From Dendrolimus kikuchii (taxonomy: Eukaryota; Arthropoda; Insecta; Lepidoptera; Lasiocampidae): a stretch of 64,000 bases of DNA. Below the pieces are notes generated by a model, which made no database searches, was not told where the DNA came from, and saw only the letters and a program-made list of their open reading frames with translations. Each line of letters starts with the position of its first letter. The first letter of the stretch is position 1. Below, one piece after another: positions 1 through 64,000 of this stretch. The stretch covers positions 17,429,338 to 17,493,337 of the forward strand of contig CM034401.1 in NCBI GenBank assembly GCA_019925095.2. The letters are read 5' to 3'. The position numbers and the translations under genes are program-made.

Positions 1-49
1 AAAATTTGCTATGGATCAGTGAAAAATTACATTAAAATTAGTTTTTTTT

Positions 50-202
50 AATTTGGCCATTTTAAATCATTCCCAGAAAAAATCCTGCGGGAAGAAAAAT
101 TCCTAGATTTTACGTGAAACAAACAGACAAGAAATCTAAAAAAAAGGCATCGTGACCTCCAACGTTTATATAGTCTATTTCAGATGGGTTTTTTTTAAAT
201 AG
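50..202. repeat. dispersed repeat family X, partial copy
   Basis: This stretch shares phrases such as 'ttacgtgaa', 'acagacaagaaatcta' and 'tatatagtctatt' with blocks at 16085-16870, 32215-32935, 58655-58915 and 60735-61415. No reading frame is conserved among the copies. It is a short dispersed repeat of unknown class; the copies differ too much by eye to set exact ends. Confidence 0.5.
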
Positions 203-368
203 CTTTTTTTTATTGCAGGAGTTCAGCAGATAGGCAGACGGCCACTTGATGGAAAGAGGTTACCATCACCTATGGACATTTGCAACACCGAAGGTGCTAC
301 AAATGCACTACTGCTCTCTTAAGGGAGACTGGAACCTGGTCACTAATGCCGAAACACAACTCGAGATT
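203..368 (-). mobile_element. SINE-like family S, tail half only (copy 1)
   Basis: The T-run at the left is the A-rich tail of an element read on the minus strand. It keeps the tail module (GCAGACGGCC, ATGGACATTTGCAACACC) and part of the body up to 'cacaactcgag', and lacks the head found in full copies such as 32375-32693. The break at about 368 is a 5' truncation, as expected of target-primed insertion. Confidence 0.7.
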
Positions 369-890
369 TTTTTTATACATATTAGACATTTTCATAATAT
401 TATAAATTTCTAAACATGCCGTGTCTGTATATTGATGAGGTTTTCACTGATCAAAAACTAATCGCGGCGTGTTCCGCCCGCGCCAACTCTTTTCAAGCGG
501 CAAGTTACAAACCGCCCCACGCCGGAGTCCCCCAGCAGTGGCCCACGCCTGCATATACCCGTAGCCCTGGCATAAGGTGCAGGACGGAACACCCAGGAGT
601 TTAGTGGGTCTGCAACCCTAACCGGGGACTGGCAATAGCATGGCACCAGTTCTGACTGGGCATGCTAGTGCCTAAACAGAACTTTACTTTCTACATACTA
701 GCTTTTTCCCGTGGCGTAGCTCGCGGTAATATATTTTTTTTAGACGGAGTGGAGGACCGGCCTTTGGGAGAGCCACACGTCCTTCTTGCAAAGGTCAAAC
801 TTTTTAATTCAAAATACCCGTGGCGCCATCTAGTCAAAACGAAAATAACCGTAACACATTAAAATACGTTGCCATGACAATGTATGTATT
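369..890 (+). repeat. GC-rich patch, probable LINE 3' UTR debris
   Basis: Bases 455-665 are clearly richer in G and C than the flanks. They hold 'gtttagtgggtctgcaac', which resembles 'tttttaatgggtattgggg' in the minus-strand insertion at 48538-48823. The short frames on both strands overlap each other and match nothing I know. Bases 666-890 are mixed sequence with no recognised feature. Confidence 0.3.
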
Positions 891-1251
891 TATGTTTCTT
901 CTTTCCCAGCCATAACACGTTGCGAAACTGCAGTAAGATAGCGTAGGCCGCTGCAAACAGCCGATCCCCGTCCGCCGGGATCCTTCCCCTCCGGCTTTAT
1001 ATTACCTGTCAGCCGTTCTTAATTAGTACATTGTGTCGCCCTCTAGTCAGCATCGTTAGATTCATCCCCGCTCATGGCAACAGTCCAGCCAAGGCAAAGC
1101 CCCCTAGGGAGCTCCCTCGAGCAAATTGCCCCCCGGGCTCGAGCGCCTTCGCCTCGCGAAGGTGCTCGCCCCGAAAATCCCGGCAAAGTTGTGAGATCTT
1201 CGGACCAACAATATAAAGTCAAGTCCAATAAAATAAACATAAAAAATAAAA
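891..1251 (+). mobile_element. Jockey-like LINE, 5'-truncated 3' UTR copy
   Basis: Bases 895-1240 match the 3' UTR of the Jockey-like element at 56945-57300 nearly base for base, including 'cagccataacacgtt', 'cgccgggatccttcccct' and 'aagtcaagtccaataaa'. None of the ORF is retained. An A-rich end at 1229-1250 is followed by GTATGTA (1252-1258), also present before the insertion (882-888), a likely short target duplication. The short open frames here are UTR sequence, not genes. Confidence 0.8.
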
Positions 1252-1260
1252 GTATGTAGT

Positions 1261-1898
1261 TGTTAGCGAATTGCGATGATGGCACTAATAAAGCGCGACC
1301 GGAAAGCAATCTTTTCGGCTATATTCGTCTATCCTTCGGGAACAGTACAAATTATTTCTGGATGAAAGATACCCTATATCCTTTCTATACCCTTGATAAT
1401 CTGTATGCAACATGGTGAGCGATCGTGGAAAGATCTAGTTGATTTAAGGAGTTTCAGAAAAATGTAGAAGTCTCCAGAAGAAAAAGACAAGGAGAGATAA
1501 ATTTTAGAAAGAGATAGATGATGATCAAAAGAATAATGAAATAAAGATCAAAATTCTAGAATAGAAGGTTCAGAAAGGAAAAGACAGAGATAGATAGATG
1601 TTTACAAAGGGATAGACAGTAAAAAAAGAATAACGAAAAGAAGATCGAAATTATGGATTCCAGAAGATTCTACCGGGTATATAAGTAGCGTAAGGCGCGC
1701 CTACCGGGGAGTTCAGTTGAAGACAGCGAAGCGACAAGTGCGATCGGGACAGTGCGTCGTTAGTTGTGCATGTAGTAGGGGCAACCTTGTGGAGAAAAAT
1801 CACGTACGGTGTGTAAATTAATAAAAGCATATTTTAGTGAAAAAAAAAACTGGTGTTTACTTCCAATCCCAAGTGCGTACCCCCGCTCGCACGTAACA
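1261..1898 (+). mobile_element. LTR-like unit (possible solo LTR)
   Basis: The unit begins TGTTA and ends TAACA, the short inverted ends usual for Ty3/Gypsy-type LTRs. It has a TATA box (TATATAAG, 1677-1684), an initiator-like 'gttcagttg' about 30 bases on, and AATAAA at 1820-1825, so U3-R-U5 order is plausible. Bases 1440-1660 are strikingly purine-rich on this strand. No matching target duplication flanks 1261/1898 and no internal gag-pol is seen, so the left edge is uncertain. Confidence 0.45.
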
Positions 1899-2194
1899 AT
1901 ATAATGACGATCTGTTGCGTATTTAAAGCGTGAAAACATCACAGACAAATAGGCTCACATTCTCATTTACTATATTGGTTAGGAAATGAATATGATGGTT
2001 TGAAACTGATGTTCACATATTGGTATTGTTTTGTCCTTTTCATTGTTTTGGGAATAAACGAATCATTATGAAACTTAGTTACGAAAATAGGATATCCTTA
2101 TTGCGGAATATAATATAGAGAGACATAGTATGTTTATATATAAACTAGAAAAATATACTACAGAGTAAAGGTTTTCAGATCACTAGTGTTTCTT

Positions 2195-2860
2195 TAATAA
2201 TGGGGAATATGCATATAATTCAAATACGAGTAAATTTTTAAAAGGAAACCTTTAGAATTGTTGTGATTTGAAACTCGATGAAAGGAAAAAGCGACATTAA
2301 AAGAAATAAACAGTCTGCGAGAGAATGACATAAAATTAATTATATTTAACAATTTAAAGACTATACTCATACAAATAGAGTTGGAAATGTTCTGATATTT
2401 TTCGTTAATACTTGAAACTTCATTTTTTTTTTTATGTTTGCGTATAGGCAAACTGGCAGACGGGTCCACTTGATGGCAAGTGGCTACCGTCACCCATGGA
2501 CATCTGCAACACTAAGGGAGCCGAAGCGTTGCCTATCTCATTGAGACTTTAAAAATCTGTTTACGCCCTTTTTGAAGAGCCCCATATTGTAGCACTCTGG
2601 GAAAACCGCGGAAGGGAGCTCATTCCACAGCTTGCTCACATATGGCATAAAAGAGCGAGCGCCAGGTACAGTGGATAACTTCCAGGTGTCGAGGAAGTGT
2701 GGATGTTCGTGTTTTAAAGCTTAAATATATTATAGCGATATAATATATGAAATGTGACGTCACGAAATTTGGAATTCCTCCCACCCCTTGTCACACTTTG
2801 TTCCACTTCTGGTGCGTGTGAACTGCACACACACAGAATTTTTGTTATATGATGTCTTTA
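2195..2860. repeat. repeat family T, copy split by a LINE insertion
   Basis: Bases 2255-2431 and 2718-2860 together match the uninterrupted copy at 62485-62800, including 'ttgtgatttgaaactcgatg', 'gtgttttaaagcttaaat' and 'gtgacgtcacgaaatt'. Partial copies lie at 50995-51125, 61100-61175 and 61800-61852. The gap in this copy is filled by the LINE piece at 2432-2717. No coding capacity is evident. Confidence 0.75.
2432..2717 (-). mobile_element. CR1-like LINE tail (variant B) nested in family T
   Basis: Read on the minus strand, this is the end of an ORF2 (SKLWNELPSAVFPE, then GLFKKGVNRFLK) followed by a 3' UTR and an A-rich tail, seen here as a T-run at 2424-2434. The frame has a stop before the usual RQR...VADVHG ending. 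The uninterrupted family T copy near 62680 shows the empty site. It is 5' truncated and inactive. Same variant as 8993-9345. Confidence 0.75.
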
Positions 2861-5438
2861 TTGCTGTAGAATTACATGTCTAGCGTTATTTTTTTATTTA
2901 ATTTACACATTTTAATAAATTAATAAAAAAAAAAATTCGCGGGATATTAATCGCAACGCTATTGATCAAATGGAAACGTGACGTAATTTTTCATTTTGAT
3001 TCAGATTGACAAGAAATGCGAACTCGATGCAAAGCGCTTTTAGTTTTGTGATTGTGTTAATCGTAATTTCATATCTACAAGATGGTTTTTTTAGATTTTT
3101 CCATGGTCTGTATCTATTAAATATAATTTAAAATTGAAAACACCGAGAAAGATGAACATGTAAATACACACTAAGAATGAAATATGACGTCATCAAAAGC
3201 CCGCGAAAATAGTGTCGTTTAAATAGCTCAAATTCAATAGAAATATTACCAAACAATATTTTTTGAAATGTACATTTTCAGCAGTATTACTATTTTTTCT
3301 ACAATAAAACGATTAGGCTATGATTTAAAAATATTGTCCAACAAAAAACACTGTGAAATAAATATTCCAATTATATTTTCATTTTATGTTTTGTCAAGAC
3401 TATAATTAAAAAAATAAATTGTCACTAGATTTTATAATTTAATTTTAATTTGTATATATACTTATTTATAATATAGTTCGCTTTGTAGTCAAATAAATAT
3501 TTATTCACCATTAATTGCAGACAGACTTGCGCCGCAATATCTTTCTTGTATGAAAATAAATAAATAAATAATACAAAATATAATAGTAAATTCAAAAATA
3601 AAAATTCGAAGCTCATATGAGCAAGTTTGAATTGACAAATTATCGAGAAATCTGCTATGTATATAAATGTATGTAGTATGTACATACACCGAAACATTAA
3701 TTACTTTTGTTATGGGATAATTCTCATGAAATAGACTCGAAGCTTACGAGAGCAGTCTTGTGGTAATATCTCCTTATGAATAAAAATATAAAATCAATTA
3801 ATCTGAAAAATGTTGTGTATACCCCCTCCCTTAAAGCTAATAACAATCCCACTCATAGGAATATCTTCAATCTAAATATCCATGATCAAATCCAATATCT
3901 TCGCTAATGCTCTTCAGCCAGATGTGTCTAGAGCGTAAACAAAACATTTTATTGGCTTCCCGTTCAACCGCTTGAAACTATTGCCACTATCGGAGAATAG
4001 TCTAATGAAGTCATGCGAAAAGTAGGAGAGACACTTTTACGCATTTAATGGATTAAAAACGAAAGTATCATTCGATAAACAATCTCAATATAACCGCACT
4101 TTTATTATTATCAGTTTTAGAATCTATACAGATGCAAATAAATCCTTCAAGTACCACCCATTTATTAAATAAATAGAACAGGCTAACGTGTCATTTTGAA
4201 ATATATTTTTTTAAATATACTTAACATAGCAAACGTAAAAGCTTTGCGCATCAGTTTAGTATTAATCACAGTGATCAAGGTTTTTAATAATGAAATAGAC
4301 ACAGTAGAAAGCTTCAAAAATACAAATATAAGGACAAACCTGTCCAAAAAATTAAGAGAAAATAAACCGGTAACATACACAAAATATAGTAGCAGTGTGC
4401 TGTGAATAAATAATGTAATTATAAAGGTTCTCATGTCAATAAAGGTAGTATATAGTAAGTGTTATAGGTCGCATTCTTGGCACAATTACTATTATTTTGG
4501 TTTAAAATTATGTTATATATTCTTAGCGGTTCAGTTGATGCATTTAATATTTCGTTTAAATAAATAAGATAGTTTCTCAGACAATATTACGTGTACATCT
4601 TAACGATTGATTTAATGCGATATTAATCATTTTATCCAGTGACTATTATGTAAAATTGTCAAACAATATTGTACCAATTCCTTAACGTAGCCTGTATGAT
4701 TTGAGTAGAACATAATGGATTCGACAACAGCTAAATATGGTACTGCCCTAACACGTTTAAACCAAAATGTTATTAAAATCAAACTAATTGCTTGGAAATA
4801 AATGTGGCTAAAATATTAACATTGCTAAGGGACTGAGAGAAGGCGAGATACATAACGTTAATCCTATTGTTAACCTTATTGTAATTGGGGTATTTTAAGG
4901 CTAAACATTACAGTCTATTTTCATTCTAAATGTATTGGTTAGGAATTAATTGAATAAGGCAATTTCATATTTGTAAGCTTTGGGTAATGTTTTTTTAGGG
5001 ATAAGTCTAATGTTACAAAATTAATACTATTCTAGTTTATTTCTTATCTCATAACATAAATTATATAAAAATATTTTTCATTCTAGTTATATACGTAAGT
5101 ATACTAAATGTCTCGTTTAGATATAATAATACAGGATATCCAATTTTAAAATCGCGGCCTTGTAAAATTGTCGTTTTGAACATAACAACATATTCACGCC
5201 ACTCAAGTAGGTATATATAAAATACATTATATTTAAATACAAATATATGCGTATAATTAAAGCCAAAAACAAATTTTATTTTGTTTTTAACATTTAATTC
5301 CTAAAAATAAATCAATAAAAAGATTGCTTAAACCATTAATAGGAGTTCCAAAATATTATAAACATTCCCAATAATATATATTTGACCTCTTTTGGGTTAC
5401 CGTACAATTTTAAAGATGTATTTTAAACACATAAAGGA
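2861..5438. other. AT-rich stretch, no gene seen
   Basis: About 2.6 kb of low-complexity AT-rich DNA. Open frames are short, hydrophobic and low-complexity on both strands (for example 3425-3697 and 4183-4434), as expected by chance at this composition. No repeat shared with the rest of the window stands out. Confidence 0.6.
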
Positions 5439-5758
5439 ATCCGTGCAGGAACGAAGAAAGAATACAATTTCCTGCGGCCGGGCGGCCTGTCGTAAGAGGC
5501 GACTTAACAACCCACAGCCAGGTGGTAAGGCATTTGCCCGACTGGATGGCTACCACCCCTGGTCTAAAGTATGTCGCCATAACAACTTTCGAGTTGTGTT
5601 CCGGCATTAGTGAACAGGTTCCAGTCTCCCTTAAGAGAGCAGCAGCGCATTTGTAGCAACTTTGGTGTTGCAAATGTCCATAGGCGATGGTAACCGCTTT
5701 TCATCAAGTGGGCCGTCTGCCTGTCTGCTGATCTCCTGCAAAAATAATAATAATAATT
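5439..5758 (+). mobile_element. SINE-like family S, full-length (copy 2)
   Basis: Head 'atccgtgcaggaacg' at the left and tail module with A-rich (AAT)n end at the right. Head, body and tail are all present, about 320 bp. The 72-codon open frame across it is the same frame seen in other copies and starts at no conserved ATG, so it is not a gene. Confidence 0.8.
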
Positions 5759-5894
5759 AGGTGTAAAATATGCAAAATATTTTTTAACATGCGTTTCTCT
5801 AAGATGATTTTAAAGCTCAGTCGATTCCTGATGAGACTAGTTTAGTACATCCACTGGATATGGTAATTTTAACAGACATCTTTTCAATATATGT

Positions 5895-6110
5895 GTCATT
5901 GACAGCCCCCTGTGCAGGGCTTATCTGGTAGCAGAAGAAACAGCCGCCCATGTCTCTTGAACGTGGAAAGGTGGCCCAGTACAGGGCGAAGCATCCGAGC
6001 AGTCGTCGGCATAGTCAACAAGCTGGTAGAGCTGGGGAACATGGAGTAACCCCTTATCCACCTTCGCATGCAAAATAGACGCTAAATCGTTGAGTTGTGG
6101 TAACTGCCCA
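5895..6110 (+). pseudogene. LINE ORF2 C-terminal fragment
   Basis: Translation gives SPLCRAYLVAEETAAHV followed in a second frame by VAQYRAKHPS and ELGNME-like residues. This pattern (Cys, AEET, H, then YRAKHLGSP and a terminal LGWLE) is typical of the region after the RT/RNase H part of R1/Jockey-like LINEs of Lepidoptera. At least two frameshifts break it. It is decayed and without a clear tail. Confidence 0.5.
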
Positions 6111-6904
6111 CTTGTAGAAAAAAACATATTTCATAGTTTTATTAATGAAATCAACGCTGTGTTATTTGCTACGACAATTAACGGTGATATTTAGCCTTAA
6201 TACTATTATTATTTTAAGACAAGTATCATTCTGACCCACATTAGGGCTTGTATAAATAAGGTAAAACTATAAAGGTATTGTTTGAATGAGGTTGAAAGTG
6301 TATATTTTACTGTCTGTATTTGTAGTCTGTATAAGTAGGTACTTGGAAAAGTATCTAATAGTAAAATATTTTGGAGTTACTTTTGTAATTGATTCGAATA
6401 AGACTTTTAGCGCATTGTTGTATCAAGAAAATTAGTCTTACCTGAACTTATTATAAAAAATCGATCTTGCTAAATATTTTTATATACTAGCTTTGCCCGT
6501 CAATTCTTTCGCATGAGACACGTACTTTGCCTTCATATCTTATGACCTATGTAACGAAACGAAACAAAAATTAATAAAAAAAAACTGTTATCATTGTTAC
6601 ATTTATTATTACAATATGTTAAGCGGTTTTTGAACAGACAATTTTTTAATAACAGTAATTTATGATTAGGTATAGTTTAAATGACAATTTTCAATAAAAT
6701 TTTGATTTTAGCGAAAACTGGTATTAATTTAGATATCGCTGACAGATATATCTCTTTATATTACCTAATATAGATTATACACATACCTATGATTTTACAT
6801 TTCTTTTATTAAACACTAATTTGTTGCTCTCCATATTTTAAAATAATCGACGCCTAGTAAATTTACAGAGCAATTATTTTAGTACACGGCGTATGGTTTC
6901 ACAT
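6111..6904. other. AT-rich stretch, no gene seen
   Basis: No reading frame above background and no clear repeat boundary. Bases 6485-6600 ('ctagctttgcccgtcaattc') resemble the start of the family Z repeats described at 30775-31020. Confidence 0.5.
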
Positions 6905-7637
6905 GACTACTTGAATATGTTCGCATTGAATATGTGCGAAGAGGACGCTACAGCCACCTTCGTCCTCAAAGCGGAGAAAGCCACAGCAGATGAGATTAGG
7001 GATTATAATATAAAAATGGCGATACGCATGAGAGACAAGGCGGTGGTCCAACGCCTAATAGAGGGCCAATAATCCCCGTCCTAAACCATCCATCATCATT
7101 AACACCAACTGAAAATTTTTCATGTCACAACAATTAAACAATAAATAACACCACACAAAGTCACTCACACATAACTAACAACAAAACTTATACACATACT
7201 CAAACCAACGCGCACTACCACCGCCTTGCATTACACGCACACTTCACAAACAAACCAAGACACACAAAGAGCCTAAAAATTAATAACCCAGACAGAAAAG
7301 AAAAAAAAACCAACACGCATGGCACAAGATAGGAAAATATATATAAGTATAGATATAAGGCCCACACTGCAGATGCACTTCCTCACAACACCAGCATGTA
7401 ACAGATACTCTCTACGTATAAGTTTAGTATTAAAAGTAAAATAAATTAATATAATAAGTTATTCGTAAGATACATACACCTCAACACAAAAATCAATAAA
7501 TTAATGTCACACACAAGAACCAAAATAACTAATAAGCGTGTTAAATTCACAAAATTAAATCTAGAAATTAAGTTGTAAAAAAGGGTACGGAACTCGAGTC
7601 CGTAGAGTTGTTAATAATAAAATAAAATATATGTTCG
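6905..7637 (+). mobile_element. LINE 3' end (family D): ORF tail plus 3' UTR
   Basis: Bases 6929-7072 keep an open C-terminus (MCEEDATATFVLKAEKATAD through VVQRLIEGQ and a TAA). Highly charged residues and the absence of alternatives suggest a genuine LINE ORF end, but I do not recognise the clade. The 3' UTR (7073-7620) is shared with the minus-strand copies at 55150-55592 and 59175-59519, and ends with 'gagttgttaataataaaataaa'. 5' truncated. Confidence 0.65.
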
Positions 7638-7854
7638 TAAATAGAACAATATCAGCCAATATATTTCACATTGCTGGGCTTAGATCTCCATATTTTAAGA
7701 TAACGCACCTTATAGTCAACAGGTTAGTTCAAGGCGAATTGGCGGGTTTCTTTACATTTTTCTTCCGCGCCAGCACTCGGTAATTGGCACAATTTATACT
7801 AATGTGTATACTGTATTATGACTGATATTAGGTATGTAATATATATAGTATATG
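7638..7854. other. short unassigned stretch
   Basis: No gene or repeat match is seen. Confidence 0.4.
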
Positions 7855-8275
7855 AAGTATACAAGCTGACCCGTTCCCACTTCGCTGGGCGTCATTAAAA
7901 AATACAAAAGCAAGCACACACGCACCCACGCCCGCACGCACATATGCATTTAGGTTTAAGTTTTGTAACCTTTAATTAATTCACAAACCCGGAAAGCATT
8001 CGCAGTGCCTCGTACGAGGATGTGCGAAATTCTTGGGTAAAACTTTATTGCTGTTACATATTTGACAGGCATTCACGGGAACACTTCACGGAGGTTCATT
8101 AAAAAATTAAACAATATTATTAATCACAATCAAATATAGCCTGTCACTCAGGAATAATGTATCTTTTTACTAGTGAAATAATTTTTAAAATCGGTTAAAT
8201 AATATTGGAGATTAGCCCGAACATCTAAACTCACAAACTTTACTTCTTTATAATATTAGTATGACACTCATACGA
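7855..8275 (+). repeat. dispersed repeat family W, copy 1
   Basis: The right part (8095-8270) matches 29755-29930 on this strand and 51855-52025 on the opposite strand. Shared phrases are 'aatattattaatcacaat', 'ttcaatcggtt'-like cores and 'tttataatattagtat'. The left part contains 'cccgttcccacttcgctggg', the phrase typical of short lepidopteran non-autonomous repeats. No coding. Confidence 0.55.
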
Positions 8276-8404
8276 CTAATATGTACATAATTCTGACATA
8301 ATCGGTCAGAAAGCTGTCTAAGAAGTTTATATATCCTAGCTGGGACTCGAACGTAATATCTTTGAAATTAGATACGGCTGCCTTAGTCATACAGCTGATT
8401 GTAT

Positions 8405-8992
8405 TTCGTGCGATGAGTTCCGATGGCCCATTTCCTCCTCTCCCTATTTTATTCTTATATAAAATTTCTCCTGCCTTGATCTCTCTATTCCATTCCTCCT
8501 GTCTTATCCCTCAATCCCACCTCTCCTATTCCATCCTCTTTATCCCATCCCCTCCACAGGAGAAATTCTCCTGTCTTGATCTGTCTTTTTTTTATTATTG
8601 CAGGAGTTCAGCAGACAAGCAGACGGCCCATTTGATGGAAAGCGGTTACCTTCACCTATGGACATTTGCAACACCAAAGGTGCTACAAATGCGCTGCTGC
8701 TCTCTTAAGGGAGACGGGAACCTGGTCACTAATGCCGGAACACAACTCAAGGTTGTTATGGCGACATGCTGCAGACCAGGGGTGGTAGCCATCCAGTCGA
8801 GCAAATGCCCTACTACCTGGCTGTGGGTTGTTTAGTCGCCTCTTACGACAGGCCGTCCGGCCGCAGGAAATTGTATTCTTTCCCCGTTCCTGCACAGATA
8901 GAGTCTATCCCATTCCTCCTATCTGAACCCTATATTCCATCCCTCCAATTACCTCCTCTTTATACCATCTCCTCTATTCCATTTTTTATGTT
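8405..8992 (+). repeat. CT-rich array, split by a SINE-like insertion
   Basis: Outside the insertion at 8586-8900, the sequence is a degenerate pyrimidine-rich array of 'tattccatccc'/'cctcctatc' units (8425-8585 and 8901-8992). A second array of the same kind is at 44500-44715, preceded by a related block ('attgtatttcg.g.gatgag', 8398-8416 and 44474-44491). It probably belongs to a LINE 3' UTR. The 157-codon frame here is compositional. Confidence 0.6.
8586..8900 (-). mobile_element. SINE-like family S, full-length (copy 3)
   Basis: Full copy: T-run and tail module at the left, head ('cgttcctgcacaga') at the right. It interrupts the CT-rich array, which resumes directly after it, so it is younger than the array. 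Confidence 0.8.
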
Positions 8993-9345
8993 TCCTTGTA
9001 GACAAATTGGCAAATGGGCACTTGATGGCAATTATCTATCCTCGCCCATGGACATCTGCAACACTTTGGAAGCTGATGCGTTGCCTACCTTGTTGAAACT
9101 TTAAATATCTTTTTACGCCATTTTTAAAGAGCCCTATATTGTAGTGCTATAGGAAAACCGCGGGAGGGAGTCTATTCCATAGCTTGCTCACGTATGGCAT
9201 AAAGGAGCGAGCGCCACATACCGTGGACGACTTCCAAGTGTCTAGGAAACGTGGATGGGCTTGTAGTCGCCGACAAGCAATGCGATGGTAAAATGGCGAC
9301 GTATGCTCCAATGTAATGTTCAATCCTAAAACGCCCCCGTATCTT
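8993..9345 (-). mobile_element. CR1-like LINE tail (variant B)
   Basis: Same variant as 2432-2717: minus-strand reading gives a 3' UTR with 'ccatgggcgaggata' and an ORF end related to SKLWN..PSRGFPIALQYRAL. Stops and frameshifts interrupt it. The A-rich tail is weak (T-rich 8978-8992). Confidence 0.6.
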
Positions 9346-9399
9346 AAAACCCGTTTTCACTTTCTTCAAGACGGTCATTCGAGGATTCTGAGACCATCT

Positions 9400-9882
9400 T
9401 TGAATTATCGACTAAGAATGCCTACACATACTACATAGTTTTATAACAAAGCATTCACTACGCAAGCTGTAAGGCTTTGGAACTCACTACCTCAAAACAT
9501 AAAAGAAGCCAAGTCTGTGCATTCGTTTAATGATCTCATGAAACAAGACTATCTCAAATTTGTAACTGAATAATAATGTTATTTAGTTGTATGCTTTGGA
9601 TGGTGTTGTTAACGACACACAACTTGTACATTTAGATACATATGTATGTTTATATCGTAATTTATGTAACATTTCCATTTATAACGTATATATTAGTATA
9701 TTATATATATTGCATACCTACCCCCATACATACCGAGTTTCTGTCCACCCAAAGGTTATCTGGAAGAAATCGCTCCGAACGATAAGACCGTCCATTGTAC
9801 TTATGATTACGATTGATTGTACAAATTTCTTTTGTAACATTGTGTGCAATAAAGTATATTCTATTCTATTCTAGATATACTT
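9400..9882 (+). mobile_element. LINE 3' end (family E) with (TATTC)n tail
   Basis: Bases 9470-9573 translate to AVRLWNSLPQNIKEA..VHSFNDLMKQDYLKFVTE then stop. RLWNSLP is a common landmark in the C-terminal part of CR1/L2/Jockey-like ORF2 proteins. The 3' UTR carries the hairpin module at 9758-9803 shared with 42502-42545 (-) and 60576-60625 (+). It ends 'caataaagtatattc' and a (TATTC)n tail. 5' truncated. Confidence 0.7.
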
Positions 9883-11125
9883 TTTTCTTTGTAACTGAAC
9901 TGTATTGTTCTTTGAGAAATAAACGATTTAAACCTAAACATTGAAATATATTTTTCCTTAATTAAATTTAAAATATATTGTACCTTCATTACAAATTAAT
10001 TTTATAAACATAAACACACAACGCAACTCATTAATAAAAATACTGTTTTTAAAATATAAAACCAAGTTATAATATGCTAGTTCAATGTGTTCTTAAGTAA
10101 CTTACTAACTTATAAATGAGGTGCCACTCACAAGACCCTTGGCCTACTTGATAATGTTTCGTTGACAACTAGACGCCAATCAGTAGCCCACAAGTTTTAA
10201 ATTGGAATATACGTATATTACTGATTTGATGGTCTTCATAGTTGGATGGTTTAAGCCTTTGCCAGCCTAGCTCACTGGAACGAAGAGATCTCGTTTTCCG
10301 TACTTGTCATGATAAATTTCGTAAATTTCGTCAGTTTTTTTTCAATTTCACTTACGATGTCCATGATGTGAGATCAGCATTACCTATGCTGAGCATGGAT
10401 CTATTTAGGCCAACATTACTATATTTTTTACTTTTTTCTTACCTTCTAATCATAAAGTCTATATTCTTGAAGAAAAATACAATATACATTTTGATTTATA
10501 TATAAATAATGGACACAATTTTTCGACACGGGTTGTCCGGAAGGGTTGCTGTTCTTCTACAACTTGTCCTCCGACACCATTTCAATCATCTCTTGCTGTT
10601 CTTATTTTAAGAGCTGTTCTTAATTTAAGACCGTCTTCCCACCTTGTAATTTGTCTTTCTCTGCTCCTTTTATTACGAGTATTTCCTTGTATTTTGTCCT
10701 AAATAAATACTTGTCTTTCTGTCTTCTTTCTTTTCAATAAAGTTTCTGTTATTTTATATACTCTAGGTGTTTAGGTACCGACCCAAAGCTGTCCGTCATG
10801 TGCTATCCATAAACAAGCGGAACTTGCTTAGTTTGGAAACATATTTATAATTGTCTGATTATAAATTATAATTGAAAATAAATTACATATTTTATTGTGA
10901 CTGCTATAAAAATCCTTGGAATATGGATATTCGAGGCTTCTAACATCTATAATGCTTTCAAAGTGGGTAATTGATTCATTAGGTGATTAAAGAGCTGGCG
11001 CCTACGTAGATCAATGAATTCGTATAGCAATCTAATGAGTCAACGTTGCCAATCGGGTATTTACATTTGGAAGGCATTTGTGGGAGTTGACTTATGTTGT
11101 ATAATGCGTCTATGATGTTACCCTG
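9883..11125. other. unassigned stretch, no gene seen
   Basis: AT-rich. Bases 10500-10760 are pyrimidine-rich with two AATAAA signals (near 10704 and 10735), which would fit the end of a transcript, but no coding frame leads into them on this strand. I cannot assign it. Confidence 0.45.
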
Positions 11126-11450
11126 TTGGATAAGGGTGACCTACCACTGGCAAGAGCCCATTGCTCAATCGCCCGGGAGCTAGGCTCAACCGCTGGAGGG
11201 GAGTACAAAATAAGACGACGGGTGTTCTACTCTAGATGTTTTAATGAGCTTCCAGACGAGGTTTTCCCACAGCGCTACGATATGGAGTTTTTCAAAAAGG
11301 GTGTCATAAAATTTCTTCGAGGCCGGCAACGCGTTAGTGACATCTCTGATGTTGCAAACGTCCATAGGCGACGGTAACCACTTTCCACCAGGTGGGCCGT
11401 CAGCCTGTTTGCTATACTATATACTCCAGCTATAAAAAAAAAGATGTAAT
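11126..11450 (+). pseudogene. CR1-like LINE ORF2 C-terminus and 3' UTR (family A)
   Basis: The frame ends FNELPDEVFPQRYDMEFFKK, then FLRGRQR and a terminal NVHRRR stop (11375-11377). This is the classic end of an abundant lepidopteran LINE ORF2. The 3' UTR reads 'taaccactttccaccaggtg' then 'ggccgtcagcctgtttgc' and ends in an A-run at 11432-11443. The bases from about 11352 to 11412 are the module that the SINE-like family S also carries at its tail. 5' truncated and dead. Confidence 0.8.
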
Positions 11451-12379
11451 TATTGCTTAATTAATTAAACATTAAACTTAAGATTATATGTACAGAAATC
11501 TTAACTGCTTGAAAGTATGTAAAACCTAAATATATGCGTAGATGCATCTCCGAATGTTTTCTGTTTTCTGTATTGAGAGATTTTGGCACGTACATACAAG
11601 TTTTAATCTTACTTTTATGTAGCAATAAATTATTCCACGTACGTGACGTAACAGTATAGGCTCCAGCCTCCACTTCTAGTCTAAAAGAAATAGGTATCAC
11701 GAAAAATTATACAACATAAGTTCGTGGTACCTTAGCAACTAACGCACTCGCGTCTCATTCTAATTATGTGGACTCGAATTCTGCCAAGTAAATATACAAC
11801 ACCACATAAGTATTTTATATCCTAATGTTCATAATGTTAAAATCACGACATGTTCATAGTAAATGGAAAATAGTGATGAAACACTGAGGTCACCTTGGGA
11901 AAGCGTGGCATGTATGGATGTTGTCAGTTTCCCAAAAAATGTTGAGCGATCCCAGCAGTAGGACGTTTATGGACTGATGATTTAAGTACATAAAGCCCCA
12001 AAAACATTACAATATACACAGTGTAAAACTTTAATACACACAAAGTAAACTTTGTTGTTTGAAAAACAAATACTTTCTCGGCTACAATTTACAGATCTAA
12101 AACTAAATATACATTTTATCACTTGAACAGCTCAAGAAACAGCTACAAACTTAGGTGTAGACTTCAGAACTTAGCTCGAAGTAATAAAGAGCTGAGTAGT
12201 TACTTAATATAGACTTGTTTCTCAACTAGTATTGTTGTTGATTTCTAAAGTTGCTCTCGTGATTGACAGGGAGTGAAAACAATAATTGTTTTTATTTATA
12301 GCGAGCTTTATTCGTATGTCTTTAACATTAGGCTTTTTAGTTGACTTCGCCCGTGTAAACTTCAGTAGCCGCGAGAACT
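11451..12379. other. AT-rich stretch with one degenerate LINE end
   Basis: Bases 11880-11985 hold 'cccagcagtaggacgtttat' and 'ggactgatgat', a decayed version of the LINE 3' end better preserved at 46375-46580. Nothing else is recognised; the minus-strand 79-codon frame at 11461-11700 has no known motif. Confidence 0.45.
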
Positions 12380-12572
12380 TTTTACTTTTATTTTTTATTT
12401 ATTGCTGGACTACAGCAGACAGGCTGACGATCCAACTGTGATGGAAAATGGTTACCGTGGCCTATAAACATTTGCAACACTAAAGATGCTACCAATGTGC
12501 TACCGGACTAGTAGGTGGGACTGGACCCTGACCAACTAATGCTGGAACACAACTCAAGGTTGTTATGAGTTA
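12380..12572 (-). mobile_element. SINE-like family S, old truncated (copy 4)
   Basis: A diverged copy ending near 'cacaactcaaggttgttatg'. Many substitutions compared with other copies mark it as an older insertion. The head is missing. Confidence 0.6.
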
Positions 12573-12892
12573 TGAGAACTACAGCATTTTCCGTAATAGA
12601 GAGTTCGATGTGTAAAATATTAATTTATAATCGTTTTTTTAAACTACCAAGAAAGAAAAATATGAACAAATATAATTTCTCGTTTTAATAGTATTTTTGT
12701 TCATTTTGCTATAAATAATGATTACTTACCTACCTGGCTGTTAATAAAGAATACAAAGTTTATTAAAATTAAAATTGTAATATTTGAATTAAAATACTAA
12801 TCAGAAAAGTATTAATTATTATATCACTAGATAGTATATAAAGCGATTTATATAAAGTAGGGAAATAATAGTAGATTGTTACATAAGGGATC

Positions 12893-13199
12893 ATTTTTTT
12901 TTTATTGCAGGAGTTCAGCAGACAGGCAGACTTGATGGAAAGCAGTTAACATCGCCTATGGACATTTGCAACACCAAAGGTGCTACAAATGCGCTGCTGC
13001 TCTCTTAAAGGACACTGGAACGTGGTCACTAATGCCGGAACACAACACAAGGTTATTATAGCGGTATACTGTAGACCAGGGGTGGTCGCCATCCAGTCGA
13101 GAAAATACCCTACCACCTGGCTGTGGGTTGTTTAGTCGCCTCTTACGACAGGCCGCCCGGCCGCAAGAAATTGTATTCTTTTTCCGTTCCTGCACGGAT
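12893..13199 (-). mobile_element. SINE-like family S, full-length (copy 5)
   Basis: Long T-run (12893-12903) then tail module, body and head ('gttcctgcacggat'). One gap relative to others in the 'gacggcccac' part. The 80-codon minus frame is the family-wide open stretch, not a gene. Confidence 0.8.
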
Positions 13200-13234
13200 A
13201 AAGACAAAACGACTTTAGTAGGCACGAGATGGTT

Positions 13235-13430
13235 TTGCGCACGAGCGTAGCGAGGGCGTTAATGATTCGTCTGATTTTATTAGAAAAGTAGTTGTTTGTT
13301 TAACTAATCAATTTTTATTTGCTTTCTTTATATTCGAAATGAAAAGCAGAGTGTTAACCTCGGATGAAAGGCCTATTTAGGCACTCGAATTATTAGCGCC
13401 CTCGATACGCTCGTGCGCCATAATATTTAG
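13235..13430. mobile_element. MITE with ~33 bp terminal inverted repeats
   Basis: The left arm starts 'tgcgcacgagcgtagcgagg' and the right arm, reverse-complemented, starts 'tggcgcacgagcgtatcgag'; both continue through 'gcg.taat.attcg'. Total about 196 bp with no coding content. Superfamily not identified. It lies 35 bp from SINE copy 5. Confidence 0.75.
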
Positions 13431-13706
13431 CTCAAATATATAAATAAAATAATATTTCATTTAAAAATAAATTATAAGTATAAAATCATGTTACAAAATT
13501 GTTGATATTTTTTAATTACAATTTCATGCCGCAATTTAACAGTGGCTGTATAAAAAGTTCGGACTGGGCTCGCATAATTTATAAATCTTTTTGACAGCAG
13601 GGAAAATCGTTTCCCAGGGACGAAAAGTACTGTTTTCATTCCTGTGATCAGGTAACTTTAAGCGACTTCAACTTTCCGAGTATGACAAAGGTAAACTTAT
13701 TTTTTA

Positions 13707-13707
<1 letters not shown>

Positions 13708-13766
<59 letters not shown>
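13708..13766. repeat. (TA)n microsatellite
   Basis: About 29 uninterrupted TA units. Confidence 0.95.
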
Positions 13767-13770
<4 letters not shown>

Positions 13771-13777
13771 TAAATTT

Positions 13778-14061
13778 TACTTTATTGCTGAAATACCGCA
13801 GACGGGTTTTCGGTCTGCTTGATAGAATGTGATTATCGTCGCCTACGGACATTTGCAACGCCAAACTACCAATGTGTTGCCGGCCTCCAAGCTCAAACTG
13901 GAAACTGACCATTGATGCCGGATAATCCGGGAAATCAAGGTTGTTATGGTGGCATAGTCTAGACTACAGATGGTAGTCATCCAGATTGACAAATGCCCTA
14001 CCGCCTGACTGTAGCTTGTTTTGTCACCTCTTACGACTTTCTTCGTTTCTATACGGAGTAA
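13778..14061 (-). mobile_element. SINE-like family S, old copy (copy 6)
   Basis: Strongly diverged but collinear with full copies: tail module at the left, 'ggttgttatgg' and 'atggtagtcatcca' in the body, 'tttctatacgga' at the head end. The body has an altered block near 13866-13900. Confidence 0.65.
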
Positions 14062-14822
14062 ACATTATATATGTATGACTGCAAAAAATATTCCCTAGTG
14101 GAACTTAGTTGGAACAAGAACTTTGAAATTTGAATGTTTTATTGCTTTATACTCGTTAATCTGAGGTTTACACTATTTGCAAATGCAAATAAATTTTCTA
14201 CAACAAAAATACTTTAGACAAGCAATCAAACTAAATAAATACATTCCAATAGACCATATACAAAGATTTACAGTGTAAACTTATCAAAGAATACAAACAG
14301 ACACCCCGTATAATGTTTATGTAAATTGTTACACAGCTTGCCTCGAGGGAAATCTTTAAAAAACTTCGTACATCATGCGATAGACGTATTGAATGTAAGC
14401 GAAAATATTTTCTGCGCAGGTTTCATTCATTTTATGTGCTTTGTTTATGGGACTTATGTGTTATCGGAAGCTTTTAGAAAGATAAGATTTTTTACACGCC
14501 ATCATGGTCTGTTCAATATACATTTTCATATCGATGCCTTTTATCTGAATTGTCGTAAGATATTTTTTTAATCCACGTGAATTTTTCATTTTGTAGTATG
14601 AAGTATGTAAGTGGGTAGTTTCAAATAAACTAACAAAACAAATAGAACACACTATTATTATATGTAAGCTCGTCCGAATCGTATAAGCTCAGGAAGGCTT
14701 GTGTGGCTATCCAGTAGTATCCCAGATGACAAAGATAAACATACAGATGGATGCTTAAAACGATTTTATAAGAGTTCCATTTTTGCCAAAATGTCTATAG
14801 GATCTTAAGGCTGCGCGCAAAC
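14062..14822. other. AT-rich stretch, no gene seen
   Basis: Open frames on both strands (14326-14571 and 14461-14652) overlap each other and have no recognised motif. Confidence 0.5.
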
Positions 14823-14893
14823 GGGCCTCCGAACACAGCCACTGGGGGCGGCCAGACGTTTGCGGCGAGTCCGGTGACTGTATTCGGTAGCCC
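14823..14893. repeat. GC-rich inverted repeat (possible MITE core)
   Basis: Left arm 'gggcctccgaacacagccac' (14823-14842) pairs with the right arm, whose reverse complement is 'gggctaccgaatacagtcac'. About 25 bases separate the arms. Standing in AT-rich DNA it looks like a small fold-back element; no target duplication was found. Confidence 0.55.
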
Positions 14894-15940
14894 TTTTGTA
14901 CCCAGCCTAAATAACTCTAAGAAATTGACAAACGAACAATTTACCCTTTTTTTTGTTTTAACAGAGAGAATCCTACAAAATGCGCAGGAAATTTAAACAT
15001 TAAAAAACTTTTATCTCAATGCCAAATATAAATACTTTTACAAAAGACGTCGTTTGCGTTTTGATGAGGTAACAAAAGACACATTTTGTTAAAAGCAATC
15101 TTTCGAAGTGAACAGAATCTTTGAGGGGAAGCTTCGAGATTCTCAGCGAGAAACAAAGGATCGTTTGATTGTTACATTTTAATTAGACCTTAGAAATGGA
15201 ATTAAAATTACCTAAAGCCCTTCAACGGGTGAATTTAAGCGTTCAGACGTAGTATTTCAGAATTGCTGTGCTTCGACCTTATTTTCTTCATCAGTTCTAG
15301 AGATTGTGGAGATTCTCCAGACGTTTCTACTTATAGTTCAAAAGTTAGGTACGCGGACTGACACAATCATTACGATATGCGAATAACTCGTCACCTATTG
15401 ATTTTAGTAAATTAAATAAAGTGTTAAGTTCCCGGTAAGTGACAGTGGTTTGGGACCAATATTTTATCTATAATTTTGCTCTCCTTTTTTTTTTTTAGTT
15501 TTAGCATTTAATTTTAGGTTTCTATTTTATAGTTTAGTTTAATTTTTAAAATAATTTTGGTTGTTACAATAAATAATTAAATTTAAATAAATAAAATAAA
15601 ATATTTTCAAGATTAGTAAAAAGTTTTCACATAAGTTTTTGGGACCTAGGGCCGAGTTAGGAATTTCGTAATTAAAAACAAAACTAAAGCTAGAGACGTC
15701 GTCGAATATGTACTGAAGCTAAAATGGAAATGGGCAGTTCATATACAAAGAACTCATAAGCAAAGGTAGATAAATAATATTCCAAACTGGTACCCCATGG
15801 ACAAAAAAATAAAAAGAGAAAACCCGATTTGAAGGTAAAACGATCGTAGAAGTGACAGGTAAGCTATGATCAAAAACCGTAAGTTGTAGACAAAAATGGA
15901 TATCTGTGGAGGTGACTTACTCCTTCTACGGCTCTTACAT
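14894..15940. other. unassigned stretch, no gene seen
   Basis: AT-rich with short A/T runs. No frame or repeat match is supported. Confidence 0.5.
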
Positions 15941-15949
15941 CTATCTATA

Positions 15950-16038
15950 CATACATACACACATAACTTCACGCCAGTTCCCTTGCGGGGTAGGCACAAA
16001 CAACAGAGCGCCATTTAGGCTTATTCTTACACACCTCA
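15950..16038 (-). mobile_element. RTE-like LINE, minimal 3' end copy
   Basis: About 90 bp matching the 3' terminus of the element at 38527-41748, with 'tacatacatac' (the tail) at the left. CTATCTATA occurs on both sides (15941-15949 and 16039-16047), a 9 bp target duplication. Extremely 5' truncated. Confidence 0.8.
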
Positions 16039-16084
16039 CTATCTATAATATTATAAAAATGTAAAAATGTAGTAGTCTTTTATT

Positions 16085-16870
16085 TCTTACATTTTTTGGG
16101 TTTCTGTGTTTGTTCGGGATTCACGTAAAAACTCCTGGGCCGATTTCAATGAGGTTTTAGTAAATTCCCGGAATTAAAATCTGCGGTACCTACTTTATAC
16201 CCTGAGAATCCTACAGTAATTTTCTTGGAAGAGGATTAAAGTGGTCACCTCGAAAAAAAAATTGATTCCGATACGAAGTTTTCACTGATTAATGAAATCT
16301 TTATTAAAACAATTGTATTTGATCTTTTTAATCAAATAAATTACCGCGCTTAAAACCATTAAAATTTATACAAGTTTTATTACGTATGCAAGTCGCGAAA
16401 ACTTAAGAAAATATTATGTAACACAATTGTAGTTGTGTATGCCTTTAGTAATATTATTTATCCTGAGTTTTATTGGGAATTTCCGTGATTCATGTATTTT
16501 CATACTAAAAATCCATTACCCTATTGAAAATAACCTTTTATTTTATATTTAGCAAAATAACTATTATCTTTGTTACCTGTCCAACGTGGACCAAGCCGCG
16601 GAAAAATACTAGCAATATTAAAAAATCGTAAAACTGCAGTTTTTATTTTTTTTCGATTTTTTGTGTTTGATTGTTCGGGTCTCACATAAAAGCCAATTTC
16701 GAGACGGTTATCGCTGATCGATAGCAAATTCCCCGACTTAAAATCTGCGGTACTTCATATCTCGGGAATTCCACTCGAATTCTCTTGGGAGTGGTTTAAA
16801 GTAGCCCGGTTGAAAAAATATCTCGAATTCCTATGTAATACTTCCACTGATAGCAAACTGTCTGTCATAA
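16085..16870. repeat. dispersed repeat family X, two adjacent copies
   Basis: Two blocks (16085-16270 and 16640-16870) share 'ttgtgtttg.ttgttcggg.', 'ctgcggtac' and 'gggaattcc'-type motifs with each other and with 32215-32935. The sequence between them is AT-rich and unassigned. Confidence 0.5.
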
Positions 16871-17154
16871 AATCTACAAACCGATACAAACTCAATTAGT
16901 TACAAGTTACCTAACAACAGTTATTAAATTGGGGATATGTGACTAATTAATATAAGGAAATTACTGACAATTCCGGCGTAAGGTTCCTTAATAATTTTAA
17001 ATTCAGGAAACATTACATATAAACTTCGCCACACTCGTTATCTAGTACTTTTAGTAACTATAACAGTCAAGGTCATAGATAATACAATATAATACACTAA
17101 CGGCCTTATTCATAGAGAGTTAAAATATGTTTGAAGGCTTATTTAAGACAAATC

Positions 17155-17320
17155 GTCAAAATTATTATTCATAAACACATATAAGTGTTAAAACGCTTTA
17201 CAAATTTACGCTAAGTATCGTTAATTAAAGCATAATAGAGTGTTAAAACTCATTATAGACAAAACAGTATTCATAAGCACATATTAGCACTAAAACGCTC
17301 TAAAAATTCTCCCGAATTTA
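17155..17320. repeat. imperfect tandem duplication (~104 bp period)
   Basis: Bases 17163-17205 and 17267-17309 are similar ('tattcataaacacatataa' against 'tattcataagcacatatta', then 'aaaacgct'). The block opens with 'cggccttattcat' (17101), like the ends of the MITE at 44213-44311, so it may be a relative of that MITE. Confidence 0.45.
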
Positions 17321-17473
17321 AAATAGTTAGGACCCTACTTTAATGCCTTTTTAAACGTAAAAAAATGGCGGATTTCGATCAGCTGAATATTATTTGTCAT
17401 CTGACCTGTCAGTACTCTATTATTCTTCTCTATTCATGCATCCAGAAAATGCGAACTTTTCATTAATATATCA

Positions 17474-17733
17474 GGGCGTTCCATTAGTAACTCGCAACGC
17501 CCAAAATGCTCAATTAGCCGTTCCACAAAGAGACCGCGATCGTTGTGGTCGTGGCGAAAACGTCACTAATGACGTCATCATTTTCGATCACACAACGCTC
17601 ACAACGACCCATGTCAAGAGGTTGGTCGAATAGCCGTTCCACTTCGGCTTACGATTGTAACGCTGGCAAGCAAGTGGAACGGGTAAAATCGCGGTCGTGA
17701 ACGTGGTCGTTGTGAGTCCCTAATGGAACCTAG
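17474..17733. mobile_element. fold-back MITE with a central TGACGTCA palindrome
   Basis: The left end 'gggcgttccattagtaactc' and the reverse-complemented right end 'ctaggttccattagggactc' continue with 'acaacg' pairing for roughly 50 bases. The centre has 'aatgacgtcatcatt' (about 17568-17582). Total about 260 bp, no coding. The 79-codon frame across it is an artefact of its unusual composition. Confidence 0.7.
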
Positions 17734-18789
17734 CCTTCATGTTGTGTGGTACAAGAATGTCCATGGACTATAGAGGTCTTATGCACTAATTATGTCGAAC
17801 TGGCATACTGTCCTGTCTAGTTCCATTACCATTTTTCTGCACGCTGCCGTGCAAGTGGGCGTCATGTTGACGTAAAAAAATTATTTGGTTTTTTCCATAG
17901 ACAAATACGTGATAAAAAATATATCTTACACTGAAATTGCAACATCATATACAATAGAATCATGTTAGTTAAAAAAAAATTGAGAAGCGTTTATGAATAA
18001 AGTTTTTTATCGAACATTTGATAGGCTAAAAAAAAAATTAACTAATGAAGGATTTATATTGTGTAAAGTTCTTGATGGGACCTTGGAGAATTATGTTTTT
18101 TTGTGTAATTTTATTTTCAATGGCTTTAATTGCAGAGTAATAATAATAAAATATGTTATAAATGTAAATAATTTAATAAGAAAGTATAATAATGTCTAAA
18201 AGTAATCAATGATTACAGGATTTTGACTGTTTTATAAGAAGAATTATGTCTTTCTGTTGAAAATTTTAACTGATTATTCAAATATGCTTTTTCGAGCCGC
18301 CAGAAGAATTACTTGTTTTAAAGTCAGTCTAAGACCAAAAATTTGACTGAGGATCTGGGTACGGATTTAGAATTAGTGACAAGCCACACGGACAATGGTT
18401 GGCGCCGCTCCCGATGACTCGTAACAACTTTCATACATCTTTTGTTTTTCCACCCGTCGTGTCGCACTGCTTTGTCGCTGATGCTACTCCTTCTTCATGG
18501 ATAATGTTATAGTTATTGACCGTATGCAGATGTAGCGATGGGTGAGTTTAATGCATTAAAAATGAAAATGAATATATTTATTTCAAAATGGAATCTTACA
18601 GATTACTTATTGAAAATCATGACTCTAACACCGCTTTTAAAGCAATTTTAGTTATTATTAAAGGAAAAGAAGTAGCGCAGCAAACTCCCCAGCAACATAA
18701 TTATCTTTACTTCATAATTATTATGATTCTTCTTTTTTAATGTAGTTTACACTGATACGAGGTTTAATAAAGTAATTTATTCCGATGGT
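17734..18789. other. AT-rich stretch, no gene seen
   Basis: Nothing is recognised. Bases 18360-18500 are locally richer in GC but carry no motif I know. Confidence 0.5.
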
Positions 18790-19330
18790 TACTAAAATAG
18801 CTTCGTGCCGATCGCATTATATTCATTCGGTGCGGTCATCTAAAAAATCTTTTGTCGTATAATAAGCCTTATGACACATGAACGTTGCTTTATTACTTTT
18901 TTAAATTCGTTTTTTGAAAGCTCTTAAACGTTTTCTGGGATTTTGTTGAAGAGCATTATACTTTACCCCACAAATCTATTGTAAACTTCATGGAGCCTAC
19001 ATTTGGGATTTTCTAATTTATATTTGTTCCTAGTACTTTTACAATGTACATCACCTAATCTGCAAAAACCTGAGATATTTTTCTTAAGATATAGTACATT
19101 TTCAAATGTGTACTATGTAGCCACTGTTAAAATATTTATTTCTTTAAACTTGTCTTGCGAGGATTCCCGCGCTTCCAAGTTGTAAATTAAGCGAATAGCA
19201 TGCTTCTGCAGGACGAAAATAGCATTTATGTCAGCTGCATGACCCGATAACCGAATACCGCAAGACATAATGCTGTGAAAATAGCTAAAGTAAACCAAAC
19301 AAGCATTGTCAACATCAGTCATGAATCTTA
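18790..19330 (-). pseudogene. LINE ORF2 C-terminal fragment
   Basis: Minus-strand translation gives YFHSIMSCGIRLSGHAADIN, then VLQKHAIRLIYNL, RESSQDKFKEINILTVA, and in later frames RLHEVYNRFVG and IMLFNKIPENV. These are landmarks of the post-RT region of a lepidopteran Jockey/R1-like LINE (YF.S.MSYGI.LWG, LQK.A.R.I). Stops and frameshifts are frequent. Truncated at both ends. Confidence 0.65.
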
Positions 19331-20469
19331 TTTTTTTACTGCATATGCTACCAAGCTAAGTGTACTCGCCAATTCACTTATATTTATGAGGCGATATTGT
19401 TGTTAGTTGGTAATGACGTTATACATTGACAGATAACGTATGAGCCTACACTAATTTTGCTATTCGTTAACAGTGTTATTTTTAACGCTATAAATATGAC
19501 GTACTTGGCCACCGTCAATATAGCATTCACATAATACATTAATATAAATAGCCTAATTCCAGATGGCGCTCAAGCATCACAGCGACAAGTCCGTGGTCGA
19601 CCACAATGCCGAAAATAGACGGTTAATTTCTGTCTTTCAATTTTGATAGCAATTAGAGGCACTGTCAACTTTTAAAAATAAACTAATGAAATAGTTGTTA
19701 AGCAAGGTCTCATGTGTAATTTTTTAAACTGATTATCTGCTTATTTGTTATTATTTAATGTGTGGCGCCTTTACTCGCTACTGTATGTCTTGTTTAGTGT
19801 GGCAACACTAGAGTCTAAGAATTAATTATCTATGATCTATGTTTCGATGTTAGATCTTCCATGTTATCATGTTATGCTACGCGCCTCACGAAGTAAAATA
19901 TAGATTATGTTTCCTTATCTACATAGTGGTGTTTCTTCGTCTCCAAATTCCTGTAGATTCTAACTTTATAATATAACGATAGGAATGTGTCTTCGCCTTC
20001 AAATGGTTGTAGCGTAAGACGTCTTCAATGAGGCACCTTTGCTTTGAATAATGTGTATATTTTAGTATTTTACGATTCTAAAATATAATTTTGTTGCTCG
20101 TACAATCGTTGGATTTGCATTCAGTCGTGCATTCGAATATAAATAAAGCTTATGTGTATAAAAGATTCGAATATTGGCGTTTGGCCGTAGAGTACGCATT
20201 TCCTCATAGATAATTTTGATCGGCGCGTACACACAGGCGCGAGCGTACTGTTTTCATGCTCGGATCGGTGTGTACCTACCTCGGTAAATCGTGCGCCGAC
20301 GATGGTGTTTCTTAGATTATAGAGTATTTTCAAGGATAAATTTATATTTAAAATATAAAATATTGTTGTGTAACAAATACAAATAGTAAAATTTGGAACT
20401 TTTCACAATAAAATAAAAAAACGAAAGAGCTTTTAAAAAGTTCGTAAGAAACATTTTTTTAATATTAAG
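19331..20469. other. unassigned stretch, no gene seen
   Basis: Mixed sequence. Bases 20215-20310 are GC-richer with a loose inverted pair ('gcgcgtacacac'/'gtgtgtacctac'), which may be a small transposon end, but I cannot delimit it. Confidence 0.45.
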
Positions 20470-20680
20470 ATCGTTTTTTTATGTGTATATTTGTATACAA
20501 AATGAAATGTAAAATTCGGTCAAATAATTTATGCGAGAAGGAGATGAGATAATCTTTGATGAAGGGAAGCTCCAGGTCGCGATGCAGTTGCAGACTGTGA
20601 TCCGCAGAAATCTGTTTTGAACTTTTTGAAGTTTATAGATGTTGGAATCGCTGGCATGGGCGAAGACCATACTCGCTTAC
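20470..20680 (-). pseudogene. Jockey-like LINE ORF2 fragment
   Basis: Minus-strand reading gives SNIYKLQKVQNRFLRITV, then LELPFIKD-like residues in a second frame and YLTEFYISF. Compare LDKLQIVQNKFMRRAVGAP..RDLELPSIKNYI in the Jockey-like ORF at 56515-56640. Frameshifted and short. Confidence 0.6.
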
Positions 20681-20869
20681 GTCATGAAGGGGCCAAATAT
20701 GAAACTTATATCACTTGTGATTTACGTTTTCCTCTCAAGATCTCGTCAGTGCGTTGTCATTATTTCACGATATTGTACAGCGGCATCTTAAGTGCGCTAA
20801 ATGGAAACCACTTATAATCTTTTAACTGTTAACCTATAACTAAAAGGATTTATTTATGTTCCTTACTTT

Positions 20870-20978
20870 ACATACACGCACTAATACTCAGTCACATTAA
20901 GGTATACGCAACACACATACACATACTCACTCACACACGCACACGCACGTATTACTCACCCACACACGCACACACACG

Positions 20979-21071
<93 letters not shown>

Positions 21072-21337
21072 GTCGCGCGCTCATAGCCGCAAACAACACC
21101 TGAGTTAGTTATTTTTTGTTATTTTCTATGCTTAGTTTTAAGTTCATTATATTTGGAATGTATCCTGTGCTATAAAACTACAATATACTTCATTGTCTCG
21201 TGGTGGGAGTTGTCACTGCAGCACAGTTTTATACTTTTGCAGTGGAACAAACTGTTCTGTAATTATGTAAATATGTGTTTCTTTAGATCAATAAAATATT
21301 TTATTATTATTATTATTATTATTAATCTCTCACTCTC
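20870..21337 (+). mobile_element. probable LINE 3' UTR with (CA)n tract and (TTA)n tail
   Basis: A block of CACA-rich sequence (pure run about 20986-21063) followed by unique 3' UTR-like sequence and 'gatcaataaaatatttta' leading into (TTA)n at 21299-21325. AATAAA just before a simple tail is the layout of LINE 3' ends here (compare 62810-62942). No ORF part is visible, so the family is unknown. Confidence 0.5.
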
Positions 21338-21654
21338 TCCCTCCCTTGATGGCGCTAATTTCTATGCATTTTTTAATTTTCGATTATGTAGGGGAGAGCC
21401 ACTGGGATGGTCAAGGTCGTGGCACATTTGTGACTAGCATACCCGAGTCTCATATCAATGAAGTGAATTGAAATTCCGGCCAAGTAACAAGCGTTCGCCC
21501 GATGAGGAGGGCCGAATTTTGTGTATTGACATTTAAATTTAGACCATTAATGTATAGACGGAGCGTACGTGAACAAGAAGTGAAATGAAGTGAAGCATGT
21601 TTTTACAAACTTGTGTGCGTAAAAGTAGAATAAAGGCAGTTAAAATGAGAGTTT
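21338..21654. other. unassigned stretch, no gene seen
   Basis: Mixed composition, no supported feature. Confidence 0.4.
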
Positions 21655-21783
21655 TGCCAGACCGAGTGGTAGTCATCCAGACGGGCAAATACCCTACCAC
21701 CTGGCTGTGGATTATTTTGTCGCTTCATATAACAGGTCACCGGCGCAGGAAATTGTATTCTTTCTCGGTTTTTGCACGAATAA
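21655..21783 (-). mobile_element. SINE-like family S, head half only (copy 7)
   Basis: Only the head and part of the body remain ('gtggtagtcatccagacgg' to 'tttttgcacgaata'). The tail side is missing, which is not ordinary 5' truncation and suggests a later deletion. Confidence 0.65.
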
Positions 21784-22037
21784 AGATGACAAATAATCGT
21801 CGCCTCCACTAATTGTTTAGATAGATTTTTCATCTAAAGCGAAGGTTAGTAAATCTTTGCTTTAGATTGAACTTTTAACTAAGACAGTAGTAAATCGGGG
21901 TCACCTACAATAAAATACTACTAGAATAAACACATTAACCTATTTTATTAACATAATTAACATTCTTAAGATACATAAAGATTAAGATAAGCCATTAAGG
22001 AAATGTCAGTTAACAAAAACTAAAGCTATTTCACACT

Positions 22038-22397
22038 GGGGTCCAATTCTGTTATTACTATCTCTTTAAAATCGCCGGACACTCTCGTCTTAATGGTAGG
22101 TTTGCCTGATTTCGATATTCTGTTAATTCACGCCAATGGCACGACAATCTGCCTTAATAAATATTTACATATAAGCGAACACTCGCGAAATAAATGTTTA
22201 AAAATTGTATTATTCATGTTGGCTAACGCCATTTTGCTAAAGGTAATTTCAATATTTTTCTCCTATTATTCTACAGCAACAATGTCGAGAAGATATTATG
22301 TATGTGGTAGAATACAATTTTTTGACATTATAGCAATGGAACCGTATCTTGAATATGTTCACAGCGTTTAGATGTTGAAATAGCAGAATTGGACCCC
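22038..22397. mobile_element. ~360 bp MITE with GGGGTCCAATTCTG ends
   Basis: The left end 'ggggtccaattctgttatta' and the reverse-complemented right end 'ggggtccaattctgctattt' form terminal inverted repeats of about 20 bp. The interior is AT-rich and non-coding; the 92-codon frame at 22093-22371 has no known motif. Superfamily unknown. Confidence 0.7.
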
Positions 22398-22909
22398 TGA
22401 CTGTTTGATAAATGATGTTAATGAACCATTATCCAATAATAATATTTCTCACGCTTTTAAAGGTAAATGTACAATGAATCATAAGGAAAAAGGCAATATT
22501 AAGAGAAATAAACATTCCCTAAAACCACTAAAAGGCAAGAAGTAGGAAAGAAAGTACGGTCGTGTCGAAATTTCATTATGAATAACGAAGCGGTTCACGC
22601 TTCCGCGAAATTAAGATAATTCGATTTTTCATGTCGACACAAGACGCCACACGGTACAATCAGGAACATAATTAAATGTTGTAAAACTTTATTAAATTAA
22701 CCACCATAAGCTTTGCGGAAGGAGTTGACTTTTAATCCCGTTTTGACTGTTGACTTTTATGGTTAGACATCGAGAATGTTCGAGAATTTATTACTTTACA
22801 AAATTTTAATTAAGAAATTAATAATTTTACCCTTTTCACTTTGCTCGTTTAAGTCGGTGTATGGAGAGATAAAAAATACACACCGGCCTAATTTCATTTT
22901 TTCATCATG
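22398..22909. other. unassigned stretch, no gene seen
   Basis: AT-rich, no supported frame. 'ttcattatgaataac' and 'gcggttcacgcttccgcg' (22595-22612, a short palindrome) are the only local features. Confidence 0.4.
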
Positions 22910-23515
22910 ATATAGATCCGCGTTTGACAGCGATAGCTGTCAGATGTCAGATGATGAGATAATATCATCTGATGTTAAGTGGATTTGATCTAAGACGGAG
23001 TACGCTTACCTAGTAGATACCTATTCACTCGTGTCTTGAAGAGCACTGGTTTATATAAATCGTGGAACACAGACTGGTAAATTTTTCCACTCGACATAGG
23101 TGCGCAAAATACAGGTGGAGGCAAAACATTTAGTTATAACCAATGATATGTCCACCATCTATGGCGCAAACTGGTGTGTCGGGTTGTTCTACTTGTATGA
23201 TAGGAAGAGGATGGAGGAACCAAGTTGTCAAGTTCCATAGCACACTCTCCAAAGTGTATCTGATAGAATATGAACAGTTCTGCTACCCTGCGGCGATGCT
23301 TAAGGCTTTGAAGCCGAGCATTAAAACGAGTATCATCCCCAATCAGACTCCTGATTTTCCTATTAATCGACTCAAATGCGTCCAACTGGTACTTAGCTGA
23401 AACGACCCAAAGGTGTGAACAGTACTCCATGCATGATCGAACCTGCGCTTGGTATAGAGTTAGCAGCTGTTCTGGCGCAAAATACCGTTGCACCTCACCT
23501 CCTTATCATGTCAGC
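22910..23515 (-). pseudogene. CR1-like LINE ORF2 C-terminus and 3' UTR (family C)
   Basis: The minus-strand frame 23493-23134 reads VRSCMEYCSHLWVVSAKYQL, FESINRKIRSLIGD, RRRVAELFIFYQIHFGECAM: the conserved region after the RT domain (Q.R...EYCSHLW, RR.A..L.ifY....G.C). Further 3' it continues into the 3' UTR with 'taggtaagcgtactccgtct' and 'acttaacatcagatgat'. Family copies: 48020-48362 and 57545-58240. 5' truncated. Confidence 0.75.
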
Positions 23516-24025
23516 CGTTCAAACTAAGGTTATGTACGTTACTAGGTTAGGTACAGCCCTTATAACCTTTTAATTTGAAATTGATTTGTATCGCAAAAGG
23601 ATAAATCTATAATAAACTAATAAAGACAGAAATGACTATAGCTCACAAGTTCTTACATTTTAACAAGATTTATTTAAATTTTAAATTAACTGAAGTTTTT
23701 CAAAACTGCAATCTTATAAGAAAATCCGTTTCGAATATTAAAGATTTCGTCTGCCGTAATTTCTAAGGATAGTTGGAATCTCATGCGCAAAATACATAAT
23801 TGTATAAAAGGTCTCTTTCAAACTAATGGCATCTGGCATCAGGTTTTTCTTAGATATGGCATCTCTATTGTAATGACTCCTCTACAACTTGTATCAATCA
23901 ACAGCAGCATTCCCTTGCGTTCTCACTTTGAACTTTACCCTGTAAAGGTCAAGGTACACTGACCCGGAGTCAAAGCGCATCAAACCACCGATCTAAAAAT
24001 TTACATAGCATCCTAATCTCCACAA
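23516..24025. other. unassigned stretch, no gene seen
   Basis: No supported feature. Two near-identical phrases 'atggcatct' (23828 and 23857) are the only repetition. Confidence 0.4.
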
Positions 24026-24147
24026 CCTAAGGGTCGAGGCACGCTGACGCAAAGTTGAATCGAAGCGAAGCGTTAAATTCTCTAGGATAAGCGAGATTTT
24101 CACGCTTCGCTTCGACTCGACTCTGCGCCAGTGCCCTTCGGCCCTAA
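24026..24147. mobile_element. short fold-back MITE (~48 bp arms)
   Basis: The left arm 'cctaagggtcgaggcacgct' and the reverse-complemented right arm 'cttagggccgaagggcactg' pair through to 'tcgaagcgaagcgt' next to a ~25 base centre. The whole 122 bp could form one hairpin. GC-rich within AT-rich flanks. Confidence 0.7.
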
Positions 24148-24334
24148 GAGAGGTTGGGACGCAAACCATCATATAATTGAAGGAATTGTTACATTTAAAT
24201 GGCCTTTTGCAGGCATATTGTTAGTAATTTTTTTTAATATATACATATTAATATATTTTAGTCTTCCTGTCTTTTCTATACATACTTCTGTAATTAAATA
24301 TACAACCTTAGTGATCCCAAACATTTTTGTGTAG

Positions 24335-24560
24335 CGTTTTATGAGCGAATCCCAGTACATTGCTGGACGTAGACCTCCCCAAGCTTACAGCACATATCAC
24401 GGTCCTCCACTGTCCTTATCCATCTTTTATCGGCGACCTTGCGCAGATTGTCAATCTACAGGGTAGGAGAGCTCACTCCAAGATTTGTTTCCTCCATCAG
24501 TAGTCGGTTCTGCGCCAGACATAGCTAGCCCAGCGCCATTTCAGCTGACAAATTGTAAAA
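24335..24560 (-). pseudogene. LINE 3' end fragment (endonuclease-RT type)
   Basis: Contains 'cattgctggacgtagacctc' and 'ggcgacc..gcgcagattgtc', a decayed form of the ORF tail ('MLDDR..VR.VVG..LD') and terminal 'CAGCAATG' region common to RTE/CR1-like LINEs of Lepidoptera. Read on minus; no intact frame. Confidence 0.45.
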
Positions 24561-25534
24561 GTTTAATTACAATTATTATACTCGATATATGTGTCAAATG
24601 ATAATAATAATGTATTAGAAACTATTAAATTAGTTTATGCTCTTTGCTACATTTGTTAGCGACCTTGTACCCGCAACTTTTTGCTTTAAGCAATAATTTA
24701 TAATCCAATATCTAGTTCGAGTTTCGCTTGAAACTTTTCGAACCTAACCTAAATTCGAAGTGCTTTAGATAAGTCAAGTTTTTGGTTTATTATTATATGT
24801 TACATAGTTTAATCCTATTAGCAAAATTGAATTTTAAGGGATGTAATTTATGATTTGACTATAGGTTTTCACTCAGCTTCGCTGACGTAAACTTCCAATA
24901 GGTCTCCTGTTGAAACTGTCTCATTTTTGTGGATAAAAGTATCCGATGTTCATCTCTGCTATCAAAAGTACATATTATACGATATATTCAATTTCATCAT
25001 AATTGGTTTATTCCTACGATATTCTAAATACAATAATATTTTTTTTTTATATCTAGTGATGTGATTGAAGCTAAGGATACGAATTACTACATAGACACAT
25101 CCCACTTTGGTACTCAGGCATAGCTATCTTAGGGGAATACATTATGTTATACCAAGTTGAAATGGCGAGTTTCACACATGGATGATCGTCGTGTGCAAGT
25201 TTCCTTAAGATGTTTCCTTCATCTTCAGTACGTGGTAACTGTAACAATACGCATGTTAGGTCACAATATTTGCCTAAGCGGTACTCTTCCTCTAAAATTG
25301 GTTCCAACGCCATTGAAATGAGACACGGTTGTCTTACCCACTAAGCACCACGTCTAGAAATTTGAGTAATTATTATATTCCAGTAATTACTTCAGTATAC
25401 TTAATACCATATTAAAACAGGATTTTATTTTTAACTTTGAAGGGGGTGCCCCGTATAGAGTGCAGGAGCGAGATTGCATAGCGCCATCTATTGGCTTGTA
25501 AGTGTTCCACTACAACTTTTACTTTATGACTTTT
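24561..25534. other. unassigned stretch, weak family Z piece
   Basis: Bases 24862-24930 ('cactcagcttcgctgacgta') resemble short lepidopteran repeats of family Z. The 80-codon minus frame at 25071-25313 (start MALEPILEEEYRLGKYC) is not recognised; one isolated frame with no splice context is not enough to call a gene. Bases 25460-25505 ('agcgccatctattggcttgt') recur at 33490-33512. Confidence 0.4.
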
Positions 25535-26400
25535 TTTTAAATTGTTGTACAGCAGATAGGCAGACGGCCCACTTATGGAAAGCGGTTACCGTCGCCTATG
25601 GACGATTGCAACAGCAGAGGTGCTACCAAGGCGCAGCTGGCCTCGATGAAAGTTTATGACAACCTTTCTATAAAACCCCATATTGTAGCGTTGTGGGAGA
25701 ACCGACTTGGAGCTCATTTCAAATTCCCAGAGTGCGCAATAGAAACGTTCTAGAGAACCGTCGCGTACATGAGCGAAGCGGCTCAAGGATGTGGGAATAA
25801 ACGGCCAGCCAATGGCGTGCGGTGCGCTGGTAAAATGAAGACAAAGGCACTATTCTGAACAATTCCTCGGTATATTCCCTTTTGTACAGTCGGTATAATA
25901 CATAGAGAGACGTGTAGTCTCTCCGAAGGCCAAGCGTATCTAAGCTATCTGTGAGTATGGGATCGTCGACAATGCGAACGGCTCGACGTTGAATCCTCTC
26001 CAGGGGATTTAGCTGGTAGGCGGGTTCCCCGACCCACAAGTGTGAGCACTACTCCATATACGGCCTCTCCGGGGCTTTGTAAAGCGCAAAGCAGAGCCGC
26101 GAAGTGAAGTACTGCTTGGACTGGTTTAGCACTCCCAACTTCTTCGAGGGAAGTTTTACCATACCTTCAAGGTGGCACCTGAACTATATATCGTTTACAA
26201 TGTCGACACCAAGGATCCCAATACTCTTAGAGGTGGTAAGGGGTGTTTCTGGGAACTGAAGCGCATGTACGTATGCGGTTTTCTTGGCAGAAATTCGCAG
26301 ACCTGTTATTTTGTGGGGTTGAATTGGACAAGGTTTTGTCTCCCCCAGTCACTTCCTGTACACTATCCTTCCTATAGACTATCACCAATATGCCGAAGTG
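25535..26400 (-). pseudogene. CR1-like LINE ORF2 C-terminal third (family A)
   Basis: Longest family A piece. Minus-strand reading starts near LVQFNPTK and QVCEFL, passes RGRIWSSAHTC, then an open frame 26039-25719 (WVGEPAYQLNPLERIQRRAV, DSLDTLGLRRDYTSLYVLYR), and a second frame ending with GRQRL..AVVATVHRR. The 3' UTR and T-run lie at 25530-25580. Several frameshifts. It gives the longest view of the LINE that shares its tail with SINE-like family S. Confidence 0.8.
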
Positions 26401-26744
26401 TACCTACTAAACATTTTCGTTTTATATGTTTTTACGCTACTTAAAATAAAAAGCTTTTGACAATAAATAAAATAATGGTCTGAATGATATTTCCGCAGTA
26501 ATCTGTATATACTAATAACATTGTTTATTTTTAAGGTATTGTTCAATATCAATTTTATGTCACATCGAGGATAATAAGGGATTATTATGAGGATATGAGT
26601 ATATATTATGATTATTGCCATAACATACATTTATGATTGCAAAAACATTTTGCGCTGTTTTAAAAATTGAGAACATAATATGGAAAAAGAAAAGAGTGTA
26701 TAATATTATATCATGTATATTATCTATATACCTATATATGAAAA
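26401..26744. other. AT-rich stretch, no gene seen
   Basis: No supported feature. Confidence 0.4.
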
Positions 26745-27030
26745 TCAATTGCTGTTCGTTAGTCTCGCTTTAGCGAGTTTTAACTCGAGAATGGCTGGAT
26801 TGATTTGGCCAATTTTGGTTTTGAATTATTTGTGAAAGACCAGGGAAAGTTTAAAAGGTGAGTAAATATGAAAAAATGCTTGGAATATAGTAAAAGCAAC
26901 AATTTCGATTTCCCTTAGTAACTTTTCCTACCTGTCAAACATCTGATGTTCGTCTCGTCGTTCAGAAATCAACGTTTTTTATTTATTGATTCTGAGGCCG
27001 TAAGAAGTTTGCCAGGTCAGCTAGTAACAT
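26745..27030 (+). repeat. dispersed repeat family Y/Z copy
   Basis: 'atggctggattgatttggcc' followed by 'ttttggtttt' and closing 'ttgccaggtcagctagtaac' match the layout of the repeats at 30775-31020 and 50290-50670 (query phrase 'acggctgaccgatttgg.t'). Non-coding. Confidence 0.5.
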
Positions 27031-27070
27031 ATAGTTATGAGTTGAGATATCCAGTAACCTTGAGCGCCTT

Positions 27071-27650
27071 CAAATTAATATTCCTGCTTTGAATGATTTC
27101 CAGATTAAAGAGAAAGAAGACTAAAGAATTTCTAATTTTACATAAACATAACTGTTACATTTTATGGCGACAGGAGAAACACCGAGAAGTTTTACTGGAT
27201 AGTCCGGCTGCCCATCTTGGCCAGCAAGTCCCAACTAGTGCAACGCGGAGTGCGAAGAGATTTCTCCTCTTTATGAAAATGTAGTCGGGTGCTCAATATT
27301 CCATGGACAACTCGCAGAACAAATGCCTCCATACTGGCAGAGCTCGAGATTGGAGATCACCAGAGGCTATCAGTAGTATGCCGACAACATATACTGAAGT
27401 ACTTTGGCCACATAGCCCGAAAGAACTCAGATAATAGGGAGAGCCTTGTGCTCATTGGGAATGTTGAAGGGAAGAGACCTGGCTGTAGATCTCCAAATAG
27501 ATGGAAATAAACTTCAATAAACTCGGCCTTCCACCATGCTCGGAACCGATCTCGTTGGAAGAGATCAATTGTTTACTGGCATCAAAGTCACGATCCTCAG
27601 CAGAGAGGGAACGACTTAGAAGATAAAAATGTATTCAATAAATAGGCTTT
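27071..27650 (+). pseudogene. LINE ORF2 C-terminal fragment (endonuclease-RT type)
   Basis: The frame at 27289-27510 reads VLNIPWTTRRTNASILAELE, then RLSVVCRQHILKYFGHIARK and VEGKRPGCRSPNRWK, and later HDPQQRGND at about 27592-27618. This order (IPWT.RRTN.SIL.EL, FGHI.R, VEGKR.RGR.P.RW, DP..RG.D) is the conserved end of a widespread insect non-LTR endonuclease/RT. Stops break the frame. No tail seen. Confidence 0.7.
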
Positions 27651-28009
27651 TTCGGGAATTCCTACTATTTAGTAGGCAATTACTATTTCTAGTATTCTTC
27701 TTCCAGACTTTCTCATTACATAAAAAGAACTAGGAGTACCTACGTAAGTATTGCTACGTGTCTAATTACGTATGTCTCTGTTCTGTTTATTAGGTTACAT
27801 TGCAGCTAAAACCGTAAAACTGGACAACCTATTAAGGTTTTATTATAACGGTCTATATTGCAGCCGACATGTGATAGCGCTGTATACTTTATGTTTCTGA
27901 CCGTACTTTATGATTTTAAAACAATGGACGTGCCATATTAATTTAATTGTACCAATCTACAAATAGAAAAGAAAAGTTTGTATTTTAGTTTGCTTTTTCT
28001 TTACGGCTT
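27651..28009. other. unassigned stretch, no gene seen
   Basis: No supported feature. Confidence 0.4.
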
Positions 28010-28274
28010 TGGAGTTAAAACATACATACATAACTTCACGCCAGTTCCCTTGCGGGGTAGGCACGAACAACACAGTGCCATTTAGGCTTATTCTTACACA
28101 CCTCACTTGCCTCTTTGACATTCATAACTCTTGTCATGCAAGCTCGTCTGTTCTTAAGGCTTCTGACATCACCTTCTGCTATTACACGATCAATTTGATC
28201 ATGGAAGGTGTGTCGTGGCCTTCCACGACTTCTGCATCCATCCACTTTTGCATTGTATATCTGGAGTTAAAACA
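28010..28274 (-). mobile_element. RTE-like LINE, 5'-truncated copy with 13 bp target duplication
   Basis: Bases 28023-28261 match 38530-38780 at high identity, covering the last ~70 codons (GRPRHTFHDQIDRV, RRACMTRVMNVKEASEVCKN) and the tail, read on minus. TGGAGTTAAAACA flanks it exactly (28010-28022 and 28262-28274). The frame 28245-28036 is still open, implying a recent insertion. Confidence 0.9.
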
Positions 28275-28380
28275 ATTTTCATTATATTCACAAGTCCCAG
28301 AGTGTTAATTAAAACTTAGCAAACCAAACTACATATATAATATGGGAAGTTAGGATATCTTCTCATTATATAATACTAGA

Positions 28381-28560
28381 TGTTCCAGCAGGCCTAGTCC
28401 TGCCCCGAAAAATAAAAATCTAGGACCCGATCCCAGCGCCACCTAAAGGTTCAAATTGTGAATCTAAACCATCCGGGGACCACACACTAAAAATTTCATC
28501 AATACCGGTAAAGGCGTTCTAAAGTTATGCGGGTATAAACATTTCTACGGTTTAATTTTA
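28381..28560 (-). repeat. dispersed repeat family Y, copy
   Basis: 'gcaggcctagtcctgcccc', 'cccgatcccagcgccacct', 'aattgtgaatctaaaccat' recur at 43262-43355 (same strand) and, reverse-complemented, at 49020-49110, 50430-50600 and 57395-57475. Short non-autonomous repeat of unknown class. Confidence 0.6.
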
Positions 28561-29754
28561 TTCATATAGAACATTAAATAAAAATTGTAAATTGAGCGAA
28601 AGTTATCCATAAAAATAAGCAATTCTTTGTCAAAAACAATAAATATTATATACAACTATTGTTCATTCTTAAACAACAAGTAATGGCACATTTAACTGAA
28701 CTTCGGTGAAATAACAGTGATGTAAAATAAATAACTTTTCACTCCATGTACAAGAATAGGAAAGGACTGTGAAATTTCACTAGGGCGATATTGTGACATT
28801 TCACGTAGGACAAGCGTTATATTTTATCGATCTTTCCTGTTCAAGGTGTCATCTAAATAGAAAATAGATAACTAAATGTGTAATTTATTGCTTATCTACT
28901 TTGGCTATTCGGTATTAGATGGTTTTTTGGTCAAGGCGATAAACAAGCGGACCTGAGAGAAGTAAAATTGAATCTTATTCTTTAATAGGTTAGGCATTCA
29001 TTTGCTTGAGGATTTGATTTAGGAGGTTAACTCCGTGAAAAGTATCGTTGAGAATTGTGATTGTGATAAATTATTTTACTTCACAGTAAATTAAATTCAC
29101 TTGCGGTTCTCATCATCGTATACACGGTGTAAATAAATAGAGTAATAATAGTGACTGATTAAACTTAGTTATTATAAATTATGTTTACATTATGGAATTA
29201 TTATGTTAAAATCCCAGAAAAACAAATATTTTATATAATGCTCTTAACTTAAGCCAAATGAACCATGAAAAACAAAAAACTAAAATTTTTAATATAAAAA
29301 AGTAGATTAAGTTGATTTGAATTTTTTATATGCCAATGAAAAATAAACATTGACAGTCCCAAGCCTGATGTAGTACGAGGGAATGTTCATTTGAATAACT
29401 AATCGACAAAAATGAATGCTAATCAACCGACTCGAGTCACAATTACACTACTTGTAACTTGTTGATTATTTTCACGACTTGTAACGGTTGGAAACAAATA
29501 TAGCTCCTGCGAAAATAAACGTCACCTATAAAAATACCGGACAGTGGTTTTTCACCGGTGAATTAACGGTAACATAAAAAAATAATGTGACAGTTTTCTC
29601 GACATATTTAAGCAGCGATATTTTCCATCACAAACAATAAGTAATAATACTTTTAGAAAATTCAATTGCACAACATTACTTATGAAACAACAAAACAGCA
29701 CATCTAAAGTTTTAGGCAAGACATATGACTAACTGAACCGTGCCTACTTCGGTA
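28561..29754. other. AT-rich stretch, no gene seen
   Basis: About 1.2 kb without any repeat shared with the rest of the window; the least repeat-laden stretch here. No frame of note on either strand. Confidence 0.5.
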
Positions 29755-29930
29755 AGATTCATTATTAAAATAAAAAATATTATTAATCACAATGAAATAT
29801 ATGTTACTCATGAATAATGTAGCTTTCTACTGGTGATTTTTTTTTTAATCGGTTCAGTAGTTTAAGAGATTACTTCCTACAAAGAAACTCGTAAGCTTTA
29901 CCTCTTTATAGTATTGGTATAGATTAACAT
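29755..29930 (+). repeat. dispersed repeat family W, copy 2
   Basis: Matches 8095-8270: 'attattaatcacaatgaaat', 'aataatgtagctttctac' and 'cgtaagctttacctcttt' then 'atagtattggtat'. Confidence 0.6.
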
Positions 29931-29988
29931 ACATCTAAATATTTGTATGGCTATAGGTCAAATACGCTGATATTAGTGATACCAATGT

Positions 29989-30014
29989 GGTCCATAACCT
30001 GTTGGTTATGGACC
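29989..30014. repeat. perfect 11 bp inverted repeat with 4-base loop
   Basis: GGTCCATAACC, TGTT, GGTTATGGACC. No T-run follows, so it is not a standard terminator, and nothing coding abuts it. Confidence 0.85.
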
Positions 30015-30283
30015 GGGAAATAATACGGCACATATTGTGAATACCAGCAGAGTTTTATTCTAGACAATCATACACGCATAGCGGATACTTAGAGACCTAA
30101 TAACAACCGACACTAAGACGTTACTATATTATAATGTAATTTAAATATAGAAGACCCTATGAAAAAAGGTTCTTGTTGAAATGACGAGGTTTATTTCAAC
30201 ATGGTCAATAAACGAATCATAGAGATGAATCGAAAAGACAAATATTTAAATCAGATGAAATTCGGTGAAAACAATTGTTAACA

Positions 30284-30594
30284 TTTTTTTTATTGCATGA
30301 GTTCAGCAGACAGGCAGACGGCCGACTTGATGGAAAGCGGATACCATCGCCTATGAACATTTGCAACACCAAAGGTGCAACAACTAGGCTGCTGCTCTCT
30401 TAAGGGAGACTGGAACCTGGTCACTAATGCTGAAACACAAATCAAGGTTGTTATGGCGGCATACTCTAGACCAGGGGTGGTAGCCATCCAGTCGGGAAAA
30501 TACTCTAGCACCTGGCTGTGGGTTGTTTTGTCGCCTCTTACGACAGGCCGCTCGGCCGCAGGAAATTGTATTCTTCCTCCGTTCCTGCACGGGT
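30284..30594 (-). mobile_element. SINE-like family S, full-length (copy 8)
   Basis: Full copy with T-run at the left, head ('cgttcctgcacggg') at the right. Close to the consensus of copies 9 and 12. Confidence 0.8.
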
Positions 30595-30774
30595 AAACAC
30601 GGTTTGGAATTTGTCAAATGCGTATGTTAAATACCTAACAAAAATAATGGATATTTCGTCAACTGTAGACTAGGCTAAAATGCAGTAAATCTACGATAAC
30701 GATTGCATATCCGCCAACTGCATTGCACATTTAAAAACAATAATCTGTCATAATAATAATTATTTCAAATTATC
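30595..30774. other. short unassigned stretch
   Basis: No supported feature. Confidence 0.4.
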
Positions 30775-31020
30775 TTATCAAAATTTGTCTGTCTGTCTAA
30801 ATTTTGATCCTGCTAATCTCTGAAACGGCTTGACCGATTTTGATGGGACTTTCACTGGCTGATAGCTGATGTTGTAAGTAGTAACTTAGGCTACTTTTAT
30901 TTTAGAAAAAAAATGGAAAGTGCGCGTGGGGCGCACGCTGCCGCCGTCGTCGTACCGGAAGTCCAATTTAAATTAAATTAAATCCATTCGGACGAAGTCG
31001 CGGGTAACCGCTAGTATTCA
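30775..31020 (+). repeat. dispersed repeat family Z
   Basis: Begins 'ttgtctgtctgtcta', has 'ctctgaaacggcttgaccga' and 'ttgatgggactttcactggc', and ends 'cggacgaagtcgcgggtaac'. The same order is found at 35205-35412 and in part at 58916-59162. This is the arrangement of a very abundant short lepidopteran repeat. Non-coding. Confidence 0.65.
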
Positions 31021-31149
31021 ATTAGATAGCAAATAATAAATAAAACGAAATGCTTGAAAAAACAGATAATTCCGATTTGCAGTACCAATAAGATCTTGAC
31101 AAATATTTACTGTCTTCTTATCATTGAATAACTACGAATAAAAAAGCAA

Positions 31150-31405
31150 GAGATAAATTGTTTAACCCAGGTGTATTAGCTGAAATCAAATTGAACATTC
31201 CAGCGAATTTTGTGATGAGACGTAGGCAGCCACCAATGTCCGCAGTACCATACGGCAGAACCAACTTACTTAATAAGGCGCTGATGACACAGGCCTTGCG
31301 AACATTGAACAAAAAATGTCAACAAATTGACATTTTTATTTGTACTGTGGCTGAATTCACAAGAAGTGCATATTATATCTGTATTATGCTAGTGATCGCC
31401 TAGTA
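31150..31405 (+). pseudogene. possible LINE ORF2 C-terminal fragment
   Basis: An 81-codon frame reads RRRQPPMSAVPYGRTNLLNK, ALRTLNKKCQQIDIFICTVA, EFTRS. The order of a basic patch, R(T/S)NLL..P(M)TQAL..LN......IDIFTC...F resembles the end of Jockey/CR1-like ORF2 proteins. No tail follows. Moderate guess; could also be chance. Confidence 0.4.
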
Positions 31406-32214
31406 GTTGAAATTCGTCCATAATGAATTTAAATTATAAGTCTGAAAATTATTAACGTTCTGTTGTCAAAGATATAATCACAGATTTTGCCAAGGCTACA
31501 CTGCTAATTTGACATTAACAATAAACAAAAGACTATATATGCGTGTGTGTGTTAAACACACGGTAATGTTTTTTTTATTTATTTAATGTATTTTAAATGC
31601 ATAATTTTTAAAAAATATTAGCATTCTGCACTCCTTCTCTATATAAACTATGAGTGTGCGAAATTTCATACTCCTCCGTCCGCGCAATTTTCGTAAAAAC
31701 AGGTACAAAGTTTTTGCTGTGTTTTTGCTTCACATATTAATATATATATGTTATGACGATTGAGTATGTATATATAATGTATTACGCGTACCGCGCTATC
31801 GTATTGGTGACAACTGTAATGATAGCGATGTTTGTAAGTTAATAAATAAATAAACATTAGAGATAAAGAATAAAATCTTAACAGCCTGTACTGTAGAGAA
31901 ACGTTAAGAGTATTTTGTATTGAATCTTTTCCGTTTCCCTAAGGGCCATTTACCACAAAGGCTGAAGACAGAGCGCAAACCAACGACAGAAACATGCGAC
32001 TAAATGTAGCAAGTAATAGTGGCAAAAGTATTGTTGAATCCTCATGATTTATACCAATATGGGTAGTTTTACAGTGCCGCTGGCTTGCGTTTTCCGCCGC
32101 CATTGCATGTTGGCGAAGTCAGTCTCCAACGCACGAGAAGTCATTCCGGACGTCCCGCGTGTTCTGTGCAAAAGACCACAGTGAACGTTTCACTTCTAAT
32201 CTATAGTATTATAA
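31406..32214. other. unassigned stretch, no gene seen
   Basis: AT-rich to 31920, then 31935-32190 is GC-richer ('gggccatttaccacaaaggc') and may be the end of an unidentified transposon. No frame of note. Confidence 0.4.
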
Positions 32215-32935
32215 AATTCGAAACATGCCGTGTCTTTGTATTGAAACAATGAAAAAAAAACAACTGAAATAGACTATATAAACGATGGAGAACACGATGC
32301 AATTTTTTTAGATTTCTTGTCTGTTTGTTCAAGATTCACGTAAAAACTACTGAGCCGATTGCCATGCAGTTTTATCCGTGCAGGAACGGAGAAAGAATAC
32401 AATTTCCTGCGGCCGGGCGGCCTGTCGTAAGAGTCGACCAAACAACCCACAGCCAGGTGGTAGGGCATTTGCCCGACTGGATGGCTACCACCCCTGGTCT
32501 AAAGTATGTCGCCATAATAACCTTGAGTTGTGTTCCGGCATTAGTAACCAGGTTCCAGTCTCCCTTAAGAGAGCAGCAGCGCATTTGTAGCACCTTTGGT
32601 GTTGCAAATGTCCATAGGCTATGGTAACCTCTTTCCATCAAGTGGGCCGCCTGCCTGTCTGCTGAACTCCTACAATAAAAAAATAAAAAATAAAGTTTTC
32701 GCTGATCGACAGCTAATTTTTAGACTTAAACTTTGCGCTGCTTTTTATCCCGGGAATCCTGCGGGAATTTTCCCGGGAGCGGTTTGTAGTTGTTTAGGTG
32801 CGTAAAAATTCGCTTATTCCGACAAAGTTTTCACTAAAACGATGGGTTTTATTATTTTTCAAATGCTGCGGTATTTTGTGTCCCGGGAATTCCGCGGGAA
32901 TTTCAAATGGGCATATCCTAGTTTGATATATTATT
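32215..32935 (+). repeat. dispersed repeat family X, interrupted by SINE-like copy 9
   Basis: Left half 32215-32374 ('aaacatgccgtgtctttg', 'gatttcttgtctgtttgttc', 'gattcacgtaaaaactactg') and right half 32694-32935 ('ttttcgctgatcgacagcta', 'cccgggaatcctgcgggaat'). The order agrees with the uninterrupted block 16640-16870, so the SINE-like element inserted into an existing family X copy. Confidence 0.65.
32369..32699 (+). mobile_element. SINE-like family S, full-length with target duplication (copy 9)
   Basis: Best reference copy. Element 32375-32693: head 'atccgtgcaggaacgg', body with 'gaccaaacaacccacagcca', 'ccaggttccagtctccc' (similar to a Pol III B box, GGTTCNANNCC, but not exact), then the tail module 'gttgcaaatgtccatagg' through 'gtctgctgaactcctac' and an A-rich end. 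AGTTTT flanks it (32369-32374 and 32694-32699). Its last ~85 bases match the 3' UTR of the family A LINE at 11352-11450. No RNA start or A box was proved. Confidence 0.85.
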
Positions 32936-33691
32936 AAATTCTAACAATAAACCATGCTTGCCTTTTGGTGTGAGTGTAAATCAGTAAATACGCCATCCAA
33001 CGATCTGTTAGTGTCGTGCACTCCAGGAGTTGACCTAGCTGCCCCATTAAAGGTGGATTCGTGTTTAGTGATGTTTATTACCCCATTGGTTTTGGTGCAG
33101 GATTTGGCATACGTCTCATTCCCATATACCCACTAAATAATATCACAGTCCACTATAACAAAATACTCGAACCAGCTACGGACCGGTTGTGCGGGATCCG
33201 TGATCCAGCATTGTACAGATATAATACTGATATGATCTGACCACTGATTAATTAAATTGAATAAATTTGATTGAAAAACTCAGAACTGAAAAGACAAAAC
33301 GGTATTTATGTGAAAAGAGTGCTCTATATAGGGTGGAGGAGCGAGATGGAATGCTCCTCCGTATCAAAGGAAGATCTTCCAGCGCGGCTATTGTTATGCC
33401 CCGCAGGCCTAGACCCAACTATTATTGTTGGAAATTTGTATATATTCTTTTGTACGTTTCGGGAATCGTTTTGCGACCTCAATTATCGTTCAGCGCCATC
33501 TATTGGCTTGTAAGTGTTCTACTGCACATGACATTAAATTATTTAAATATAGTTATGTTTATTGATTTGGTTGATTCAGTTAAATTGAAATGTCTTTCAA
33601 ATTAACTATCTAACATTAGCTTAATTATTATTATTTGTGTATAAGCTTAAAAATCTATTTTACTCAAGCGGGTACTTTCTATATAAAGGAC
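32936..33691. other. unassigned stretch, no gene seen
   Basis: The 60-codon frame at 32954-33136 is unrecognised. Bases 33320-33515 ('ggtggaggagcgagatgg', 'agcgccatctattggcttgt') share phrases with 25450-25505 and belong to another short repeat; its ends are not clear. Confidence 0.4.
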
Positions 33692-33776
33692 TAAAATAAA
33701 GTAATGGCGCTCTGTTGTTCGTGCCTACCCCGCAAGGGAACTGGCGTGAAGTTATGTATGTATGTAAAATAAAGTA
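33692..33776 (+). mobile_element. RTE-like LINE, ~60 bp 3' end with 12 bp target duplication
   Basis: Bases 33704-33764 are only the 3' terminal ~60 bp of the RTE-like family, ending 'gttatgtatgtatg'. TAAAATAAAGTA flanks it (33692-33703 and 33765-33776). The smallest of four family copies; all four have tails of ATGT units. Confidence 0.9.
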
Positions 33777-35031
33777 CCTACACTATAAGCGGAGCTTATT
33801 TCCTCATAAGATACGTGTGTAAGCTGTGGAATGAACCACCCACGGTTTTAGTAGAAAAAGTGATATAAGCAATCCGCAGTTTTCTTACTAAAAATTTTTT
33901 CAAATTCAAATTCAAAGGTTTTTATTCAAAATAATAATTCCACCGGAGAACACTTTTTAAAATCAATACATATAAGTTAAAATTTAATTTTACTTCGTAG
34001 TCTATATACGCCGCTTCGCAATGTGTTGGGCGGCTTTCAATATGCAATCTCAATCTTTAATCTCTAATCCAAAATCGATATTTTCAATCCATTTCCTACT
34101 TTTGTGATTTCAATATTCGATCCACAGATCGTTTCGTCGATCCGTTTTACGAATCCATCGTTGGGAGGGCGATCCGGCATTTTTGGATTGCCACTTGTAT
34201 GAAAGTGACAGCTACGCGTTTTCAATAAACGATCTCTAATTTTGACAGATCCGTTTTTGACCTCAATCGATCTTTATTTGCGATCCCCCAATATTGAGAG
34301 ATTCTTGTGTAATAATGGAGTTATTTGCGAGTGATGGTGATAGTGATTGAAATGTTACTTCAATTATGGGATTTGGATAGTAGTGACGGCGAACTAGAAA
34401 GAGCAGAGTCCTCAAAAATAAACTTCTTGCAAAGTTTAGAATAAACAAAACATCCGTTGAAATGGTTTTGAACGAAATAATGCCATTTGTTAGTGAAATC
34501 GAGGCGGTAAAGTGTTTTAATAATATTTACATTGCTTTATACATTAGATGACCTAAAATAATATTCAATTCTATTTTTAGAAACAACGGCTGTCCACCAT
34601 TGCATCAACTTTTACTTAACTCTACGATTTTATGCATTGGGGACAATGCTAAATTCGGTGGCTGATTTTGTTGGTGTATCCCTATCAGCGGTATGTAGGA
34701 TAGTGGCAGATATATTTGCTGCTATTGCTAGATTGTATGGCAAATATACTGTTCTGGACTACAGACAAATTTTATAATATCACTCGGTTTTCTAGAGTAT
34801 ATGGTGCCATTCATTGAAACTGAACTCAATATTAAGAGGTTGGCAATATTATATTGTCACTTCTATTTCAAATATATAACACAATTTTTACTGACTTGCT
34901 TGCACCTTTGTTAAACCCATCAACTACACAAGAAATCAGATACAATGAGGCCCACATAAAAACTAGAAATACAATTGAAAGGTAAAACTAACACTTAAGA
35001 TTATTAGGTACTCATATTGCTTACCACAGGT

Positions 35032-35500
35032 GGGTACTTCCTTTACTGTTACCATTTGACCTATGCTTTATGTACATGTAAGAATTTTTACAACTATACA
35101 TATAATAAAACTGTAGAGGTCGAATTTCTGTACAATGAGAAAAAATGCTATATACCGAGTCAGGGGATGTAAGAAGTGAAATAGAACTAATTTAGATTTT
35201 TTTCAAATTTTCTGTTTCTGTTTGTCTGTCTGTTTGTACCAGTTAATCTCCGAACTGACTGGATTGATTTAAATGAAATTTTGTATGGTGGTAGCTTATA
35301 TCCCTGGTCAACATATAGGATAGTTTTTATCTCGAAAAATTAAAAAGTTCCCGTGGGATAGTTAAAAAACCGCACCACGCAGACGAAGTCGCAGGCATCA
35401 GCTAGTTTAAAATATATTTCTATTTAAAATGTAAACATTCTTACATGTACAGGAAACATAGGTCAAATGGAAGCAGTAAAGAAAGTACCCACTTGTTTAC
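35032..35500. repeat. inverted duplication inside the Harbinger remnant
   Basis: Bases 35036-35088 ('gtgggtacttcctttactg' ... 'catgtaagaa') reappear reverse-complemented at 35438-35496, at about 85% identity. The piece between is the family Z repeat. The origin is likely a local inverted duplication or rearrangement when the repeat inserted. Confidence 0.6.
35205..35412 (+). repeat. dispersed repeat family Z, inserted in Harbinger
   Basis: 'tttgtctgtctgtttgt', 'tctccgaactgactggattg', 'acgaagtcgcaggcatcagc' match 30775-31020. Confidence 0.65.
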
Positions 35501-36329
35501 TAGTAGGAAATAGCATTTCTTTTTTAATTTGAAAAATATATTTCTTTGTACAGGTGTTTGGAAACATTGCTTCCCAGTAATATCACTGACAATGCGATTG
35601 TCCTGAGAAAATATAACAAAGGTTATAATAGCTACAGCAGTTCTTCGCATCATTTGTAGGACCTAGTATTGAGGAAGTGGTCCCTGAAGTAGAGTTGTCG
35701 TGAGAAAGTTACTGTGACATCAGAAAATTTGGAAAATAATGTTACTCATAGAATAGATACAATTTCAAATTATTTTTAATAATACACATATATATTATAC
35801 CTGCCTCTAAATATATATTATGTGTGTATAATATATTGAAATAAAAAGTTGCCTGTGTTAATGGAGATTGTAAGCTATGTTTGTACTACTGCTACACTTT
35901 ACTGAAAATTCTTTCACCCATTTTGTGTTATTGACAAATAAACACTCACACAAACAAACTTTCACATTTATTTATATTTATAGGATTTGTAAATTGTTTA
36001 AAGTTCATGTAAATATGTGTTGTGATGATGGCTATTACTTAAATTATGCTAGATTTAAATGGAATAATGTCCAGGAAATAAAATATACAGATCATACTAT
36101 AACATTGTTTAATTTCAACATAAAAGGTACATCATTACATATTATTAAAAACTTTTTTAATGTAGGTAATTCTAATAGCTACATTTAGGTTACTTACTAT
36201 TAATATTTACATTCACATTATACACACAAACTTAAAATTAAAATATACAAATGTAAAACATCCTAGAACTTATTTTTTTTTAAATTAAAAACTAAATGAA
36301 TTAATATGACTAAAACAAACAATTTTATA

Positions 36330-37013
36330 CATTTTCTGCCTTCAAATTCCTTATCTCTAATTTTACTTGTCATTCTCTAATTTAATATTTTCAACCATAC
36401 TCTAATAATTTTTTCTTGACTATATAATATTCTATAGCTTTATTTCTGGCTTCACAACCATCATCACTTTTTATCCTCCTGCGTTTGGCACCTGTGAAAA
36501 CAAAATGTGATATAATAATCTGCATTTAAATATAATTAAATTCCTTCTAGAATTATATTTTATATGTAGTTTACAGAATCTTAATGTCATTGACATCTGC
36601 AATAGTTGTAAAATTGAGTCATTGAGGCTACTATATGTATGTACTCAGTGTGCGAGTTTCAATACACAGGGGGGGAATCAGACCTAGGATATCTAAGTTG
36701 TGACTCAAATGTAATAACACTTGTCCACAATAACTTATATTCTTACTAAACAGGGTTATTTAGTAGAACTTTAACAACCGCCCAACCAGGACAAACTTAC
36801 TTGCACCATACTTAACAATATCTTATCTATAATTATTAACAAATATGTTGTTTTAAAAAAGTAATAAAACACACTTGTCCTTGTGGTTGTGTATTTAATT
36901 AATTTTATCACAGAAAATTGTTATTTATTCATAAATATGATGGGTAATTCAATAGATATTTAGTTACATAATGTTTACTTACCATTAAATTCTCCATTTT
37001 CTAGTTTTTCTTG
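36330..37013 (-). pseudogene. Harbinger second gene (Myb/SANT-like) remnant, two exons
   Basis: Two minus-strand exons keep phase. 37013-36983 reads QEKLENGEFN and is bounded by 'gttttgtag' and GTAAGT. The next begins after 'ttttcacag' at 36491 and reads AKRRRIKSDDGCEARNKAIE, YYIVKKKLLEYG then stop. Downstream, shifted frames give VKLEIRNLKAEN. A basic stretch followed by E.Y..K...LE and a leucine-rich coil is how the accessory DNA-binding protein of Harbinger elements usually ends. The DNA-binding part itself is not visible. Confidence 0.5.
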
Positions 37014-37620
37014 CTACAAAACAAACTTTAAACTACCTAAATATCTAATACTTGCTTACAAAAACAACAACATTTTAATAATATCAAATTGACTGGCGTG
37101 AAGTTTATTTTTCTTAAGATGCTGTTCCGTTCCTATTCAAAGGTTTGAGTTACAGAAGAACAGAACGTGTGCTAAAATGTTTAATAAATCCCCTAAGGTT
37201 ATTTATAAAATATATATTAATAAATATAAAAAATATTATGTTTATTCGTGAAATATACTACTTTGAATGTAAAAATTATCATCAAAATCTAAAGAACTCT
37301 TAACTAAAACTGCGTGAAACGAAACGTTCGGGAGGACACAAATTTATGACCAATCCCTTTTTTTTTGTGAGATTTTATAACCAGATGTTATATTGAAACG
37401 AGGATTTTGGATCGATCGATGGATTGGTTAAAATCTGGATAGATAACCATTTTAGGATTGAGATCGAATATTGATCGTAAAAGCACGGTTTATTGCCTTC
37501 CCGTATTTAAGAATTATTTTGTTTACTTTGTGTTTAGAATTTGTAGTTAAGAAAAACATGCCATTGTTTTTCTACTTGTTTTATGGCCGTCATTAGTGTC
37601 GAACTAATCCTTATTGTTAT

Positions 37621-37950
37621 TGTTATCAACTATGTTGGCCGTTCGCAGGTGTGCAAATTACATTTTCTTGGAAGGACCCAGCCCACGAGCTTCCATTGTG
37701 TATTATACAGTTTACTATAAAACAAGGCCCAAACGGAGAGGCGAGGCAGTCGAGCGAGGATTACGATACGAGTAAGACGTACATTCGACAAGCGATATAG
37801 TGACGGACTTTGCGCGTGTTATTGAATCGTGCAGTTTGTACTAGTAGTGTCTAGTTATATTTGTACCTATGTTATACGTGTTTGTATAGTTCTAATAAAT
37901 TCTATAGTGATTCCAACGGCATTTTAATTTCGAGTCCCACACTCGTAACA
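37621..37950 (+). mobile_element. LTR-like unit, 330 bp
   Basis: Starts TGTTAT, ends GTAACA. TATAAAA at 37719-37725, transcription-start-like region 'gaggcgaggcagtcgagcg', AATAAA at about 37893. The U3-R-U5 layout and inverted ends suggest a solo Ty3/Gypsy-like LTR. Flanking 4-mers are not identical (TTAT and ATAT), and no internal region adjoins. Confidence 0.5.
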
Positions 37951-38045
37951 ATATATTCAAACGGTATTTGAAACCAAAAATCAAACTAGTTAGATGTTTA
38001 ATGTAAAACAATGTAGTGATCAATAAATATTCACTTAAATACGGT

Positions 38046-38473
38046 ACGGTAAGTAATACCTCTGTAAGTTGAACTTGAAGGGAAATGCCAAAAAATTCGA
38101 GTTATAGACTTTTCGACTTGTGGAGGATTTCGGCTTAGAGAATTTTGTAAGGAAACATTCGACTTGTAGAGGTTAAGATTTATTCTAACTGATTTTGAGC
38201 TAGAGAGGTGAAATAAATAAAAATCCTACTTATTATAGAGGTAAAAACATTTTTCATATATACTATGTTCGAGATACAGAGGTCCAATTTATGTTTTGAG
38301 TTATAGAAGGTAAATAAGTGCTGAATTTGCTTATACTCTCTAATTATTTCAACTTATAGAGGGTTCAGATTTCGAGCTACCGAGGTTTTGGGCCTTGAAG
38401 GGAACGCAATCTTTTTTTTGAGTTTGGGTGGTTTTCGACTTATCGAGGTTCGACTTAAAGAGGTTCTACTGTA
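38046..38473. mobile_element. pogo/Tigger-like MITE with internal end-motif array
   Basis: The right end reads, reverse-complemented, 'tacagtagaacctctttaag' then 'tcgaacctcg', which is the TIR style of pogo/Tigger elements. The left end 'tacggtaagtaatacctctg' then 'taagttgaa' is a decayed version. Between them the motif 'tcgacttatagaggtt' or its variants recurs at about 38115, 38158, 38268, 38350, 38373, 38436 and 38448. No transposase frame. Confidence 0.6.
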
Positions 38474-38514
38474 AAATAATTTAGTTTCTTGGATAGCTAA
38501 ATAAATTATATTAG

Positions 38515-41500
38515 AAGATATTCTTACATACATACATACATACATAACTTCACGCCAGTTCCCTTGCGGGGTAGGCACGAACAACAGAGTGCCATTTAGG
38601 CTTATTCTTACACACCTCACTTGCCTCTTTGACATTCATAACTCTTGTCATGCAAGCTCGTCTGTTCTTAAGGGTCCTGACATCACCTTCTGCTAGTACA
38701 CGATCAATTTGATCATGGAAGGTGTGTCGTGGCCTTCCACGACTTCTGCATCCATCCACTTTTGCATTGTATATCTGTTTAGTCATTCTTTCATCATGCA
38801 TTCTTTCCACATGCCCGAACCACCGGAGCATTCCTTTCCTTACCTTCACCCCGACACTCTCTTTCAGACCAACTCTCTTTCTTACTTCGGTATTACGAAC
38901 GCGGTCCGCGAGCGTCACTCCGCAGATTTTGCGCAGTGCTCGCATCTCGACCGCGTTTACTCTACTTTCATGCTCTTTCTTCCATACCTAACTCTCGCTT
39001 CCATACGTGAGCGTAGGTACCAGCACCGCGTTGTGTACGGCGAGCTGGGCCTTCTGGCTGAGATTCTTAGCGCCTAGAAGTTTACCTAACGCTCCATTTA
39101 AACTATTCCCCAAATTCACTCTTCTTTCTATATCGGCGGTATACCTTCCATCCCTGCTAAAAGCACATCCAAGATATACAAACTCATTCACTTGCTCCAG
39201 CATAACATCATCGACCATTATCCTTGCATTCGTTCTGGTTTCTTCTCTTTCAAACACCATAACCTTTGTTTTCTTCGCATTCAAATGTAAGCCTCTCGCC
39301 TGACAGTCATCTTTCATCATTGTGACTAGTGTTTGCAGTTCTGATGGCGATTCGGCTAAAAGCACGGCATCATCCGCATAAAGCAAGGTGCTTACAACTA
39401 GATCACTCATCCGCACCCCAACATCCATCAATCTTATTCTCTGGAGACAATCGTCCAGATATAGGATGAATAGCAAAGCCGACAGCACGCAGCCCTGGCG
39501 GACGCCAATATTGACGTCAAACCAGGGCGACAGGCTGCCTTCCACTCGCACGCATGCCATACAGCCCTCGTAAGTGGACTGCACAGCACGCATCAATTGG
39601 CCATTAATCCCATATCCGGGCAATATGTCCCAGAGGTCCTTCCGCACAACCCTGTCAAATGCTTTCTCTAGATCCACAAAACCGCAGAAAACCTTCCGGC
39701 CCATAGCCAGCTGCTTCTCTACGATATTGCGGAAAGAGAAAACTTGATCCATACATCCCCTTCCATTTCTGAAACCACCTTGTGCATCCCACAGTAATCC
39801 ATCGGATACAACTCTCATTCTCTTTTCAATAATCTTCGCATACACTTTAGATGCTGTGCTGATCAAACTGATGGCCCTGTAGCTGGCGCACTCCATACGT
39901 GACCCCTTTGCCTTTATACAAGGGCACGATGACAGCGCGCCTCCAGTCCTTGGGAACCTTTCCCGTCCTCCAGCACAAGTTGCATAAGGACAGGAAAACG
40001 TCCCGGACGCAGGTTCCACCATATTTGATCATCTCAGCAGACACACTATCGATTCCTACTGCCTTTCCATTTTTCAGACTTCTTATCGACCATTCGATCT
40101 CTTCCAAAGTGATCTCGGATGTTGACTCCTCAGAGTCGGTCACAGACTCAGTCGTGGTGCCAGCATCCGGGATATTATCATACATTTCTCTAAAATATTC
40201 ACTCCATCGCGCTAATACCTCTTTTGGGTTAGCAAGAACGTCCCCTGCTTTAGATTTTATTCTTTCCATTCTGGAAGCTGACGAACAACCCCGAGACTTC
40301 TTAACCTCTCTCCAAAAGAGTTTGGTATGCGCCTCGAAGTTCTGCGTCAGCTTCTCTTCTTCTTTCAATTTTATTCTTTCACGCTTCTCTTTCACTAAAG
40401 CTTTGGTTTCATTCTTGCAGAGGCGATAAATTTCTTTCTTCATCTCTTTCATACTGTCATTCTGTTGCAAGGAAGCAACATAATCCAGCCAGGCTTTTCT
40501 CTTTCTCTCTACGCTGGATTTAATATCCGCGTCCCACCATTCATCACCTTTCGTTGTTATGTGCCTCTTCGCGCATCCACATGCTTCTTTTGCGCTTTCC
40601 ACTATACTTTCTTTCATACTATCCCAGTCATTATCCACATCTAAGTCGGACAAGTCCGCTTTTGCAAGCCTTTCTTCGACTAGGCGCGCATACATACTCC
40701 TTACACTAACATCTTCCAATTTTTCACACTTTATTCTTTCAAGCTCCCCGAAATTGGTACGCACTCGCCAGTGCCTCCACTTTTTGAAAAGGCCCACAAA
40801 CCGGCTTATCACCAGGTAGTGGTCCGTTTCAAGAGTGGGGCCTCTGTAGGCTCTTGTATCCATTATTGTGTTTCGGAGGCGACTATCAATTAAAATCAGA
40901 TCAATCATACTTTTCTGATCATTCATTCTCAATGTATACGTGTGAATATCCTTATGATGGAATAGGGTGTTCGACACAAGCAAGTTTCTTTCCATGCATA
41001 CGTCTATGATTGGCCTACCAGCATCGTTCACTCTCTTGTCACCATAGGGTCCAAGGACAGCCTCAAGGCCGTCTCGTTTGGTCCCCACCCAGCCATTAAG
41101 ATCACCACACATAATTAGTCTTTCGTTCCCTTCAGCCAGATCCAGAATTTCTCTCACAGACTCCCAAAACTTCTCGAGTTCTTGGGGATCCGCTGAGCTT
41201 ACGGGAGCATAAGCTGCGACCAGAAAAACTCGCGTGATCCCCAGTTTTAGGCGGACCCAGAGAAGTCTCGGGTTCACCAGACAATAAGCTTTTACTCCAG
41301 ACACAAAGCGGGATGAGAGTAAGACGCCTACCCCCCCACTCGCACGCTCGTCCAGGTCCACGTCGAACCACAGAGCAAGCATGCCACCGGAGAGGTCATC
41401 GACGTCGCACCCCTTCCGCTTTGTCTCTGTCAGACATAAGGCATCCAGGCTTCTCTCATTCATTATATCAATCATTTCGTCCATCTTATCTTTCATTCCA

Positions 41501-41760
41501 CCTCTCACATTCCACGTGCCTATACGACACTCTGCTCCTCTCGACCCGCCAGGTTTGGCGTGAAGGGTGGCGGCCCCCTTCGCCGCATGCGCGAGAATCC
41601 ACACCGACGGTGGCGCATCGGTGAGCGTCGCCTGCGGGGGACGCCCTATCGTGCACTGCACTCGGGTAAATTCTGGTCAGAATTGTGGCCCTCTGGGCCA
41701 GCGGGGATCTCGACGAGCACGCTTCTGACATGACACCCATAATGACATAAGATATTCTTA
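38515..41760 (-). mobile_element. RTE-like LINE, nearly intact, 12 bp target duplication
   Basis: AAGATATTCTTA lies at both ends (38515-38526 and 41749-41760), so the element is 38527-41748, about 3.2 kb, the usual size of RTE-type LINEs. It ends (3' on minus) with an ATGT-unit tail. It encodes one endonuclease/RT protein with a single frameshift and a single stop. Three short copies with their own target duplications are at 15950-16038, 28023-28261 and 33704-33764. Confidence 0.92.
38550..41661 (-). pseudogene. endonuclease / reverse transcriptase of the RTE-like LINE
   Basis: Non-LTR polyprotein that nicks target DNA and copies its own RNA. N-terminal APE-type endonuclease: GTWNVRGG, CLTETK, GDLNGWVG, DLILID, ETDHYLV (about 41520-40800). 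RT follows: GFRNGRGCMDQ, FVDLEKAFDRV (motif A), RQGCVLSALLF (B), LLYADDAVLLAE (C, YADD), YLGCAFSRDG. C-terminus: MLRWFGHVERM, RGRPRHTFHDQI. Bases 41661-39900 form one frame. A run of four C at 39903-39906 shifts frame by one; the second frame then runs to a TAG at 38988-38990 where family logic expects Trp, and continues open to 38550. An in-frame ATG upstream of 41661 is possible, as 41740-41486 is open in another frame. Confidence 0.88.
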
Positions 41761-41861
41761 TGGAGTATTATTAACTTCTTGAAAAACGGTTCAAATTCAA
41801 ATAGTGTTGAGTCATCGATATAATATAACCAAGGTGCTAGACACTATAGAGATTTAGAATG

Positions 41862-42040
41862 AACTTACAACTGACGTTTTCCGTGATTACTATAATTTAA
41901 GGTGTTTTAGAAAAGGAGTCATAAAACACCTTCGAGATTGACAGCACGTAAAAAACACCTTTGATTGAAAATATCCATAAGCGATGCTAACTATTCACAA
42001 TTAGTCGGGCCATTATCTTCTCTGCTCTACTGAAACTAAA
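41862..42040 (+). pseudogene. CR1-like LINE ORF2 tail (family A), decayed
   Basis: Reads NELTTDVFRDYYNLR, then FRKGVIKHLRD and QHVKN, then an eroded 3' UTR ('ccataagcgatgctaactat', 'tagtcgggccattatcttct'). Lies just before SINE-like copy 10. Confidence 0.6.
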
Positions 42041-42049
42041 CCAAGTTAT

Positions 42050-42359
42050 ATCCGTGCAGGAACGGAGAAAGAATACAAGTTCCTGCGTCCGGGCGGCCTG
42101 TCGTAAGAGGCGACAAAACAATCCACAGCCAGATGGTAGGGCATTTGCCCGTCTGGATGGCTACCACCGCTGGTCTAGAGTATGCTGCGATAACCACCTT
42201 GAGTTGTGTTCCAGCATTAGTGACCAGGTCCCAGTTCCCTTAAGACAACAGCAGCGCATATGTAGCACATTAGGTGTTGCAAATGTCCATAGGCGATGGT
42301 AATCGCTTTCCTTCAAGTGGGCCGTCTGCCTGTCTGCTGAACTCATGCAATAAAAAAAA
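42050..42359 (+). mobile_element. SINE-like family S, full-length (copy 10)
   Basis: Head 'atccgtgcaggaacgg' at 42050, tail module and A-run at 42350-42359. Two small gaps in the body relative to copy 9. Confidence 0.8.
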
Positions 42360-42420
42360 CCTTTGGCTATCATTTTTTTGTTACTCACAGGTTTTGAATA
42401 GACATCTAGGATACAAATGT

Positions 42421-42590
42421 TTAATAGAATAGAATAGAATATTCTTTATTGCACACAAAAAAATAATACACATGAGTTAACAATCATATAACTAGTACAA
42501 TCGACGGTCTTATCGCTAACAGCGATTTCTTCCAAACAACCTTCTGCAGATAATTTTACATATCTAATAATGGGTCGGTATTCAGTGCGC
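42421..42590 (-). mobile_element. LINE 3' end (family E) with (TATTC)n tail
   Basis: The left edge 'aatagaatagaatagaat' is the tail of a minus-strand copy. 'attctttattgcacac' holds the reversed polyadenylation signal, and 42502-42545 the hairpin module shared with 9758-9803. 5' truncated. Confidence 0.7.
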
Positions 42591-43054
42591 ATAGTTTAAA
42601 ATATATACAATCATATATACATATATTAATAGTAAATAAAAATACACATACATATTTATATACAAATATATGTTTAATATTAGAAAATAACCAAAATTAA
42701 GAGAAAACTACAAGACATTCGGTCGTAGATCTGCGTTAATGTAAAGTGTGAAAAACAAAAATCACAGCACACAAAATCGTATGTATCCCGAGTGTATATT
42801 TCCCCTGTTTTTTTCTCGATTTCTTTGATTTGATAATTTACGATGTTTGCCTTCTGTTTGGCTACTAAATCAAGCGCTTGCTCCTTTTTATTATTAAGTG
42901 TTCAGCGTGTAGTACTTGGTGTTTTTCGCGTGAAATGTTTCTTTGCCGTTTCTTGGCATGACTGTGGTGAATTATTAAACGAGCCTTAATACATTTCTGA
43001 AGTTATAAAAATACGAGTTTGTTTATGGCCGCTTTAATATATGAGATGACTAGC
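42591..43054. other. unassigned stretch, no gene seen
   Basis: AT-rich, no supported feature. Confidence 0.4.
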
Positions 43055-43437
43055 TCTTGCTCGCGGATTCACTCGCGTTAATGTTATCCCACTGGAACTA
43101 AATCTTTCAGAGATAAAAAGTAGTCTATGTATTATTCCAGACTATAATAGTCTGTCTTTGTACCAATTTTATCCAGAGCCGATCAGCCGGTCTGACGTGA
43201 CATAGTAACATCCCTCCAAACTTTCACATTTATAGTATTATATAGTACTAGCGGTTCCGGCAGACGTTATCCTACCCTGAAAAAATAAACTTCTAGAACC
43301 CGATTCCAGTGCCACTTATCGGATCTAATTGTGAATCTAAACCATTCCTGGACCCACTCAAACGCTATTTTTTTACACCTTGGGTTACATCATTGAAGTT
43401 TTAGTAGGAATCTTTAACGTTTTCTAGAAATAAATAT
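43055..43437 (+). repeat. dispersed repeats Z then Y (left half)
   Basis: 43055-43254 begins 'gcggattcactcgcgttaat', a Z-type opening. 43255-43437 matches family Y ('aacccgattccagtgccact', 'ctaaaccattcctggaccc'). Family Y seems to resume at 44050, on the far side of the hairpin unit. Confidence 0.55.
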
Positions 43438-43560
43438 TAAAAGCCATAATGGCGGTAGTTGACTTTTTTTTGCAAGTACGGCGGTAGCGTTCGCTGGCGG
43501 CACGTGCCCTGTACACGTGCGCGGCATCGTCGCCCCGCCCACCTTCCACTACGCTTAGAG

Positions 43561-43567
43561 TATAAAA
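43561..43567 (+). promoter_or_regulatory. TATA box upstream of the hairpin array
   Basis: TATAAAA about 30 bases before 'gcacgcatttcc'. It sits 49 bases before hairpin unit 1, so all six hairpins would be in the transcript. Confidence 0.5.
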
Positions 43568-43615
43568 ACGGACCGCTCCGTTGTATTGGCACGCATTTCC
43601 AACGAATGCGTCTGC

Positions 43616-43911
43616 GAGTAAGGACCATTGTCTTTCGACAATCAGTACTGCTCTAATACTAGACATGGAACGCTGTCTTTGACGGTTAGTACTGTCTAGG
43701 TAGTAGACATGGAACACCGTCCCTGACGGTCAGTACTGTCTAAATTGCGGTAGGTGCGTGGAACGCTGTATCTAACAGCCAGTACAGCCCTAAAGTGACC
43801 GCCCCCGCTCTCATGACAATAATAGACGTGGAACACTGTCCCAGACAGTCAGTACCGTCTAAATTGCGGTAGGTGCGTGGAACGCTGTATCTAACAGCCA
43901 GTACAGCCCTA
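43616..43911 (+). ncRNA. six-unit covarying hairpin array with a sarcin-ricin-like internal loop
   Basis: Units: 43616-43653, 43660-43698, 43704-43742, 43751-43792, 43823-43861, 43870-43911. Each is outer helix, one or two bases, GGAAC (GGACC in unit 1), inner helix, 3-5 base loop, inner helix, one pyrimidine, AGTAC, outer helix. Outer pairs: GAGTA/TGCTC, TAGACA/TGTCTA (units 2, 3), TAGACG/CGTCTA (5), TAGG(T)GC/GCCCTA (4, 6). Inner pairs: ATTGTC/GACAAT, GCTGTC/GACGGT, ACCGTC/GACGGT, ACTGTC/GACAGT, GCTGT/ACAGC. Helices vary by matched changes while the loop strands stay constant. 72 bp (43741-43812) are repeated exactly at 43860-43931. Function unknown. Confidence 0.6.
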
Positions 43912-43987
43912 AAGTGACCGCCCCCGCTCTCGTCTCTAACTGTAATTGTTTTTGTACTTTATTAATAGTTGTTTGTCTAATTAAATC

Positions 43988-43993
43988 AATAAA
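43988..43993 (+). terminator. AATAAA polyadenylation signal
   Basis: AATAAA about 77 bases after hairpin unit 6, in an AT-rich region; suited to end the putative transcript. Confidence 0.4.
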
Positions 43994-44049
43994 TTTCTTG
44001 TAAAATTAAATAAATTGTTTACGATTATATTTTTTATTATTTTCCACTT

Positions 44050-44210
44050 CTGGTCGCTAAAAATATAACCTATATTAATCTGGGATAATATAGCATTATA
44101 GGTGGTGAAAGACTTTTTGAAATTGGTCCAGTAGTTTTTGAGTTTATTTGTTACAAAAATAAAATAGTAAGAAAATACAAATGCTTCCTCTTTATAATAT
44201 TAATCTAGTA
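44050..44210 (+). repeat. dispersed repeat family Y (right half)
   Basis: 'tatagcattataggtggtga', 'ggtccagtagtttttgagtt' and the closing 'tttataatattaatctagta' are the usual end of these short repeats (compare 8245-8270). It reads as the continuation of 43255-43437 across the hairpin unit. Confidence 0.5.
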
Positions 44211-44212
44211 TA

Positions 44213-44311
44213 ACGGTCTCATTCATACTGAGTTAGAGTAAGTTTAAACGCTTCTTTAAGAACCACAAAGAAGCATTCAAAATTACTCTAATTCTGTATG
44301 AATAAGACCGT
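44213..44311. mobile_element. 99 bp fold-back MITE
   Basis: The left arm 'acggtctcattcatactgag' and the reverse-complemented right arm 'acggtcttattcatacagaa' pair over about 45 bases each, leaving almost no loop. Flanked by TA-rich sequence. Non-coding. Confidence 0.75.
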
Positions 44312-44399
44312 AATTATATAAGAGATGATTATGTGTTTGTGTGCATATAAATGTATGCACATATATACTGACGTGTTAGAGTCATGCTATAATCATTAT

Positions 44400-44725
44400 C
44401 TTGATTACAGCTAGCAAGGCCGGCTTCATCAGTGTAATACCACGCTCGTCAATTTCTTCAACGCTTGAGATAATTGTATTTCGCATAATGAGTGATAGTT
44501 TCGATTGCCCACTTTCCCGTCATTCTGTCACAATTCCCGTCTTCTCTATTCCACCTTCCTATTGCATTCACCTATCCAATCCTCTGTATTCCGTTCCTTC
44601 GTCTGATCCCTCTATCACGTACCTTCTATCCTATCCATCCCTATGTCATTCCCCTATTCCACCCCGTCCCCCCTATGCCACACCCTATACCATACCCCTA
44701 TTAATTCTAAAGGCTGGCAACGCTA
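44400..44725 (+). repeat. CT-rich array, second copy
   Basis: 'ctattccac', 'cctatccatccc', 'ccctatgcc' units fill 44510-44700, then 'aattctaaaggctggcaacg', a phrase that precedes the ends of some lepidopteran LINEs. Shares its left block with 8380-8425. The 155-codon frame across it is compositional. Confidence 0.55.
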
Positions 44726-44982
44726 TACATCTAATTAATAATGATAAAATTAGTAGTATTAGTAGGAAGGAACCCTTTATCTTATATATATTCTGTCAAA
44801 AAGTATCTGGAATGCATGATTTGTTTATGGTTCCAAATTCAATTTTCTGTTTTTTTTTTTGTTGTTAGATCAACACAACTGTTTTTCATTTTGGCGCGGA
44901 GTTTGAGTTGCATCGGCTGTTTAGATTAAATACAGTGTTATTTTTAGTTAAATCATAACTAGTGTATATTACGAATTTCATA

Positions 44983-45930
44983 ATGGACAAAAACATCGAA
45001 CAAAGAGTGTGTCTTAAATTTTGCATCGAAAATGGAACTTAGATTTTTTCAAAAACACGTGATTATGAGTGGTACAAAGCGTTCAAAAGTGGTCGAGATA
45101 TGCTGGAAGACTTGCCTCGCCTTGGTAAGCCATCAACGTCTTCAACTGAAGATAACATTGCAATAGTGAAGGAAATAGGAATGAAAATTCTCATTCAGCT
45201 TTGAGAGAAATAGCCGCTGAACTTTCTGTGTCTTACAAGTCGATCCGTATCATTTTAAATAATTACTTGGGTATGAAACATATTGCCGCTCGGCTAGTCC
45301 CAAAAGACCTGAATTTTCTCCAAAAACTCGCATAAGAGTCGTTGAGGACATGCCAGAACGAGTCAATTCTAACCAAACATTCATGAAACGCATTGTTACT
45401 GGTGACGAGACGTGGGTTTACGAATTTGACATGCAAACTAGTCAACAAACTTCGGAGTGGCGCCTTCCAACTGATCCAAAACCGAAAAAACTACGCCAAA
45501 GTCGATCAAAAGTCAAAATCATGCTGACTGTTGCTGACTTCTTTGACTATCGCGGTGGTGTGCACTCAGAATTCTTACCGGAAGATCAAACGGTAAATAA
45601 AGTATATTATTTGAGCATTATGTGGCGTTTAAGAGAGCAAATTCGACGAAAAAGGCCACATTTGTATAAATAAAATACATAGATTTCGCACCACGATAAT
45701 GCGCCTTCGCACAAGGCCATCATTGTGAAGTTTTGACCAAAAACTCAACAAGTATCATCGAGCAATCACCTTATTTACCAGATATGGCTCCAGCTGACTC
45801 TTTTCTTTTACCTAAACTCAAATTACTACTTCGTGGTACCCGTTTTCATTAGGTTGAAGACATAAAGTAGAATTCGCGCGAGAACTAAACTCAATTCCGC
45901 AAAAAGCGTTTAAAAATGCTAAAAATGACG
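44983..45930 (+). pseudogene. mariner transposase remnant
   Basis: Starts MDKNIEQRVCLKFCIENGT then a stop, DYEWYKAFKSGRDMLEDLPR (helix-turn-helix region, YEWYK.FK.GR), a frameshift near 45180, LREIAAELSVSYKSIRII. The open part 45350-45673 reads FMKRIVTGDETWVYEFDMQT (first catalytic Asp in GDETW), PKPKKLRQSRSKVKIML, GGVHSEFLPEDQTVN. Next HHDNAPSHKA (second Asp) and LPDMAPADSF (third) in other frames: D,D34D-type order. Related to vertebrate-and-insect irritans/cecropia-type mariners. At least five lesions; no 3' inverted repeat found. Confidence 0.85.
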
Positions 45931-46374
45931 ACGATTCCCATACAAATAGTAAATTAAATATAGATATTGTCACTTAATAACTTATTTAAAAGTCTGATGG
46001 TACTCCTAATTAATAGAGGGTTATGAAGCCAAGACAATAAAATTATGCGAATTAAATTTTTTTGCAATTCATCGGTGTAAAGTTCATAAACAAGCAAGTA
46101 GTTTTTCAGTGTCATTATAAAAATAAAATAATGCAAAATTAAAATTCATGCGAAAATAAGATAATAGCAAGAATAAAATTAAATAACTTACCTAATTGAT
46201 AATGATTATAATATTTTGCTTCCTTATTTGAATTTTGCTTTTTCGGATTCCTAGCTGTTTTGACAAAAAGAGAACCCTTATGTTATGTTTTCATTATGTC
46301 TGGTCATCCGTTCATCTTTTTAAGTGACAGAAATTTACTCAGACACTACTAATCCTAATTTATTTCTCCTTATT
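45931..46374. other. AT-rich stretch, no gene seen
   Basis: No supported feature. Confidence 0.4.
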
Positions 46375-46580
46375 CAAGAGACTGTTACAATTACGACGTG
46401 CTAACAACGGTGAAGGAAAACATCGTGATGCAACCTGCACATCGAGATAACCGATGTGTCAAACCTGCCAAGCCGCCTTGGACAAGCGTGGCGGGTATAC
46501 TGTCCGTGCCCCAGTAATGGGAGGCCCTAGCCCAGCAGTGGGACATTCATGGGCTGTTATTACATTATTATTACAATCAA
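46375..46580 (+). pseudogene. LINE 3' end with 'cccagcagtgggacattcat' ending
   Basis: 'cgacgtgctaacaacggtga', 'agcccagcagtgggacattc' then 'atgggctgttattac' and (TTA)-like end. This is the usual end of a lepidopteran endonuclease-RT LINE. A decayed version is at 11880-11985. No long frame. Confidence 0.55.
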
Positions 46581-47248
46581 GAGACTTGCCTAGAAGAGAA
46601 GCCTTTAATAATCCGCAAGGGGGCTTTGTGGCGAAGGCTTAGGTGAGCGACACTTCGTACCCGACTCCGGGGGACGAAGGCAAAGCCCCTCGCCTCCATG
46701 CTTGCCTTAGCCAGCTGGCACGGGCTGGAGATCGCTAGAGTTAAGACTCATCTCCAGGGGTGGAAGTGATAAATGGATTAACGTCGGAAGTAGTTTTGTT
46801 CAACATGTAGCCCACCTCTCCTCACTCCTTAGCCACTGACATCCATGTTGCCCCTCGCCGATCTTGTACGGCATTTTTTTGGTGCTCTTGCAGGGAGTGG
46901 CGAGTCACTGTTATTTTATGGATTCATTGTATTTTATTTAATATACACATGTTTACTTTTAACTTTTAATTGAATATTTTTAGAAGTACAAGTAATACAA
47001 ATTGACATTTATGAATGAGAGAGGACGCGCTAGTGATGTACACTCATAGAGTACACTAAAGTTCCAACAGAAACAGTCACCGACTCCCCATATTATCCAT
47101 GTGTCTCGAAGATTGCGACCGGCAGACGCCATAGTTCCATTGTCCCAGATCTTTAGTTCTAGTAGCAGTTCATCCCAATAGCCTGGTACTTTTTGTTGTA
47201 AAAATGACATAAACTCTTTGTAATCTAGAGTTTGTAGAGCCTATTCCT
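46581..47248. other. GC-rich patch then unassigned sequence
   Basis: 46600-46920 is GC-rich ('ctccgggggacgaaggcaaa', 'ctcatctccaggggtggaag'), likely LINE 3' UTR but not matched elsewhere in the window. A 76-codon minus frame at 47210-46980 (start MSFLQQKVPGYWDELLLELK) is unrecognised and has no splice sites or neighbours to support it. Confidence 0.4.
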
Positions 47249-47632
47249 TTGTTTTTTTTTTGTTGCCTCGAGCAGGCAATTTGGCAGACGGTCCACCTGA
47301 TGGAAAGCAGTTACAGTAGCCTATGGACATTTGCAACACCAGGGGTGTCGCTAACGGGTAGCCGTCCTCTAAGAAAAAAATCTGAAAAACCCCGTGTCAT
47401 AGCGGAAAGGGAAAATCTCGGCGGGAAGTTCCTGCCAGATCATTGTTCTGAACAAAATAAATGTTCTAGAAAACCGTCGTATAGTTAAACGAGGGAGCTC
47501 AAGGAAATGAGGGTGAACATCCCGTTACTGGCGACCGGTACGGTTGTAAAAGTGAGGCTTTGGCACCAGATCAAACAATTCCTCAGAACACTCCCCGTTG
47601 TACAGGCGGTAGAATACACCTAGATACGAATA
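47249..47632 (-). pseudogene. CR1-like LINE ORF2 tail and 3' UTR (family A)
   Basis: T-run 47249-47262 then the shared tail module ('gatggaaagcagttacag', 'ctatggacatttgcaacacc'). Minus reading gives VHPHFLELP, RFSRTF, WQELPAEIFPF pieces across shifted frames. 5' truncated. Confidence 0.65.
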
Positions 47633-48019
47633 GAATATTCTAATATTTTGTTATATAGCACACACACTGACTGACAGAGAATATAGACAGATATATACTA
47701 TAGAAGCGGCGAAGATTAAAAAAAAATATAACCCTTTATTACATACAGTACACTGATTTACCGACCCAGTATGTTGATTCAGAGGAGGGTATGCATGGCC
47801 AAGCTAAGGATTGCGATTCTCTTTACTAAACTATTCTAATTTAGAGTAAAAGTCCCTAAATCCGAGTAGTCCAAGCTTAGGGATACGGCCGCTCTTGCTT
47901 GCTCTTGTGGAGACGCAAGTCGCTCTATCAGCGATTTTGCAGTTCGTGCCGCTACGCCACTCATTCGGCAGTCTTACCCATATACTGTAACAGACCGGTT
48001 GACTTTGCCATCTCATCAG
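47633..48019. other. unassigned stretch
   Basis: No supported feature. Confidence 0.4.
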
Positions 48020-48362
48020 TGCATACCTTTTTTATTATGGTTCGCGTTTGAGAGCCATCTCATCTGATGTTAAGTGAATATGCGATTTAGGATGGAGCAC
48101 GCTTACCTAGTAGATACCTATTCATTCGTGACTTGAAGGCTACTGGTTTATTTGAAATGGGGAGAAGAAACTCCGGTAAATTCTTCCACTCGACACCTAT
48201 TTGCGCACCGCGCAAAAGAAAAGTAGAGGCAAAACATTTAGTTCTAACCAATGGCATTTCCAACGTATAACGATGGGCAGACCGGTGCGTCTGGTTGTCC
48301 GATGATAGAAAGGGCATAGGGGGAACCAAGTCGTGTAGTTCATAGCATACTCTCCAAAAAAA
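48020..48362 (-). pseudogene. CR1-like LINE ORF2 tail (family C)
   Basis: Collinear with 22960-23260: 'gagcacgcttacctagtaga' then 'tacctattcattcgtgactt', with minus reading RTKCFASTFLLR and EWKNLPEF. One large frame is broken. 5' truncated at about 48362. Confidence 0.7.
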
Positions 48363-48521
48363 ATCACATTTTCATTTATAACATTTAATTTTGTTGGGAT
48401 TAAAAAACATTTTCTGGTGATTGTTTTTTGTTTTTGTTATTGTTTTTATCTTAATAATATATGGTTTAATAATGTCTTGTGGCACTATCTAAACTTCAGG
48501 GGTTAATAGCTTTACAAACAC

Positions 48522-48839
48522 ATTCTTTACTGGGCTTTTTTTTTTTTTTGAGGCGAGGGTAAATGCTTAACCGATTTACGCACAAACTGGGTCGTTGCTA
48601 GGGGAACGACACGCGTCGGTCGGAGGCGATAACACTGCAGCAATAGTATGCTCTTGGCAGTGCTCCGTCCGCGATCGACGTCACAGAATAGTGTGGAAGA
48701 CTCCGAGCGTTGCTACACGAGCGAGCAACCCCAATACCCATTAAAAACCCTCTCCTCCCTGACGACCCTGCGCTTTGTTTGTGTTGGAAAGGCTGAGATT
48801 TAGAACATAGTTACGCCCAGTCGATTCTTTACTGGGCTT
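48522..48839 (-). mobile_element. retroposed element with a perfect 16 bp target duplication
   Basis: ATTCTTTACTGGGCTT occurs at 48522-48537 and 48824-48839. The 286 bp insert (48538-48823) starts with a T-run, the A-tail of a minus-strand element. Its sequence is GC-rich ('tcctaggggaacgacacgcg'-like) and includes, on minus, 'tttttaatgggtattgggg', a phrase typical of R1/Jockey LINE 3' UTRs. No ORF. Perfect duplication implies a young insertion. Confidence 0.85.
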
Positions 48840-48876
48840 ATGTCAAGCCTGGTATTTTTCCGTCATTATTTAATGT

Positions 48877-48879
<3 letters not shown>

Positions 48880-48948
<69 letters not shown>
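48880..48948. repeat. (TA)n microsatellite
   Basis: About 34 TA units. Confidence 0.95.
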
Positions 48949-48951
<3 letters not shown>

Positions 48952-48999
48952 GAATAAAGAAATGTATGTACGCGCATAATTTAAGAATGACTTTACCGA

Positions 49000-49130
49000 T
49001 TATGATGACATTTTTGTGTGTGTTTGAGTGGCTCTCCGGATTATTTAGACTCACAATTAGAACCGCTAGGTGGCGCTGGAATCGGGTTGTACATTTTATT
49101 TTTCTACGGCAGGATAATGTCGTGACCTTT
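49000..49130 (+). repeat. dispersed repeat family Y
   Basis: 'agaaccgctaggtggcgctg' and 'gaatcgggttgt' match 50430-50600. Confidence 0.6.
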
Positions 49131-49925
49131 AGTAATAAATAATTGGTTCATACCCAAGTCTTATTAATAAGTAAGAAATGACTATTCATTTATAATAATA
49201 TCATGAAATTACTTTCATAAAAAGTACTGGATATCGTTCAATATCCGTAATATGTATTTTTATAGAGTGATAGGACATAAACGGAATTAAGTTACTTTTT
49301 TCAGTACTTTTATTCCTTATTCTTGTAAATACATTCTTATTAACATAGCATATTTGATAAAGAACAAAATGGTTCGCAAAAAAATTCCTAAAACATCAAC
49401 TAGTGTTGCCAATGTAACTATTAAAAAAATAAGTAACAAAAACAAATTGATCTACAAACTAACGGCAACAAAACGACTATGAAATATTTGACTTTATTAA
49501 TTATTAAAAACTAATGTTGTCTGACATTAATCGTCCGGTTAACTAGTTTTGATTAGTATAGACGAAATCATGAAATTATTTTACGCGCTTAGTGGGCAAG
49601 CGTCACTGGCGATAGTCGCACGCGCACCGGCTTTATGCGATATAAAGCGATATCGTCATTTTTATCAAGTGTCTTCTTATTGTGTTTACATTTTATAAAA
49701 TATAAAAAAGGAGTATAAATAAATAAAATATAGTCAAAAATAATACTAAACTTTTTATGTTATTCTAATTAAAAATAAAAGTTTAATATACATAAGCACA
49801 AGAGAAATTTAAAGTTTCCAATTAATAAAAATAATTAAATTTAGAAATCTTTTTATAACATAAAAAAATTGTGTTAAATAGACATTTTTTTTTAATAATG
49901 TGCATTTTTTAATAAAATTTAAATA
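49131..49925. other. region upstream of the ABCG-like exon
   Basis: No coding. A TATAAA at 49641-49646 precedes 'atcaagtg' at 49663-49670, an arrangement possible for a core promoter about 280 bases before the exon. The evidence is positional only. The rest is AT-rich. Confidence 0.35.
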
Positions 49926-50151
49926 ATGTCGAATGTCCCATTGTATCGTCGTGCGATCGCTGGAGCGGCGCTTGCGCACAATTTCTCGCAAGCACCAAAC
50001 CCTTTAGTAATCGAAGATCAAGGAAATCAATGGACGCCGGCAGCCTTGGAAAGGGCAGGATCAACTCTTAAGGCCTTGAATCGAATGGCCAAGAGGCCGC
50101 CAGTTCATATATTGTTTGAAGATATTACATACACTGTAAATACGCATAGGG
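49926..50151 (+). CDS. first coding exon, ABCG-type transporter (partial gene)
   Basis: ATG at 49926 and 75 codons plus one base, ending at GGG|GTAAGT (donor at 50152). Unlike surrounding frames it has balanced composition and GC-rich codons. The end reads RPPVHILFEDITYTVNTHRG. In ABCG half transporters (lipid or sterol exporters of the plasma or vesicle membrane) RPPVDI.F.DLTY.V stands just before the ATP-binding fold, so the exon would cover the cytosolic N-terminus. The nucleotide-binding and six-helix membrane domains must lie in later exons; no Walker A-like exon was found to the right edge, giving a first intron over 13.8 kb. Exon call fairly firm, family call moderate. Confidence 0.6.
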
Positions 50152-50289
50152 GTAAGTAATAATTATAATAACACAGATCTGCAAAAAAAGTATTGTGTAC
50201 TGGGTTTCAGACGTTTTTCTGGCGTATTTTAACCCGCTGAACACGAATCTGGAGTGAGACTTGGGGGTCAATGAGCAAATGACTATTAT

Positions 50290-50670
50290 AGATTATACCT
50301 ATATCTATATAAAAGAAAGTCGTGTTAGTTACACTATTTATAACTCAAGAACGGCTGTACCGATTTGGCTAAAAATTGGTGGGGAGGTAGCTTAGAACCA
50401 GGAGACGGGCATAGGATACTTTTCATCCCGTTGGAATCGGTAGGTGGCGCTGAGGTCGGGTTCTAGAATCCTCCTAATCACCTGGAGCGATTTTGGTGAT
50501 TTTATTTTTGTGTGTTAGTAGGTTCCCGGATGGTTTAGATTCGCAATTAGAACCGGTAGGTGGCGCTGAGATCGGATTCTAAAATCCTCCTAATCACCTG
50601 GAGCGATTTTGGTGATTTTCTTTTTGTGTGTTTGAGTGGGTGGTTTAAATCCACAATTATAGTATAGTAT
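50290..50670 (+). repeat. dispersed repeat family Y with an internal tandem duplication
   Basis: Opens 'aactcaagaacggctgtacc'. The unit 'ggtaggtggcgctgag' to 'gtgattt' occurs twice (about 50439-50522 and 50550-50633). Lies in the putative first intron. Confidence 0.65.
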
Positions 50671-50994
50671 ATTAAAATAATTACAATTTTTTTTCAGTCG
50701 TCGATAGGTTTTTAGACTTTGACTTGATGACTTGATTGACCCTCAATTCTGATTTCTTTGTATTCAACGGGAAAAAATAACATGTTCAGTTTGAGTAGGC
50801 GAATATTAAATCATTCTTTACAAATCAATGTAACAATGAATATTAAAAATAATCTACATATGAGTAAAAATATAATTTCTCTATTGTGATATTGGTTCTA
50901 ATGCAGAATTTAAGTTATTGTCTCTTTCTTTTCACCACTTCTCAGTAATTAGGAATTGACACAGTTTGTCTTTTTCAATTCTTTTTTGTTAGAA

Positions 50995-51125
50995 TGAAAC
51001 CTCTTTAGAATCGTTGTGATTTGAAACTCGGTGAAACGAAAAAGCGACACTTAAAAGAGATAAACACATAAATCTATAGAACTAATCCTGTGAGAAAATG
51101 AGATACGAGTTTTACATTGTGCAGC
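50995..51125. repeat. repeat family T, partial
   Basis: 'gttgtgatttgaaactcggt', 'aaacgaaaaagcgacac' and 'aagagataaacacataaat' match 62490-62570. Confidence 0.7.
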
Positions 51126-51854
51126 ACAAATTGGAGAGTCAATAAGACCGATGATTAAACATAGGTCCGATTTGGACCGAAATAAAACTGCCGATAATAT
51201 TTTTAGATTAAAACAGTGAAAAATTTAAAGTGATACTTAAGAAGTTTATTTTGAATTATAATATGTTGACGGATGTGGGCTAAAGGAATAATATTTATAT
51301 TAATAAAAGTTAGAGGAGAATTGAAGACATGAGTAGATGAAGGAGTTTTGTGACATTAAAAAAAATACGTTAAAGGAAAATGTCATGTGTAAAATATGTA
51401 ATGTAAACAGGCAAGGAAACCTTATTAGAACTCAAAACAACGCTTTTTGAGTTTGATTTTGAAAATAGTAAGTAATGAAGGAGTTATATGTGTAGCAAAG
51501 TGATAGTAAAGGAGCTTTGTAGGCCAATTTATCAATATTTACCTATTGTAACATATCCCTTTCATTCGCTCATGTCTTCAATTATCTGTGAGTATAATCT
51601 CTCAAGTTTCACTTCTACTGCGTGTGAACTGCAGACACTACATTATATTTGTCAGACGATTTTCATCCTTTCTAATGAGAAAGAGATCCTATGTAACGAT
51701 ATACTCATACAACTTTAATCTTCTTCTCAATTTTTGTCACAGGTACAATTTCCAAAGATTCCATATCCAAAGTAACTATCTATATATACTAGTTACACTA
51801 ATTGTCTTACGCGAATCGCTGGTACGCGCACAACTGTGATATTTACACGTTTTT
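51126..51854. other. intronic or intergenic, no gene seen
   Basis: Two overlapping short frames at 51488-51839 have no known motif. No ABCG exon signature. Confidence 0.45.
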
Positions 51855-52025
51855 TCACATCTCTACTAATAATATTATAAGTAGGTAAAGTTTGTGAGTT
51901 TGTTTGTAGGAAGTAATATCTTGAGTTACTAAAGCTATTTTGAAAATACTTCACCAGTAGAAAGCTACATTATTTCTGAGTGACATAGGCTATATTTGAT
52001 TTTGATAAAAACATTTTAACACCTA
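51855..52025 (-). repeat. dispersed repeat family W, copy 3
   Basis: Reverse complement of 8095-8275: 'actaataatattataag', 'aagtttgtgagttt', 'gagtgacataggctatattt'. Confidence 0.6.
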
Positions 52026-53191
52026 GCGGAATGGACACGCTCAGAGAAATAGCCTAAAATTGATTATCTGACCAGGATTTAAAACCAAATCGTTGGAATG
52101 AGGCGTGGATGCGCCACTAAGTTATCACTATTTGATACGACCTATCAGAGTCAATTTATTAATTCTTGTATTACACAATAGAGTAATCAAGCGTTTAAGT
52201 CAATTTACGCTAACTTACTCTGTTGACTCACTAACCCGAAGTGAATATTGGGCTTTAAGACAGGAGCACACCACTTTCCTCTTGCACAGTGTAGTCTTGG
52301 AGCTCATTCAAGTCGGCTTCTACTTTACCTTTTCTGCGATACTTAGCCGTCGACCGCGACTGGTTGCCCTAATAATGCTTTTCTCACACTCCGATCTTTC
52401 CTGTTACGTAACCTATTTACCCTGCTTGTAGTTAACGGCTCATTTATAGACTCTGAGTACGGTGGACGTTCATATATTCATTATACTTTATAATTATACC
52501 ATAGGTAAGCATTGCTTTCAGTATATTAATCAGGACATGCATTATCTTAACCCTGTTCTACCAAGACTTGTGATAACATTTTGCCTTTTGCAATTATGTA
52601 GATATTTATTATAAAATATCTCTTAGCTTTAAGTTTATTAATAATACTAGTATTTTATTACACTCATTAAGGTGAAAGTGACTGTTAATTAATTTGATTT
52701 ATTGTTACATTGCATTGTTAAGACCACGCAAATATGACGTAAAATCGTCTTTGTAGATAATTAATCAAATGTGCAATACAGCAATTGTGAACATAAATAT
52801 ATAATCTATCAAAACGACTTATTGAACCTTTGGGTGATCCTACTTCGGGCAACGGATCTGTATGGCGATTCAGCGAGATAACGTAGTTTCTAGCTTTTTG
52901 GGAACTTTACTAATTGATTTCAATGACCTAGGCTGAGTATTCTGTATGTATGATATAATAATAATCTTCATTTTCTCCCAAAAATACAAAAGTTTTGGTA
53001 ATAAAATAAAAATTATAAATAATATTTGCTTACTCAATAAAAATTTTATACAAAAGGAAGCAGGATTCCAAAATTAGAAAAACTCTGTCCCAGAGAACTC
53101 TTGACCTCCTCATCTTGTACAATTGGCTTTTATTAAAATATTGAAACTACTTTATGTGTGTGTGAAAAAATGTGTATGGAAAAATGTGTGC
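52026..53191. other. unassigned stretch, no gene seen
   Basis: Includes a 108-codon frame at 52105-52431 of middling GC, with no recognised motif. Bases 52180-52440 could be an unknown transposon. Remainder AT-rich. Confidence 0.4.
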
Positions 53192-53499
53192 TTATTTTAT
53201 TGCATGAGTTAAGCAGACAGGCAGACGGCCCACTTGGTAGAAAGCAGTTTCCATCGCCTATGGACATTTGCAACACCAAAGGCTACAAATGCGCTGCTGC
53301 TCTCTTAATGGAGACTGGAACCTGCCACTTATACCGGAACATAACTCAAGGTTGTTATTATGGCATACTCTAGACCAGGAGTGGTAGCCATCTACACAGG
53401 CAAATGCCCTACCACCTGGCTGTGGGTTGTTTTGTCGCCCCTTACGATAGGTCACTCGGCCGCAGGAATTAGTATTCTTTCTGTGTTCCAGTACGGATA
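53192..53499 (-). mobile_element. SINE-like family S, full-length (copy 11)
   Basis: Complete from tail ('ttattttattgcatgagtta') to head ('gttccagtacggata') with small gaps. Confidence 0.8.
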
Positions 53500-54326
53500 A
53501 AGTCTACTTATAGTCTAAAGGGATTATAGGTAAAATACAAATTAAGATTTCTCTATAGTACCACTTTATAATTTAAAAAGAAATTAAAGTAAAAGACATA
53601 TATCAATTGATTATTGGACAATTATCAAAGAGTGAGAATTGCAACATGTCTTTCTTTATTTGGCAAAATACTCTATCTTCTGCCTTACTAAGAGCTATTT
53701 AAAATGAACAAGAATGTTGATAGGGCCCTCTGTTACGCACAACTGGTTATGGAATGCAACTTTTTAAATCTCAAATGACGTGAAGTATACGGTTGTTAAA
53801 TACATTTACTCATATTATTTCACATTTCCGGAGTCAACAGACCGTGCTTTCACTTTTTAAGTAAGTACTATTACATTTTGAACATCAATAATAATCAAAT
53901 TAAAAAGAATATAATTAAATAAATTTTATGGCTTTTATGATAAAATTGGTTCATTATTATTAAATAGTATCATTTGGGATTATTCCAAAGAGATATGGTG
54001 TAAAATATTTTATGCAATCATTTCATAACACTGTTTATTTATATGTTTTGAAATATTTATTTTATGCAACAGTTTGTCTTGATGTGGAATATTGAATTTA
54101 AAATTATTTTAGTAGGATTTATACTTGTATAGCAAAAACTCATGTAAATTTTCTACATACTGTACCGTACGAATTGTTTGAGTAAAAAAATTGTGGCGTG
54201 AGAATCTATAATGAATTTTAAGTTGAAAGACGTGTAATATTGTTAACATGTTATATTGGCACAAGTGGTTACAATAAATTCTACTGTTTTTACATATAAA
54301 AGAGCACGCGTTGAAATAACATCTTA
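53500..54326. other. AT-rich stretch, no gene seen
   Basis: No supported feature. Confidence 0.45.
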
Positions 54327-54602
54327 GGGCCTTACTTATAATCGTTTCTTAAATTTAATGAAACTGCTCAGCAACTGATTAATGAAAATCTTACCCATAA
54401 ACTCCTCTTTAGTCGAATATTTTGAGTATAGCCTACGTTAATCATTCAAATTTCGTTTATCTGTGCTCCTCTTAGGTAAACAACAGGTAATACCCGTTTA
54501 TAAGTGACAAAACAGATATTGATTGATTAGGGTCTGATTCTGATTCTCTTACTTAAGAGATGCCTAATCGTTTCTTAACGAGATTATTATAAGTAAAGCC
54601 GT
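54327..54602. mobile_element. ~276 bp MITE with GGCCTTACTTATAAT ends
   Basis: The left end 'gggccttacttataatcgtt' and the reverse-complemented right end 'acggctttacttataataat' are imperfect terminal inverted repeats of about 25 bp. AT-rich interior, no coding. Confidence 0.65.
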
Positions 54603-54770
54603 TTTTGTCTAACTTTTAAAATGTTAAATGATAGAAATAGTTATAATTACTTTCTACAAAAATTAATGCGCTATTTTCCTCCTCTTACTTGCACCTACTT
54701 ATGATGTCATTAGTAGGTACGCTCGTACAAAATCTATGGGTCTGCAAAGTTTTGTAAGTTTATTAAAAGT

Positions 54771-55042
54771 ATTTTTTTGCATGAGTTCAGCAGACAGGCA
54801 GACGGCCCACTTGATGGAAACCGGTTACCATCGCCTATGGACATTTGCAACAGCAAAGTTGAACCTGGTCACTAATGTCGGAAGACAACTCAAAGTTGTT
54901 ATGGCGGTATATTCTAGACCAGGGGTGATAGCCATCCAGTCGGGCAAATACCCTACCACTTGGCTGTGGGTTGTTTTGTCGCCTCTTACGACAGGCCGCC
55001 CGGCCGCAGGAAATTATATTCTTTCTCCGTTCCTGCACGGAT
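54771..55042 (-). mobile_element. SINE-like family S with internal deletion (copy 12)
   Basis: Tail and head are intact, but about 37 bases of the body are absent where 'ttgcaacagcaaagttgaac' joins 'ctggtcactaatg'. The ends are otherwise close to copy 8. Confidence 0.8.
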
Positions 55043-55121
55043 GATGATTATCGTGATTATCACGGAGTATCGTGATTGATTTGATTGTCCACTCTACTAT
55101 TCCATTCAAAAGGCCTGAGGT

Positions 55122-55142
55122 ACTATATATATATATATATAT
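55122..55142. repeat. short (TA)n tract
   Basis: About ten TA units next to the family D tail. Confidence 0.8.
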
Positions 55143-55149
55143 TGTTTTT

Positions 55150-55592
55150 AATATATATATTATGAACAATTCTACGGACTCGAGTTCCGTACCCTTTTCT
55201 ACAACTTAATTTCTATGAAAGATTTTAGAGTCCATACACGCTTATTGTTTATTTTTGTTATTGTGTTGACATTAATTTAGTGATTTTTATGTTGTGGTGT
55301 ACCTTAAGAATAACTTATTATATTAATTTATTCTAATTTTAATACTAAACTTATACTAATGTAGAGTGTATCTGTTACATGCTGGTGTTGTGAGGAAGTG
55401 CATGTGCAGTGTGGGCCTTATATCTATACTTATATATATATTGTCCTATCTAGTGCCATGTGTGTTGTGTTTTCTTTTCTGTGCCTGGGTTATTAATTTC
55501 TAGGCTCTTTGTGTGTCTTGGTTTGTTTGTGAAGTGTGCGTGTAATGCAATGCGGTGGTAGTGCGCGTTAGTTCTTAGGTACTTAGGTCTTA
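55150..55592 (-). mobile_element. LINE 3' UTR (family D), minus copy
   Basis: Reverse complement of 7190-7630, about 90% alike by eye. Tail end at the left ('tattatgaacaattctac'). AGGTACT occurs before (55118-55124) and after (55577-55583), a possible target duplication. No ORF part. Confidence 0.75.
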
Positions 55593-55914
55593 GGTACTTT
55601 ATATTACCTCTTAAAAGTCCCACTACTAAGCTTGGGCCATTTAATTGCAGGGGAAGACGCTGTTCGCTAGCCGCTCTTGTCCGACTCGAAATTACGTGTC
55701 TCACACAGCCTTAAGGTGTAGAAGTTCCAAAGTTCATTGGAGATCTTTCACACTTCTTATATAATATTCTAGGTCAAGTTAGACCAGTTATACGATAGTC
55801 TCGATTATATAACTACATGATTAATATATAATTTATTTAAATAATCAAGGTTATCTAAATTTAACTTCTTTTGCGAAATTGTTGCAGCGGTTATAATAAA
55901 ACGTTCTTGTCCCT
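55593..55914. other. unassigned stretch, no gene seen
   Basis: Bases 55620-55730 are GC-richer without a known motif. Confidence 0.4.
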
Positions 55915-57316
55915 AAACCAGTCAGTTCAGACTCGTGCTCATCTTGCGAGACTTCCTCCTAGGTCGTAGCTTCCGGTGTACCACAGGGCTCGGCCCTGTC
56001 ACCACTACTCTTCACGCTGTACACCAGCGACATCCCAAAAACTCCAGATGTGGAGTTGGCCCTCTTCGCGGATGACACCGCACTCTATACATCAGGTCAC
56101 AACCGACAAATGGCTTGCGTCCGGCTGCAGGCAGCTGTCACAGAGCTAGGCGAATGGTTTCGCAAATGGAGGATAGAGGTAAACCCGGAGAAAAGCGCAG
56201 CAATGTTCTTTTCCCCGGGTACGCTTCGCTCCCCCAAACGCGTTAGCCTTCGCCTAAAAACCATTTCGCTCTACGACCAACAAATCCCCTGGGCAAAGTA
56301 CACCAAATATCTTGGTGTCACCCTAGATCGAAACTTGCGCTTCAACGAGCATATCACTATAGTCCGAAATAGAGCGCGATTTGTGATGGGTCGTTTAGCA
56401 CCCATGATAGACAAACGAAGCAAAATGTCCCTCAGACACAAGCTTACTCTGTATAAAACATGCATCCGCCCGATCATGACATACGCGAGTGTGGTATTCG
56501 GCCATGCCAAGCCTGCCCTATTAGATAAACTGCAAATCGTGCAGAATAAATTCATGCGCAGAGCCGTCGGTGCTCCCCTCTATATGCGTAACGTCGACCT
56601 CCACCGCGATCTGGAGCTTCCCTCCATCAAAAACTACATTACGTCGCTCTCGCGTAAGTATTTCGATCTCGCGCCGCATCATCGAAATCCGCTCGTCGTG
56701 TCCGCGTCCGATTATAAGCCTCGGCGAAAGGCTCTCGTACGACGACCGCGTAACGTCCTCACGGACAGGGTCGACGTTATCACAAAACGGCTGGCCCGGA
56801 TCAGCCCGCCCGCGGTTAGGACGGCAGGCTGGCAGGCACGGACAGACAGACACAGACGGCGGCGTCTCAGGCGCTGCCAATCAAGATCTCTCCACGTCCC
56901 TGCGAGGGACGTTAGACGGCGTTAGAGTTAGGCGTGTTGCTGGGAAGTTTCTTTCGCCGTTTCTTCTCTCCCAGCCATAACACGTTACGAAACGGCAGTA
57001 AGATAGCGTAGGCCGCCGCGAACCGCCGATCCCGGCCCGCCGGGATCCTTCCCCTCGGGCTTTATATTACCCGTCGCCCGTTCTCAATTAGTGCTTTGTG
57101 TCGCCCTATGGTGGGCATCATTAAATTCATCCCCCTCTCATGGCAACAGTCCAGCCGAGGTAAAACTCCTTAGGGAGCTCCCTCGAGCAAGTTGCCCCCC
57201 CGGGCTCGAGCGCCTTCGCTTCGCGAAGGCACACGCCCCAAAAACCCCGGTAAAGTTGTAAGGTCTTCGGACCAACAACATAAAGTCAAGTCCAATAAAA
57301 AAAAAACCAGTCAGTT
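55915..57316 (+). mobile_element. Jockey-like LINE, 5'-truncated, 13 bp target duplication
   Basis: AAACCAGTCAGTT lies at 55915-55927 and 57304-57316. The insert 55928-57303 contains the second half of ORF2, a GC-rich 3' UTR and an A-run. The UTR-only copy at 891-1251 belongs to the same family. Confidence 0.9.
55940..56925 (+). pseudogene. Jockey-like LINE reverse transcriptase, C-terminal half
   Basis: Reads SGVPQGSALSPLLFTLYTSD (RT motif B), LALFADDTALYTSG (motif C, FADD), KWRIEVNPEKSAAMFF (D), YLGVTLDRNLRF (E), then the post-RT region LYKTCIRPIMTYASVVFGHA, LQIVQNKFMRRAVGAP, DLELPSIKNYI, and an arginine-rich end. Still open from 55952 to the stop at 56923-56925, so the insertion is recent. 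Motif A and the endonuclease were lost by 5' truncation; a TAG at about 55952 precedes the remaining frame. Clade by motif order: Jockey. Confidence 0.85.
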
Positions 57317-57354
57317 GTAATGTTCTCCTGTCAGTGTAGTAGCGTAGGCTGAGC

Positions 57355-57535
57355 TCTTTCTAAACGGCTGGACCGATTTCGATGAAATTTGTTGTATGTG
57401 TTCACGTAGATTCGAGAATGGTTTAGATTCACAATTGGACCCAATAGGTGGCGCTGCAATCTAGTTCTAAATTAGTAATTAATAAACAAAGTTAATATTA
57501 ATAAATTTCAGCCGCGACAGCTAGCATAATATAAT
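57355..57535 (+). repeat. dispersed repeat family Y
   Basis: 'ctaaacggctggaccgattt', 'attcgagaatggtttagatt', 'caataggtggcgctgcaatc' match 50330-50450. Confidence 0.65.
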
Positions 57536-57544
57536 ATGATTCAA

Positions 57545-58240
57545 GTTTGAGCGCTATTCCACCACGATGCGATCTTGGATAGAGCACGTATACCTAGTAG
57601 ATATCTATTCGTTCTTGACTTAAAGTCTTCTTGTCGTATGAATTGAGAAACAGAGACTTGCCTTTATTACTGAAGTACACCAGACAGGCCAACCTTCCAT
57701 CTGGTGAAAAGTGTTTACTATCGCTTATAGACATTTGTATCACCAGATGTGTCAATGTGCTGCCAACTTCGAAGGAATTATATGACAGCTTTTAAAAAAA
57801 TCTACATCGTAGAGCTGTGAGTAAACCTCGGCTGCGTGTTTACTTCCAATTCGAAAGCAACGCAACACAAAGGAAACGCTCTTAAGTACCTTTGAGTACG
57901 ACTCCGGTAAATTGTTCCACTCAACAGTGGCGTGAAAAAAATAGGTGGAAGCAAAAAGTTTCGTTCCAACCAAATAACAGTGGTGCATACCGGTGTGTCT
58001 GATTGTCAGATGATAAAAAGAAGATGGGAGAACTAAATAGCGTAGTTCCATAGCACACTTCCGAAGTGAATCCGATAGAGAATCATCAGACATACAATCT
58101 GTGGAGATGGTCAAGGATTTTAAGCCGAGTATCAAGGAGATCAGCCTCTTGGCTTTGCCCTCAATCGACTCCAATACTTCCAGCTGGTATTTATCTGAGC
58201 TGTTCTTATGATGAAAATGTATTGACATTCAGATAATTAA
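57545..58240 (-). pseudogene. CR1-like LINE ORF2 tail (family C), with a nested family A piece
   Basis: 57840-58240 reads, on minus, SSDKYQLEVLESIEGKAKRL, CAMELRYLVLPSSFY, FASTYFFHATVEWNNLPE: the family C post-RT region. 57545-57640 is its 3' UTR ('cgtatacctagtagatat'). Between them, 57650-57840 is a foreign block. Confidence 0.7.
57650..57840 (-). mobile_element. CR1-like LINE tail (family A) nested in family C
   Basis: 'aagtacaccagacaggccaa', 'catctggtgaaaagtgttta', 'tagacatttgtatcaccaga', 'gctgccaacttcgaagg' are the family A tail read on minus. It splits the family C copy and is therefore younger than it. Confidence 0.55.
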
Positions 58241-58654
58241 AGATAGAATTCGAAACAAGGGTAAATAGACTTGAGTTCTCGATTTATTTACATATAAAAT
58301 ACAATTATCTAAGAAGCATTAATAACAAAGTGAACTTCTGTGGGAAGGTAGCTGCGATCCAGGCAAGCTAGGTTAAAGTGCTATTTGCATTATGAAAATT
58401 TATATATGTATTAGTAGCCTTTGTAGTCTCGCGAGTTACAGTTTCCGTCTAGACATACTTACATAGTTCACTCCGTCTGTGCCGTCAGCAAATGTACTAT
58501 ATTTACCTTAGAGTTGCATCCGCTCGTCTAGCACGATTGCTTTGTCTAGACTACCAAATTCCATACTATGCAGTGCAAATCAATATCTGGTGGGTCCTGA
58601 AAAATACAATGACAAAAAATAAAAAACAAATATATCCTTTTCATTGAAATCGCA
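58241..58654. other. unassigned stretch, no gene seen
   Basis: No supported feature. Confidence 0.4.
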
Positions 58655-58915
58655 CTTATTTTATTACTAGGATATGTCCGCGACTTCGGCCGCGCTTGGC
58701 TTGACATTATCGCGAGATTCCCGGGACACAAAGTACCGCTGCATTAAAAAAAGAATGTAAGTTATCGTTTTAATGACAAAACAAACGGAGAAACAGATAA
58801 GAAATGTAAAAACAATTGCATCGTGTTCTCCATCGTTTATATAGTCTATTCCAGTTGTTTCTTTTAATAGATTCAATATACAGACACAGCACGTTTAGAA
58901 TTTTATAATATCTAC
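58655..58915. repeat. dispersed repeat family X, copy
   Basis: 'cgagattcccgggacacaaa', 'catcgtttatatagtctatt', 'acagacacagcacgtttag' match 32215-32310 in reverse and 61920-61990 directly. Confidence 0.6.
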
Positions 58916-59162
58916 TAGCCTCTGCCCGCGACTTCGTCCACGTGGAATAGTTAAAAAAGTAAGTTAAAAAAAACCCCGATTTTGAAACTTTATTCATTAG
59001 TGCTCCGCTCTTATTGGTCTTAGCGTGATAATATATAGCCTATAGTCTTCTTCGATAAATGGGCTATCTAACACTGAAAGAATTTTTCAAATCAGACTAG
59101 TAGTTCCTGAGATTAGCGCGTTCAAGCAAACAAACAAACTCTTCAGCTTTATACATTAGTAT
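58916..59162 (-). repeat. dispersed repeat family Z
   Basis: 'ctctgcccgcgacttcgtcc' then 'acgtggaat' opens the block and 'caaacaaacaaactcttcag' closes it: the common lepidopteran short repeat. Confidence 0.65.
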
Positions 59163-59532
59163 TAGTATAAGATTTTTTTTTTTTATTATTATTAATATCA
59201 CTACGGACTCCGAGAGTTCCGTACCCTTTTTTACTACTTAATTTCTATGAAAAATTTGAGACTCCATACACGCTTATTGTTTATTTTTGTTAGTGTATGT
59301 GACATTATATGTAGTAATTTTTGTGTTTTGGTGTACCTTAAGAATAACTTATTATATTAAATTATTCTAATTTTAATACTAAACTTATACTAATGTAGAA
59401 TGTACCTGTTACATGCTGGTGTTGTGAGAAAGTGCATGTGCAGTGTTGGCCTTATATCTATACTTATATATAGTCCTATCTAGTGCCATGTGTGTTGTTT
59501 TTTTTTTCCTGTCTGTGCCTTAGTATAAGATT
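59162..59532 (-). mobile_element. LINE 3' UTR (family D) with 13 bp target duplication
   Basis: TTAGTATAAGATT is found at 59162-59174 and 59520-59532. The insert 59175-59519 is the family D 3' UTR on minus with a T-rich, ATT-unit tail. It inserted at the end of a family Z repeat. Confidence 0.9.
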
Positions 59533-60559
59533 ATAGAAATCAAAAAGAAATATTTAAATAGTGTATTGTTTATGTATGTTTTATTTATTTGTTGTAAGTC
59601 CTTCATTGATATTGTTTTATTATGTCTTTCTTATGACAGATTGTTGGGTAGGTCGCTGTCCAATGAGCTTCGGGAGTCACCGATCTCGATATTTCCGACC
59701 AGTTGATTGTTACATTATCTGTAAAACAAAATTGCCGAACTAACAAATTACCCTTTTGAAAACAGGAAAAAGACGACGTGACTTATAGCTATTATGTTAA
59801 CTGTTGAGATGAACCACTTCACAAAATTCAGTCCGAAATTTTAATCTTTGTACTTGAAACGGTAGAAACTTTAGAGGGTTGGCTCATATATAACTAATGA
59901 ACAAAGTTCCCCAATTGAACTTTACCGCCCTGCCGTAATATTTGACTTACACTTCACCCACCGCGGTTTGTTAATAACATCACAATGTATGATTTATTAT
60001 TTTGGCTTTTCACTATTTTACGTTTTAGACATGATTTATGTTAGACAGCGCAGGCTCGAGCCGTGCTCCGAACGAGGCCCAAGTAAGGCACGGCTTTAAA
60101 ACATGGTAAACGTCGACATGATTGCATCGTAAGCTTCGGATGCATCGTATTAAACAGATCGTAGTATAATATGTATAGAAAATAACACATTCACGCATTC
60201 ATCCGCATCGTATGGAGAGCACGAGTCTGCTCATCGGCAATGCTGACGCATGTGTTCCGAGGGGCAACTTTTGTGATGAGTGCCGATGACGTCATACGGA
60301 TTATATTCTTTATTTATATATTTTGTAGATATGTATTTCTATAGTATGTATATTAAGTATATATCTATGCCACATAAAAATTCTGCATATATATGCATAT
60401 ATAATTTATGTATTTATAATAAATACTTCATACTATATATTACGTATACGAAGAGGTATGTCAGAATAGAAGAGTGTGGAAGGAAAAGACATATTGTGCC
60501 GTCCCCAAGTAATTGGGATATGGTGAAAGAAAAAGAAAACACCCACCATCGTCATTATC
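59533..60559. other. unassigned stretch, no gene seen
   Basis: No supported gene. 60180-60300 is GC-richer and may be a transposon end. The 117-codon frame at 60280-60633 runs into a LINE 3' UTR and is not a gene. Confidence 0.4.
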
Positions 60560-60705
60560 ATCTCAATCCATTCCTGGGGTTGTCTGGAAGAGATCGCTTT
60601 TTAGCGATAAGACCGCCCTTTGTACATATCTAGATATAATTTTAGTCTTTAAGTTCATGTTTGTATTGGTGTATAATAAAGTGTTATCTATCTATCTATT
60701 CTTTT
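60560..60705 (+). mobile_element. LINE 3' end (family E relative) with (CTAT)n tail
   Basis: 'ttgtctggaagagatcgctt' followed by 'tttagcgataagaccgccc' is the hairpin module also at 9758-9803. 'ataataaagtgttatc' leads into (CTAT)n (60685-60702). Confidence 0.65.
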
Positions 60706-60734
60706 AGTATCAGTCGGATCCGAACCAGTTAATT

Positions 60735-61415
60735 TTTATGTATACTACCCACTTTAAAACACTACCGGGAAAATTCCCGAAGGATTCCCAGATAAAAAGT
60801 ATCGCATCATTTGAAAAATGACTTAAGCTATCGTTCTGGTAAAATCTTCTCGAAATATTTATACAATCTTACTAATTTAAACCATACCCGGGACACTAAA
60901 TACCACAGCATTTGAAAAGAACGTAAGCTTAGTTTTACTGAAAACTGTGTCGGTATAAGGTAATTTTTATGCACTTGAACCACTTCAAACCGCCCCCGGG
61001 AAAATTCCTGCGAAATAAAAAGTGGTACCCGGGAAAAAAGTATTACTCATTTTATTACATATAATTTGCTATTAATCAGTAAAAAAATCTACTTACTTCT
61101 TTATAATCGTTGTGATTTGAAACTCGATGAAAGGAGAAAGCGCCACTAAAAAGAGATAAACACATAAAATGTAACCTTATTTAATTAGAAATAATTCGTT
61201 TCTCTTTACCCGTAAGTATTTTTTTCAATCTGGCTACTTTAAATAATTTCTAAGAAAATTCGAGCGAGATTCCCAAAATAAAAGTACCGCAGATTTAATG
61301 TCTGAGAATTTGCTATCGATTAGCAAAAACTGAATCGAAATCGGCCTAGTGAATCTCGAACAAACAGACAAGAAATCTAAAAAAAATGCATCATGTCCTT
61401 CATCATTTATTTATT
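60735..61415. repeat. dispersed repeat family X with a family T piece inside
   Basis: 60735-61060 ('actaccgggaaaattcccga', 'aaccgcccccgggaaaattc') and 61225-61415 ('ctgagaatttgctatcgatt', 'acagacaagaaatcta') are family X; 61100-61175 is family T ('gttgtgatttgaaactcgat'). Confidence 0.55.
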
Positions 61416-61420
61416 TATCA

Positions 61421-61423
<3 letters not shown>

Positions 61424-61467
<44 letters not shown>
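61424..61467. repeat. (TA)n microsatellite, first of a pair
   Basis: Followed by 'tcatttatttatttatttat' and 'tattaatagattat', the same sequence that follows the second tract at 61851-61894. Confidence 0.9.
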
Positions 61468-61469
<2 letters not shown>

Positions 61470-61557
61470 TTTATTTATTTATTTATTATTAATAGATTAT
61501 GCTATCGATTAGCGAAAACTGAACATACGAAATCGGCCCAGTGAATCTTCGAACACA

Positions 61558-61847
61558 ATGTCAGTTACTAGGTTTTGATAATGTACAGCTGAATATCGGC
61601 CAAAAACGAATATTTGCAATATATGTTTGTAAGCAAAGACATGCATGTTGGTCAACTGTGCATTTTTGAGCTAACATAAGTACTTCCTCATTTCTCGTCA
61701 GTGAAAGACCTACAATTTGGCTCAGGCTTCTTAGATACGTTGCGTACTGTTCATCTGGAATTGTGTACGTTGAGTATTTTCGATTAATTTTGAAGTGAAA
61801 CGTCTTCGACGATTCTAATCATTTGAAACTCGATGAAACGAAAAAGC

Positions 61848-61896
<49 letters not shown>

Positions 61897-62525
61897 TTTA
61901 TTTATTTATTTATTATTAATAGATTATAGTCTATTCCAGTTTTTTTTACACAGCTTTAATGTACAGACACAGCATTTTTAGAGTTTTATAATGTTATAGA
62001 TAGATGAGCTGTGCAATTTCAAAACCTAGCAAGCGCTTTCTAAGAATTTTTACGACATGTAATAGACTTTAATTACATGATATTTCAAAACTATTTATTA
62101 ATCTTATTGGGAACGATAATTTTTAATTAATTTTTAGTCTTTACATGTTTTATTTTAACGAACTTAATACATCATCAAATGCTTAGCAAGAAAATGAATG
62201 CACAGAGTCATTTAAAAACAATGTCAGTTACTAGGTTTTGATAATGTACAGCTGAAATAATATCGGCCAAAAACGAATATTTGCAATATATGTTTGTAAG
62301 CAAAGATTGCGGTTATGTTGGTCAACTGTGCATTTTTGAGCTAACACAAGTACTTCCTCATTTCTCGTCAGTGAAAGACCTACAATTTGGCTCAGGCTTC
62401 TTAGATACGTTGCGTACTGTTCATTGAGACACTGGAATTGTGTACGTTGAGTATTTTCGATTAATTTTGAAGTGAAACGTCTTCGACGATTCTAATCGTT
62501 GTGATTTGAAACTCGATGAAACGAA
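61558..62525. repeat. direct duplication, ~300 bp copies 660 bp apart
   Basis: 61558-61852 and 62218-62525 are about 95% alike ('gtcagttactaggttttgat' ... 'gaaacgaaaaagcgaca'). Copy 1 lacks small pieces ('gagaca' near 61757, 'gttgtg' near 61820) and is cut off directly by (TA)n at 61851; copy 2 continues into family T. Confidence 0.85.
61851..61894. repeat. (TA)n microsatellite, second of a pair
   Basis: Joins directly to family T sequence 'aaaaagcgac', in the place where complete copies read 'actaaaaag'. Confidence 0.9.
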
Positions 62526-62800
62526 AAAGCGACACTAAAAAGAGATAACACATAAATCCATAGGACTAAACTTGCGAGAGAATGAGATAGAATACATTAT
62601 ATTTAATAATTTTAACACTATGCTCATACAGATAGAATTGGAAATGTTTTGAAGTTTTTCGTTAATACTTCAAATTTCGTGTTTTAAAGCTTAAATATAT
62701 TATAACGATATAATATATGAAACGTGACGTCACGAAATTCAAAATCCCTTTGTTTCACTTCTCCTGCGTATGAACTAAACACACATACACAATTTGTTAT
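62475..62800. repeat. repeat family T, longest uninterrupted copy
   Basis: Reference copy for the family; shows the empty site for the LINE inserted at 2432-2717 ('cttcaaatttcgtgttttaa'). Confidence 0.75.
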
Positions 62801-62809
62801 TTTTTTCTC

Positions 62810-62942
62810 CTCTCGTAGCCAGATGACAAAAACAATGCGTTCATTGCCTCTATGAATTGTTTGACCCGATACACAGATAGCTAATTGTTATTGTTAGTGT
62901 GAGAGTAAATAAAGAATTATTATTATTATTATTATTATTAAT
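62810..62942 (+). mobile_element. probable LINE 3' end with (ATT)n tail
   Basis: 'ctcctctcgtagccagatga', 'gagagtaaataaagaatta' then (TTA)n to 62941. Short 3' end only. Confidence 0.5.
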
Positions 62943-63261
62943 ACTTATGTCCTCTAGATATAAAAGGGTTAAGCTCGCCTTTGTACATCACAACTGTTTT
63001 ATAATTGTGTATGTAACTTTATGTGTACAATAAAGAATAAAAGTTGTGTATGTGAAGAATACTTAAGGTATGTTTCCGCGCATCGGCATAACCGCTGCCA
63101 GCAAATGGTTTAACTTTGCGCGTCCGTTGCTGTGTATTCAAAAAGTAATAAATATGAATACTTATAACTTACATAGGACGTAGAACATTTATATCCGGTA
63201 GCAATTTACACCATCACATAAATACAAGTCGAATAGTTCACTGGACCGGCCTTTGATATTG
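62943..63261. other. unassigned stretch
   Basis: No supported feature; 'gtgtacaataaagaataaa' near 63025 is an isolated polyadenylation-like motif. Confidence 0.4.
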
Positions 63262-63735
63262 TTTTTAACCGACTTCAAAAAAAGGAGGAGGTTCTCAATT
63301 CGTCGGGATATTTTTTTGTTTTTTTTTTATGTATGTTCACCAATTACTCCGAGATTTATGATTCGATTTACGTGGTTCTTTTTTTGTTCGACGCGGAATA
63401 GCTGCCATTTGGTCCCCTAAAAATTTGACATAGTTTTGCCCAGTAGTTTTCATTTTATGAACATTTTTTATGAAAAATTTTCCATTCCGTTCCATATGTA
63501 GACCGATTACGCTGAGATTTATGATCCGATTTATGTAATTCTTGTTTAGTTTCATGCGGAATAGTTGCTATTTAGTCCATTAAAAATTTAACATAGTTTG
63601 GCCCAGTAGTTTTCATTTTAAAAACATTATTTTGTTCCCGTTTCTTGGGACCTATATTTTTTAAGGAGCGCGGCACCTTTCATAGGTCTACCCATACATA
63701 GCTAGACACTAAAAAGTAATAAATAAAATAAAAAA
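63262..63735 (+). repeat. repeat with 'accgacttcaaaaaaaggag' start and internal duplication
   Basis: This opening is that of a very abundant lepidopteran repeat. 63335-63470 and 63480-63625 are imperfect direct copies ('gagatttatgattcgattta' and 'gagatttatgatccgattta'; both contain 'cccagtagttttcatttta'). Confidence 0.65.
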
Positions 63736-63736
63736 A

Positions 63737-63998
63737 GCTTCGTTTAAAAAGAACCGACTTCAAAAACTAAAAAGTATAAAATAACTTATTTCTAAAGCTA
63801 TTATTATTATTATATATTATCTAAAAATCTTGAAGTCGGTGCAAAGTAAAACATAAAAATTACTATATTTTTTTAAAATTACTAAGCACCGATTTTAAGA
63901 TGTTTTAGATAATATATATATTAATAATAATAGAGTTAGAAATAAGTTATTTTATACTTTTTAATTTTTAAACTCGGTTTTTTTAAACGAAGTTTTTT
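63737..63998. repeat. long fold-back, ~110 bp arms, at the window edge
   Basis: The left arm 63735-63845 ('agcttcgtttaaaaagaacc' ... 'cttgaagtcggtgc') pairs with the right arm 63886-63998 (reverse complement 'acttcgtttaaaaaaaccga' ... 'tcttaaaatcggtgct'). About 40 bases lie between. AT-rich, non-coding. It may continue past the window. Confidence 0.85.
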
Positions 63999-64000
63999 TT

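Follow-up and report, generated by a model that had tools for sequence, protein, structure and literature searches.

Tandem hairpins with a sarcin-ricin-like internal loop in a Ty3/gypsy long terminal repeat of Dendrolimus kikuchii

The signals by which LTR retrotransposons have their RNA packaged and handled are poorly defined. In the accessible part of a review of Ty3/gypsy retrotransposons, the packaging signals of Ty1 are placed within the 5' 580 nt and those of Ty3 in UTR or POL sequences, with recognition by Gag implied and its sites undefined (PMC4974528). The same part contains no hairpin array comparable to the one described here. In retroviral LTRs with long R regions, residual conservation has been linked to stem-loops, and the available text of that study mentions neither a tandem array nor a sarcin-ricin module (PMC3601003). 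A likeness between terminal repeats and ribosomal RNA has been reported for the Cassandra and Ajax elements, whose terminal repeat recalls 5S rRNA and which, according to the portion of the report at hand, are short, non-coding and equipped with a 5S-derived Pol III promoter (PMC10886601). The tHH pair of the sarcin-ricin module has AA and AC alternatives, AC being found in nearly all bacterial helix 95 motifs and AA in most archaeal and eukaryal ones. The same module forms loop E of eukaryotic 5S rRNA, the Xenopus laevis example being tabulated from the structure of a zinc-finger-RNA complex (PMC8450098, as far as the accessible sections go).

The locus considered here lies in a 64,000-nucleotide stretch of the Dendrolimus kikuchii genome (the window). 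On its forward strand, at 43615-43910, six hairpins of 39-40 nt each share the pattern GGA(A/C)C...(Y)AGTAC. We found no description of such a hairpin array in the titles and abstract openings of a literature set that lacks most subscription papers. The array would be an instance of the sarcin-ricin module serving, in several copies, outside rRNA, and, as a compact, repeated and covarying module at what are probably both ends of a retrotransposon RNA, it provides a specific site at which packaging and handling can be tested.

That the array is located in the LTR of a Ty3/gypsy element is close to certain. The features of the LTR in the window are as follows.

43434..43437, no strand: left copy of the 4-bp target site duplication ATAT, identical to 44063-44066
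43438..44062, + strand: Ty3/gypsy solo LTR of 625 bp, TAAAAGCC...GCTAAAA, with ends common to copies
43561..43568, + strand: TATA box TATAAAAA, from the sequence
43585..43588, + strand: inferred transcription start and start of R, from five LINE poly(A) junctions at ATTGGCACGC
43591..43611, + strand: 5'-terminal hairpin ACGCATT/AATGCGT, 7 bp, ahead of the array, read from the sequence, without covariation
43988..43993, + strand: polyadenylation signal AATAAA, from the sequence
44009..44014, + strand: second polyadenylation signal AATAAA, from the sequence
44063..44066, no strand: right copy of the target site duplication ATAT, 4 bp

Comparison of positions 43590-43960 with the 705-Mb genome that contains them gave 42 matches at 91-100% identity, equivalent to 40 loci since two matches overlap others; with 40 of 116 first-look candidates scored, the LTR loci number at least 40. 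Thirteen same-strand pairs were found, 12 of them spaced 5-8 kb apart and one 12.5 kb, and the 98.1-100% identity within pairs (gaps left uncounted) indicates that these insertions are recent. In such copies the direct LTRs flank an internal region encoding a Ty3-type reverse transcriptase followed by RNase H (RVT_1, 9.1e-27; RT_RNaseH_2, 4e-19). The best PDB sequences for the reverse transcriptase are 4ol8 and 7q5b, the latter named Ty3, and Ty3_capsid (PF19259) gave a weak match of 3.5e-05 and 23.8 bits that falls below the cut-off of 29.1. Read by eye, an early frame in L004 is rich in Arg and Ser, a CCHC knuckle (C-x2-C-x4-H-x4-C) is present in L003, and a frame at L002:73-720 resembles the later part of integrase, for which Pfam returned no match. 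The start of the internal region in L004 (2059-2700) has a repeat of about 69 bp, counted by eye, adjoining the Arg/Ser-rich coding frame, a stretch that is unusual for Gag.

Elsewhere in the genome, 3' LTRs are preceded by the purine tract ggagaggccg; after 5' LTRs comes the primer site (tcagaagtggga, tcagaagtgggatt). Neither the purine tract nor the primer site is found in the flanks of the window copy, which is therefore a solo LTR. We take tcagaagtgggatt to resemble the complement of the 3' part of tRNA-Leu, a primer site presumably unlike that of the Ty3/gypsy comparison system. The likeness to yeast Ty3 consists of the reverse transcriptase relation, the LTRs, the weak capsid match and the presence of cis-acting signals in terminal RNA, as the accessible text on Ty3/gypsy elements describes them (PMC4974528), whereas the LTR ends differ in not being TG...CA. 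A host long non-coding RNA or the leader of a host gene was considered and rejected, the array lying inside an LTR with exact boundaries. The sequence-only reading, which had proposed a selected RNA acting perhaps as a leader, is supported as to the selected RNA and the leader, and missed the Ty3/gypsy LTR carrier.

Where the array falls in the RNA is suggested by a set of fusions. Five loci (L016, L032, L040, L051 and L054) have a LINE poly(A) end fused to the LTR at ATTGGCACGC, and in L036 a similar end is joined inside unit 1. In the simplest reading, these fusions reflect end-to-end template jumping when the 5' end of the LTR RNA was reached, and five fusions at one exact base place that end near 43585. 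The five loci carry three array types (six-unit, variant and three-unit), and hence probably arose in more than one event, the alternative being one ancestral fusion that they share and that later recombined. The LINE 3' end in the chimeras is that of a LINE in the window, of which L051 has only the last bases. This window fragment, with RVT_1, lies at 56050-57300 and has the same 3' end, AAAGTCAAGTCCAATAAA, as the chimeras; a second tail of the AAAGTCAAGTCCAATAAA type is found at window 1215, and a non-LTR retrotransposon with endonuclease and reverse transcriptase domains in two overlapping frames occupies 38988-41661 on the minus strand.

The TATA box is kept in the copies viewed except L010 and L018, and lies 24 bp from the presumed start, a distance a little short for a standard promoter. 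With the start taken from the fusion junctions and the end from the polyadenylation signals, the array would lie in R, in the sense orientation and near both RNA ends. It begins about 30 nt from the presumed 5' end, in keeping with the earlier suggestion of a leader, and its position in R would place it near the 3' end as well. The 5'-terminal hairpin ahead of it has a stem unchanged in 10 copies viewed, whereas L050 has lost one of its pairs. The TTTTT at 43949-43953 prompted consideration of a Pol III small RNA gene, which was set aside as Pol II agrees better with the TATA box, the AATAAA signals and the LTR context. Two CACGTG E-box palindromes occur in U3 upstream of the TATA box (window 43501-43519). 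The motif TTCTAGAA, which we take to be heat-shock-element-like, occurs six times in the window against 1.7 expected, including at 43291 and 43422 just outside the LTR; heat-shock control through it was rejected, both of these sites being outside the LTR.

The hairpins themselves were delimited with model R1, a covariance model for which nine distinct units, those of the window included, supplied the alignment.

43615..43654, + strand: unit 1 (GGACC/AGTAC), model R1, 50.0 bits
43660..43698, + strand: unit 2, model R1, 55.8 bits
43704..43742, + strand: unit 3, model R1, 59.9 bits
43753..43791, + strand: unit 4, model R1, 55.2 bits
Around unit 4, + strand: possible outer stem GCGGT/ACCGC, by eye, without covariation
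43823..43861, + strand: unit 5, duplicated from unit 3 and carrying two compensated pairs, model R1
43872..43910, + strand: unit 6, duplicate of unit 4, model R1

At an E-value of 1 the model finds exactly these six in the window, at 50-60 bits and all on the plus strand, and the four occurrences of GGAAC...CAGTAC in the window, against 0.24 expected, all fall within the array. The layout agrees with what had been read from the letters: GGAAC is present in five of the six units, GGACC in unit 1, and a pyrimidine plus AGTAC in all six. In each unit the loop strands enclose an inner helix and are in turn enclosed by an outer helix, the latter being weaker in units 4 and 6. An Rfam search and a tRNA scan led nowhere, RF00001 having no match in the LTR.

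We consider it very probable that the array is a selected RNA structure. A 109-bp block is duplicated at a spacing of 119 bp with five differences, all within the unit 3/5 pair, and four of the five make up two compensated Watson-Crick pairs (A-T replaced by G-C, and C-G by T-A), so that outer and inner helix letters change on both strands as the sequence-only reading had noticed. We simulated five random differences, taking 80% of them to be transitions. At least two compensations were obtained in 135 of 2,000,000 trials when the changes could fall anywhere in the block, and in 4,163 of 2,000,000 when they were confined to a 39-bp unit. In an alignment of the nine distinct units, 92.0% of cells pair, versus 78.0% in shuffles (none of 500 as high), the covariation score was reached by none of 500 shuffles, and two-sided changes affect 9 of 13 pairs (2 of 500 shuffles had as many); further pair types were no more numerous than in shuffles, 384 of 500 reaching the count. 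After a first alignment, units 1 and 4 had their ends re-cut so as to align the outer helices, a step that favours structure; sliding the helix registers lowers pairing to 27-48%. Covariation beyond column composition is supported by shuffling, as distinct from R-scape, for paralogous units of one element family in one genome. RNAalifold, with no structure supplied, returned the same two helices with 11 pairs, 9 of them with compensation. Folded as a whole, the region has an energy just moderately below expectation (z -1.45, with a similar -1.59 for the reverse strand), the non-canonical loop being absent from the energy model.

Further paired changes separate the element lineages. In a variant lineage (L037-L040, and also L046, L047, L049, L086 and the minus strand of L085, with L050 and L052 belonging to the same elements as L037 and L039), TAGACA/TGTCTA of unit 2 has become TAGATA/TATCTA, and ATTGTC/GACAAT of unit 1 has become ATTGG/CCAAT. 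One outer pair is seen in three states: the main unit 3 has A-U, L046 has G-U, and L047 shares G-C with unit 5. Individual copies behave differently. Among the 40 LTR copies we counted 28 changes, 11 in unpaired positions and 17 in stems, each counted once (carried by one to six copies, at most three changes away from five reference units, and with variant-lineage units left out); 12 of the stem changes break a pair, five retain a G-U pair, and compensation is absent from all 17. The paired state of lineage-level changes set against this absence of compensation at copy level indicates that compensation belongs to replicating lineages rather than being a mutational habit of any palindrome, in a test that does not separate out reverse-transcription errors. 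The loop is nearly constant while the stems covary, and the claim of a selected RNA built from repeated bulged-G type modules is supported.

These data bear directly on three explanations that dispense with a protein reading the RNA loop. Arm-to-arm copying of quasi-palindromes could mimic compensation without selection; template switching can mutate inverted repeats, and reverse transcription often switches templates. Such copying would be expected to make the two loop strands complementary, whereas GGA(A/C)C and AGTAC are kept between lineages, the G-U state at one pair is a wobble, and none of the 17 copy-level stem changes is compensated, many of which may postdate insertion; we regard this artefact as very improbable indeed. 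Hardly more probable is that the repeats serve at the DNA level as LTR sites for a transcription or insulator factor. Drosophila gypsy, with its repeated factor-binding sites, is a model for this idea, palindromy would suit a dimeric factor, GTAC and CAGTACTG are palindromic, and the two CACGTG boxes of U3 point the same way. A DNA-reading factor would have no need of helix letters that vary with pairing kept, however, the constant parts are two non-complementary loop strands, and the array is downstream of the presumed start. A role of the palindromic AGTACT/CAGTACTG strands in dimerisation or kissing of genomic RNAs is improbable to a somewhat lesser degree. CAGTACTG is found in units 1 and 3 and AGTACT in unit 2, and palindromes at the 5' end of Ty3 RNA have been proposed for a dimer model in the available part of one study (PMC11381356); units 4-6 instead have CAGTACAG or CAGTACCG, leaving GTAC as the only common palindrome, and the conserved GGAAC partner would be unneeded.

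Eleven alignment columns are invariant, nine of them in the two loop strands and their closing pair and two forming one inner pair. Between lineage types the loop strands are constant apart from the A/C difference of unit 1 and, in the variant unit 2, one additional A ahead of AGTAC; changes do occur in individual copies, with GGTAC in L037 and L050. Strands of AGUA and GAA or GAC are flanked by helices, and AGUA with GAA beside a pyrimidine mismatch is, judged by its letters, a sarcin-ricin or bulged-G module, for which non-canonical pairing would be predicted. Helix 95 of large rRNA has what we take to be the same pair of strands, AGUA opposite GAA/GAC, next to a mismatch of pyrimidines. In large rRNA the strands of the sarcin-ricin loop are joined at the end opposite to that in the array units: helix 95 is capped on the other side, whereas the array consists of six repeats in a retrotransposon RNA. 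The variable A/C site of the array fits the tHH pair, for which AA and AC are known alternatives, as tabulated in the accessible sections on helix 95 (PMC8450098).

The opposite joining had been noted from the letters, and it is real with respect to large rRNA; it is not odd, because 5S loop E shares the strand order. In the 5S gene of the same genome, loop E has GAA on the 5' strand and CAGUAC on the 3' strand, ordered as in the array and with the hairpin on the same side, while the closing helices of loop E (RF00001) are unrelated to those of the array. Beyond the motif the likeness to 5S is weak (11 nt, with 23 of 1000 shuffles as good), and model R1 gave no match at an E-value of 0.1 in two 5S loci (L042 and L043). 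The suggested mimicry of rRNA gains no support from these results, and derivation of the array from 5S sequence was rejected on the same grounds together with the missing RF00001 match. Since the similarity outside the motif is unconvincing, convergence is the better reading of the shared loop. The element also differs from Cassandra and Ajax in having reverse transcriptase coding and a TATA box, the loop motif being all they have in common (PMC10886601, available portion).

The number of units varies among copies, as judged by model R1 matches. Arrays of three units occur in L051, L054 and L093 (the other side of the L054 element), of four in L078, L079, L080 (twice), L082, L085 on the plus strand, L089 and L091, of six in the window, and of eight in L034 and L035, which account for 16 of the 244 matches over the 40 LTR loci. 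Among flank pieces, 7 of 20 contain matches (L046, L047, L049, L050, L051, L052 and L054; 35 matches at an E-value of 1), those in L049 being on the strand opposite to the reverse transcriptase that led there, and a second set has matches in 11 of 17 pieces (51 at 0.1). L048, whose reverse transcriptase is 94% like the query, has none on one side and six units on the other (L086). No array was found on either side of a copy with 63% reverse transcriptase identity (L053, L087), nor in 11 pieces of 5' flank from sister families with 41-49% identity (L055-L065). Four of the 11 (L056, L057, L061 and L062) are the ones in which the primer-site motif shows that the LTR was covered, with no array in 720 bases upstream. 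The array is thus not general Ty3 machinery and, within this genome, looks like an acquisition of this element lineage. Two motif-pattern searches of viral contigs gave 0 and 2 matches, and one of genome contigs gave one match in each of 10 contigs, where about 15 were estimated by chance; model R1 found nothing at 0.01 in these 12 loci. Unit number may change by slipped strand transfer or unequal recombination, and a repeated R would explain growth and loss between 3, 4, 6 and 8 units. These natural arrays form a dose series.

A constant loop between varying helices, repeated in tandem, looks like a protein-binding array, and we give about an even chance to the view that the R-region array is a multivalent protein-docking platform on Ty3/gypsy RNA. 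Transcription would start near 43585 and polyadenylation follow 43988-44014, such that each full-length RNA would carry the array close to its 5' and 3' ends. Each unit would fold with outer and inner helices flanking an internal loop of the sarcin-ricin/loop E type, and a protein that reads the bulged-G loop may bind several units together. This protein would most likely be the element's own Gag, or else a host RNA-binding protein. Once bound, it could mark the RNA for packaging or trafficking, and an array at both ends may help to hold them together for the first strand transfer.

Gag-guided packaging or trafficking is the role we favour, Gag being a candidate because the Arg/Ser-rich early frame and the CCHC knuckle are visible in copies, and we put it forward tentatively as the main one. 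The finding that the Ty1 R region is dispensable for localization to retrosomes, in the accessible part of the review, counts against such a role of R (PMC4974528). The main rival is recruitment of host proteins for leader translation, nuclear export, 3'-end stability or escape from silencing, which we judge rather less probable than a role for Gag. The loop strands and their order equal those of loop E in the 5S gene of the same genome, lying in R, the array would be part of the leader and also close to the poly(A) site, and the X. laevis loop E module is tabulated from a zinc-finger-RNA complex in the available sections of the source (PMC8450098). On this view TFIIIA, uL18/RPL5 or another protein that binds 5S could be drawn to the loop E-like module. 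The explanation is weakened by the lack of convincing 5S kinship beyond the motif and of any match of the unit model in two 5S loci, and by the fact that TFIIIA also contacts other parts of 5S. More speculative, and in our estimate unlikely, is a combined scheme in which a 5S loop E-like array, amplified stepwise from three to eight units and retained at the two RNA ends, captures either a host protein of the 5S/ribosome pathway or Gag; the captured protein would then serve nuclear export, packaging or the joining of RNA ends. Under that scheme the array would represent a new class of cis-acting LTR-element signal built on a non-canonical three-dimensional module.

Two further observations concern the copies that carry the LTR. 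At C1:1895738-1901468, LTRs about 93% like that of the window (L038, L039 and L052) enclose a reverse transcriptase only 62% like the query and with four stops, which suggests a mosaic or decayed copy. Many of the 40 LTR loci lie on three short contigs (C30-C32, 5-9 Mb) that could be pieces of a repeat-rich W chromosome.
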